42,297 nt of DNA. Source: Candidatus Kryptoniota bacterium (GTDB taxonomy: Bacteria > Bacteroidota > Ignavibacteria > Kryptoniales > JAKASW01). Positions 1 to 42,297 of this stretch are shown one piece after another. Under the pieces are notes generated by a model. The model saw only the letters and a program-made list of their open reading frames with translations. It was not told the DNA's origin and did no database searches. The stretch is from assembly GCA_024641705.1 (NCBI GenBank), contig JAHECO010000032.1, positions 1 through 42,297 on the forward strand, given 5' to 3'. The position numbers were made by a program, and so were the translations under genes. Positions within the stretch are counted from its first letter, which is position 1; each line of letters begins with the position of its first letter.

Positions 1-518
1 ATCCTTGAGATTGCGCCGCCGATACCGGGAATGACCATGGGCATATTCACGCCGACCTTCGTTGCGAAGTACGAGAGCGTGGTCCACGGCAGGAGGTATC
101 CCGTGAACGCGAAGGCAAGGACCAATCCAAGCAGGAGAACACCGAGGATCCACATTATTTCGCGCGGTTTCCGGTAAGCCTTCATGAAGAAGGTCGAGAA
201 CATATGCACAAGGACAACCGCGATAAGGAAATTGGCTCCCCAGAAATGCATAGACCTTATCAGCCACCCGTAATGGACTTTCTCCATTATGTAACGAACA
301 GACTCGTTTGCAGCGGCGGGGCTGGGCGAGTAATAGAACGCAAGCAGTATGCCGGTTATGAACTGGATCGTTATGATGAAGAGCGCGAGGCCGCCGAAAT
401 AATACCAGAAGGAGTGCTTGTGCTGGGGGACGCTCTTGTGTTTCACCCATCGCCGAATCCCGGTGAGGTCGACGCGCTCCTCTACGAAGGCGAGCAGGCT
501 GCGTGTCAATGCCTTCAA
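1..518 (-). CDS. Cytochrome b of a bc-type complex, N-terminal part (cut by window edge)
   Basis: Transmembrane cytochrome b subunit of a quinol:cytochrome c (bc/b6f-like) oxidoreductase; it carries two b hemes and the quinol sites. Translating the complement gives about 172 residues, with heme-ligand histidines in SMHFWGANF and VLVHMF and the typical TGYLLPW turn after the third hydrophobic segment. The C-terminal part lies outside the window to the left. The gene follows the Rieske gene directly. The likely start is TTG at 518, which shares TTGA with the Rieske TGA stop, so the pair is probably translationally coupled. A second in-frame TTG lies three codons further on. The family is certain; the exact start is less so. 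Confidence 0.9.
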   Translation of the reverse strand, partial: MKALTRSLLAFVEERVDLTGIRRWVKHKSVPQHKHSFWYYFGGLALFIITIQFITGILLAFYYSPSPAAANESVRYIMEKVHYGWLIRSMHFWGANFLIAVVLVHMFSTFFMKAYRKPREIMWILGVLLLGLVLAFAFTGYLLPWTTLSYFATKVGVNMPMVIPGIGGAISR

Positions 519-955
519 GCGACCTGGTTCCCGACTGAAACGTAGATCTTGTCACCGGAGACAGAGACAAGATATTCCTGAAGCGGGAGTGAGGCAGGTC
601 CTCGAAGGACATCGCCATTCATGTTAAACTCGCTGCCGTGACACTCGCAAAGAAAGAAATCTTTTGAGGACTCGAACTGCACGGTACACCCCATGTGAGT
701 GCACTTGGCGGAGAGCGACTTGTAGCTTCCGTCGGGGAGCCGCACAAGAACAGCAGGTCTATCCAGAAACTTGAAGAACTTCGCTGAGTTCAGTTTCATC
801 TCCGATGTGGTTGTCACAAGGACTCTTCCTACTTGACCGAGCGCAACAGCCGGGGGTGAGAGAAACCTTAAGACCGGATATACGAAATACGCGGCCAGTA
901 CCGCCGTTCCTGCGGTGATGACACGATTTAAAAATTCTCGTCTTGTAGATGCCAT
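515..955 (-). CDS. Rieske [2Fe-2S] protein of a bc-type complex
   Basis: 146 residues. It carries the high-potential 2Fe-2S cluster that passes electrons from quinol to cytochrome c. Cluster motifs are intact: CTHMGC at 85-90 and CECHGS at 103-108, giving two Cys and two His ligands. The N-terminus TRREFLNRV followed by a hydrophobic stretch to about residue 33 is a Tat-like signal anchor, as expected because Rieske proteins are exported folded. It is short compared with mitochondrial homologues but normal for bacteria. It overlaps cytochrome b by 4 nt. About 94 bp separate it from the lipid kinase upstream, enough for its own promoter, though I could not pick one with confidence. Confidence 0.93.
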   Translation of the reverse strand: MASTRREFLNRVITAGTAVLAAYFVYPVLRFLSPPAVALGQVGRVLVTTTSEMKLNSAKFFKFLDRPAVLVRLPDGSYKSLSAKCTHMGCTVQFESSKDFFLCECHGSEFNMNGDVLRGPASLPLQEYLVSVSGDKIYVSVGNQVA

Positions 956-1049
956 ACAGCACTACTAACACAAAACCATATCACTCTTGTTCCGGGATTG
1001 TGCATCAAACGAAATAATAAAGAGAGGCTTCTTCTGGTTCGGCGAAAGC

Positions 1050-1949
1050 TCAGACAACTACCTGCAGGCAGCCCGGCTCGATGCGCATTTCGAGGTCGTT
1101 CACTTTGCGCGGAGGCACTTCCCCGTCTCTGTGTATGGAGACGGGAGTATCCGACTTGATCCGGATCCTCTTCGCTCTTTCCATGGTTACTTCGGGGTGT
1201 CTGTCGTGGTTGCCTTTCAGGACGCTGGGCAGTACCTGCAGGACTCTCCCAATCGTGACATCGGAGACCAGACAGACATCCAGCAGACCGTCGTCCAACC
1301 TCGCATACGGTGTGAGCAGGAAGCCGCCGCCTGCAGAGATGCCGTTCCCGATCGCCACCAGATAGGTTTTCGCTTCCACAACTTTCTCGTCAAGTTCAAT
1401 TCGCATCTGGGCAGATTTGTATTTCGCGAGGGTCTTCACAAGCGAGTAAAGATACCTCGAAATTCCACCCAGCATATGGACTCCTATGCTCTCCCTGGCA
1501 ACTTCGGCGTCGAAGCCGACCCCTACCCCGTTCACAAAGAGCATTTCCCTATTCTCGATTGTAACCGTACCGGCATCGATGGCCTTGACTGTGCCGGCGA
1601 CGATCCTGTGGAAGTAATCCTGAAGGTTCTTGAGTCTTCCGAGGGCTCTCGCAAAATCGTTGCCGGTCCCGGTGGGGATAACCCCCATGACCGCCCTCGA
1701 TTTCACTGCACCGGCAGCCACTTCGTTGACGGTGCCATCTCCCCCAACCGCAACTACGATATCAAATTGTGATGCGTGCTCGCTCGTAAGCTCGGTCGCA
1801 TGTTCCGGAGCGCGCGTCAACTGGAGGTCAAAATCCATCCCGAGCCTCTTGGCCAGTCCGACAAGGTGCGGGAGCATCTTCTTTGTCCTGCCGTTGCCCG
1901 AGACAGGGTTTACGATAAACTTGACGAGTCGTTCTCCTGCAGGTCTCAT
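1050..1949 (-). CDS. Diacylglycerol/lipid kinase, YegS/BmrU family
   Basis: Soluble ATP-dependent lipid kinase of the DAGK catalytic family, about 299 residues, the usual length. Visible motifs are an NPVSGNG nucleotide loop near residues 14-20, VGGDGT at 68-73 and PTGTGNDFAR at 92-101. The family phosphorylates diacylglycerol or related lipids at the membrane; the substrate cannot be read from sequence. I chose ATG at 1949 because the conserved fold starts nine codons later and a GGGAGG lies upstream at rather long spacing. An in-frame TTG at 1961 would add four residues and overlap the upstream exchanger gene. It is the last member of the tight minus-strand run starting at 11139. Confidence 0.88.
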   Translation of the reverse strand: MRPAGERLVKFIVNPVSGNGRTKKMLPHLVGLAKRLGMDFDLQLTRAPEHATELTSEHASQFDIVVAVGGDGTVNEVAAGAVKSRAVMGVIPTGTGNDFARALGRLKNLQDYFHRIVAGTVKAIDAGTVTIENREMLFVNGVGVGFDAEVARESIGVHMLGGISRYLYSLVKTLAKYKSAQMRIELDEKVVEAKTYLVAIGNGISAGGGFLLTPYARLDDGLLDVCLVSDVTIGRVLQVLPSVLKGNHDRHPEVTMERAKRIRIKSDTPVSIHRDGEVPPRKVNDLEMRIEPGCLQVVV

Positions 1950-1953
1950 AGCA

Positions 1954-3219
1954 CTATTCAAGCGCCTCCCTTCGCAATCTTACGAGCCGAATCGTCTCGG
2001 TTATGCCCAGTTTAATCTTGAACTCTTTCCCGTGACGTGCGACCTCGTATATCGTCAAAAGCCCGAACAAGATGGAGACTATAATCCTGGAGTTGTTGCC
2101 TATCAGGGGAAGTTCGGGCATGAATGTGAAATGAACCGGATACAGAAATTGCGCGAGCCAGAGCACGAAAAGCACGGCCGCGTCGCCGCGCGTGAACTTC
2201 AACTTCGCAAGGGTGGCGCAACCATAAAAGGTCATCATCATCGAAAGCAGAATTTCCTCCCGGTGGTGCAGATCTAGAGGGATCGTCGACACCCGACCCA
2301 TAGAGAATGAATATACGATCGGGATCATGGAGACAAGAAGTGTCCACTGGTTGACCTTACTGCTGATCATGTTGAGTAGCGCCATCGGTGCGAGGCGTAT
2401 CGTGCGGGCCCAGTAGAACGCGGTGACTTTTTCAGGGAATTCCGACAGGAAAGGGGCCACCCACTGGACAAAGACAAAGGCGCTTATGCCGAATGCGGCC
2501 GAGACTTCCTTCATGCTGTCAAGGAAAGGGTCGGCTACAGCCCACATGGTAGCTCCCCCGACGATGAAGAGAGCGACGAGTATGAGACCTCTCCTTTTCC
2601 CATCGTCCACCGAGACCAGCGCCCGAGGCATGGCGAGCAGATCATCTTTCTTCTCCTCTTCTTCCACCGGAAGCACCCTCAGTATGTACATATAGAACAC
2701 GAAGACGGCCCCGAGGAAGACGCCGTCGTAGATTTGAAGGTCGCGCTTCACAAGGACAACTATAAAATACAAGGACGACACGAAAAGAGCGAGGACCTCC
2801 ACAATGTTCTCCGGGCGGAGGTGTATGAAGTCTATCTTCTTGCCGCTCCGGACCCTCGAATAGATGTCCGCAGTGACGAATATCAGCGGCCAGCCGACCC
2901 CCATAAGCAGCCGGTTTGAGCCGGTAAAATTTGCCATCATGAGATCGATATCCTTGCGCCAGGCGATGACGGCCTCCACCATGAATTCCGGCACGACCTG
3001 CAGGAGTGCAACGATGGCGACTGCAAGCCCCTGACTGATGCTGAACTCTGCAGCTTCGGCGGCCCAGCTGATGATCAGGGCGGACACGATCACCGCGCTG
3101 AAGCACAGGAAGGCGACAAGCCCGGCTGTGTCGCTCGGAAAGGCGTGCAGCCACACCGAAACCACGATGCTGTAGAGCGACATGAATACGAAATAATAGG
3201 TGTAGCGCGACCAGCTCAC
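1954..3219 (-). CDS. CaCA-superfamily (sodium/calcium exchanger-like) membrane protein
   Basis: 421 residues with about ten to eleven hydrophobic segments in two halves, joined by an acidic linker (EEEEK near 186-190). Each half has an alpha-repeat-like segment: QVVPEF with P77-E78 followed by NFTGSN, and SEFPEK with P262-E263 followed by the N283-N290 stretch. The Pro-Glu pairs match the ion-binding positions of Na+/Ca2+ exchangers, but the usual G-T/S-S-x-PE flank is not present, so the ion specificity is uncertain. The ATG shares ATGA with the dehydrogenase stop upstream, and the gene ends 4 nt before the lipid kinase start, so all three are likely co-translated. The alternative is a divergent YrbG-like transporter of unknown ion. 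Confidence 0.75.
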   Translation of the reverse strand: MSWSRYTYYFVFMSLYSIVVSVWLHAFPSDTAGLVAFLCFSAVIVSALIISWAAEAAEFSISQGLAVAIVALLQVVPEFMVEAVIAWRKDIDLMMANFTGSNRLLMGVGWPLIFVTADIYSRVRSGKKIDFIHLRPENIVEVLALFVSSLYFIVVLVKRDLQIYDGVFLGAVFVFYMYILRVLPVEEEEKKDDLLAMPRALVSVDDGKRRGLILVALFIVGGATMWAVADPFLDSMKEVSAAFGISAFVFVQWVAPFLSEFPEKVTAFYWARTIRLAPMALLNMISSKVNQWTLLVSMIPIVYSFSMGRVSTIPLDLHHREEILLSMMMTFYGCATLAKLKFTRGDAAVLFVLWLAQFLYPVHFTFMPELPLIGNNSRIIVSILFGLLTIYEVARHGKEFKIKLGITETIRLVRLRREALE

Positions 3220-4229
3220 GAGATATGATCCATCGCAAAGTGAGGGATCTTCATGCCTGCCATATCGTGGTAACCGGGTTGTGATTCCAGGAGAGTGTGG
3301 ATCTGGTTCAGTACCATACCCACGGAGGCGACGTCGCCCATTATGCCGTTGTTGATGACCACGCTAACCGGGGGATCTCCCTCGACGAAGACGGCGTCAT
3401 ATTCGATGGTGGCGTCGATCCTCATCGTAAGCCTCAATGACAATACTTCCCTGCCTTCCCTTTCAACGATGACCTCATGCCGTACGCCCACCACGTGGTT
3501 CATGGCAACGAAGACGCTGTCGCCATGGTAGTCATGATCTGCAACGACGGGCTGCATCGTCGACCGTATGTCGTCATATTTTATGTCGAGGTGATAGGCA
3601 AGGAATTCGGCCGAGTCAGTCAGTCCGACCGGACCAAACCTTCCGGTCCCGGCTCTCTCGATAAACTCCTCCGGGCTCAATCCCACACCGAGCTTCCTTT
3701 GCAGGGCAAGCCTCCGGCGGCCGAGGTTCACCATCCTTTCGACTCTGACGCTCGTGATCGAAACGCATGGAGCCGTGAGCATCAGTACCATGCTGTCCAT
3801 CACGAAGCCCGGATTGATTCCCGTCGCGAGAAGCCTCACCTTCTTCCGTTTAGCCAAGGCGTCCAGCCTCTTAAAGAGTGCCGGATCCCGCTTTCTCAGG
3901 AAGAAAAGCTCTTCGGAAGTCGTAACGACATTGTAACCCTTCTCCATAAGTGCGGCGACTTGTACGGCGGCGTCGGGAAGATATGAAACCGCCGAGTGTA
4001 TCACGACGTCAGCCTTCTTTCTTCTCAACGCGGCCACCGAGTCGATCACTTGAATATCCAGGATACTTCCCGGTTCCATGAATTCCCCGAGGTCCTTGAG
4101 AACCTTATCCGGAGCATTATCGATGCAGCCGACCAGCTCGAACCGGTCGCTATATTTCAGAAGTGCTTTCGCAATGCTGATACCGATCTGTCCGAGTCCA
4201 AACTGTATTACCTTAATCTTTCTTCGCAT
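3216..4229 (-). CDS. DapB-like NAD(P)-dependent dehydrogenase
   Basis: 337 residues from the chosen ATG. The N-terminus is a Rossmann fold with GLGQIG at residues 11-16, followed by a DapB/homoserine-dehydrogenase-like body. It resembles the dihydrodipicolinate reductase-like family that includes 2,4-diaminopentanoate dehydrogenase. No ornithine-fermentation genes are nearby, so that activity should not be assumed. ATG at 4229 has AAGGA close upstream; an in-frame ATG at 4256 would add nine residues without a clear ribosome site. It overlaps the nanE 3' end by 17 nt and the exchanger start by 4 nt. The substrate is unknown; the coupling to nanE and a cation exchanger is unusual. Confidence 0.75.
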   Translation of the reverse strand: MRRKIKVIQFGLGQIGISIAKALLKYSDRFELVGCIDNAPDKVLKDLGEFMEPGSILDIQVIDSVAALRRKKADVVIHSAVSYLPDAAVQVAALMEKGYNVVTTSEELFFLRKRDPALFKRLDALAKRKKVRLLATGINPGFVMDSMVLMLTAPCVSITSVRVERMVNLGRRRLALQRKLGVGLSPEEFIERAGTGRFGPVGLTDSAEFLAYHLDIKYDDIRSTMQPVVADHDYHGDSVFVAMNHVVGVRHEVIVEREGREVLSLRLTMRIDATIEYDAVFVEGDPPVSVVINNGIMGDVASVGMVLNQIHTLLESQPGYHDMAGMKIPHFAMDHIS

Positions 4230-4935
4230 TATTCCTTGTTCTTCTCTGAATCTCATGGACGAACATTTGGGTGATTACTCTTGGCCTCGTTATTGCCGCA
4301 CCCACGACAACCGAGTAGGCGCCCAATTCGAAGGCGTGGGCAGCCTCATCAGGGAGAAGGATCCTTCCTTCCGCGATCACCGGTATGACCAGCGAGTCGG
4401 ACAGGCGCTCGATAAGATCAAAGTCAACTCCTTCGGCGCCCTTCTGCAAGGTGGCGGGCGTGTAGCCTGAAAGAGTGGTGGAGACGAGGTCGGCGCCGAG
4501 TTCCGCCGCCTGCACGCCCTCCTCGAAGGTCGAGACGTCGGCCAGGAGAAGTGTGCCGGGGTGGTCGACTCTCACTCGCCTGAGAAACTCGAAGCCCGTC
4601 AGTCCGTTCGGCCGGATCCGCTCCGTCGCATCGAGTGCCACGATGTCGGCACCGGCTTCGATTATTTCTTCCACTTCCCTGAAGTCGGGAGTTATCAGAA
4701 CTGATCCGTCCGAATAGGCAGATTGAATCAGCCCCACCAAAGGAAGCTGGACCCTTGCTTTAGCCGCCCTGATGTTTTCCTTCCCCTCCGTTCGTATGCC
4801 CGAAGCACCACCCATCTGGGCGGAAAGCGCAAAAAGCGACACATACTCGGGGTTGTTGAACGGATCATCAGCATCGAACTGGCAGGAAACAATCAAGCCG
4901 TTCTTTATATTCGCTATAGAGTTGAGGTATTCCAT
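4213..4935 (-). CDS. nanE: N-acetylmannosamine-6-phosphate 2-epimerase NanE
   Basis: 240-residue TIM-barrel enzyme that interconverts ManNAc-6-phosphate and GlcNAc-6-phosphate in sialic acid and aminosugar catabolism. Signature segments are GLIVSCQ near residue 13, ASGIRTEG at 44-51, LDATERIRP at 101-109, TTLSGYT, IAEGRI and the phosphate-binding VVVGAAITRP. The length is typical. No nanA, nanK, nagA or nagB is visible in the window, so its partner enzymes are elsewhere or it feeds another route. Its end overlaps the following dehydrogenase; 42 bp separate it from the zinc-ribbon gene upstream. Confidence 0.92.
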   Translation of the reverse strand: MEYLNSIANIKNGLIVSCQFDADDPFNNPEYVSLFALSAQMGGASGIRTEGKENIRAAKARVQLPLVGLIQSAYSDGSVLITPDFREVEEIIEAGADIVALDATERIRPNGLTGFEFLRRVRVDHPGTLLLADVSTFEEGVQAAELGADLVSTTLSGYTPATLQKGAEGVDFDLIERLSDSLVIPVIAEGRILLPDEAAHAFELGAYSVVVGAAITRPRVITQMFVHEIQRRTRNNAKKD

Positions 4936-4977
4936 TTTACGTCCCAGTTTCCTTGTTACTTCGAAGATACGGTGACT

Positions 4978-5682
4978 TTATCGATTCAACAAAATGCGCT
5001 TGGCGATTTCCACCGCGACCGCAAAGACGCCGGAGAAAAGTGCCGCCATCCCGAACGCGAGCACCCTTATCCCGAACAGGACTCTCGTCAATCTCAGGAC
5101 CATCAGTACCGCGGCTGCTGCAAGAACCAGATCGAGAAAAGCCAGGAAGTAGAACGAGACAGGGTTGATGACCTGCGGAGGAGGGTTGTTGGAAAACAAG
5201 TAGCTGCCGAAAACCGCCACCTCCAACGGAATCAGGACCACCGAGCTTATTGCGATCGGATGCAAGGCGTAGATGATTCCCGAGACATATCCCTTAAGCG
5301 TAGCACCGGTTCTTTTCACTCTCAGGCTCAAGTAGCTCAATATGCAGAAGAAATATATGCCCGGCAGGAAAACCACTATTCCCAGTACGAACCCTGTAAT
5401 AAGGAGCCGGGGGAATTGGAGCGAATAGATGTCGGCCGCCTTGAGCATGAAAAGGGCGAGGAAACTCAGCCCGATGCCCTCCAGTCCGGCCAGGAGGAGC
5501 GAGTAGTTTCTGTGCGTGGCGAGTACGATTTTTCTAAGCGTTGAATGGGGAAGACGCCAAAGGTTGTAGATTGTGGAAAAAAGATCCAGCGCCTTGACGC
5601 TCTCCTGAAGTATGCTTCCGCAGGAAACGCACCGGATCGAAAGGTCCAGATTCTCGGCATTGCAAACCTGGCACTTGCTCAA
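4978..5682 (-). CDS. Zinc-ribbon plus Yip1-like integral membrane protein
   Basis: 234 residues, function unknown. The N-terminus has two CxxC knuckles (C4/C7 and C18/C21), a short zinc ribbon facing the cytoplasm. A linker is followed by about five hydrophobic segments from residue 64 to the end in a Yip1-like arrangement with polar turns. The start appears to be TTG at 5682, preceded by GGAGG nine bases away, and the zinc ribbon begins at the second codon, which supports this start. It lies 49 bp after the lyase and 42 bp before nanE on the same strand. Yip1-domain proteins are membrane proteins of unclear bacterial function. Confidence 0.7.
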   Translation of the reverse strand: MSKCQVCNAENLDLSIRCVSCGSILQESVKALDLFSTIYNLWRLPHSTLRKIVLATHRNYSLLLAGLEGIGLSFLALFMLKAADIYSLQFPRLLITGFVLGIVVFLPGIYFFCILSYLSLRVKRTGATLKGYVSGIIYALHPIAISSVVLIPLEVAVFGSYLFSNNPPPQVINPVSFYFLAFLDLVLAAAAVLMVLRLTRVLFGIRVLAFGMAALFSGVFAVAVEIAKRILLNR

Positions 5683-5731
5683 GAGCGACCGACCTCCGAA
5701 TCCCGATTAAACCGCAGGCACCTGCACATTC

Positions 5732-7123
5732 TTATACCTGCGCTGTCTCTTCAACGACAGGTTCAAAGTGAGCGGTGAAATGCCTGAGGTACGGGGGCTC
5801 ATAGGTTATCTTGTACCCGGGTATGCGGTCCCTTCGCTTGAAGACTTCGATTATTACCTCGGCCGCGTAGTCGACGTGGCTTTGGGTATAGACTCTTCTT
5901 GGGATGGCCAGGCGGACAAGCTCAAGGTTCGCGCTGACGAATTTCCCCTCGACTTCCCTTCCGAACATGACGGAGCCGATTTCGACGCTGCGTATGCCGC
6001 CTTCGACATACATCTCAACAGCCAGGGCCTGCCCCGGGTATTGTTGGGGAGGAACGTGGGGCAGAAATCGTCGCGCGTCGATGAAGACCGCGTGTCCTCC
6101 CGTAGGCACGAGTACCGGGACACCGGCCTTCTCCAGTTTGTCGCCGAAATACTCGACAGACCTGATGCGGTATTTCAGGTAATCCTCGTCCAGAACCTCC
6201 GTTAACCCCTGTGCCATGGCGTCGAGGTCCCGACCCGCAAGGCCGCCGTAAGTGGGAAAGCCTTCCGTCATGATAAGGAGGCTCCGTGCCTTCTCGGCAA
6301 TGGTGGAATCATTGAGCGCCAGGAAACCGCCGATATTGACAAGGGCATCTTTCTTGGCGCTCATAGTACAACCGTCCGCGTAACTGAACATCTCGACGGC
6401 GATTTCACGAACGCTTTTGTCTCTGTACCCCGGCTCGCGGAGTTTTATGAAGTACGCGTTCTCGGCGAAGCGGCAGGCGTCGAGCAGAAGAGGGATGCCG
6501 TACTTGTTCAGCAGGGCCCTCGTCTCGCGGATGTTTGCCATGCTTACGGGCTGGCCCCCGACCGAGTTATTAGTTACCGTGAGAATAGATAGCGGGATAT
6601 TGGCAACGCCGACCTTTTTTATGAGGTTTTCGAGTCTTTCAAGATCGATGTTACCCTTGAAATCGGAGCGTCTGTCGGTTTCGAGGGCGACAGGGACAGG
6701 CAAATCGACGGCTTCGGCGCCCGAGAATTCGACGTTCGCGCGGGTTGTGTCGAAGTGAGTATTGCTCGGTATGATTTTACCGGGCCCTCCGACGACGGTG
6801 AACAGTATCTTTTCCGCGGCTCTTCCCTGATGAGTGGGAATTATAAACTTGAAGCCGGTGAGATCCCTGACGACCTTTTCGAATTTGAAGAAGCTTCTCG
6901 AACCAGCGTAGGATTCGTCGCCATCCATGATGGCGGCCCACTGCTTCGAGCTCATCGCCGCTGTTCCGGAATCCGTGAGCAGGTCGATTAGTACGTCATC
7001 AGCCTTCAGGAGAAAGAGGTTGTAGAACGCTTCCCGCATGGCTTTCTCCCGATACTCGCGCGTGGTGAAGTTTATCGGCTCGACGGATTTGATCTTGAAA
7101 GGTTCTATTACTGTGTTTGTCAT
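5732..7123 (-). CDS. tnaA: Tryptophanase-type beta-eliminating lyase (PLP)
   Basis: 463 residues, the normal length of the tryptophanase/tyrosine phenol-lyase family. The PLP lysine is K258 in SAKKDA; IDLLTDSGT and PTHQGR are intact. Much of the sequence (SYADGCTMS, GLAGRD, KSVREI) looks like tyrosine phenol-lyase. However, the residues that separate the two activities look tryptophanase-like: FDTT at 124-127 where TPL has a Thr at the Asp position, and SVEIG with I382 where TPL has the phenol-binding Arg. Predicted reaction: L-tryptophan to indole, pyruvate and ammonia. The ATG shares ATGA with the pilin-like gene upstream. No TnaC-like leader or TnaB permease is visible beside it. The specificity is an inference. 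Confidence 0.85.
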   Translation of the reverse strand: MTNTVIEPFKIKSVEPINFTTREYREKAMREAFYNLFLLKADDVLIDLLTDSGTAAMSSKQWAAIMDGDESYAGSRSFFKFEKVVRDLTGFKFIIPTHQGRAAEKILFTVVGGPGKIIPSNTHFDTTRANVEFSGAEAVDLPVPVALETDRRSDFKGNIDLERLENLIKKVGVANIPLSILTVTNNSVGGQPVSMANIRETRALLNKYGIPLLLDACRFAENAYFIKLREPGYRDKSVREIAVEMFSYADGCTMSAKKDALVNIGGFLALNDSTIAEKARSLLIMTEGFPTYGGLAGRDLDAMAQGLTEVLDEDYLKYRIRSVEYFGDKLEKAGVPVLVPTGGHAVFIDARRFLPHVPPQQYPGQALAVEMYVEGGIRSVEIGSVMFGREVEGKFVSANLELVRLAIPRRVYTQSHVDYAAEVIIEVFKRRDRIPGYKITYEPPYLRHFTAHFEPVVEETAQV

Positions 7124-7494
7124 CTCACAACCGTGTATGGACCTATCGAATCAGCATAGACATCGACACTTATTACGAAATTCTGATAGCCTGTGGCTTT
7201 AAGCTGTAGCAGCTGGCCGGCAGCGGAAACCACTTCAAACTTCGCAAGGTCGTTCGAATCGGGTTCCGAAATTGACCTGAACGTGAATCCCGTAAAGGAC
7301 CCTGCCCCACCGGCCATCGTGAGCGGTTTTCTGTACCATCCCTGAGCGGTCGCAGCCATATGGTTCATCTCATTTATCACTTCGTTAATGTCGGTCTCCT
7401 GTTGGTGCGACTTGAAATAAACGACCGCCAGGGACACCGCTACTGCAACAACGATCGCCACGAGGACAATCATCAGTAATTGTTGCGTTCCCAT
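7120..7494 (-). CDS. Small single-helix pilin-like protein, MGTQQLL family (copy 1)
   Basis: 124 residues, function unknown. It begins MGTQQLL and continues as a hydrophobic helix to about residue 27, then a polar helical stretch and a Gly-rich globular tail. This resembles the lollipop architecture of type IV pilins or pseudopilins, but there is no Glu at position +5 and only a two-residue leader, so processing by PilD is doubtful. It is clearly paralogous to the protein at 23774-24211: same first seven residues, and a shared AQxxYRKPxxxAGG centre. It sits 15 bp after the barrel protein gene and overlaps the lyase start. It may be a membrane-anchored surface or periplasmic subunit. Confidence 0.75.
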   Translation of the reverse strand: MGTQQLLMIVLVAIVVAVAVSLAVVYFKSHQQETDINEVINEMNHMAATAQGWYRKPLTMAGGAGSFTGFTFRSISEPDSNDLAKFEVVSAAGQLLQLKATGYQNFVISVDVYADSIGPYTVVR

Positions 7495-7509
7495 CTCGAG
7501 ACTCCTGCG

Positions 7510-8115
7510 TTAGAAATACACAGCAAACGTTAATCCCGCCGTCTGAAAACCGAGCTGGAAGTTGCTGACGTCGGGATTTGTCTGGTTCGTGAAGGTCACT
7601 CCGAACTGATACTCCGCGCTCAGACTGATATTGCTGTTGAAGAAATACTCAACGCCTCCGATCGCGCCGAGACCAAATGCCGTCTGACTGGTCTTGGTGC
7701 TCGTGGCAGTGCCTCCGACAAATACCGACGGTGTATATGTTTCGGAAGATGTTGTAAAGAAAAGTCCGCCGCCGAGATACGGGCTGACGCTGGATGCCAG
7801 TGGCATGTGGTATTCCAGACCTCCACCCAAACCGAACGAGAACTTGTTGTCGGTCGCGTCAGTAAAGCCGGCCGCGCCTTTGTTCGTTTGATTGTCGATG
7901 CCGAAAAGAAGCATACCGCGGACGGCAGTCCCGTTGGATAAAAAGTATTTCCCGCCTATTCCTCCCTGATACTCGCCAAGATTCAACGTACCGAGCCCGC
8001 TGAAGTTGAACAGAAGAGCCTTGTTCCCGGCGGACGCTGCATTCGAAGGTTGAGCATTAGCCGACGGGATCGCAAGACAAAGTACGATGGCGAGAACTGC
8101 GAAGTACCTGAACAT
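7510..8115 (-). CDS. Outer-membrane beta-barrel protein
   Basis: 201 residues. A signal peptide (hydrophobic to about residue 18, cleavage after ANA) is followed by alternating amphipathic strands rich in Gly, aromatic residues, Ser and Thr, ending in a C-terminal Phe (FAVYF). That terminal aromatic is the BAM recognition signature of outer-membrane barrels. The size suits an eight-stranded OmpA/OmpX-like barrel. An AGGAGG site lies at good distance before the ATG. It is 11 bp after the aminotransferase and 15 bp before the pilin-like gene, suggesting a shared transcript with cell-envelope products. The ligand or role is unknown. Confidence 0.85.
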   Translation of the reverse strand: MFRYFAVLAIVLCLAIPSANAQPSNAASAGNKALLFNFSGLGTLNLGEYQGGIGGKYFLSNGTAVRGMLLFGIDNQTNKGAAGFTDATDNKFSFGLGGGLEYHMPLASSVSPYLGGGLFFTTSSETYTPSVFVGGTATSTKTSQTAFGLGAIGGVEYFFNSNISLSAEYQFGVTFTNQTNPDVSNFQLGFQTAGLTFAVYF

Positions 8116-8126
8116 GTTAGTGCCTC

Positions 8127-9320
8127 CTATTTAGTTGTCACTTTCGAGTGTTCCTGAACAATCTCACCCAGATTTGCCACAAAAGCATCCACGTGCTCCT
8201 CTTCGATGATCAGCGGCGGAAGGAGCCTGATGACATTGCCGTTCGTGCAGTTGGCGAGGACTCCTCTGGCAAGGAGCTCGTTCACGATTTCGGCGCACTC
8301 GGTCTTACACTCGATTCCGACCATCAAGCCGAGCCCGCGCACTTCGGATATGAAGTCCGGGAACCGGGCCGCCAGCTCCACGAGCTTCTGCTTCAGATAA
8401 CCTCCGACCTTCGCCACATGGAATTCGATTTTTCTTTCAGAGAGTTCCTTCAGGGTGGCAAGTCCCGCTGCGCATGCGACGGGATTTCCGCCGAACGTGG
8501 TGCCGTGCCCGCCGTAGCCGAGGACATCCTGCAGCTGCTCGTCGACAAGCACACCACCCAGGGGCAGTCCCCCGCCGAGCGGTTTCGCCATGGTCACCAG
8601 ATCCGGATGAACTCCGTAATGCTCGAAAGAGAAGACCTTACCGCTCCGGTAGATCCCTCCCTGGATTTCGTCGGCGACGACAAGGAAACCGTGTTTCCGT
8701 TTCAGCATGAAAAGCTCATCCGCAAAATCATCGGAGATTACGTTGACCCCGCCCTCTCCCTGTATGAATTCCACGAATACTGCCGCGGTCGCGCCGCCAA
8801 CCTTGGCCTGAAGATCACGCACGTCGTTGAACGCGATATGATCCACATCGGGAAGAAACGGCTCAAATCCATGCCTGTATTTCGGGCGATCGGTGAGAGA
8901 AAGGGCGCCCATGGTCCTCCCGTGAAACGAATTGCTGAGGGCCAGGAGTCCGGTCTTGTTCCGGCTGCTTCCCCACTTTCTCGAAATCTTGATAGCTGCC
9001 TCGACTGCTTCCGTCCCTGAATTCGTCAGGAAAACTTTAGGGTAACCTGAGATTCTGCAAATCGTTTCGGCAAGCTCGATCTGGACATCCATATAGAAGA
9101 GGTTCGAGACGTGCATGTACCGTTCGAGTTGGGTGCCGATGGCGGCCTTGACGCGCGGATTATTGTAGCCGAGTGCATTTACGGCAATCCCGCCGAAGAA
9201 GTCGAGGTACTTCTTTCCGTCTTTTCCGTAAATGTACACGCCGTCGGCGCGGTCGATCTCAATCGGGAGTCGCTTGTACGTGTGGAGGATGTAATGGTTC
9301 TCTTTGTCTATCGTGTCCAT
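8127..9320 (-). CDS. Class III PLP aminotransferase (acetylornithine-type)
   Basis: 397 residues, typical for ArgD-like aminotransferases (400 or so). PLP contacts are visible: NSGTEAVEAAI near 100-110, ADEIQ with D217, the Schiff-base lysine K246 in TMAKPLGGG, and TTFGGNP. Members transfer the distal amino group of N-acetylornithine, succinyl-diaminopimelate, ornithine or GABA to 2-oxoglutarate. No other arg or lys genes lie nearby, so the substrate is open. It is 10 bp downstream of the acyl-CoA ligase and 11 bp upstream of the barrel gene, within the long minus-strand run. ATG at 9320 has only a weak ribosome site. Confidence 0.85.
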   Translation of the reverse strand: MDTIDKENHYILHTYKRLPIEIDRADGVYIYGKDGKKYLDFFGGIAVNALGYNNPRVKAAIGTQLERYMHVSNLFYMDVQIELAETICRISGYPKVFLTNSGTEAVEAAIKISRKWGSSRNKTGLLALSNSFHGRTMGALSLTDRPKYRHGFEPFLPDVDHIAFNDVRDLQAKVGGATAAVFVEFIQGEGGVNVISDDFADELFMLKRKHGFLVVADEIQGGIYRSGKVFSFEHYGVHPDLVTMAKPLGGGLPLGGVLVDEQLQDVLGYGGHGTTFGGNPVACAAGLATLKELSERKIEFHVAKVGGYLKQKLVELAARFPDFISEVRGLGLMVGIECKTECAEIVNELLARGVLANCTNGNVIRLLPPLIIEEEHVDAFVANLGEIVQEHSKVTTK

Positions 9321-9330
9321 TTGGCTTTCG

Positions 9331-11139
9331 TTATTTGTACATCGATTCTATAAGATCGGCGTATTTGTGCTCGACCACTTTCCGTTTCACTTTAAGGGTG
9401 GGCGTCAGATCGCCATCCTCTATGGTGAAGGGAGCGGCAAGCAGTTTGAACCGCCTTACCTGCTCGTACTTCGCGAGATCCTTCTGCAGATCGTTTATAT
9501 CTTTTCTTATGGCATCTTCCATTTTCTCGTTAGAAAGAAGTCCCTCCTTCTTCCCGTATTGGAGGTGGTGTTCTTTTGCGTATGTCTCAAGGTTTCCGAA
9601 ATCCGGTACGATAAGTGCGCTGTTGTATCTCCGCTTGTCTCCGATAAGGACGATCTGGTCGATGAACTTGCTCTGCAGAAGGAGATTTTCTATCGGCTGC
9701 GGCGCGATGTTCTTCCCGCCGGAGTTGACGAACAGATGCTTCTTACGGTCGGTTATCACGATAAATCCGTCCGTGTCGAAATGTCCTATATCCCCCGTGT
9801 GCAGCCAGCCATCCCGGTCGATCGATTCGGTTGTGGCCTCTTTGTTTTTGTAATACCCGACCATGACGTGCGGCCCGCGCGTGAGTATCTCTCCATCCTC
9901 GGCGATCTTCACCTGAACGTTTCTCAGAGGCTTTCCGACGCTCCCGAATTTATAGTCATCCATCCTGTTCGCGGAAATGACGGGAGACGACTCGGTCATG
10001 CCGTAACCTTCGATGATCAGTATTCCAACCGACTCAAAAAACTCCCCAAGTTCTCTTGAGAGGGCCGCTCCACCGCTCACGAAGAACTTGATTCTGCCTC
10101 CCGTACGTTCCTTAAGCTTCGAGAGGACGAGCCTGTCTGCCAGCGCGTACTGGGAGCGGAGAACCGGGCTGACGACGCCCCTCTTTCTGGCGTTAACGTA
10201 CTTTCTTCCCACACCGAGTGCCCAATAAAAAATCCGCTTTTTGGCGGCCGAACCTGCCTCGACGTTCTTGATGATGAGCGCATGTATCCGCTCGAAAAGC
10301 CTCGGAACCGTCGTCACGATCGTCGGCCTCACTTCCATGAGATTCTGAGCGACGGTCTCGATGCTTTCGGCGTATGAGACCGAGGCTCCTGTCGAGAGAG
10401 CGGTGTAATACCCGGCCATTCGTTCAAAACTGTGAGAGATCGGCAGAAACGAAAGGAGTGAATCCTCATCGGTGATCGGTATTTGATCGAGGGCCCCCTT
10501 TATGTTGGCGACAAAGTTGCCGTGGGTCAGTATTACCCCTTTCGGCTCACCTGTCGTGCCGCTCGTGTAGATTATCGTGGCTATATCGCCGGGCTTTGCC
10601 TGGGCCATCCATTTGGCAAAATGGGCGACGTTTTTTTCCTGCGGCTTCCTTCCCTTTTCGTAGATCTCGGCGAAGTCGAGAACGGTCTTGTCCTTCGTGT
10701 CCTCCTTTGGATTCATGATGATCACGTGGCGCAGCTTCTTCACGTTCGCCCTGATCCGGAGGATCTTGTTCAGCTGGAAAGTATTCGAGACCACGACCAC
10801 AGACACGTCGCCGTTGACAAGTATGTATTCGACTTGTTTGGCAGTGAGGGTCGGAAATATCGGGACATCGATTAGTCCGAGCGCCAGGCAGGCCAGGTCG
10901 GATATCGGCCATTCTGGTCTGTTCTCCGAAAGGATCGCGACTTTATCGCCGCGTTTCAGGCCGAGGGCGTTGAGCCCGTAGGCGAACAATTCAACCTTGT
11001 GATAAAACTCGTCGTAGGTGATTCCAACATACCTGCCTTCGAGCTTATAGCGATAGACGTACCTCCCGCTTCCTTCGTATTTCTTTGAAAGCCGGCTGGA
11101 CATCTCTGTCAGGGTATTGAATTCTACTGCCGCACCCAT
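9331..11139 (-). CDS. Long-chain acyl-CoA synthetase (AMP-forming)
   Basis: 602 residues, the size of bacterial FAA1/COG1022-type ligases. It activates fatty acids to acyl-CoA through an acyl-adenylate. Motifs are YTSGTTGEPKG at 191-201 (AMP loop), GYGMTESSP (A5), HTGDIG (A7) and TDRKKH (A8 hinge). The protein is cytosolic or membrane-associated, with no signal peptide. GGGAGG three bases before the ATG supports the start. It is the first gene of the tight minus-strand run that continues to 1050; its promoter should lie in the gap upstream. Confidence 0.92.
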   Translation of the reverse strand: MGAAVEFNTLTEMSSRLSKKYEGSGRYVYRYKLEGRYVGITYDEFYHKVELFAYGLNALGLKRGDKVAILSENRPEWPISDLACLALGLIDVPIFPTLTAKQVEYILVNGDVSVVVVSNTFQLNKILRIRANVKKLRHVIIMNPKEDTKDKTVLDFAEIYEKGRKPQEKNVAHFAKWMAQAKPGDIATIIYTSGTTGEPKGVILTHGNFVANIKGALDQIPITDEDSLLSFLPISHSFERMAGYYTALSTGASVSYAESIETVAQNLMEVRPTIVTTVPRLFERIHALIIKNVEAGSAAKKRIFYWALGVGRKYVNARKRGVVSPVLRSQYALADRLVLSKLKERTGGRIKFFVSGGAALSRELGEFFESVGILIIEGYGMTESSPVISANRMDDYKFGSVGKPLRNVQVKIAEDGEILTRGPHVMVGYYKNKEATTESIDRDGWLHTGDIGHFDTDGFIVITDRKKHLFVNSGGKNIAPQPIENLLLQSKFIDQIVLIGDKRRYNSALIVPDFGNLETYAKEHHLQYGKKEGLLSNEKMEDAIRKDINDLQKDLAKYEQVRRFKLLAAPFTIEDGDLTPTLKVKRKVVEHKYADLIESMYK

Positions 11140-11487
11140 CGAGCCTCCCGATACCTCGTTGTTGTAATTTCAAACAGCGCCTGTACTATGACAACCTCCA
11201 CATCTGTTGAGTCCTGAGCCGGACTCTTATTCGTATCTGCGGATTTGATATCGGTGCGTTCCTATCATTCACTCAGTCGCCGCCTTAACAGTGAAAAATA
11301 GCTCATAAGTAGGCTGATTACCAAATGTAAATTCAGGCGTGCTGCAATTATGCCTGAAACCGGCCTGCTGAGGGGGAGCGTCTACAAAATTATGGTTCGG
11401 AAACGGCCGTATTTGCACGGTGATGGAGAAGGCACTTGAGGCGCCTTCCCCCGTCTCCGATGCAAGAACGGCCGAACAGACCTCAGG
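11140..11487. other. Intergenic gap (348 bp), no gene seen
   Basis: It lies between the start of the acyl-CoA ligase gene and the end of the small membrane protein gene, both minus strand. No credible coding sequence was seen. It should hold the ligase promoter, for which I could not choose a convincing site, and it holds the large hairpin at 11404-11474. Confidence 0.6.
11404..11474 (-). terminator. Large imperfect hairpin, possible terminator
   Basis: The outer arms CGGCCGTATTTGCA and TGCAAGAACGGCCG pair at 12 of 14 positions. The inner arms (GGAGAAGGC against GCCTTCCCCC) continue the stem with a one-base offset, giving about 71 nt in all. It begins 14 nt after the stop codon of the small membrane protein, where an end-of-operon structure is expected. 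There is only a short T run after the stem on the minus strand, so it is not a canonical Rho-independent terminator. Confidence 0.5.
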
Positions 11488-11715
11488 TTATTTCTTCGCC
11501 TTTCTTCCCCGATATGCACTGAGCAGGAAAGCGGATGAAAGGACAATCATAAGGACACCCCAGATAGCGTTTACATCAAGATGGGCCGACTTGTCATAAA
11601 TGTCTGAGGGACCGAAAATCCCGTAAACCAGGAGAAGAAGTCCGTAGAATCCCAGCAAGCTTCCGAGCGGAATCTTGAGATCGAAGAAGTGCCGTCGTGG
11701 TTCTGTATTTCCCAT
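11488..11715 (-). CDS. Small two-helix membrane protein next to a sodium symporter
   Basis: 75 residues with two hydrophobic helices (about 16-34 and 49-67) and a basic C-terminus (RGRKAKK), so both ends probably face the cytoplasm. Function unknown. It follows the sodium:solute symporter by 19 bp. Similar short proteins beside SSS transporters are known, which suggests an accessory or stabilising subunit; that is an inference from position. A hairpin follows its stop codon. Confidence 0.65.
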   Translation of the reverse strand: MGNTEPRRHFFDLKIPLGSLLGFYGLLLLVYGIFGPSDIYDKSAHLDVNAIWGVLMIVLSSAFLLSAYRGRKAKK

Positions 11716-11734
11716 TTTAACTCCAATACCTTTC

Positions 11735-13360
11735 TTACCAGAAGATTATGTTTAGAACGACCATGACAACGAGCGACAGAACTCCCCAAAATGCGGGCTT
11801 GCGGAAGAGACTATCGCCCGAGTGAGCCTTCGGAGTGAGTCCGTAGACGAGTCCGACAAGCTCGCTCTCTTCCTTCCTTTTCGTGAAGAGGCTTATGATA
11901 ATGGTGAACACAAAGTCGGCGCACCATGCCCACCATGCCTGGTAGAAATTAGCGGCCATCTCGCTCGGGTAGTGGATGAAGTGCATCTGATACATAAGAT
12001 AGTGAAACGCCGCAGTCGATATACCGATAAGCAGTCCCCAGAAGCCGCCCCACGGGGTCGTTTTTTTCCAGAACATTCCCAGAAGGAACGTGGCGAACAA
12101 GGGCGCGTTGAAAAATGTGAATATCAGCTGCATGTAGTCCATAAGATTCGGGAACGACTGCACTATGTACGCGGTGCCTATGCTGAATATGACACCGAAT
12201 ACGGTCGCGTACTTTCCCATCTTCAGGTAGTGCCCGTCGGGCATATTCTTCTTTATATAACTGCCGTAAATATCGTATGTCCAGACCGTATTGAATGCCG
12301 TCACATTCCCTGCCATGCCGGACATGAAGCTCGCAAGGAGTCCTGTGATTGCGAGACCGAGTATACCGTTCGGCAGATAGTGCGCAAACATCAGGATCAG
12401 CGCGGAGTTGTAATCAGGGGTCGGTCCGCCGGGCACGACTTTGAACTGAGGAAGAAGAGCGACAGCCAGGAGACCGGGGATGACGACGATGATCGGCACG
12501 AGCATCTTCGGAAACGAAGCCATGAGAGGCGTCCTGCGCGCCGCGGAAAGATCTTCCGATGCCATAGCGCGCTGCACCACGAGGAAGTCTGTGGTCCAGT
12601 AGCCGAACGAGAGTACGAACCCTAGACCGAGCACCATCCCGAGCCAGTCAACTCCCATCGGGTTATCGGAGGCGGAGCCCATATGCTGCCACACGTGCAT
12701 GAACGAGGGAGGGATCCTGGACACGAGTCCTTCGAAGCCGCCGACGGCGTGCAGACCGATATAGACAACCGGGAGCAACCCGAGCCAGATGAGGAAGAAC
12801 TGTATCACCTCGTTGTAGATCGAAGAGGAGAGCCCTCCGAAGAAAACATAAATGAGAACGACCAGCGCGGAGAGGAGAATACTGGAAGTAAGCGACCAAC
12901 CCAGTGTGAGCTCGAAGAGAAGAGCCATCGCGTACATGCTTATGCCGCTCATGAGGAGGGTCATAATCGCAAATGAAACGGCGTTCAGGCCGCGTGTCGC
13001 TTCATTGTACCTGTGCTTCAGATACTCAGGGACGCTCCGGACCTTCGTGCTGTAATAGAAAGGCATCATGAAAAGGCCAAGGAAAATCATCGCAGGTATC
13101 GCGCCGATCCAGTAGAAATGGACGGTGAGAATCCCGTACTTTGCGGAATTGGCGACCATTCCGATCACTTCGAGCGCGCCCAGGTTCGCCGATAGAAATG
13201 CAAGACTCGTAATCCAACTCGGGAGCGAGCGCCCCGACAGGAAAAAGTCTTCGCTCGTTTTCATATACTTCTTCAGGGCGTATCCTACCACAATGGTAAT
13301 CAGGACGTAGGCACCAAGGATCATGTAATCTATGAAGTTCAGTGAGATTACCGGTTTCAC
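11735..13360 (-). CDS. Sodium:solute symporter (SSS family), SGLT-like
   Basis: 541 residues with about 13-14 hydrophobic segments. It imports a small solute with Na+. The N-terminus shows the family core: a first helix with GYALKKY after it, EDFFLSGRSLPSW, then a long SANLGALEVIG helix that forms part of the Na+ site. Length and the GGLSSSIYNEVIQF segment are like sugar/Na+ cotransporters, but the substrate cannot be read. The start is GTG at 13360, with an excellent GGAGGT three bases upstream. A leader of roughly 140 nt back to a possible promoter at 13504-13531 leaves room for regulation. The small downstream protein is probably its partner. Confidence 0.88.
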   Translation of the reverse strand: MKPVISLNFIDYMILGAYVLITIVVGYALKKYMKTSEDFFLSGRSLPSWITSLAFLSANLGALEVIGMVANSAKYGILTVHFYWIGAIPAMIFLGLFMMPFYYSTKVRSVPEYLKHRYNEATRGLNAVSFAIMTLLMSGISMYAMALLFELTLGWSLTSSILLSALVVLIYVFFGGLSSSIYNEVIQFFLIWLGLLPVVYIGLHAVGGFEGLVSRIPPSFMHVWQHMGSASDNPMGVDWLGMVLGLGFVLSFGYWTTDFLVVQRAMASEDLSAARRTPLMASFPKMLVPIIVVIPGLLAVALLPQFKVVPGGPTPDYNSALILMFAHYLPNGILGLAITGLLASFMSGMAGNVTAFNTVWTYDIYGSYIKKNMPDGHYLKMGKYATVFGVIFSIGTAYIVQSFPNLMDYMQLIFTFFNAPLFATFLLGMFWKKTTPWGGFWGLLIGISTAAFHYLMYQMHFIHYPSEMAANFYQAWWAWCADFVFTIIISLFTKRKEESELVGLVYGLTPKAHSGDSLFRKPAFWGVLSLVVMVVLNIIFW

Positions 13361-13503
13361 ATTACCTCCGTTGAGTTGATAGATCGGTTTGATAGAATGT
13401 TTGTCAGCCGGTCAGTTCGCGGCATCACAGCGTCCGTAAGGCTTCCTGCAATCACGATGGATCCGCTGATCCGGGGGGATGGAAATATCGCATTTCAGGT
13501 GTA

Positions 13504-13531
13504 AATATAATACCCATAAACAAAGCTTCAA
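13504..13531 (-). promoter_or_regulatory. Possible promoter of the symporter gene
   Basis: On the minus strand, TTGAAG (13526-13531), a 16-bp spacer and TATATT (13504-13509) resemble a sigma70-type promoter. The predicted start is near 13497, giving a leader of about 137 nt. The surrounding TATTATATTTAC could also serve as a Bacteroidota-type -7 element, so the exact box is uncertain. Confidence 0.35.
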
Positions 13532-13621
13532 ACGGCAGTTTTGGAAGGGTGGTGTCTCAGTTTGGATGTTGCTTGTTTTGGTCGCGTGAACGCCCCCATC
13601 AGTTCACTCTGAAATATAAAA

Positions 13622-13746
13622 TGTCATTCTGAAGGAGTCCGGCCCGTGAACCGGGACGGACGACTGAAGAATCCAGATCGACGGCATCAACCTTGTTTTC
13701 CTCAGGACTGGATTCTTCGTCCCGCTTCACGGGACTCAGAATGACA
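13622..13746. repeat. Inverted pair of GTCATTCTGA...GAAGAATCC repeat units
   Basis: The left unit runs 13622-13676 from TGTCATTCTGA to GAAGAATCCAG. The right unit, 13708-13746, is its reverse complement with the same 11-base ends and a shared CCCGTGAA-CGGGACG core. The core is itself a small palindrome. Units ending in GTCATTCTGAG and GAAGAATCC recur in intergenic DNA of many environmental genomes as non-coding MITE/REP-like elements; that identity is from memory. The pair would fold as a long hairpin. It ends about 60 bp before the lptF promoter. Confidence 0.8.
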
Positions 13747-13808
13747 AAGGGACGGTGTGATGTCAGGATTGCAGAAAAATTGGCACGCTAGTTATGGAAG
13801 CGCCCTCA

Positions 13809-13837
13809 TTGAGTCCGCCGCTACTACGTGCTATATT
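13809..13837 (+). promoter_or_regulatory. Sigma70-like promoter of lptF, predicted leaderless
   Basis: TTGAGT at 13809-13814, a 17-bp spacer and TATATT at 13832-13837. Counting six bases after the -10 box puts +1 exactly at the G of the in-frame GTG at 13844. No ribosome site precedes that GTG, consistent with a leaderless mRNA. Confidence 0.5.
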
Positions 13838-13843
13838 GACAAT

Positions 13844-15235
13844 GTGAAACTCGCGTGGTACATACTCAGGCGGCACTTCGGGCCCTTCGTATTCTCCATG
13901 ATTGTCATAACCTTCATTTTTCTCCTCCAATTCCTGATGCAGTCGATGGACCAGATCGTCGGCAAGGGACTCAGCCTGTATGTTATAGCTCAGCTGATAG
14001 TTTTCAACCTCGCCTGGATTGTCGTGCTCGCGGTGCCGATGTCGGTCCTTGTCGCGGTGTTGATGGCATTCGGAGGACTTTCGGCGAGCAATGAGGTTAC
14101 CGCCATTAAGGGATCCGGCGTGAGTCTCATCAGGATGATGCTTCCCGTTTTCGTGATCTCCGTAGGCGTGTTCTATCTCCTGTTCCTTTTCGACAACGAC
14201 GTCCTCCCCGATGCCAACCACAAGGCGAAAACCATCATGATCGACATCCGGAGAAAGAAGCCCACTTTCACTATTGAGCCGGGGCAATTTTCGCAGGAAA
14301 TCGACGGACATGCGATACTCGTCAGGAAAACGGTCCCAAACTCGACCGAGCTCTACGGCGTAACGATATTCGATTTTTCAGATCCGCAGAAATTTACGAC
14401 CATCACCGCAGAACGCGGAAAGGTCGGTTTCTCTCCGGACTTGAAGCAGATCATAATGCTGTTGTACGACGGTGAGGTGGACGAATACAACAACAGTCAG
14501 GTCGGCGTTTACCAGAGAGTGAGATTCCAGCACCAGCAGATAGTCCTGAAGGCACAGGGGTTCGCATACGAGCAGTCCTCCGAGAGCGCCTTTCAGCGCG
14601 GTGACAGGGAGCTGAGCACCGATTCTATGAGAACAATCGTGGCAGGCATGCAAAACGATGCCGACATACTCCGGGGCCAGGTGGATAACTATGTCCGGCA
14701 AAGCTTCCTCGGTCTGATGAACCCGGCCCCGAACCGCTTCGTCATATCGACACCGACCGATTCGGCCGGGATATTCGAGCTTACCGAATCCAGAATCGCT
14801 TCCGTGTCCAACATAACCCGGAGCCTCTTTTCCAGTTACGACAACACTAGGCGACAAATCTATTCCTACCGCGTCGAAATTGAAAAGAAGTACAGTATTC
14901 CCTTCGCCGCGATCGTATTCATCTTCCTTGGTGCACCACTCGGGATGATGTCTCGCCGGGGAAACTTCGGTGTTTCTGCCGGCTTAAGCTTATTATTCTT
15001 CTTAGTCTACTGGGCTTTTCTCATTGCCGGCGAGAAGCTTGCCGACAGGGAGCTCCTAAGTCCCTTTATGGCTATGTGGCTTGCCAATATCCTCCTTGGA
15101 GGATCGGGCCTGTTGCTGACGTACAAAGTATCGAAGGAAACCGTAATCATAAACTGGGAATGGTTCACTCGATTCGTTCCCAGGAGATGGATCTCCGACG
15201 AAACTCTGAATGAACTTTCCAGGCGTGAGCGTTGA
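13844..15235 (+). CDS. lptF: LptF/LptG (YjgP/YjgQ) family LPS export permease
   Basis: 463 residues from GTG 13844. It is an inner-membrane permease of the LPS transport ABC complex (LptB2FG), which pulls LPS from the inner membrane to the periplasmic bridge. Three N-terminal helices, a large periplasmic beta-rich domain (about residues 110-330) and three C-terminal helices match the family. The conserved segment KLAWYILRRHFGPF starts at codon 2, which favours this start. An upstream GTG/ATG at 13757/13760, with AAGGGA before it, would add a 28-29 residue tail that does not look like this family. The downstream paralogue overlaps by 4 nt. Which of the two is F and which is G is not settled. 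Confidence 0.88.
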   Translation: MKLAWYILRRHFGPFVFSMIVITFIFLLQFLMQSMDQIVGKGLSLYVIAQLIVFNLAWIVVLAVPMSVLVAVLMAFGGLSASNEVTAIKGSGVSLIRMMLPVFVISVGVFYLLFLFDNDVLPDANHKAKTIMIDIRRKKPTFTIEPGQFSQEIDGHAILVRKTVPNSTELYGVTIFDFSDPQKFTTITAERGKVGFSPDLKQIIMLLYDGEVDEYNNSQVGVYQRVRFQHQQIVLKAQGFAYEQSSESAFQRGDRELSTDSMRTIVAGMQNDADILRGQVDNYVRQSFLGLMNPAPNRFVISTPTDSAGIFELTESRIASVSNITRSLFSSYDNTRRQIYSYRVEIEKKYSIPFAAIVFIFLGAPLGMMSRRGNFGVSAGLSLLFFLVYWAFLIAGEKLADRELLSPFMAMWLANILLGGSGLLLTYKVSKETVIINWEWFTRFVPRRWISDETLNELSRRER

Positions 15236-16317
15236 AGAAGCTCGATCTCTACATAATCAAACAATTCGTCAGCGCCATACTCTTCGCAATGATTGCCTTC
15301 GCCGCAATCTTCGTACTCGTGGATCTGATGGAGCATCTCGACGACTTCCTTGATCATGGCGTGGGACTCATGCTCATCGCCCGGTACTACCTCGTCTTCA
15401 CACCCGAAATACTGACGCTCATAACTCCCGTGGCCGTACTGCTCGCTTGCCTCTTCACCGCGGGCAGAATGTCGAACCAGAATGAGATCATAGTAATAAA
15501 AAGCTCGGGCGTCGACATTTACCGTCTTCTTCTCCCGTTTCTCCTGGTATCCGTGGTTATATGTGCCGTCATGGTTTACTTCAATCAATGGATCGTGCCG
15601 AGGGCAAATCACGAGAAGTACAGGATAGAGAAGATATATCTTCAGCAGCACAACGAGGGCTGGTGGAAGTATAATATTTTCATGCTTGACAGCAGAAACC
15701 GTGTCGTTACGATCGGTTACTTCGACGATTACAACAACACGGCTGAGAAGGTTTCTGTCCAGGAATTCGCCGATACCAACCTCACATATCTCGCGAAGCG
15801 ATACGATGCTGCGAGCATGAAGTACGACACTGCGACGCACAACTGGGTCTTGAGCAGGGTCATCGAGCGCACATTCGAAGGACAGAAAGAGACCTTTCAG
15901 ACTTTCGCCACACTGCCTTTGAAGGAGATCTCATTCAAGCCCTCAGATCTCGAAGAGAAGGAATTGAATCCGAAAGATATGAACTTCGATCAGCTGAAAC
16001 GGTTTATCGAACTCCAGAGGAAGAGCGGGAACGACGTTTCCCGGTACGAAGTCGACTACTACTCCAAAGTGTCGTTCCCCTTTGCCGCGATAATTGTGGT
16101 CTTCTTCGGCGTACCTCTGTCGGCGAGAAAGAAACGAAGCGGACTGGCGCTGGAATTTGGGATAAGCATTCTCGTCTCATTTGTTTACCTCCTGGTAATC
16201 AAGATAAGCCAGGTGCTCGGTTACGACGGGCTCGTATCTCCTCTTCTCACGGCGTGGCTCGCTAACATCGCCTTCTTCATAGCGGGCATGTATAATACTG
16301 CAAGGGTGGCAAGGTAA
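15232..16317 (+). CDS. lptG: LptF/LptG (YjgP/YjgQ) family LPS export permease, second subunit
   Basis: 361 residues, the usual size for the LptG subunit. The protein has the same plan as its neighbour: N-terminal helices with LDLYIIKQF at the start, SNQNEIIVIKSSG on the cytoplasmic coupling side, a periplasmic jellyroll-like domain, and C-terminal helices beginning SKVSFPFAAIIVVF. The start is TTG at 15232, sharing TTGA with the lptF stop. The pair would form the two half-permeases of one transporter. The LptB ATPase is not adjacent; the ABC ATPase that follows on the opposite strand does not look like LptB. Confidence 0.9.
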   Translation: MKKLDLYIIKQFVSAILFAMIAFAAIFVLVDLMEHLDDFLDHGVGLMLIARYYLVFTPEILTLITPVAVLLACLFTAGRMSNQNEIIVIKSSGVDIYRLLLPFLLVSVVICAVMVYFNQWIVPRANHEKYRIEKIYLQQHNEGWWKYNIFMLDSRNRVVTIGYFDDYNNTAEKVSVQEFADTNLTYLAKRYDAASMKYDTATHNWVLSRVIERTFEGQKETFQTFATLPLKEISFKPSDLEEKELNPKDMNFDQLKRFIELQRKSGNDVSRYEVDYYSKVSFPFAAIIVVFFGVPLSARKKRSGLALEFGISILVSFVYLLVIKISQVLGYDGLVSPLLTAWLANIAFFIAGMYNTARVAR

Positions 16318-16376
16318 GCTGCCCTCTGACCTCCGTCCCCTCATTTTAATTTCCCCTGCCCCACATTCGTCGGATA

Positions 16377-17156
16377 TCATTCGGCGTGAACATGAATGAG
16401 CGGTCTTCCGTTCTTCCATGAGAATTCCACATCCTTTTCGAAGAAGTCGGTCAGGTTCGGCCGGGTGAGGACTGATTTGGTATCTCCTGCGGAGTGGATC
16501 GTCCCTCTTCTCAGAAGCAAGGTTTTGTTGAAGGCCGGGACAATCTCTTCGATGTGGTGAGAAACGTAGAGCATGATCGGCGGATTGGGCGTATCCGCAA
16601 TTACTCCGACCATCGACAGGAAGTTTTCCCTCGCGAACACGTCGAGCCCGGTGCACGGCTCATCAAGGATTAGTACCCGCGGATGGTTCATGAGGGCGCG
16701 CGAGAGAACCACTCTCTGCTTCTCACCCTGGGAAAGAGAATAGTAGGGCCTGCTTCTAAGTCCCAGACAGCCGAACTGCTCCATCAACTGGGAAGCCCGC
16801 CGGATGTCCGCCCTGCCGATCGGGTCGTAAAGTCCGATACTCGAATACTTCCCACTCAGGACTATGTCTTCCACGCTTTCATCAACCAGCAGGTTTTCCT
16901 GGAGGGAAGAACTTACCCATCCTATGGACTTTCTCAGGTCGCGGAGGTCGCAGCTGCCGAACTTCCGGCCGAGGACCGCCAGCTCGCCTTCGGACGGGTA
17001 GATGTGTCCGGTTATCAGGTTTAGTAGTGAAGTCTTGCCTGAACCATTTAGGCCGATGATCGCCCAATGTTCACCGGTACCTACAGTCCAATTGATATGT
17101 CGGAGTATGTACGCCCCGTCTCTTCGCCACGAGACATCGTGCATGTGTATGGTCAA
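16377..17156 (-). CDS. Stand-alone ABC transporter ATP-binding protein (ModF/YlmA-like)
   Basis: About 259 residues. Walker A is GLNGSGKT at 35-42, the signature is LSQGEKQRV, Walker B is VLILDEPCTGLD, and VSHH is the switch histidine. The N-terminal INWTV...GEHWAIIGLNGSGKTSLL pattern resembles the ModF/YlmA group of orphan ABC ATPases, which have no known membrane partner. No permease gene is adjacent; the lptF/lptG genes end 60 bp away on the opposite strand. I chose TTG at 17156 because AAAGGA lies ten bases upstream and the conserved domain begins there. An open frame extends further upstream to 17270 but looks non-coding. Confidence 0.8.
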   Translation of the reverse strand: MTIHMHDVSWRRDGAYILRHINWTVGTGEHWAIIGLNGSGKTSLLNLITGHIYPSEGELAVLGRKFGSCDLRDLRKSIGWVSSSLQENLLVDESVEDIVLSGKYSSIGLYDPIGRADIRRASQLMEQFGCLGLRSRPYYSLSQGEKQRVVLSRALMNHPRVLILDEPCTGLDVFARENFLSMVGVIADTPNPPIMLYVSHHIEEIVPAFNKTLLLRRGTIHSAGDTKSVLTRPNLTDFFEKDVEFSWKNGRPLIHVHAE

Positions 17157-17427
17157 CTGACTCGAATCCTTTAATTGAAAGACAATCACTGCCAAATAGA
17201 GACACCGGTGACCGCGGCCTGACCGCTTCGTGCCCCGCGCGACGCCGGGAGTGCGCATCATCTCAGGCAAATCTGTGAAGCCGCGTCAATTAAACCCTTA
17301 GGTCGAGCGCAGGAGTCGGCACCCTTTCGTTTGGTGTCACCGGATTCTCACACCATCTCGAACGCAGGTAACTCAAAATAATCCTTTTGCCGGATCGCCC
17401 CAACAGGTAATTCCCTCTGGATCGACC

Positions 17428-17955
17428 TCACCCCGACTTCATGTACTTTCCGTAGAGAAGCTTCATGCAGTCGGGGCAAATGCCGTGTGTAAACTCCATC
17501 TTCGAGTGTTCCCCCATATATTTCTCCAACGGCTGCCACACGTCATCCTTATCCCGGATCTTTTTGCAATTTGAACAGATCGGGATCATTCTCTCAAGGA
17601 CGTTCACCTCCATCCTGAGGTGCTTGACGGACTCGGAGAGTCTGCTTGTGACCAGGGCAACCACGCAAAGCAGAACGAGTCGATCCGCCGCATTTACTGC
17701 GGAGTAGACCGGATCTCCCGACGGGTCAAGTTGAGTCGCTATGATGAAGCGTACAAGCGGTAGTGCAACGGAGATCGTAATCGCGAGGCGAAGCGAGTTG
17801 AACCAGGCCGCGATAAGGACGGGTACGACGAAGAATATGCTCAGTAGGATTTGAGATGGGGTTACCAGGTCTATCCCGATGATAACAAGGCTTATGATCA
17901 CCGGGATAGCCGGTGAAACCTTGTAAACATCATCCGGATGACCGATCGCTTTCAC
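17428..17955 (-). CDS. Four-helix membrane protein with signalling zinc-ribbon tail
   Basis: 175 residues. Four hydrophobic segments (about 15-35, 36-52, 56-76 and 90-105) are followed by a short coiled-coil-like stretch and the tail CSNCKKIRD...HGICPDC, with cysteines at 127, 130, 150 and 153. That tail normally closes GAF/PAS receptors or response-regulator proteins and probably binds zinc. Here no kinase, GGDEF or receiver domain lies between the membrane part and the tail. The start is GTG at 17955 with AGGT before it. It lies 47 bp downstream of the S9 peptidase gene. The role is unknown; signalling is an inference from the tail. Confidence 0.65.
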   Translation of the reverse strand: MKAIGHPDDVYKVSPAIPVIISLVIIGIDLVTPSQILLSIFFVVPVLIAAWFNSLRLAITISVALPLVRFIIATQLDPSGDPVYSAVNAADRLVLLCVVALVTSRLSESVKHLRMEVNVLERMIPICSNCKKIRDKDDVWQPLEKYMGEHSKMEFTHGICPDCMKLLYGKYMKSG

Positions 17956-18002
17956 CTGTTACCTGTATTCAGGATTTTAATGTGAAACCGGTCGCCTTCT
18001 CT

Positions 18003-19988
18003 CTACTTCAAATACTTGACCATCCATGCGACCCAGCGACTGAAGATGTCGGTTGTCCTGACGATGTCGTGCGGGAAATGCGTATCCGCCGGGTAGGCAA
18101 AGAACTCGGTGTTCACTCCATTATCGCGAAGGGCATGATACATTTCATAGCTGTTGACGATCGGGACATTCGGATCGCCGACATCGCCCATTATCAGCGT
18201 CGGCGCCTTTACGTTTCGCGCCAGCTCGATTGGGGATTGTTCCCGCCAGATCTTCCAATAGTCTTTCACCCACGGTGAGCCGCCGAAGAAATAGATATCG
18301 CCGGTCTGGTAGAATGCGATGGTGTAATCCATCACCCAATCGTTCAACGCGGCGCCCTCGACCGCGGCCTTCCATATGTCCGGGTAATAGCCGTTGAGCC
18401 ATGAAGTCATGTAGCCGCCATACGACCACCCCGATATACCGATGCGCGTCGTATCGATCATACCGGACTCCTCAACCTTCGCCAGGCCGGCCATGACGTC
18501 CTTCCCCGGCCCCTCACCGGTGTCCCGGAAGATCGCATGCTGATACGCATCGCCCAGGTTGATACTTCCCCGATAGTTCGGCTGGAACACGAAGAATCCT
18601 TTTGCTGCCAGCAGCTGCACGAGTGGGGAGAACCGCAATGTCGACGCGCCCTCCGGTCCGCCGTGTATGACGAGTACCATGGGATGCTTCTGCCCTGTTT
18701 TATACTCAACAGGATAATTAAGCACTCCGTCTTCGTCGAAGCCGTCCGGTCCTTTCCAATTCACGCTCTCCGCGCCGCTTAAAGCCAAAGTGTCGACGAA
18801 CTTGTTGAACTCGCTCAGCCGCTCGGGCAGAGAATTAACGGACTTCATCGTGTAAAGTTCCGATGGATGCGAAGGAGTGCTCGCCACAAAAGCGATTACG
18901 CCGTTGTCCGATACGCTGACGTCGCCTCCCGGCTGGACATCGCCGAGGTGAAGTTCTTCCGCAGGTCCGTTGATCGGCTGATCCCAGAGGACCGATTTAG
19001 TGCCATTTTCTCCGGCCAGCAGCAAGGCCCTCCCTCCAGGCAGCCAGGTGAAATTGTTGATGTTGCGTGCGAGCGCTCCGGTCGCGTCGGCGATCTTCCC
19101 GTTCAGATCGACATAGACCGCGTTTCCGTTGTTCTGATCACCGCCACGAGGTCGCATAAAAGCGAGTATGCCGCTGCCGGGACCGTATTCGGGATTCCCT
19201 GAGTCCTCTTCCTTGACGAGAGTAGTAACCTTGCGACCGTTAGTATCAACGACACAAATCGTCGAGTGCCAGGCATTTCCGAACCAGACGTCGGGAAAGC
19301 GTTGGAAAGCTATCGACTTCCCGTCGGGAGTCCAGGCAAGAGGAGTGATTGTCCCCTGGTCGGTATTGAGGCTCCAACTCCCCTCTGTGAGACGTCTCGC
19401 GCTGTCGCCCTTTGCAGAGACGATCCAGATGTGCCATGGCTGCACCGAAGCTCGCACAAGGTAGTTGTTGTCTGTAACCTGAAACACATCTTCGTGGTGC
19501 TCGATGGCCTTGGGATTTGCAACCGTGTCCTGGGCCACGAACGCGATCTTTGTCCCGTCGGGACTCCATGAATATTCATCCACACCGGTCTTAGAATCGG
19601 TAATCCGAACAGGGTCGCCGCCATTCATGGGCATGACGAAGATTTGAACCTTTTTCGACTCGGGATCCTTCGCGATGAACGAGAGCCTGCTGCCGTCCGG
19701 GGACCATCTTACGTCAGATATATCTTCCCTTTCAAAGGTTAGGCTGCGAGGCGAGCCCCCCGCGATATCGAACAGATCTATCTCCGCTTTGCTCTTGTCT
19801 TTCTCCCAATCGGGTCTGGAGACTACTACGGCGATTCGGCTGCCGTCCGGAGATATCCGGGGACTGGAGAGGCTGACTAGTCTTCGTAGATCGGTCAGCT
19901 CGAAAGGTCGATGCGTTGTTTGACAAAAACCGCCTCGATAAATCAACGCAAATAAGCCGATCAAGATTACCCGATTCAATGGTTTCAT
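18003..19988 (-). CDS. Secreted S9-family peptidase (acylaminoacyl/dipeptidyl peptidase-like)
   Basis: About 661 residues from ATG 19988. A signal peptide (hydrophobic to the FCQ near residue 22) is followed by a TolB-like beta-propeller with repeated SPDGSRI/SPDGTKI blades (to about 400), then an alpha/beta hydrolase domain. Catalytic residues are S522 in GWSYGG, D605 in GDVGDPNVP and H637 in ADTHFPH. HGGPEG forms the oxyanion region. Such enzymes trim short peptides in the periplasm or outside the cell. A GTG at 19997 would add three residues. A POT-type peptide transporter lies a few kb away, though the two are not linked in an operon. Confidence 0.92.
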   Translation of the reverse strand: MKPLNRVILIGLFALIYRGGFCQTTHRPFELTDLRRLVSLSSPRISPDGSRIAVVVSRPDWEKDKSKAEIDLFDIAGGSPRSLTFEREDISDVRWSPDGSRLSFIAKDPESKKVQIFVMPMNGGDPVRITDSKTGVDEYSWSPDGTKIAFVAQDTVANPKAIEHHEDVFQVTDNNYLVRASVQPWHIWIVSAKGDSARRLTEGSWSLNTDQGTITPLAWTPDGKSIAFQRFPDVWFGNAWHSTICVVDTNGRKVTTLVKEEDSGNPEYGPGSGILAFMRPRGGDQNNGNAVYVDLNGKIADATGALARNINNFTWLPGGRALLLAGENGTKSVLWDQPINGPAEELHLGDVQPGGDVSVSDNGVIAFVASTPSHPSELYTMKSVNSLPERLSEFNKFVDTLALSGAESVNWKGPDGFDEDGVLNYPVEYKTGQKHPMVLVIHGGPEGASTLRFSPLVQLLAAKGFFVFQPNYRGSINLGDAYQHAIFRDTGEGPGKDVMAGLAKVEESGMIDTTRIGISGWSYGGYMTSWLNGYYPDIWKAAVEGAALNDWVMDYTIAFYQTGDIYFFGGSPWVKDYWKIWREQSPIELARNVKAPTLIMGDVGDPNVPIVNSYEMYHALRDNGVNTEFFAYPADTHFPHDIVRTTDIFSRWVAWMVKYLK

Positions 19989-20083
19989 GACATGCACCCG
20001 GATCTTTCGATTGATGGAAAAGGGTGTTTTCGTTTAGCTGCGCCTAAGTATAAGCGCTCTGTCCCTTCCCTTCAATATTGGCG

Positions 20084-20108
20084 GCCGGATGAGCGGCGCT
20101 CTGCCGGC
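20084..20108 (-). terminator. Hairpin after the unknown gene pair, weak terminator candidate
   Basis: GCCGG-at-GAGC, loop GGC, GCTC-tg-CCGGC forms a 5+4 bp stem with a two-base internal mismatch. It lies 55 nt beyond the stop codon at 20163 on the minus strand. There is no T tract after it, so Rho-independent termination is doubtful. Confidence 0.35.
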
Positions 20109-20162
20109 GGGTCTGAAGTCGTAAAGGACTGTAACTAATCCAGCACGTTCCTTCGCCAGCCT

Positions 20163-20732
20163 CTATTTCTTCGAGGATTTGTCCACGAGTGAGCTCTGGA
20201 ATTTCGATACGGTGCGATCAACCATTGTTCGGAGATCGGCCGAAGCATTTCTCATATCCAGACCCTGCAGCCGGCCGATGATGTATTTCTTGATCTCAGG
20301 ACTCCTGTTCGTGGTGAATGCATCTATCGCGTACAGGCAGAGCCCCTTGGACACTTCCGTGGTGGAGGTGTTGTACGCATCGAAAATGTGAGCTAGGCTC
20401 CTTGCATCCTGCAAGTTGTGAAGAAGTGTCGCCATATAGTTCCTCTCCTTCTCGTTCCGCGAAGAAAGGAATCTGCAGGCCCTCTCGTAAAACGGATCAT
20501 CCATGAGATAGCTGTACGAAGGCGACGTGGAGAAGAGATACAGGGGGTAGAAATCCGAAAGGACCAGAGCGTAGATGGCTCCTGCATCGTTCCGTCCTTC
20601 CAGCACCGTACGTCTGAGAGTGTCCGCCACAACCTTCATCGCCATCTCGCCGCCACCGATGAGTATCTTGCGGATGGTCAGTTCAGCGGACGCATACTCA
20701 GGCCTGATGATCCTGCGTAACAGCGTTTCCAC
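20163..20732 (-). CDS. Unknown helical protein, possibly the C-terminal half of a frameshifted gene
   Basis: 189 residues from GTG 20732, not recognised. It is mostly predicted alpha helix, with HEAT-like spacing in the LLRRII, IRKILIGGG and RNYMATLLHNL segments and a Lys-rich end. The start has no good ribosome site, and the gene overlaps the upstream one by 35 nt in another frame. The same frame stays open upstream of the GTG to about 20800 and reads plausibly as protein (KRPIDPDSVETLLRR). This suggests the gene once continued the upstream protein and that a one-base shift in the A/G-rich run near 20768-20780 splits them. A true separate gene cannot be excluded. Confidence 0.55.
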   Translation of the reverse strand: METLLRRIIRPEYASAELTIRKILIGGGEMAMKVVADTLRRTVLEGRNDAGAIYALVLSDFYPLYLFSTSPSYSYLMDDPFYERACRFLSSRNEKERNYMATLLHNLQDARSLAHIFDAYNTSTTEVSKGLCLYAIDAFTTNRSPEIKKYIIGRLQGLDMRNASADLRTMVDRTVSKFQSSLVDKSSKK

Positions 20733-21252
20733 GGAATCCGGATCGATCGGTCTCTTCCTGACATAACTTTCTTTCTTCTGTGGTAAGAGGAGTAATCATG
20801 AAAGTCCCCTTCTCCAGCGATCCCTCCATGAACGAGAAGAACACGGGGTCATCGAGATTGCCCCTGTCTACCTTGAGTATCCACCTGAAATAATACCTCG
20901 GCGTACCAGGGTTGGGGTGGTCCTTCGTCACAAACAGCCGCATTCCCGAAAGGAAGTGAGACCCCGCACTGTCTACTACTCCCTCCCAATTCGGTTTCGT
21001 AAGAACCCCCTGAATCTCCACGTCATTAGTCCAGAATGTGTCCCAGACTTCCGGGGCGAATATCTTCACCGATCCGATGATGAAATAAACTACGAGGACG
21101 ACAAACACGGCAACTTGCACGGCCTGTGGCATCCTTATGAAATATTTGTCGATGAAGCCTGCGACCCAATTCAGAGGCGGCGGCAGCTTGTTGGACACCG
21201 GCGTGCCGCTGTCCGCCGGTTCGTTACCTTTCTGCTTGTCTTCATCCGGCAT
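20698..21252 (-). CDS. Unknown membrane-anchored protein, possibly the N-terminal half of a frameshifted gene
   Basis: 184 residues, not recognised. A charged, Pro-rich N-terminus (to about 35) precedes one transmembrane helix (about 45-66), then a soluble domain of about 100 residues. The last 20 or so residues (after TTEERK) look unlike the rest and lie where the downstream frame becomes protein-like. ATG at 21252 is followed at once by acidic and basic residues. If the two frames are joined, the product would be roughly 360 residues: one helix, a beta-rich domain and a helical repeat domain. The neighbours give no functional hint. Confidence 0.55.
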   Translation of the reverse strand: MPDEDKQKGNEPADSGTPVSNKLPPPLNWVAGFIDKYFIRMPQAVQVAVFVVLVVYFIIGSVKIFAPEVWDTFWTNDVEIQGVLTKPNWEGVVDSAGSHFLSGMRLFVTKDHPNPGTPRYYFRWILKVDRGNLDDPVFFSFMEGSLEKGTFMITPLTTEERKLCQEETDRSGFRGNAVTQDHQA

Positions 21253-21608
21253 GATCTTCTTGCCTCCTTCCGTTTTAATTGATTTTCCAAAATTAGACCA
21301 GGCGTTTTAGTTTGAACCGTTCTCTGCGTTGCTTGTCTGCGGCCTGACGGGGTAGGATCAACTGCGCTCTCCGGTGACACGCCGTCTTCTTGGCTCACTT
21401 CTCCTTTGCCTCGACCGGGTTAAGGATGTCCGGCGCCGGCTTGACGTGCTTTCGTTAAACCGCGTGTGGCCGCAAGACTTACATTCGTTTCCGAACGATA
21501 TTGATGTAACTGCAGAAGAATTATAGAAAGGGTCCTACGATATATCCGTGTCGGCACACCCGGAACAATCACGCGTTCCGGCATTCGCTCTCTCCCGACG
21601 CTGAGGCG
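21253..21608. other. Intergenic gap (356 bp), nothing recognised
   Basis: It lies between the unknown membrane protein and the hydrolase fragment. I looked here for the missing C-terminal part of the hydrolase in all minus-strand frames just after its stop and did not find it. No convincing gene, repeat or RNA structure was seen. Confidence 0.55.
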
Positions 21609-21905
21609 CTACCTCATTCTCCAGGTATTCGGCAGCTCAGTGTTCACTTCCCGACGGCGCTGGCCGGCGTCCTGTGCAAGGCCCTTGAAATATCCCGCCA
21701 GACCGTTCCCGTCTCCCCGCCCCAGCCCATCCACCTTCGCCTTCAGGAACTTGCGGATTTTGCCGGCCTCCGCCTGCACGGTAACATATCCGAAGCGGAG
21801 GTTCTCGTGACCGTCTTCGCTGAAATTCGGTCCATAACGTGTCGGACGTGCATCATCACCTTCGTGATGGCGGTTGGTGGCGTAATAAAGTGTGCAAGGT
21901 ATCAT
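21609..21905 (-). pseudogene. N-terminal fragment of a DUF900-like alpha/beta hydrolase
   Basis: 98 residues. The first part (YYATNRHH, RYGPNFSEDG, ENLRFG, AGKIRKFL, GDGNGLAGYF) resembles the start of bacterial alpha/beta hydrolases of the DUF900 type, which normally exceed 300 residues. The sequence then turns into RRREVNTELPNTW and stops, and no hydrolase GxSxG core follows in any frame. AAAGGGG six bases before the ATG shows the original translation start is intact. A short functional protein is possible, but a truncated remnant fits better. The family assignment is by memory of the N-terminal pattern. Confidence 0.5.
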
Positions 21906-22012
21906 CGCTCGCCCCTTTCTTCTATCGAATCTGAACCGTCATAAGACCTCCAGGCTCCTGTAACACCGGTTGTCGTCCTCGTGCCCGGCTCACTTTTCTT
22001 CATGCATACCCG

Positions 22013-22639
22013 TTATCTGGCGGTTCCCGGGCCGATAGTCCAGACAGGGTGTATCTCCCAAGATGTCGCAGCTTTCATTTTCTTCTTGCCGCGACTTTGC
22101 GGATCTCTATGAGAGATGTCATAGAACAACTGGCCGGTGATCACCACCCGGACCGGATGCCTCAGCACTGTCCCTCCGGCAGATGGACGTCTCCCCCCGC
22201 ATAAGGAGTCGATGAAAATCCTGTCGGCTTTCCAATGATCCAGTACCAAGATCCTCGCGGCGTTGCGGGGATCGGGGATCTCCACGATCACACAATTGTC
22301 CCCGCTCTTGCTCGTACCTGTGATCTGAAGGTGGTAGTCACTATCGTCGGTCGAGAACGCAGCGAGATGCAGCCAGCCGGTGGTCCGTACGAACTCGCCC
22401 TCTCTGAATCCCCCGAATTTGCCAGGTATCAGATTTCTATTGTATCGGCCAAGTGTGACGCCCGTGGGTACAGGAAGCTCAGAGAGATAATCTATCCCGA
22501 TTGGAGTGGGAGCAGTCTGTAACTCAGCGTACGATGTCTTCAGCGCCCACCGCTCGTGGGATTTGACCTTGGGTGACAGTCCAAGAGCAGTTATGCTCAG
22601 GCAGGCCAGAAAAACGATTCCGAAACGATACAGCTTCAT
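22013..22639 (-). CDS. Secreted protein of unknown function with WEIHPV motif
   Basis: 208 residues from ATG 22639, preceded by GGAAAGATCC. A signal peptide (KLYRFGIVFL to about residue 22) is followed by a small beta-rich domain. The C-terminal stretch VVITGQLFYDISHRDP...SWEIHPVW is typical of an OB-like secreted family seen in several phyla; its function is unknown to me. In-frame ATGs at 22654 and 22675 are possible but would place charged residues before the signal peptide. It lies alone, 107 bp upstream of the hydrolase fragment. Confidence 0.65.
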   Translation of the reverse strand: MKLYRFGIVFLACLSITALGLSPKVKSHERWALKTSYAELQTAPTPIGIDYLSELPVPTGVTLGRYNRNLIPGKFGGFREGEFVRTTGWLHLAAFSTDDSDYHLQITGTSKSGDNCVIVEIPDPRNAARILVLDHWKADRIFIDSLCGGRRPSAGGTVLRHPVRVVITGQLFYDISHRDPQSRGKKKMKAATSWEIHPVWTIGPGTAR

Positions 22640-23172
22640 GTAGGATCTTTCCATAATAACGACATCAAAAGGCAAGGTGCTGCAGAGATTACCTCAGTCT
22701 GGATTGTGGCGGAGACTTGAAGGGCTTGTTGCCGAGAGACCCGACAGCCCGCGTGCTCCGTGCACGGGCACACTCGCGATCCCGGCACAAAACTAGTGAG
22801 ACGAAGACCGATTCGTCCGGGATCAACAGGAAACGATTTGCCGCGATAAAATGGCGCCCTCCAACTCCCGGTCTGCAATACAACCGTTACACGCCTCCAC
22901 GTTCCTCACAGGTACAAGAGAAATGGGGGCCCGACCGGCTGTGCCCAGCTTCCGACATCCCCGGAATATATGTCGACCCATTTGTATAGTCAACCGTGTC
23001 AAAGGCGAGTTGGTATCACCGGATGGTGAATTTCTGTGCTTGATTATCTCCCGCACAACTCATAGACTTGTCCAGTTTCTACCAGTTTGGGCATGCAAAG
23101 AGATAGTCAGGAACAATTCGTCAGCCCCACATGGATTGAATCTCGATCAACCGCCTGGAAAGGATTGCTCGC
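22640..23172. other. Intergenic gap (533 bp), nothing recognised
   Basis: Divergent region between the secreted WEIHPV protein (minus) and the membrane protein at 23173 (plus). Short open frames occur on both strands, but their translations are Arg/Pro/Ser-rich and look non-coding. It should contain both promoters; I could not pick them out. The only clear signal is AAAGGA before the ATG at 23173. Confidence 0.5.
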
Positions 23173-23712
23173 ATGGATACAGATGAAGTCTCCTTTGTGA
23201 ACCTGACCGTCAAAACCATAGTCGTGCACACCGGCACATACTTCGTTATGGGCCTGCTCGCCCTTCAGTTTCTCGACTATGCGCACCAGTTCGCGCAGCC
23301 GGGGCTGCAGACATACATGCGTCCGCTCAGCGACCCGCTGGTAGCCGCCGGGCCTCTCTTCCAACCTATCAGAGGCCTGCTCTTTGCACTAGCCTTCTAT
23401 CCGCTGCGACGAGTTTTCTTTTTTCGAAAAAACGGCTGGGCGGCCATGTGGCTGGTTCTGGTGATGCTGGGAATACTTTCGACTTTCGGTCCTTCGCCCG
23501 GGTCGATCGAAGGAATCATATACACATCGAGACCTCTGGAACTGCAGGTATTCGGCTTGCCGGAGTCGTTGCTGCAGTCCCTTCTCCTGTCGTCAATCCT
23601 CTGCTATTGGATCACTCATCCCGGGAACAAGCGCCTCGCGTTTGCCATGTGGGCGCTGTTTTGTCTGGCCGTTATAGCATCATTGATGGGAGTAATGCTT
23701 CACCGGGCCTAG
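23173..23712 (+). CDS. Unknown multi-pass membrane protein
   Basis: 179 residues, not recognised. About four to five hydrophobic segments (residues 14-34, 66-80, 88-106, 130-148 and 156-176). AAAGGA eight or so bases upstream and a good ATG support it. Short conserved-looking polar parts include HTGTYFVMG and the loop FQPIRG. It stands alone on the plus strand, ending 61 bp from the converging pilin-like gene. Confidence 0.6.
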   Translation: MDTDEVSFVNLTVKTIVVHTGTYFVMGLLALQFLDYAHQFAQPGLQTYMRPLSDPLVAAGPLFQPIRGLLFALAFYPLRRVFFFRKNGWAAMWLVLVMLGILSTFGPSPGSIEGIIYTSRPLELQVFGLPESLLQSLLLSSILCYWITHPGNKRLAFAMWALFCLAVIASLMGVMLHRA

Positions 23713-23773
23713 CAACTACCCGACGTCCATTTGAATATTTAGAGCCTATCCCGTAGCAAGGAGTACCGGAGAA

Positions 23774-24211
23774 CTAATTGAGGATTGTGACTATCAGTGA
23801 GTCCTTCGTCACTTTCATGTACGCCTTCACCGGATCTATCCCGTTGTTGCCAACTTCCTTTCCGCTCCCCACGATGTATACCAGCTGTTGAGAACCCGAA
23901 ACCGGAGTTGTGCTACCGGGTGCAAATGATGCGTCTGTCGGCTCAACTGTCGTCACCGAATAACTTCCGTTACCATTGCCGGTATCGAGGGGCATCAGGC
24001 TGAAATTCTGGAAGTCGTACCCTCCCCCAGCAAAAGACGGAGGTTTTCGATAATATTGCTGAGCCTTAGATCCAAGATTCTCAAGGTCGCCTACCACCTG
24101 GTCGCGATCCGAACTCTGAGCATTACTCTTAAAAAGCATTAGCCCGACAGCAACGGCAATACCCACAATTATTACCCCAAGAACGATCAAGAGAAGTTGT
24201 TGCGTTCCCAT
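23774..24211 (-). CDS. Small single-helix pilin-like protein, MGTQQLL family (copy 2)
   Basis: 145 residues. It shares the opening MGTQQLL, the hydrophobic helix to residue 27, the LGSKAQQYYRKP segment and the following AGG with the protein at 7120-7494; the C-terminal parts differ. The tail is Gly/Ser/Thr-rich with a final beta-like stretch (DSLIVTILN). AAGGAG stands seven to eight bases before the ATG. Unlike copy 1, it is a single-gene unit, with an AT-rich upstream region. The function is unknown; a membrane-anchored surface subunit is the best guess. Confidence 0.75.
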   Translation of the reverse strand: MGTQQLLLIVLGVIIVGIAVAVGLMLFKSNAQSSDRDQVVGDLENLGSKAQQYYRKPPSFAGGGYDFQNFSLMPLDTGNGNGSYSVTTVEPTDASFAPGSTTPVSGSQQLVYIVGSGKEVGNNGIDPVKAYMKVTKDSLIVTILN

Positions 24212-24315
24212 ACGTAGCTCCTTGTTTCAGTGTCGACCAGTATCAATATGAGCTGACTCGTTGGAGCCAACCCATCCCCTCCTGTGCCGACGCGAAAGAA
24301 CTAGAGAACTGAATG

Positions 24316-24345
24316 AATTTACTAATAGACCTTTCAAAAATGCAA
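24316..24345 (-). promoter_or_regulatory. Possible promoter of the second pilin-like gene
   Basis: On the minus strand, TTGCAT (24340-24345), an 18-bp spacer and TAAATT (24316-24321) lie in an AT-rich patch. The -35 part overlaps a small inverted repeat, AAATGC-AAAT-GCATTT, which could be a regulator site. The predicted leader is about 98 nt. Confidence 0.3.
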
Positions 24346-24413
24346 ATGCATTTCACTTTTTTGCCGGTTCTGTGCGGATTATCACTCGGCTAGGGAAGTG
24401 AAAAGGCCCTAAA

Positions 24414-25721
24414 TCAAGCTGCGACGGCCCTTTCCTTCCTTGAAATATGGTAATTGTACATGAGCATCAGAATGGTGGCAAGGATCCCGATGCCTGCCAG
24501 GACAAGCCAAATCCCGGTAGGTTGGCCGAGAACGCGAACAGTTTCTCCCGTACGGACCAGGAGATCCTTCGTCATGCTTGAGTAGAGCCAGGCTCCGAAT
24601 GTGCCGCCAATGAACCACGCAATCGCGATGGGAAGAAATGCGTACCCTTGAAAGAGCGCCTCCTGCCCCTTGGGCGCATGGTCGGCTATGTATTCGTAAT
24701 ACCTCGGCGCCTGCGTCATCTCGCCTATCGACCACACTACGAGGGCCCCGACAATCATCCAGATCGTCGGGTGAATAGCTATGACGAACCATGTAAGTGT
24801 GGAAATCCCGAAGCCCACAACGATCGCAGTTACGGGCGGTAGTTTCTTTGTCATTCTGTTGACTATCACCTGCAAGACGATGATCGCCCATGCATCGACC
24901 GACTCGATAATTTCGAACGGGGCGCTCTTCGAAATGAAGTCCGTGAGATATAGCGGTATGATCACGAACGTCTGCCAGAACATGATCCAGTAGAGCGAGA
25001 AGATGAGGAGAAAGACCATGAATCGTCCGTTCATGAGAACCCGCGCCATGTCGGCAAGCTTAGTCCTGAGCGACGGCTGTTCGATGCTGAGCGCGGCTTG
25101 AGGGGCTTTGTAGAATATCAGCGTCCCCAAGAACATCAAGCCGCAGGTCGTGGCAGAAACCATGTATACCGATTCGATGCCTATCCGTTCACGGAAGAAA
25201 TATGCTATCAGCGGCCCCACGGCACCGCCGACGTTCACAAGCATATAATATATTGCATACCCCAAAGACTTTGTCTCAGGAGTGGTAGACAGCGCGATGG
25301 TGCCGAGCACAGATGGCTTGATGAAGGACTCCCCTATCGCGGTGAAGATAAGTAGGATAGCCAGGAGCCAGAACAGCGGAACGACCTTGGCGACCCCCGA
25401 AAGAAGCGGAGTCCCTACCGAACCGATGAGGAAGTAGCCGGTCATCATGATCAAGAATGCGAACGAGAAAGCCTTGCGGAATCCGTACTTGTCGGCGAAC
25501 GTGCCTGCAAAAATCGGAAGAAGGTAGACAAAGCCCCCGAAAATCGAGGAGAGCGTACCGGCATCAATTTCACTGAACTTCAGATGGTTCCTCAGGAAAA
25601 TAATCATCACGACTTGCTGCGCGTAGTACGCCAGCCGCTCGAAGAGCTCTAAGGAATTCGCAACCCAGAATGAGGGTTGGAAACTACTGAAGAACTTTCT
25701 TATTCGTGACTGCTCAGCCAT
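24414..25721 (-). CDS. MFS transporter, POT/PTR peptide transporter-like
   Basis: 435 residues, about 12 helices. ELFERLAYY in the first helix matches the ExxER...YY proton-coupling motif of proton-dependent oligopeptide transporters, and the FGGFVYLLPIFAGTFADKYG loop fits the MFS motif A. Likely role: proton-driven uptake of di/tripeptides across the inner membrane, but related MFS groups with other substrates exist. GAAGGA seven bases before the ATG supports the start. The gene stands alone; the S9 peptidase at 18003-19988 could supply peptides, which is only an inference. Confidence 0.8.
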   Translation of the reverse strand: MAEQSRIRKFFSSFQPSFWVANSLELFERLAYYAQQVVMIIFLRNHLKFSEIDAGTLSSIFGGFVYLLPIFAGTFADKYGFRKAFSFAFLIMMTGYFLIGSVGTPLLSGVAKVVPLFWLLAILLIFTAIGESFIKPSVLGTIALSTTPETKSLGYAIYYMLVNVGGAVGPLIAYFFRERIGIESVYMVSATTCGLMFLGTLIFYKAPQAALSIEQPSLRTKLADMARVLMNGRFMVFLLIFSLYWIMFWQTFVIIPLYLTDFISKSAPFEIIESVDAWAIIVLQVIVNRMTKKLPPVTAIVVGFGISTLTWFVIAIHPTIWMIVGALVVWSIGEMTQAPRYYEYIADHAPKGQEALFQGYAFLPIAIAWFIGGTFGAWLYSSMTKDLLVRTGETVRVLGQPTGIWLVLAGIGILATILMLMYNYHISRKERAVAA

Positions 25722-25998
25722 GATCGGTCCTTCGTTTGATTAATGCAATATCTCCGGCCACTCGCCGGGCGCACGAACCGGCGCTGCGTCAACATTACTC
25801 TACAGGCCGGACGGATTACTTCCGGAATAGCTGTCAGGAACTAAACACCAATATACGCAAAAACAGATTTCCCTCCAGTGTGAGATGCGTCGATATGTCT
25901 CCGGAAGGTGTTCCTTTTCCCCCAAATTTTCGTCCTACGATAAAACTCCAGAACCTGTTAAATTATTAGGAACCTACAAAAGGAGTCTTTCGACATAA

Positions 25999-27201
25999 AT
26001 GCGGTACATTCCGTTCCATTACTTCAAGATCATATTCCTTATCCTCACGCTTGGAACGCAGTTCCTGCTGTACCGGATTGCATCGAGATATCTGGCCGGC
26101 TTGGGTGTGAAAAGGAGGTTCCTCAGAATCTATCTTCCTGCAATTATCTTGGTGTTGAATATCCCACTCGTGCTGATTCATTTCGATGCACGTGCATTCT
26201 ACGAGGGGTTTGCAAGGACATACGTCGCAATGCCGTTCTACGCGTACCAGACATTCAGTATAGCTTTTCTTCTCGCAGCTTTCATTCTTTACCTGGGCAG
26301 AGGGCTATTCCGCATCGCCGCCAGGATCCGGAGGCCCGGAAGTGCCGGGAAGAGCTCCGTGCTCTATTCCGAATCAAGGCGGGCCTTCCTCAGGAAAGGA
26401 GCGATCGGGCTCGGTGCCTACACGTTCGTCGGCTCTCTCCACAGCATATACAGCCGTGAGGAGTACACGATAGACCGGGTTTCCATTCCCGTAAGAAACC
26501 TTCCAAAGCAACTTGAGGGGCTGACCATATCGATGATCAGTGACATTCATTCCGGAATGTATATGCTTGAGGAGGATATGCTGAAGTACACAGAGGCCGT
26601 CAACAACCTCGGGGCGGACATGATTTTCATCCCGGGTGATTTCGTGACCTCGAAGGACAGCGAAATCCTCCCTCTCACGAAAGCACTCGCGGGACTGAAA
26701 TCGAAATACGGCACGTACACCTGTCTGGGTAACCACGACTTCTTCGCCAATCCCGATTACATCACCGAGAGGGTTCGTGGAAGTGGGATGAAAGTACTGC
26801 GCAATGAGACGGACGAGCTCGAGATCAACGGTGCACGCCTGATGATCTCCGGCGTCGACGATGGAAGGCACGCCAATTTCTCAAAGGTCGCGTACGAGGC
26901 CACATCGCTGAACACGACCAGGATTCTACTGTGTCACAAGCCGTATTTCTTTGAGCGCGCTGTCGCCGGACGGTTTGATCTGATGGTGAGCGGTCACACT
27001 CATGGCGGTCAAATCGTTTTGGTGGATCTGCTCGGTGTCAAAATTACGCCCGCCGCTTTAGCCTCGCCATATATTTCCGGAAGATACAAGATGGGCGATT
27101 CACTTATGTACGTGAGCCGCGGAATCGGCACCGTCGGGTTGCCAATCCGCGTAAATTGCCCCCCGGAGATCACCCTTTTCACGCTGCGGAACAGAACCTG
27201 A
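25999..27201 (+). CDS. Membrane-anchored metallophosphoesterase (YkuE/YaeI-like)
   Basis: 400 residues. Three to four N-terminal helices (residues 8-105) are followed by a calcineurin-like phosphoesterase domain. Metal ligands are visible as SDIHSG (D182, H184), PGDF (D214), GNHD (244-247), H313 and SGHTHGG (331-337). YkuE-type relatives are periplasmic or outer-leaflet phosphatases. A SRRAFLRKGAIG segment at 126-137 just before the catalytic domain looks like a Tat motif inside the protein. The ATG follows AAAGGAG at a long spacing of about 14. 23 bp separate it from the next gene, so the two are probably co-transcribed. Confidence 0.85.
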   Translation: MRYIPFHYFKIIFLILTLGTQFLLYRIASRYLAGLGVKRRFLRIYLPAIILVLNIPLVLIHFDARAFYEGFARTYVAMPFYAYQTFSIAFLLAAFILYLGRGLFRIAARIRRPGSAGKSSVLYSESRRAFLRKGAIGLGAYTFVGSLHSIYSREEYTIDRVSIPVRNLPKQLEGLTISMISDIHSGMYMLEEDMLKYTEAVNNLGADMIFIPGDFVTSKDSEILPLTKALAGLKSKYGTYTCLGNHDFFANPDYITERVRGSGMKVLRNETDELEINGARLMISGVDDGRHANFSKVAYEATSLNTTRILLCHKPYFFERAVAGRFDLMVSGHTHGGQIVLVDLLGVKITPAALASPYISGRYKMGDSLMYVSRGIGTVGLPIRVNCPPEITLFTLRNRT

Positions 27202-27224
27202 CCCCGATGGGAATTCTCAATTAG

Positions 27225-29303
27225 ATGAGACTTACCGCCCGGCTGTTCGTTTTCGCATCGTCGCTGTTCATCGCCCTCTACGGTATCCTTCCGGGTTTCT
27301 TCAAACTCAAAGGAAATTTCATCGCAAGCTTCGTCGCGGGCCGGAGCTTCCTCCAGGGAATCGACCCGGTCGTCTTCTACCGCTTTCCGTTGTTCCAGAG
27401 GCTCATCGATCAGAGGGGGCTTGCCGACGGGATACTAACTTACGTAGCTAACGCGCCCTCCTGGATCATGGCAGACGCTGTCCTGGCTATTCTTCCCGCT
27501 TCGGTTGGACGGTTCCTGCTGACAGGAGTGAACGTGGCCGCTCTGTTTCTCCTGGTCCACGTCACGTCGAAACTTGCAGGCGCCGAAAAACGAACCGCAT
27601 ATCTTGTTGTTCTTACTTCTTCGTTCGCGCTTGCGACGAATTTCCAGTCGAGTGAACCGTATATCCTTCTGACCCTTCTCCTCGTTCTGGCGTTCTACGC
27701 TTTTTCCATAAATCGTCTGGGGGCATGCGGTGCATTCCTCGGGCTCGCTTTCCCCTTCAATCCGTTCTTTGCGATTCCCGCCATCTTCTTCCTCCTTTCC
27801 GCAAAGTGGAGAACCTTCACTTACTTCGCAGTTGTCGCGGCGGCAATACTTGCCCTGACCTTCGTGGTCGTAGGCGAGTCCGCGGTTGTTTACTACTTTC
27901 AAAGGATTCTACCCGCGTATATAAACGGCCGGATCATGAACCCGTTTTCCGAATCCTATCAAACCGCGTGGTCCTTGTTCAGGAGATTGTTCATCTACAA
28001 CCAAACGCTTAATGCGCATCCGCTGCTCGATTCTACGAGCGCCTACATTGCGGTTACTTCGGTTTTCAAAGCTACTGTAATCGTACCATGCGCCTATTTC
28101 TTCTATAAGGGATTAAGTCTGGGCAAGCCCGGCGATGCTCTTGCTGCCATTTCCTTTCCGATAATCTTCCTATCACCGACCGCCGCCGCCTCCCACCTTT
28201 TCATTCTGGCCCCGGCTATCGTTGTCCTGGTTCAGTCCGCTCTTGGACAGGGTCAGAGAAAGAAGGCGACCGTTCTTGCCGTGCTTTACGCAGTCGCGTG
28301 TCTCCCCAATTTTTCATTTCTGTGGAAGCATATCGGTATTTCCAATCCGCTCCTGGACTACTACAGGTTCGCGATCCTCGTTGCGCTCTACGTCATCTAC
28401 CTCGTGTCCGGGAGACATGTCGTCCCCGCCGAACAGCGTCCGGCGAGGACAGCGATGACCATCGCGGTAATCGCAGCTGTGAGTATTACGTTGTTTTTTG
28501 GCGATCGTTCAGCTCAACCATCCTCGCCTCTCCCTTTGAAGCCCGCCCTCGAAGGGATCGCGCTGGAAAATGCGGACTTCAGCCCCGGCCTGCGTTCAGG
28601 AATGCTGACATACATCAGCTACGACTCCATTTCCACAAGTCTGACCCCTGCCGGGATCGATCTCGGGAAACTCGCAAACAGGCACTTTTACAGATACTGT
28701 TCCGACCGCGCGGGTACCAACTACGCTCTGGAAACTGCGGAGGACGGCAAAAGCGTCTCCTATTTCCGCACAAAGGGCGCGCAGAAGTCATATGAGGGAA
28801 GATCGGTCTCGATAAGCCGCGACGGAGATTACGGTGCGTTCATGACGGATGGAAAGATATGTATCCTCGATCTGGATCCCAGATTCATCTCGGCGGTAGA
28901 TACACTCTCCCTTCTTCCATACAAAATGAGCCGTTCAACTTTCAATAGCAGCAAGAACAACGAGATCGTATTCCTCATCGATTCTCTCAACTCGTCATAC
29001 TCAATCGGCTCTTACAACCTCTTCAGCCGGAGATTGGCCACACAAGTTCTCCCTTTCAGGGCTTCACTAATCTGCCCGGACGGAGATGATGTATACGTGA
29101 CACAGGAGGTTGCCGACACCACAAAGCTGTGGCAGTTGAGCCCGGGGACCGCCCCTGCTCTCCTTCTCAGCATGCGGGCCAACATTTACGATATCACGGT
29201 ACTGAACCATATTCTCTATCTTTCCTCGGACTACAGGCGCGGGCTGGATTTTCCAACCATATACGAATTCGTGAGAGACACCACCCCACCGGGGAGCCGC
29301 TGA
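27225..29303 (+). CDS. GT-C/GT87-like membrane protein with large C-terminal domain
   Basis: 692 residues. Residues 1-426 hold about ten to twelve hydrophobic helices with an N-terminal loop (FVAGRSFLQGIDPVVFY) and LAFPFNPFFA segment like polyprenyl-phosphate-dependent mannosyltransferases (DUF2029/GT87). The rest (430-692) is soluble and rich in short beta strands with SISRDGDYGAF and ICILDLDP repeats, suggesting a beta-propeller, probably periplasmic. No clear catalytic Asp pair could be verified, so enzyme activity is an inference. It follows the phosphoesterase closely; both face the outer side of the inner membrane. The fusion is unusual. Confidence 0.6.
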   Translation: MRLTARLFVFASSLFIALYGILPGFFKLKGNFIASFVAGRSFLQGIDPVVFYRFPLFQRLIDQRGLADGILTYVANAPSWIMADAVLAILPASVGRFLLTGVNVAALFLLVHVTSKLAGAEKRTAYLVVLTSSFALATNFQSSEPYILLTLLLVLAFYAFSINRLGACGAFLGLAFPFNPFFAIPAIFFLLSAKWRTFTYFAVVAAAILALTFVVVGESAVVYYFQRILPAYINGRIMNPFSESYQTAWSLFRRLFIYNQTLNAHPLLDSTSAYIAVTSVFKATVIVPCAYFFYKGLSLGKPGDALAAISFPIIFLSPTAAASHLFILAPAIVVLVQSALGQGQRKKATVLAVLYAVACLPNFSFLWKHIGISNPLLDYYRFAILVALYVIYLVSGRHVVPAEQRPARTAMTIAVIAAVSITLFFGDRSAQPSSPLPLKPALEGIALENADFSPGLRSGMLTYISYDSISTSLTPAGIDLGKLANRHFYRYCSDRAGTNYALETAEDGKSVSYFRTKGAQKSYEGRSVSISRDGDYGAFMTDGKICILDLDPRFISAVDTLSLLPYKMSRSTFNSSKNNEIVFLIDSLNSSYSIGSYNLFSRRLATQVLPFRASLICPDGDDVYVTQEVADTTKLWQLSPGTAPALLLSMRANIYDITVLNHILYLSSDYRRGLDFPTIYEFVRDTTPPGSR

Positions 29304-29329
29304 CGTCCGGCAGAGTCGCGTGCAAAACC

Positions 29330-29358
29330 TTGATTTATTACGCACCTGCTCATATATT
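29330..29358 (+). promoter_or_regulatory. Sigma70-like promoter of the nucleoside operon, predicted leaderless
   Basis: TTGATT at 29330-29335, a 17-bp spacer and TATATT at 29353-29358. Counting six bases puts +1 at 29365, one base before the cdd ATG at 29366. No ribosome site lies in front of that ATG. Confidence 0.55.
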
Positions 29359-29365
29359 TTGCTAA

Positions 29366-29788
29366 ATGTCAAAGGATACCACGGCTTCTGTCTCCGAACT
29401 CATCACGATCGCAGCCAGGGCAAAGGAAAAATCGGAGGCGAAGTTCTCCCATTTCAGGGTCGGGGCCGCCATCGAAGCTGGGAGCGGGAAAATCTATTCC
29501 GCGTTCAACGTCGAGTCGAGCAGCTACGGGCTGTCTATGTGTGCAGAGCGTATCGCCCTCTGGTCCGCCGTCAATGCCGGCGAGTCGAAATTTACCCGCA
29601 TCGCGATCGTGTCGGACTCGAGAGACTTCTGCACTCCGTGCGGTGCCTGCCGCCAGGTGATGTACGAACTTGCGGGAGACATAGAGGTATATCTGACAAA
29701 CCGAAAGGGAGATGTAAGAAACTACCGTCTGTCTTCCCTTTTACCGGAAGCCTTCACTTCAAAAACACTACTCGATGGAAGAGATTAG
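29366..29788 (+). CDS. cdd: Cytidine deaminase
   Basis: 140 residues, the tetrameric bacterial type. It converts cytidine and deoxycytidine to uridine and deoxyuridine. Zinc ligands and catalytic Glu are C59-A-E61 and PCGAC (C92, C95), and FRVGAA at the start of the fold is present. First gene of the nucleoside module; its end overlaps tdk by 14 nt. There is no ribosome site, but a strong promoter sits immediately before the ATG, so translation probably starts on a leaderless mRNA. Confidence 0.95.
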   Translation: MSKDTTASVSELITIAARAKEKSEAKFSHFRVGAAIEAGSGKIYSAFNVESSSYGLSMCAERIALWSAVNAGESKFTRIAIVSDSRDFCTPCGACRQVMYELAGDIEVYLTNRKGDVRNYRLSSLLPEAFTSKTLLDGRD

Positions 29789-30350
29789 TCTTCATTACGC
29801 GCCGCGCGAAACCGGCTGGATCGAGGTTATCTGCGGCTGCATGTTCAGCGGAAAAACGGAAGAACTGATCAGGCGCCTGCGCCGCGCGGAAATAGCTCGC
29901 CAGAACGTGGCCACCTTCAAGCCTCGTATCGACAAAAGATACAGCGACGATCATATAGTCTCTCACAGCGACGACAGGCTGAGGTCAGTGGTTGTCGACT
30001 CGGCTCTGGAAATCCCCTCCCTCGCCAAAGATGCCCAGGTGGTTGGAATCGACGAAGGGCAGTTCTTCGGGATGGAGCTGGTCGAGGTGTGCGAGTCGCT
30101 GGCCTCAGCCGGAAAGAGGGTTATCGTTGCCGGACTTGATCAGGACTACAAAGGCAAGCCTTTCGAGCCCATCCCGCAGCTTCTGGCGGTTGCGGAGTAC
30201 ATCACAAAAACCCTGGCTATCTGCATGGTCTGCGGCAACCCGGCAGATCGTACTCACCGCAAAACCCCGCAGGGTGAATGGGTTCTTGTCGGAGCGAAGG
30301 ATATCTATGAGGCCCGCTGCCGAAAATGTTTCGTGCCGCCCTCAGATTGA
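29775..30350 (+). CDS. tdk: Thymidine kinase (type II, zinc-containing)
   Basis: 191 residues. It phosphorylates thymidine and deoxyuridine. The P-loop GCMFSGKT is at 21-28, IDEGQFF holds the catalytic region, and GLDQDYKGKPF is the lasso-side segment. Two CxxC pairs (CMVC and CRKC) bind the structural zinc. It begins inside the cdd 3' end, implying coupled translation. The start ATG is followed by a short leader peptide before the WIEVICG strand, as in many type II enzymes. Confidence 0.95.
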   Translation: MEEISLHYAPRETGWIEVICGCMFSGKTEELIRRLRRAEIARQNVATFKPRIDKRYSDDHIVSHSDDRLRSVVVDSALEIPSLAKDAQVVGIDEGQFFGMELVEVCESLASAGKRVIVAGLDQDYKGKPFEPIPQLLAVAEYITKTLAICMVCGNPADRTHRKTPQGEWVLVGAKDIYEARCRKCFVPPSD

Positions 30351-30416
30351 GATGCGTCCGGAGCTTCAGCACACGCTGACGGTTCACCTTACCTATTTCT
30401 AGCACAGGAGTCGAAT

Positions 30417-31442
30417 ATGTTGAAGGGTTTTTCAGTTGTTGTCTTCGTCGTCCTCATAGCTTCGGGAGCATTCCTTTTCGAATCATGCGGGAAAGGACAG
30501 CCGAGCGCAGCGCCCAACAGCGAGGTCGGGCTGGTTTTCGACGTGGGGGGACGCGGCGACAAGTCGTTCAACGATGCCGCATATCTCGGCCTCCAGATGG
30601 CAAAGGATAGTCTGGGTATGAAGTACCAGTACATCGAACCTAGCGGGGGCTCGGACCGCGAATCCGCCCTCCGCCAGCTGGCCAGCCAGAAGAGTATCGG
30701 ACTTATTTTCGGCGTGGGATTCATTTTCACGGACGATATCACGAACGTGGCAAAGGACTTCCCCGATAAGAAGTTTGCGTGTATCGATTATTCTTATGAC
30801 TCCACGAAGGCTTTGCCGAAAAATCTGATAGCGATCGAGTTCCGAGAGAATGAAGGCTCGTTCCTCGTCGGCGCAATTGCGGGTCTAATGACCAAAACCG
30901 AGAAAGTCGGGTTCATAGGAGGAATGGAATCTCCGCTGATCAGGAAATTTCAGGCGGGATACGAAGCAGGCGTGAAGTATGTGAACCCGAAGTGCAAGGT
31001 CCTCGTGGCATATGCCGGAGTGACGGGTGAGGCATTCAAGAACCCGGCAAAAGGTAAAGAGCTCGCGTTGAGCCAGTACTCGCAGGGAGCCGATATTATC
31101 TACCATGCTTCTGGCGTCACCGGACTCGGCGTCTTCGAAGCCGCACGTGAAATGAAAAAGTACGCAATCGGTGTGGATATGGACCAGTGGAACGAGGCGC
31201 CAGGGTATGTCCTGACAAGCATGGTAAAGAAAGGCAACGTCGCCGTCTATGACATAATCAGGGAATGGAAGGATGGCAAGTTCAACGGCGGCACGGCCGA
31301 GATTTTCGGCCTCAGGGATGACGGCGTAGATTTCGTCTACGACAAGAACAATAAGCCTTTGATTCCAGAATCGGTATACAAACAAGTTGATGGATTACGG
31401 AACGATATTATTACGGGAAAAATACGAGTCCCGACCCAATGA
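30417..31442 (+). CDS. BMP-family nucleoside-binding lipoprotein of an ABC importer
   Basis: 341 residues. The N-terminal helix ends in FESCGK, with C24 as a likely lipidation site, although position -2 (E) is atypical for a lipobox. The mature protein is a BMP/Med-type periplasmic binding protein: GLVFDVGGRGDKSFND opens the fold, and the hinge segments around DRESALRQL and GFIGG are as expected. Members of this family deliver purine or pyrimidine nucleosides to the permease. AGGAG precedes the ATG. Its partners follow on the same strand. Confidence 0.88.
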   Translation: MLKGFSVVVFVVLIASGAFLFESCGKGQPSAAPNSEVGLVFDVGGRGDKSFNDAAYLGLQMAKDSLGMKYQYIEPSGGSDRESALRQLASQKSIGLIFGVGFIFTDDITNVAKDFPDKKFACIDYSYDSTKALPKNLIAIEFRENEGSFLVGAIAGLMTKTEKVGFIGGMESPLIRKFQAGYEAGVKYVNPKCKVLVAYAGVTGEAFKNPAKGKELALSQYSQGADIIYHASGVTGLGVFEAAREMKKYAIGVDMDQWNEAPGYVLTSMVKKGNVAVYDIIREWKDGKFNGGTAEIFGLRDDGVDFVYDKNNKPLIPESVYKQVDGLRNDIITGKIRVPTQ

Positions 31443-31503
31443 TATCGCATCGCTCAGAACGCGAGACTCGCCGCTGATGCACGGCATCTTTCGGTCCTCT
31501 ACT

Positions 31504-31536
31504 TTTGACTTTTTACGTTTGATATTTGACTTTTTA
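31504..31536. repeat. 12-bp direct repeat upstream of the ATPase gene
   Basis: TTTGACTTTTTA occurs exactly at 31504-31515 and 31525-31536, a 21-bp spacing, ending three bases before the ATPase ATG. There is no ribosome site in it. It could be an intergenic simple repeat or a binding-site pair. Confidence 0.7.
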
Positions 31537-31538
31537 TC

Positions 31539-33074
31539 ATGCCCTACGCGATAGAACTACTCAACATCACGAAGCGGTTCGCGCGGACCGTTGCCAATGA
31601 TAATGTCACGCTGAGGGTTCAATCCGGTTCCATTCACGCACTTGTCGGCGAAAACGGTGCCGGCAAGACCACGCTTATGGAGACTCTCTACGGCCTGTAT
31701 CAACCTGATGCCGGAAAAATCAGGATCCACGAGAAGGAAGTCTCGATCAGGACACCCCACGATTCCATCACTCTCGGAATCGGCATGGTACACCAGCATT
31801 TCATGCTCGTCCCCCCGCTCACCGTGCTGGAGAATATCGTCCTGGGAGCAGAGACGACGAGTCACGCCCTGCTGGATCTTAGGAAGACGACGGCGGAAAT
31901 ATCTGAACTCGCGAGCAGATTCGGACTCAGTGTCCCGCTCACTGAGAAGGTTGAGAACATCGGGGTGGGCACACAGCAAAGGGTCGAGATCCTCAAAGCT
32001 ATTTACAGGAAGGCCGACATCCTCGTGCTGGACGAGCCGACGGCAGTCCTGACCCCGCAGGAGTCGGTTCAACTTTTCCGGATCCTCTCCGAGCTGAAGG
32101 AGGAAGGAAAGACGATCGTCCTGATTACGCACAAGCTGAACGAGGTAATGGCAATAAGCGACCATGTCTCCGTGATGAGAAAAGGAAAGATCGTCGGAGA
32201 GGTTGAGACAGCACGCACGACTCCCCAGGACCTCGCGCAGATGATGGTAGGCAGGCCCGTTCTCCTTCGCGTCGAGAAGGGAGAGAAGAAGCCGGGTGGT
32301 CCGATGCTGGTCGTGAACGACGTCTCTTATGTCGACAGGCGCGGTATCGGCGTGCTCAAGAATTTGTCAGTGGAGATAGCGTCCGGCGAGATCCTCGGAA
32401 TAGCCGGCGTCGAGGGAAACGGTCAGTCGCAGCTCGCCGAGTGCATCGCCGGCCTGCTCAAGCCGACATCCGGTTCCATCACGATCGACGGGATCCAGAT
32501 CGTCGGACTCACCGCGCATGAGGTTTTTGCGCGCGGGCTCGCGCATGTCCCCGAGGACAGGATCAAGCGCGGGCTCGTCATCGATATGAATATCAAAGAG
32601 AACATGATACTCGGGATGCACGCGCAGCAGCGGTTCAGCTCGCGCCTGGCGCTGAACCGTAAAGCGATAACCGAGAATGCGCGTCTACTCATAACGAAAT
32701 TCGACGTCCGGCCGATGGACCCGGAGGCGATCGCGCGAGGGTTGTCGGGCGGGAACCAGCAAAAGGTTATCATAGCCAGGGAGCTCTCACGGAACGCCCA
32801 GGTGATTGTCGCAAGCCAGCCGACCCGCGGTGTGGACATCGGCGGTATCGAGTTCATTCACCGCACCCTCGTCCAGGCCCGTGATTCCGGAAAAGCCGTC
32901 CTCCTCGTTTCGGCCGACCTCAATGAGATTCTCAGCCTGTCCGACCGGATCGCCGTCATGTACGGCGGAAGGATAGTGAAGGTGTTCCCTGACAACAAGG
33001 TCGAGGAAAGCGAGCTCGGTCTGTACATGACCGGCTCCAAGGGAAACGCCGCACAGGAAGCGCAGGGCGATTGA
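31539..33074 (+). CDS. Nucleoside ABC importer ATP-binding protein (double ABC, YufO/RbsA-like)
   Basis: 511 residues with two ABC domains. The first has Walker A GENGAGKTTL, Walker B ILVLDEPTAVLTP and a divergent signature around VGTQQRVEI. The second has GVEGNGQSQL in the Walker A position and a canonical LSGGNQQK signature, the usual asymmetry of sugar/nucleoside-type double ATPases. It energises uptake by the two permeases that follow. ATG at 31539 has no ribosome site; the next start (permease) is 3 bp after its stop. Confidence 0.92.
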   Translation: MPYAIELLNITKRFARTVANDNVTLRVQSGSIHALVGENGAGKTTLMETLYGLYQPDAGKIRIHEKEVSIRTPHDSITLGIGMVHQHFMLVPPLTVLENIVLGAETTSHALLDLRKTTAEISELASRFGLSVPLTEKVENIGVGTQQRVEILKAIYRKADILVLDEPTAVLTPQESVQLFRILSELKEEGKTIVLITHKLNEVMAISDHVSVMRKGKIVGEVETARTTPQDLAQMMVGRPVLLRVEKGEKKPGGPMLVVNDVSYVDRRGIGVLKNLSVEIASGEILGIAGVEGNGQSQLAECIAGLLKPTSGSITIDGIQIVGLTAHEVFARGLAHVPEDRIKRGLVIDMNIKENMILGMHAQQRFSSRLALNRKAITENARLLITKFDVRPMDPEAIARGLSGGNQQKVIIARELSRNAQVIVASQPTRGVDIGGIEFIHRTLVQARDSGKAVLLVSADLNEILSLSDRIAVMYGGRIVKVFPDNKVEESELGLYMTGSKGNAAQEAQGD

Positions 33075-33077
33075 CTC

Positions 33078-34163
33078 ATGGATGGCAAGAAACACTGGCT
33101 TGAACATCCCGCCACGCAAAATTTTCTGATACCTATTCTTGCTGTAATACTGTCATTCGCCGTAGGGGCGATATTCATATTGATAGTGGGACAGAATCCG
33201 CTCGAAGTGTACTCCATTCTTTTCTCCCAGACGCTCGGTACATCGTATGGTGTGGGCCAACTCCTCTTCAAGACCACGCCCCTTATCTTTGCCGGGCTCT
33301 CGGTCGCCCTCTGCTTCAGGGCAGGCCTTTTCAATATCGGGGCGGAAGGCCAGCTCCAAATGGGGGCGTTCGTTACGGCGCTCGTTGGTATGTACACGTT
33401 CGGCGTTCCTGCCTTCCTTGAGGTGCCGCTGCTAATACTCGCCGGTATGGTAGGCGGCGGTGTGTGGGGATTCATACCTGGCTACTTGAAGGCGAAGACC
33501 GGCGCGCACGAGGTGATCAACACCATCATGCTAAACTTCGTCGCCGCCGCGCTCGTAAGCTACTTCGTGACAAATGTCTACAACGTCCCGGCAACGGTCC
33601 ACACTCCGCCGATCGCCCCGACCGGAAGACTTTCCCGCTTCGACACGGTCTTCGCAGGGTTCGCAGGGTCGCCCGTGAACTTCTCTATTCTCATCGCCTT
33701 GCTCGCCGCGTTGTTCGTGTGGTACTACATAGACAGGACGAGATACGGCTATGAGCTGCGCGTCGTCGGTCTCAATCCCAAAGCCGCCGAATACGGTGGC
33801 ATCAGCGTATCGAAGAACATTATCCTGAGTATGACAATCGGTGGCGCCATAGCCGGGCTTGTGGGAACAAACTTCGTCATGGGTTACAAGTACTACTTCG
33901 AGGAAGGATTTTCCACCGGGACAGGTTTTATGGGGATTGCGGTGGCGCTGCTCGGCAACAACAATCCGTTCGGCGTCATATTAGCAGCACTCCTCTTCGG
34001 CATGCTCGAATATGGAGGGCTTGTCATAAACACTATGGTTCCGAAAGAGCTGGTCAGCATACTTCAGGCAATCGTAATTATATTTGTTATTTCGTCCAAC
34101 AAGATCTTCAGGAGAATTCTCGTGAACTTCCTGAAGAAGAGGACCCTCAGCATAAATGATTAG
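33078..34163 (+). CDS. Nucleoside ABC importer permease 1 (YufP-like)
   Basis: 361 residues, about ten helices, of the BPD_transp_2 family. The region GLSVALCFRAGLFNIGAEGQLQMGA is the conserved core that contacts the ATPase (split across helices 3-4), and VVGLNPKAAEYGGISV is the family EAA-like loop. It forms a heterodimeric channel with the next permease. The stop overlaps the next gene by 8 nt. Coupling and order match nucleoside importers of the yufNOPQ type. Confidence 0.9.
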   Translation: MDGKKHWLEHPATQNFLIPILAVILSFAVGAIFILIVGQNPLEVYSILFSQTLGTSYGVGQLLFKTTPLIFAGLSVALCFRAGLFNIGAEGQLQMGAFVTALVGMYTFGVPAFLEVPLLILAGMVGGGVWGFIPGYLKAKTGAHEVINTIMLNFVAAALVSYFVTNVYNVPATVHTPPIAPTGRLSRFDTVFAGFAGSPVNFSILIALLAALFVWYYIDRTRYGYELRVVGLNPKAAEYGGISVSKNIILSMTIGGAIAGLVGTNFVMGYKYYFEEGFSTGTGFMGIAVALLGNNNPFGVILAALLFGMLEYGGLVINTMVPKELVSILQAIVIIFVISSNKIFRRILVNFLKKRTLSIND

Positions 34164-35070
34164 CCAGATTTTCTCCCTCGCTTTCCTGGCACAAACGATA
34201 AGGATTACCGTCCCCTACTCGCTTGCCTCCCTCGGCGGCGTATACAGCGAGAGGGGCGGCGTGGTGAACATAGCGCTCGAAGGAATCATACTTAACGGCG
34301 CTTTCTGTGCGACAGTGGGGACTTACTACACGGGGAGTGCTCTCTTCGGAGTGATCTGTGGCATCGCAGGCGGTTTGCTGACGGCTCTCATACACGCTGT
34401 CGTTTCGATACACATCAAGGCCGACCAGATCATATCTGGAATTGCCATCAACCTCTTCGCCGTCGGCATTACCAAGTTCGTGCTCGAAATACTCTTTCAC
34501 AGCTCCAGCAATTCGGACAGGATACCGGGACTTCCCCACATCCACCTGGGTTTCATTGAGAACCAGCCCGATGTCGCACGTCTCCTCGGCAACCCGCTCG
34601 TGCTGTTGACGATTATCATCGTAATAGCGAGTCAGTTCATCATTTTCAAAACCCGTTTCGGACTCCGATTGCGAGCAGTCGGCGAGAATCCGGAAGCCGC
34701 AGACACGGTCGGTATCAGCGTTACGTTGTACAGGTACTACGGCGTACTCATTAGCGGTGTCCTGGCCGGGCTTGCAGGTGCGTGGCTTGCCTTCGACCAG
34801 CATTCATTCACAGACGGCATGTCTGCCGGGCGAGGATACATCGCGCTGGCGGCGATGATAGTTGGTAAGTGGAACCCGCTCGGTGCCGCGGCTGCGTGTC
34901 TCCTCTTCGGTTTCGCAGAAAGCCTGCAGATACAACTCCAGGGTGCCGGTCTGCCGACGCAGTTCATCCAGATGATACCTTATGTCGCGACTATCATTGT
35001 GCTTGCGGGCTTCATCGGGAAGGCAGTGGCCCCGGGTGCGGACGGAGTCCCTTACGAGAAGGAGAAGTAG
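34156..35070 (+). CDS. Nucleoside ABC importer permease 2 (YufQ-like)
   Basis: 304 residues, about nine helices, BPD_transp_2 family. YSERGGVVNIALEG near residues 30-44 and VGENPEAADTVGISV are the conserved loops shared with permease 1. Its 8-nt overlap with the previous gene shows translational coupling. Its TAG stop also forms the start of a possible promoter for punA (35068-35095). Confidence 0.9.
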   Translation: MISQIFSLAFLAQTIRITVPYSLASLGGVYSERGGVVNIALEGIILNGAFCATVGTYYTGSALFGVICGIAGGLLTALIHAVVSIHIKADQIISGIAINLFAVGITKFVLEILFHSSSNSDRIPGLPHIHLGFIENQPDVARLLGNPLVLLTIIIVIASQFIIFKTRFGLRLRAVGENPEAADTVGISVTLYRYYGVLISGVLAGLAGAWLAFDQHSFTDGMSAGRGYIALAAMIVGKWNPLGAAAACLLFGFAESLQIQLQGAGLPTQFIQMIPYVATIIVLAGFIGKAVAPGADGVPYEKEK

Positions 35071-35122
35071 ACATTCGATGATCAACAATTATACTCCGTT
35101 CATGAGAGCCAACGCATTATGA
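35068..35122 (+). promoter_or_regulatory. Possible internal promoter and six-codon mini-ORF before punA
   Basis: TAGACA at 35068-35073 (overlapping the permease stop), a 16-bp spacer and TATACT at 35090-35095. Six bases further, +1 would be the A of ATG at 35102. That ATG opens a mini-ORF of six codons (Met-Arg-Ala-Asn-Ala-Leu) that stops at 35120-35122 and shares ATGA with the punA start. The arrangement may deliver ribosomes to punA, which has no proper ribosome site. Unproven. Confidence 0.35.
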
Positions 35123-35922
35123 TCAACCGACCGTTCCAGAAATCGGCCGACTTCATCGCAAATCACTTCGGCAATACAAATCATGATGTTGCCATCGTAC
35201 TCGGAAGCGGACTCGGAGGGTTCACGAAGCACCTTGCGGAAAAGAAGGTGCTGCCGACGAGCAGCATACCGGACTACCCCCGCTCGACCGTGGTCGGGCA
35301 CGACGGCGAGATCGTCAGCGCGGCTGTTGAAGGCAGAAGAGTGCTCGTTTTCAGCGGCCGGTCGCACTACTATGAGTCGGCGTCCACCGTCAATGCCGCC
35401 GTGACGGCAATCGTCTCCGATTCGCTAGGTATCAAGCGGCTCGTCCTCACAAACGCCGCCGGTATCCTCAACGAGGCTTTTTATCCCGGTGACCTCATGC
35501 TCATCAAAGACCAGATAAACCTGACCTTCCGCAACATCCTCGCGGATCTGGAGTCTCCCGTTACAAACCTTCACCCCGTCTACAGCGAAGAACTTGCTTC
35601 CCTCGCCTTCTCAGCCGCAGAGAAATCCTCCGTCAATTTAAGAAGCGGTGTCTATGTTGGCCTTACCGGCCCTTCGTACGAGACGCCTGCTGAGGTGAAA
35701 GTTTACAGGAATCTGGGAGGAGATGCGGTGGGAATGTCTACCGTACAGGAGGCAATTTACGCGCGTGCTGCCGGGATGCAGGTGTTAGGAATAAGCTGCC
35801 TCACGAATTACAGCACAGGGATTACTTCGGAGAAGTTGTCTCATGCGGAAGTGACAGATATAGGCGCGCAAGTCGACGAGAAATTTTCGAGGCTGCTTAC
35901 AAATCTTATCGGGCTTCTTTAG
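35119..35922 (+). CDS. punA: Purine nucleoside phosphorylase (trimeric PNP type)
   Basis: 267 residues. Cleaves guanosine/inosine-type nucleosides with phosphate to base and ribose-1-phosphate. Motifs are GSGLGGF (phosphate site), GRSHYYE, LTNAAGILN, GPSYETPAE and DAVGMSTVQE, plus NYSTGI...SHAEV near the C-terminus, the purine-binding Asn/His region. The length fits the 29-kDa trimeric class. It closes the nucleoside module. The start ATG is at the end of a mini-ORF and has no Shine-Dalgarno of its own. It converges on the cytochrome c gene 55 bp away. Confidence 0.93.
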   Translation: MINRPFQKSADFIANHFGNTNHDVAIVLGSGLGGFTKHLAEKKVLPTSSIPDYPRSTVVGHDGEIVSAAVEGRRVLVFSGRSHYYESASTVNAAVTAIVSDSLGIKRLVLTNAAGILNEAFYPGDLMLIKDQINLTFRNILADLESPVTNLHPVYSEELASLAFSAAEKSSVNLRSGVYVGLTGPSYETPAEVKVYRNLGGDAVGMSTVQEAIYARAAGMQVLGISCLTNYSTGITSEKLSHAEVTDIGAQVDEKFSRLLTNLIGLL

Positions 35923-35977
35923 CCCCCCACAGCATCTTCGACTCGTTTGACACGGGAACTCGAATCCGCGTCCGGCC

Positions 35978-37393
35978 TTACTGGACTACTTTCGCCTCAC
36001 CCTTTTTCGCAGCGGCGAGATAAACTCCCATGATGTAGTTGGCCACATTCTTGACCTCCTGAGGCTTTAGACCCTGATTCGGCATGGGTGGGTAGCCGGG
36101 CACCGCAGAGTACGGGTTGTTGATGAAGTCCTCAAGCGAATCCATCTTCCCGACAAAATGGGGCAGCGTCTGGAAGTATGGAGGGCCGACAAGCTTCCGA
36201 TCGAACCTGTGACAGGCACTGCAACGGGCATTGTAGATGTCTTCCCCGCTCATCACGGGCTGTGCCTTGTTCGGGTTCAATGAAGCCAGCATCGCTTCGT
36301 ATGCCACCCCAAGGTGCTGATCCTGAACACGCGTCGCATAGTTGAACGCAATCTCGTCTTTCATCGCCCACACGAAAACCAGGAGGATCACGCCCACAAA
36401 GGCAAAAGTGCCGAAGTTGGCGCGTGAATCTCTCAACATCGAGTAGAACACGATGAGTATCATCAGGGCGATGAACAATCCGATTCCTGCGATGCCGAAT
36501 GTCGCATTCGACACGCCAGTGAGCGGCAGGTTCTGAATTTCGAAGAATAGAAGAATCGGCTCGAGTGCCACGGCAACAATGCCGACCGGGAGAACGTACC
36601 CTTTGACGAATTTGCGGTACGAGTCTTCGGTTTTGACTGCTATTCCTCCCTCAAACTTGAAGAAGAAGAACAGCACCGCTGCGCTGGTGATAACGAGAGC
36701 TGCGACGACATAGTTAAGGAGACTCCAGAAAGTCGATCCGGAAAAGAGAACCGTGAGAAACGACGAGTCGGCCCATCTGCCGGAGCTGAAGGAGAGCCTC
36801 ACCGTTCCGACATAGACCCACGTAGCAAGCCAGAGGATGATTGCGCCGCGCCTGCCCGCAGTCCGCTTGGTGGAGGCGGCGCTTCTCTCGAAAGACTCGA
36901 TATCCGCTGCAACATCGCTGTTCACATCTGCCGACCTCGCAGTCGCCAGACGCCGGAAGGTGCTGTATATCGAATCGAAGTGGAACGACCTTTTGTAATA
37001 GTATACCGAGAACAACCCGGCGAAGTAAAGGAGTGCGGCGATTGTCAGGTAAGTTGTGATTCCCAGGCCCATTCCTTTGAGGAGCTGCGCGTAGATCAGA
37101 ACCGCAGTGACCAGAGGAAGAAAGGCAAGCGCGGCAATCACTCCCTTGCCGGGCGCGGCAAGGTCAGCAAGGTCCCTGGCGAACCTGAGAAAATGTGCCG
37201 CTCGCCCCGTGTCGCCTTCCTTCCGCGTCCCTTCTCTCTTCCCCAGCACGTTCAACACGGCCGAGAACGTCGACGCTATGAGCGCTATGCTAGAGTAAGT
37301 CACGAACATTATCGTGACGACCACGAGGAGATACTTCAGGAGCGCCAGATGTTCAGTCGATTCCGGAATTGCCAGTCTGCTGAGAAAATTCAT
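35978..37393 (-). CDS. Eight-helix membrane protein with C-terminal cytochrome c
   Basis: 471 residues. About eight hydrophobic helices (roughly 21-45, 84-104, 112-132, 183-203, 211-245, 265-285, 298-318 and 328-345) precede a periplasmic cytochrome c domain. The heme site is CSACH at 391-395, with GPP at 403-405, and the likely Met ligand is M437 in YPPMPNQGL. The membrane part is not a family I recognise. As the last gene of the oxidase operon it probably feeds electrons to CuA or links the oxidase to cytochrome bc; that is inference. It is much larger than ordinary membrane-anchored cytochromes c. A 182-bp gap separates it from cyoE. Confidence 0.72.
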   Translation of the reverse strand: MNFLSRLAIPESTEHLALLKYLLVVVTIMFVTYSSIALIASTFSAVLNVLGKREGTRKEGDTGRAAHFLRFARDLADLAAPGKGVIAALAFLPLVTAVLIYAQLLKGMGLGITTYLTIAALLYFAGLFSVYYYKRSFHFDSIYSTFRRLATARSADVNSDVAADIESFERSAASTKRTAGRRGAIILWLATWVYVGTVRLSFSSGRWADSSFLTVLFSGSTFWSLLNYVVAALVITSAAVLFFFFKFEGGIAVKTEDSYRKFVKGYVLPVGIVAVALEPILLFFEIQNLPLTGVSNATFGIAGIGLFIALMILIVFYSMLRDSRANFGTFAFVGVILLVFVWAMKDEIAFNYATRVQDQHLGVAYEAMLASLNPNKAQPVMSGEDIYNARCSACHRFDRKLVGPPYFQTLPHFVGKMDSLEDFINNPYSAVPGYPPMPNQGLKPQEVKNVANYIMGVYLAAAKKGEAKVVQ

Positions 37394-37575
37394 TTACGCC
37401 ATTCCTCCAATGATAGGATACAGATGAAGTTCTACGATGCCTGGGTATTCAACCGCAGATCTCCGGGCAGAAAAGCGAATCTCGCCAAGAGCTTGTTGAC
37501 GACTCTTCTCCGTCTGCTTCGGCCGCGCGCCATATCTCGTCTTCAAACGAACTCGTCTTTTGTGCTCGAACCGGC

Positions 37576-38517
37576 TCAAAAGACCCTCCAGGGCAAGCTC
37601 AGGACTTTGTCTACCATGACGGCCAGTGTGACCGCCAGGACGTAGATATTGATCTTCATGAACGCCGATTTGTTGGTGCGCTTGTCCGCTCTGCCTGGGA
37701 TGATTTTGTACGTCCCGACTGCAAGCCAGACTCCCAGGGCGGCGATCGCGATCTGAGTCGGCAAGTTGTTTACGATTCCTGTGGTGATGAAGAATACGGA
37801 GCTGAGAACCAGTACAATCATCCAGATGAAAGTCAGCACAGCAAGGGTTGTCTCGCCGAAGTACATCCTAAGCGTGGGAAAATTTGCGCGCTCATAATCG
37901 GCGCTGTACATGTCCATGAGAAGCCAGAAGTGAGGGATCTGCCATATAAAGAAGAAAGCGGTGACAGCAATCAGCCGCGGATCTAGGACATATCCACCTG
38001 CCGCCGCCCAACCCGCCATAACCGGGAGCGAGCCGACGAAAGAGCCTGGAATTACCGCAAATGCGGTGACCCTCTTCAGCGGTGTGTATATCCCGTTGTA
38101 CCACACGAAAGCCATCAGCGAGAGCACGAGTGCGAGCAATCCGCCCGTCAAGTAAACCGTTATGCCACCGGTAATTATCAGTCCCAGAACAAGCGCCATA
38201 GCGGCGCTGGGGGCAATGGCCCCGGAAGGGAGCGGACGTTTCATCGTCCGGTGCATCAAAGAGTCTGTCTCCCATTCCTGGTAATGGTTGAGGACAGCCG
38301 ATCCGCATGACAGAAGAAATATTCCTGCCACCGGAAGGAGCATGTCGGCTGAGATGTCCCTGGCGGCGAGTATGTACCCGAATGCCGCGGACATTCCGAC
38401 GAAAAAGGTGATCCTTATCTTGACCAGCTCGAGAAGGCTGTTCAGCAGTTCGCCGTGACGCGATCCGGCAACCGCCGTCGCGACGCCGTCGACCGGCTTC
38501 ACGTCAAACCGGTGCAT
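37576..38517 (-). CDS. cyoE: Heme O synthase (protoheme IX farnesyltransferase)
   Basis: About 313 residues from ATG 38517, typical length; about nine helices. It adds farnesyl to heme b for the oxidase. The polyprenyl-diphosphate motif reads NHYQEWETDSLMHRTMKRPLP (20 or so residues), with E where most homologues have the first Asp of the N...D...D pattern. Second-half motif YIPLKRVTAF-type sequence is present. The start is uncertain: GTGs at 38535 and 38562 are alternatives, the latter just after the coxB stop. Longer upstream readings run into coxB in another frame and are not credible. Confidence 0.88.
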   Translation of the reverse strand: MHRFDVKPVDGVATAVAGSRHGELLNSLLELVKIRITFFVGMSAAFGYILAARDISADMLLPVAGIFLLSCGSAVLNHYQEWETDSLMHRTMKRPLPSGAIAPSAAMALVLGLIITGGITVYLTGGLLALVLSLMAFVWYNGIYTPLKRVTAFAVIPGSFVGSLPVMAGWAAAGGYVLDPRLIAVTAFFFIWQIPHFWLLMDMYSADYERANFPTLRMYFGETTLAVLTFIWMIVLVLSSVFFITTGIVNNLPTQIAIAALGVWLAVGTYKIIPGRADKRTNKSAFMKINIYVLAVTLAVMVDKVLSLPWRVF

Positions 38518-38564
38518 TGGATCGATCGCGGTCACACGTTCTCTCGTATCCAACTTGCGCACTC

Positions 38565-39230
38565 TCAGAGACCCGCCCTTTCGGTTTTCACCTGCGAGGA
38601 ATCCGGCAGTGCGAGAGTATCTTTCACGCCGCTGTTCACCCAGGCGAGGAACTTGTCCGGAGGTTCGACTATCACTCTTGTGTACATGAGCGCGTGGTGC
38701 AGGCCGCAGTACTTGCTGCATGTCAGCTCGAAATTACCGAGGTTCTCCGGGTAGAGGACGAGGTAAGTCACCCTGTCGGGGAGCACATCCTGCTTCTCGC
38801 GGAAATCGGGAAGAAAGAATCCGTGTATCACGTCGAGCGAAGTCATCAGAAACTTTATAGGCTGCCCCTGCGGAAGATATAGCGTGTCCGCCTGCTTGCC
38901 GTTCTCGTACTGGAACTGCCAGTTCCATTGTCTCGCGGTCACCTTGACGGTCATAGCATTTTTCGGGACGATGCGGGTCTGAATATACCCTTTCCATCCT
39001 ATGTAAAACATATACAGCACAAGGAGCACCGGGATGACGGTCCAGATTATCTCGAGAGGCACATTGCCGTGAATACTTACCGCTTTGGGGTGCCGTTTCT
39101 TGTTATACTTGAATACAAAAAGGAGCATCGCACCGATTACTAAAGCGAAGAGGATGAGATCCGTACCGACAATGAATCTCATTACATCGTCAACGGCCTT
39201 TGCTTCGTTTTGTGGACCTGGCAACAACAT
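38565..39230 (-). CDS. coxB: Cytochrome c oxidase subunit II
   Basis: 221 residues. Two N-terminal helices (about 19-40 and 60-80) and a cupredoxin domain with the binuclear CuA site. Ligands are H136 (DVIHGF), C171, C175, H179 and M182. The position of the usual CuA Glu is K173 (CSKYCG), an uncommon change; that residue binds through its backbone, so CuA may still form. WQFQYENG is the aromatic electron-entry patch. It has no fused cytochrome c, unlike caa3 subunit II. AGGTGAGGT precedes the ATG, and it follows subunit IV by 9 bp. Confidence 0.93.
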   Translation of the reverse strand: MLLPGPQNEAKAVDDVMRFIVGTDLILFALVIGAMLLFVFKYNKKRHPKAVSIHGNVPLEIIWTVIPVLLVLYMFYIGWKGYIQTRIVPKNAMTVKVTARQWNWQFQYENGKQADTLYLPQGQPIKFLMTSLDVIHGFFLPDFREKQDVLPDRVTYLVLYPENLGNFELTCSKYCGLHHALMYTRVIVEPPDKFLAWVNSGVKDTLALPDSSQVKTERAGL

Positions 39231-39239
39231 TTTTTTACC

Positions 39240-39575
39240 TCACCTTCTGAAATACACGTCTGCGAACGTCAGGGTAAAGATCACTATGAGCGTGAATCCC
39301 GCTATGCTGAGAAAGATTTTGAAAATGAAATCCTCGAATTTTATATGCATGAAAATGTTCACAACCAGCGAGGCTTTCGTCAAAGCTATCACGAGCGCGA
39401 CCACGACGGTGAAGGCGGCCAGATTCACTCCGGAGACAACCGCCGTGAGTGCCGTCAGTGCTATCAACGCGAGCCACACAAGTATGTAAGTTCCGTAACC
39501 GATAGGCTCCGCATGTTTGCTTTCCGCCGCGTGGTCGTGGGAGTAAGTCTGCACGTTTGTCTCTTGTGATTCCAT
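39240..39575 (-). CDS. Cytochrome c oxidase subunit IV (small prokaryotic type)
   Basis: 111 residues, with three hydrophobic helices after a His-rich, charged N-terminus (HDHAAESKHAEP). The core with NIFMHIKFED resembles the prokaryotic COX4 family that stabilises subunits I and III. It lies between coxC (10 bp upstream) and coxB (9 bp downstream). Confidence 0.85.
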   Translation of the reverse strand: MESQETNVQTYSHDHAAESKHAEPIGYGTYILVWLALIALTALTAVVSGVNLAAFTVVVALVIALTKASLVVNIFMHIKFEDFIFKIFLSIAGFTLIVIFTLTFADVYFRR

Positions 39576-39585
39576 CTCGCGAACC

Positions 39586-40233
39586 TCAGTTTATCAGATA
39601 GAATAGTGGGAAAAGGAAAATCCATATGATGTCGATCAGGTGCCAGTATAACCCGGCTGTTTCGAGCTTGATGTAGTCGTTCTGGTTGATGGTCCCGGTC
39701 AGGATAAACACAAGCATGAAGGTGAGGATGATCATCCCGACGATCACGTGGACCGCATGGAGCCCGGTCATCGTGTAGTAAAGTCCCCAGAACAGGATCT
39801 CTCCGTCGCTCATGTTGAGAAGCGCGGGGGAACCGGGATAAAGCCCTTCCCTGATCTCGGAAGTCCATTCGAAATATTTGATCCCGAGGAAGATCAAGCC
39901 GAGAAGGATCGTGCCCGCAAGAAACGTTACAGCCAGCCACTTCTTCCCTCTCTGCATCGCGCCTATCGACAACACCATCGTGAGGCTGCTGGTCAGCAGA
40001 ACCATCGTGTTTATCGTTCCGAAGAGCGTATGCGTCTCCAGCCCGGCGTTGTGGAACTGTACCGGATGGAAGTATCGATACGTCGCGTAAACCAGGAACA
40101 ATCCGGCGAAGAGAAGCAGCTCCGTGAACAGAAAGAGCCACATCCCCAGCTTCGCACCCTGAACATCCCTGTGCTTGTGCACGTCGTGACCGTGACTTAA
40201 AGTTTCAGACTTCGACCCTACAATCTCACTCAC
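39586..40233 (-). CDS. coxC: Cytochrome c oxidase subunit III
   Basis: 215 residues, about five helices. Core motifs are GMWLFLFTELLLFAGLF, YYTMTGLHAVHVIVG with paired His, and the C-terminal GLYWHLIDIIWIFLFPLFYL. It begins at GTG 40233, preceded by GGAGA seven bases upstream. The N-terminus is short and His-rich, and there are five rather than seven helices, as in caa3-type oxidases. It follows coxA after a 114-bp gap containing an 8-bp tandem repeat. Confidence 0.93.
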   Translation of the reverse strand: MSEIVGSKSETLSHGHDVHKHRDVQGAKLGMWLFLFTELLLFAGLFLVYATYRYFHPVQFHNAGLETHTLFGTINTMVLLTSSLTMVLSIGAMQRGKKWLAVTFLAGTILLGLIFLGIKYFEWTSEIREGLYPGSPALLNMSDGEILFWGLYYTMTGLHAVHVIVGMIILTFMLVFILTGTINQNDYIKLETAGLYWHLIDIIWIFLFPLFYLIN

Positions 40234-40297
40234 TTTTATGTCTCCAAGTCTTAGTTACTTCTTGAGGTACAACCTTCGGGCATCCGAACATTCGTCT

Positions 40298-40345
40298 TTC
40301 CAATTTCCCATCATTCCAATGTTCCATTACTCCAGCATTCCCTCT
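40298..40345. repeat. Degenerate 8-bp tandem repeat, six units
   Basis: Units start at 40298, 40306, 40314, 40322, 40330 and 40338 with consensus TTCCAnnn (for example TTCCAATT, TTCCAATG, TTCCATTA); two units end in CCC or begin with C. It ends 3 bp before the coxA stop region at 40348. No function is evident. Confidence 0.6.
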
Positions 40346-40347
40346 TT

Positions 40348-41991
40348 CTACTTCACCTCGATTGCTTCAGGATGATAGTACGGCTCATGTACAATGACCG
40401 GTATCTCTTCAAAATTCTCAGGCGGCGGCGGCGGCGACGCGATTGTCCACTCAAGTGTAGTCCCTCCCCATGGATTGCTGCCTACGACCTTTCCCTTGAA
40501 AATCCCGTGCAGGAGATTCGCGAACATTATTATCAGACCGATCACAAGCACCCACGATCCGACCATCGAAATGTGCTGCCAGGTCTCGAACTTCGGCAGA
40601 TAGGCGAAGTACCTTCTCGGCATTCCTTCCGCGCCCATAACAAGCATGGGGAAATAAAGCATGTTGAAACCGACGAACATGATGGCTAGCGCCCAGTTCG
40701 CCGCCTTAATGCTGTACATTCTCCCGAACATCTTCGGCAGCCAGTAGTGCAGCGCACCGAAGAAGATGAAGACTCCGCCGCCGAAGATTATGTAGTGGAA
40801 GTGCCCTACTACGAAGTACGTCGCGTGGAGCTGCGCATCCGTGGCGACGGATCCCAGGAGCAGGCCCGTCAGACCGCCTATGCAGAATAGGAAAATGAAC
40901 GCCATGACGAAAAGGAACGGCGGCTTCAAGTCGATGGAGCCTTTGTACATTGTCGCGACCCAGTTAAACACTTTTATACCGCTCGGGACTGCAACCAGGA
41001 ATGTAAGGAAGGAAAAAACGAATTGTGCGGTGGTACTCATTCCCGCGACAAACATATGATGTCCCCAGACGAGATATCCGATGAAAGCAATCGCAAGGCT
41101 TGATATCGCGATGGCTTTGTATCCGAACACGGTCCTTCGCGAAAAAGTCGTGATTATTTCGGAGACCACTCCCATCGGCGGAAGTATCATGATATAGACT
41201 GCCGGGTGCGAATAAATCCAGAAGAGGTGCTGATATAGAACCGGATCACCACCTTTGGCGGGGTCGAAAATTCCGACGCTGAAAATTCTCTCGACCATGA
41301 TGAGGAGGAGAGTGATCGCAAGAACCGGCGTCGCGATGACCTGCACCCAGGCAGTCGCGTAGAGAGCCCACACGAAAAGGGGCATCTTAAACCAGCCCAT
41401 GCCGGGTGCCCTCAGCCTGTGGATCGTCGTGATGAAGTTCAGACCGGTGAGGATCGAAGAAAACCCTAGAATGAACACGCCGAAGACCGCCATCGTTACA
41501 TCGGTTCCGGTGCGGATGCTGTAAGGGATATAGAATGTCCAGCCCGTGTCCGGCAGACCGTTATGGAAGAGTGAAACTATAATTATGATCGAGCCTGTAA
41601 CGTAGAGGTACCAAGAGAGGAGGTTGAGCCTCGGAAAGGCGACATCCTTAGCCCCGATCTGGATCGGCAGAAAGAAATTGCCGAGCGTGGCCGGGATGCC
41701 CGGAATGACAAAGAGGAATATCATTATCACGCCGTGCAGTGTGAAGAGCGCATTGTATTCCTGAGCGGTAAACAGTTTCCCGGCCGGGCCGGGAACGAGC
41801 ATCTCGAGCCTCATCAGGACACCGAGAATAACCCCTACGGTGAAGAACGTAAAAAGCGAGACCATGTACAGGATTCCGATCCGCTTATGATCCGTGGATA
41901 GGATCCAGGCGAGAATGCCTTTCCTCTTTCCGTGGTTCTTCAGATAACTGTTCGCGAATGCCTCGTTGGGCGGGATCGCAACATCAGCCAT
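40348..41991 (-). CDS. coxA: Cytochrome c oxidase subunit I (A2-type)
   Basis: 547 residues from ATG 41991, about 12 helices. It holds low-spin heme, heme a3 and CuB. Key sites are TLHGVIM (low-spin heme His), YSHPAVY (CuB His cross-linked to Tyr), GHHMF (CuB His pair), GIKVFNW (K-channel Lys) and GHFHY (heme His pair). The YSHP form, without the Glu of HPEVY, is the mark of A2-type oxidases such as those of Rhodothermus. GGGAG six bases upstream supports the chosen start; an ATG at 42018 would overlap the SCO gene more. It overlaps the SCO gene by 8 nt. Confidence 0.95.
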   Translation of the reverse strand: MADVAIPPNEAFANSYLKNHGKRKGILAWILSTDHKRIGILYMVSLFTFFTVGVILGVLMRLEMLVPGPAGKLFTAQEYNALFTLHGVIMIFLFVIPGIPATLGNFFLPIQIGAKDVAFPRLNLLSWYLYVTGSIIIIVSLFHNGLPDTGWTFYIPYSIRTGTDVTMAVFGVFILGFSSILTGLNFITTIHRLRAPGMGWFKMPLFVWALYATAWVQVIATPVLAITLLLIMVERIFSVGIFDPAKGGDPVLYQHLFWIYSHPAVYIMILPPMGVVSEIITTFSRRTVFGYKAIAISSLAIAFIGYLVWGHHMFVAGMSTTAQFVFSFLTFLVAVPSGIKVFNWVATMYKGSIDLKPPFLFVMAFIFLFCIGGLTGLLLGSVATDAQLHATYFVVGHFHYIIFGGGVFIFFGALHYWLPKMFGRMYSIKAANWALAIMFVGFNMLYFPMLVMGAEGMPRRYFAYLPKFETWQHISMVGSWVLVIGLIIMFANLLHGIFKGKVVGSNPWGGTTLEWTIASPPPPPENFEEIPVIVHEPYYHPEAIEVK

Positions 41992-42297
41992 GTACTTCTC
42001 TCCCTTGCTTCTGTCCAATTTTCTTTGTCGATCTCAGGAACACGAGAAATCCTGCCAGGAACACGACGGTGCCGATTCCGACGATGCGTATGATGTTGAA
42101 GACGAGAGGCCCGCCTTCCGGCGTCTTACTGAAGCACACACACAGTATCGAGCTTATTATTTGCTCCGGTGTGCCCGACTTCGCCTCCATTATCGCCATC
42201 TTGAGGTCCACCGGCGAGAACGTGGTTCCCTGGATATACCTGATGATCTTCCCGTTCTTGTCGACTACGATCAATGCAGTGGGATGCGTGAACTTGA
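41984..42297 (-). CDS. SCO1/SenC-family copper chaperone, C-terminal part (cut by window edge)
   Basis: About 104 residues visible: KFTHPTALIVVDKNGKII, with the conserved copper-ligand His of the SCO fold (H in THPT), followed by a linker with CVCF, a transmembrane helix (about 60-80) and a basic tail. The N-terminal part with the CxxxC site lies beyond the right edge. SCO proteins deliver copper to CuA of subunit II. The C-terminal membrane anchor after the thioredoxin-like domain is the reverse of the common N-terminal anchor. The stop overlaps coxA by 8 nt. Confidence 0.82.
   Translation of the reverse strand, partial: KFTHPTALIVVDKNGKIIRYIQGTTFSPVDLKMAIMEAKSGTPEQIISSILCVCFSKTPEGGPLVFNIIRIVGIGTVVFLAGFLVFLRSTKKIGQKQGREVHG

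Follow-up and report, generated by a model that had tools for sequence, protein, structure and literature searches.

The window, by which we mean the whole stretch of DNA analysed, is one entire contig of 42,297 bases. An oxidase operon is located on its minus strand in the order Sco (cut), Cox1, Cox3, Cox4, Cox2, CtaB and, as the last gene, a frame for which we have coined the name MemC. The genes, and the features of MemC, are as follows.

41984..42274, minus strand: Sco, C-terminal part, cut by the contig end (resembles the frame that precedes Cox1 in relatives)
40348..42018, minus strand: Cox1 (Pfam COX1, 5.4e-148)
39586..40233, minus strand: Cox3 (Pfam COX3)
39240..39575, minus strand: Cox4, prokaryotic subunit IV (Pfam COX4_pro)
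38565..39230, minus strand: Cox2, CuA subunit of 221 amino acids with no CxxCH (Pfam COX2; heme motif count)
37576..38721, minus strand: CtaB, a UbiA-type farnesyltransferase (Pfam UbiA, 2.6e-39); the start is probably internal, as the frame overlaps Cox2
35978..37393, minus strand: MemC, a single open reading frame of 471 amino acids (operon place in relatives; homologues)
36299..37366, minus strand: MemC membrane domain of eight predicted helices, residues 10–365, with a CydA-like predicted fold and no conserved heme ligands (AlphaFold2, structure alignment, hhalign, ligand columns)
36020..36256, minus strand: MemC c551-type cytochrome c domain, residues 380–458 (Pfam; PDB c551 matches; Z 8.2 to 6kq1_A)
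36209..36223, minus strand: MemC CSACH heme c attachment motif, residues 391–395 (C391, C394 and H395 in 40/40)
36083..36085, minus strand: MemC Met437, predicted second axial heme ligand (40/40 aligned members)

The Sco fragment of the window has no Pfam match. On contig C19 of the same genome (9,724 bases), the genes ActA, B, C, D, F and E are followed, at the contig end, by the N-terminal part of a Sco. Since Sco is split between C19 and the window, a single ACIII–oxidase operon is most likely, with the order ActABCDFE-Sco-Cox1-3-4-2-CtaB-MemC spread over the two contigs and presumably joined within Sco. The preliminary description had named the oxidase as caa3 and its partner as cytochrome bc. 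Cox2 of the window contains no CxxCH motif, and the operon is therefore aa3-like, not caa3. In this genome, the quinol-oxidising complex whose genes run into the same Sco is ACIII and not cytochrome bc, and the donor is likely to be ACIII, although in four genomes of the same genus (L030:7010-9600, L031:6052-8678, L032:5941-8531 and L033:9071-11661) Rieske and cytochrome b–cytochrome c genes lie divergently beside MemC (4/4). In the stretches read at these four loci, no ActA–D or ActF gene was seen beside the oxidase, only an ActE-like frame. Two further observations concern the genome itself. Its ActD (L147:2561-3775, on C19) has an added C-terminal cytochrome c (Pfam ActD 3.2e-61, Cytochrome_CBB3 2.5e-9), an arrangement also in print, in the text available, for Mros0042. 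A cytochrome b-like fragment (38% over about 141 residues) is located at the start of the window (15-440, minus strand).

The place of MemC in the operon is largely maintained in relatives. MemC adjoins CtaB or Cox2 in 18/18 relative loci; two of these (L023 and L029) are truncated where their contigs end, and CtaB follows MemC in L039. Twenty further loci were hand-chosen for diversity from the profile matches and are not a random sample; MemC stands beside Cox2 or CtaB in 16 of them and elsewhere in four. In the 16, CtaB comes before MemC in 12 and after it in three, and none was seen in one.

Domains and topology of MemC

Pfam recognises only the cytochrome c domain of MemC, at residues 380–455 (Cytochrome_CBB3 2.8e-7; Cytochrom_C 9.1e-7), and the NCBIfam matches are likewise to cytochromes only, all below threshold. 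The AlphaFold2 model (mean pLDDT 83.4, from an input of 19 aligned homologues) predicts membrane helices at about residues 13–57, 83–104, 112–136, 180–202, 219–245, 257–288, 296–321 and 328–353, two of these eight being manual cuts of the longer model helices 112–152 and 159–202. In a hydropathy plot alone, the helices are not cleanly separated. The mean number of lysine plus arginine residues over 40 sequences is 6.5, 6.8, 3.5 and 2.0 in loops 1, 3, 5 and 7, and 0.4–0.6 in loops 2, 4 and 6. This bias would put both termini outside, with the cytochrome in the periplasm. The first description, of an eight-helix cytochrome c encoded in the oxidase operon, is thus confirmed by the 471-residue frame, the model, the CSACH motif and the last place in the operon.

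The cytochrome domain has the CxxCH motif, the distal methionine and the predicted fold of a class I c551-type cytochrome, a type typical of electron carriers. Its nearest solved structures by PDB sequence match are of the c551/c552 types, and the predicted model superimposes on 6kq1_A with Z 8.2 and rmsd 2.3 over 77 aligned residues. Conservation is much higher in this domain than in the membrane part, which varies fast (three invariant residues in 39 sequences).

A probable orthologue of MemC is already in print. Frames 33–45 of genome G152 encode MemC, CtaB, Cox2, Cox4, Cox3, Cox1, Sco and ActE, F, D, C, B and A, and the same gene order is given for Mros0033–0045 in the accessible part of PMC3534657. 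CxxCH motifs are present in G152 in ActE (1), ActD (1) and ActA (4); that source reports CxxCH at the matching Mros0040, 0042 and 0045. From the shared gene order and CxxCH placement, we infer that MROS_0033 of Melioribacter roseus is probably the orthologue of MemC, G152 being taken as M. roseus. In the text available, MROS_0033 is labelled a class I soluble c551/c552 cytochrome (PMC3534657), and it is listed as a redox partner of the oxidase, with a scheme legend that gives c551/552 as soluble (PMC5492636). The latter source also identified MROS_0033, CoxI and CoxII in aerobically grown cells only, and reports that this oxidase resembles the one of Desulfovibrio. A soluble periplasmic shuttle between ACIII and the oxidase would agree with these labels and with the c551-like character of the cytochrome domain itself. 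However, a membrane domain precedes the cytochrome in one and the same frame, with eight helices in the model and a matching loop charge pattern; the G152 gene at the MemC place encodes 446 amino acids with a start similar to MemC, and all 40 aligned members extend to an N-terminal methionine. We consider a soluble shuttle very unlikely, although a later cleavage may release the cytochrome. The published role as redox partner thus fits MemC as modelled here; the word soluble does not. A literature search, with subscription papers and supplements largely outside its reach, returned no description of the MemC membrane domain.

Relationship of the membrane domain to cytochrome bd

The membrane part had been described as of unknown family, and Pfam, NCBIfam and a member-by-member Pfam search indeed gave nothing usable for it. 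The MemC profile nevertheless weakly matched a two-gene bd-like cluster, the members of which we call fus and part. The first gene, fus, encodes a CydA-like protein that ends in a cytochrome c domain; it matches Pfam Cyt_bd_oxida_I with 2.6e-14 in L069 and 4.6e-9 in L104; the fus of the divergent locus L071 has no such match. The second gene, part, has no Cyt_bd_oxida_I match (in L104, no Pfam match at all), and its model has nine helices (pLDDT 78.0). Between fus and part there is clear homology (hhalign 96.9%). The L104 cluster (L104:4427-7005) is located on contig C37 of the same genome as the window and is also found in relatives; such a cluster is possibly a cytochrome-c-linked bd-like enzyme.

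The membrane domain of MemC is homologous to this family. A membrane-only profile of 39 of the 40 members (L032, nearly identical to others, was omitted) aligns with part at 98.8% (E 6e-17, 282 columns) and with fus at 96.0% (E 4.7e-9) in hhalign, and fus aligns with the CydA profile at 96.4%. Compared directly, part reaches only 29.3% with CydA, and MemC 0.9% and 3.2%; with CydB, fus reaches 18.9% and part 5.3%. Controls against the MemC membrane domain (CydB, ActC, ActF, TDT, Perm1, Cox1, Cox3 and CtaB) all gave 1.0% or less, some of these families being small (six ActC and three TDT sequences; NarK, with two, was left out), and the reversed and ten column-shuffled alignments gave 1.1% or less. 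Against PDB sequences, neither the membrane-only MemC profile nor the part profile found a bd chain; the full-length MemC profile met 5doq_A with E 0.18, which we do not count as evidence.

The predicted folds point in the same direction. Residues 10–362 of the MemC model align with 5doq_A, subunit I of a bd oxidase, with Z 24.1 and rmsd 3.4 over 306 residues. The ten best structure entries are all bd oxidases (Z 21.8–24.1), with ACIII chains at 17.5–18.0 and PsrC at 14.6. The part model gives Z 24.7–27.6 against bd entries and at most 17.6 against ACIII. In Foldseek, the best 12 rows for MemC are bd oxidase chains, mostly lettered B, with none below E 0.001; the finer structure comparison places chain A of 5doq (subunit I) at the top. 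On this profile chain and the predicted fold, we place the membrane domain with the cytochrome bd/CydA superfamily, by way of bd-like intermediates, and we count the failure of the direct sequence profiles to find CydA against the certainty of that kinship. Two other identities were rejected. An NrfD-type ACIII subunit gave hhalign values of 0.2% (ActC, six sequences) and 0.3% (ActF, 19 sequences) and a fold Z of only 17.5–18.0. PuuD, which we take to combine a membrane domain and a cytochrome c in the same architecture, was considered and dropped; MemC has no Pfam match to a urate oxidase family.

The origin of the cytochrome domain is less clear from profiles. The MemC cytochrome profile scores best with the bd-like fusions (median 17.0 bits), followed by ActE (12.2), Cox2 (12.0), CytB (10.8) and ActD (6.5); these scores are too weak to decide on Cox2, ActE or ActD as its source.

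A match to a known, unrelated family with a solved role was to refute the first reading, and it does so in part: the family is known, but the residues that a bd role needs are absent. In the CydA proteins of the class, H20, H189, M329, E100 and E108 are present in 28/28 sequences, taken from 30 fetched loci and chosen by their GRQP motif, so that the conservation of GRQP itself in this set is by selection. The histidines and the methionine we take to be the helix-I histidine ligand and the His/Met ligands of b558. H24, E105 and E112 of fus and H33 of part are each kept in 18/18 sequences. H33 of part aligns with F30 of MemC, in a column that is F in 27, L in 10 and I, M and Y in one each of 40 sequences and never histidine. 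Among the 40 MemC sequences, no column is conserved in the way of the CydA heme ligands H189 and M329, and the best-kept membrane histidine is H15, in 26/40. Judged from these columns, the membrane domain of MemC is very probably heme-free. The CydA fold of the model would also suit a bd-type quinol oxidase, or a quinol:cytochrome c reductase, that still has its own b hemes; with no conserved membrane histidine and no ligand-like column, we regard such an enzyme as extremely unlikely.

Distribution and gene neighbourhoods

MemC is widely conserved in its class. At E ≤ 0.001, the MemC profile has matches in 162/245 class members, and at E ≤ 1e-30 in 127/245 (counted manually), the latter number showing that the frame is not due to chance. 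The remaining 35 genomes have weak matches, and those with a listed position cover the first helices (G013 and G014, columns 17–129) or the cytochrome end (G077 and G234). In a scan of the phylum, 58/395 genomes match at 1e-30, all 58 within the same class; a contig scan tuned to close relatives yielded two MemC loci.

Both MemC and Cox1 were searched in 41 genomes. MemC is present in 19/19 genomes with a Cox1 at least 62% identical to that of the window and was found in 0/19 whose best Cox1 is 37–57% identical. Among the rest, G001 shows no Cox1 at 1e-50 and only a piece of MemC where a contig starts; G026 and G027 have neither. In these 41 genomes, MemC goes with one Cox1 subfamily. Together with the helices and the operon linkage, this co-occurrence bears out the earlier view that MemC is a cytochrome c with an unusual number of helices and a tie to the oxidase.

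The tie to one Cox1 subfamily would be expected of a fixed structural subunit through which ACIII docks on the oxidase, with the cytochrome as part of the wire, and ACIII–oxidase supercomplexes are known from Flavobacterium johnsoniae and Rhodothermus marinus (PMC8552683 and PMC8361435, in the parts available). Against this, three genomes (G126, G052 and G179) retain the oxidase in a cox operon whose last gene is CtaB, with the MemC homologue located elsewhere (Cox2 CxxCH 0/3), which argues against an obligate fixed subunit, and the membrane domain varies fast. Such a docking subunit is possible, if doubtful; it overlaps with the membrane-held carrier that we favour and is compatible with it.

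In these three genomes, the MemC homologue is located either directly behind nosZ, nosL, nosD and an ABC pair (L124) or with a nitrate reductase beta gene about 6 kb away (L129 and L126; the gene was recognised by Pfam in L129 and by eye in L126). Genome G123 has two copies, one in the cox operon (L130) and a second (L123) with an nrfA-type gene at a distance of about 3 kb. Of the four copies located outside cox operons, just one adjoins nos genes. In the tree, these copies nest with the cox-operon MemC of the same families. NosZ was found in 6/8 genomes checked but not in the genome of the window; the NosZ of L124 ends in what we take, by eye, to be a CuA-like motif. As a separate observation, a DoxX-like gene is close to the MemC homologue in each of L123, L124, L126 and L129 (by Pfam in L124, by eye in the others). 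The copies near nos, nar and nrf genes argue for a carrier that can serve more than the oxidase, not for an oxidase-only structural part.

These copies also bear on the reading of MemC as a redox-active assembly factor that would assist copper or heme insertion and not donate electrons. The neighbouring Sco and CtaB are assembly genes, and the much stronger conservation of the cytochrome domain, compared with the membrane part, would suit such a factor. Homologues near nos, nar or nrf genes, the class I c551 type of the cytochrome and an inverse tendency with respect to Cox2-fused heme c speak against it, and we judge an assembly role to be unlikely.

The inverse tendency is seen in the Cox2 sequences. 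Cox2 has its own CxxCH in 4/35 MemC operons with a complete Cox2, as compared with 5/5 ACIII–oxidase operons of MemC-less genomes, counts that follow phylogeny and are not independent; the five MemC-less ACIII operons read are of caa3 type. The contrast fits MemC replacing the Cox2-fused cytochrome. The four operons that keep both MemC and a heme-bearing Cox2 show that MemC is not a simple replacement, and the Cox2 of a more distant MemC-less operon (L155), which has no CxxCH, shows that Cox2 can be heme-less where MemC is absent. In the MemC-less ACIII operons L149–L153, with caa3-type Cox2, a frame of 128–200 amino acids without CxxCH replaces ActE between ActF and Sco.

Proposed electron route and comparison with known systems

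We propose that MemC is probably a membrane-integral electron carrier, in which a heme-free anchor of CydA fold holds a c551-type cytochrome c at the periplasmic side. ACIII, or a bc-type complex in one subgroup, would reduce the cytochrome, which would in turn reduce CuA of the A-type oxidase encoded next to it and so take the part of the Cox2-fused cytochrome c of caa3 oxidases. The electron-entry role suggested at the outset is the best reading; the direction of flow, the CuA acceptor, the ACIII donor and the choice between a fixed subunit and a membrane-held shuttle are inferred. According to the accessible part of PMC8552683, F. johnsoniae can do without ActE, and other monoheme cytochromes may replace ActE in Pelobacter carbinolicus. 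With one homologue located behind nos genes, MemC may also supply electrons to N2O reductase, likewise a CuA enzyme. A bd-oxidase subunit stripped of its hemes and rebuilt as a general membrane-held hub for the CuA enzymes of this class of bacteria, so that O2 and N2O respiration share one carrier, is a more speculative idea that we regard as rather unlikely.

If correct, the proposed route would amend the topology of a carrier drawn as soluble in the published scheme of Melioribacter respiration and would explain how ACIII supplies electrons to an A-type oxidase without a Cox2-fused heme c. It would also mean that a bd-oxidase scaffold has been reused, heme-free, inside a heme-copper oxidase operon. 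MemC would then be a concrete candidate for the component that connects ACIII with the oxidase and that, in some lineages, supplies N2O reductase with electrons.

The predicted fold of the membrane domain is that of CydA, but MemC differs in having no conserved heme ligands, no GRQPW region and an added cytochrome c, and no CydB gene was seen in the MemC operon. By profile, the two-gene bd-like family (for example, L069:3419-5856 and L104:4427-7005) is closest to MemC, and its fus likewise has a C-terminal cytochrome c; unlike MemC, this family keeps a conserved histidine, and in the two loci read fully there are no cox genes beside it. In caa3 oxidases, as proposed for MemC, a cytochrome c covalently held at the membrane is located beside CuA, but MemC is a separate multi-helix protein and not a Cox2 fusion. 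Cytochrome c_y and similar proteins are anchored donors to an oxidase with a single-helix anchor. MemC would work alike, its anchor consisting of eight predicted CydA-like helices.
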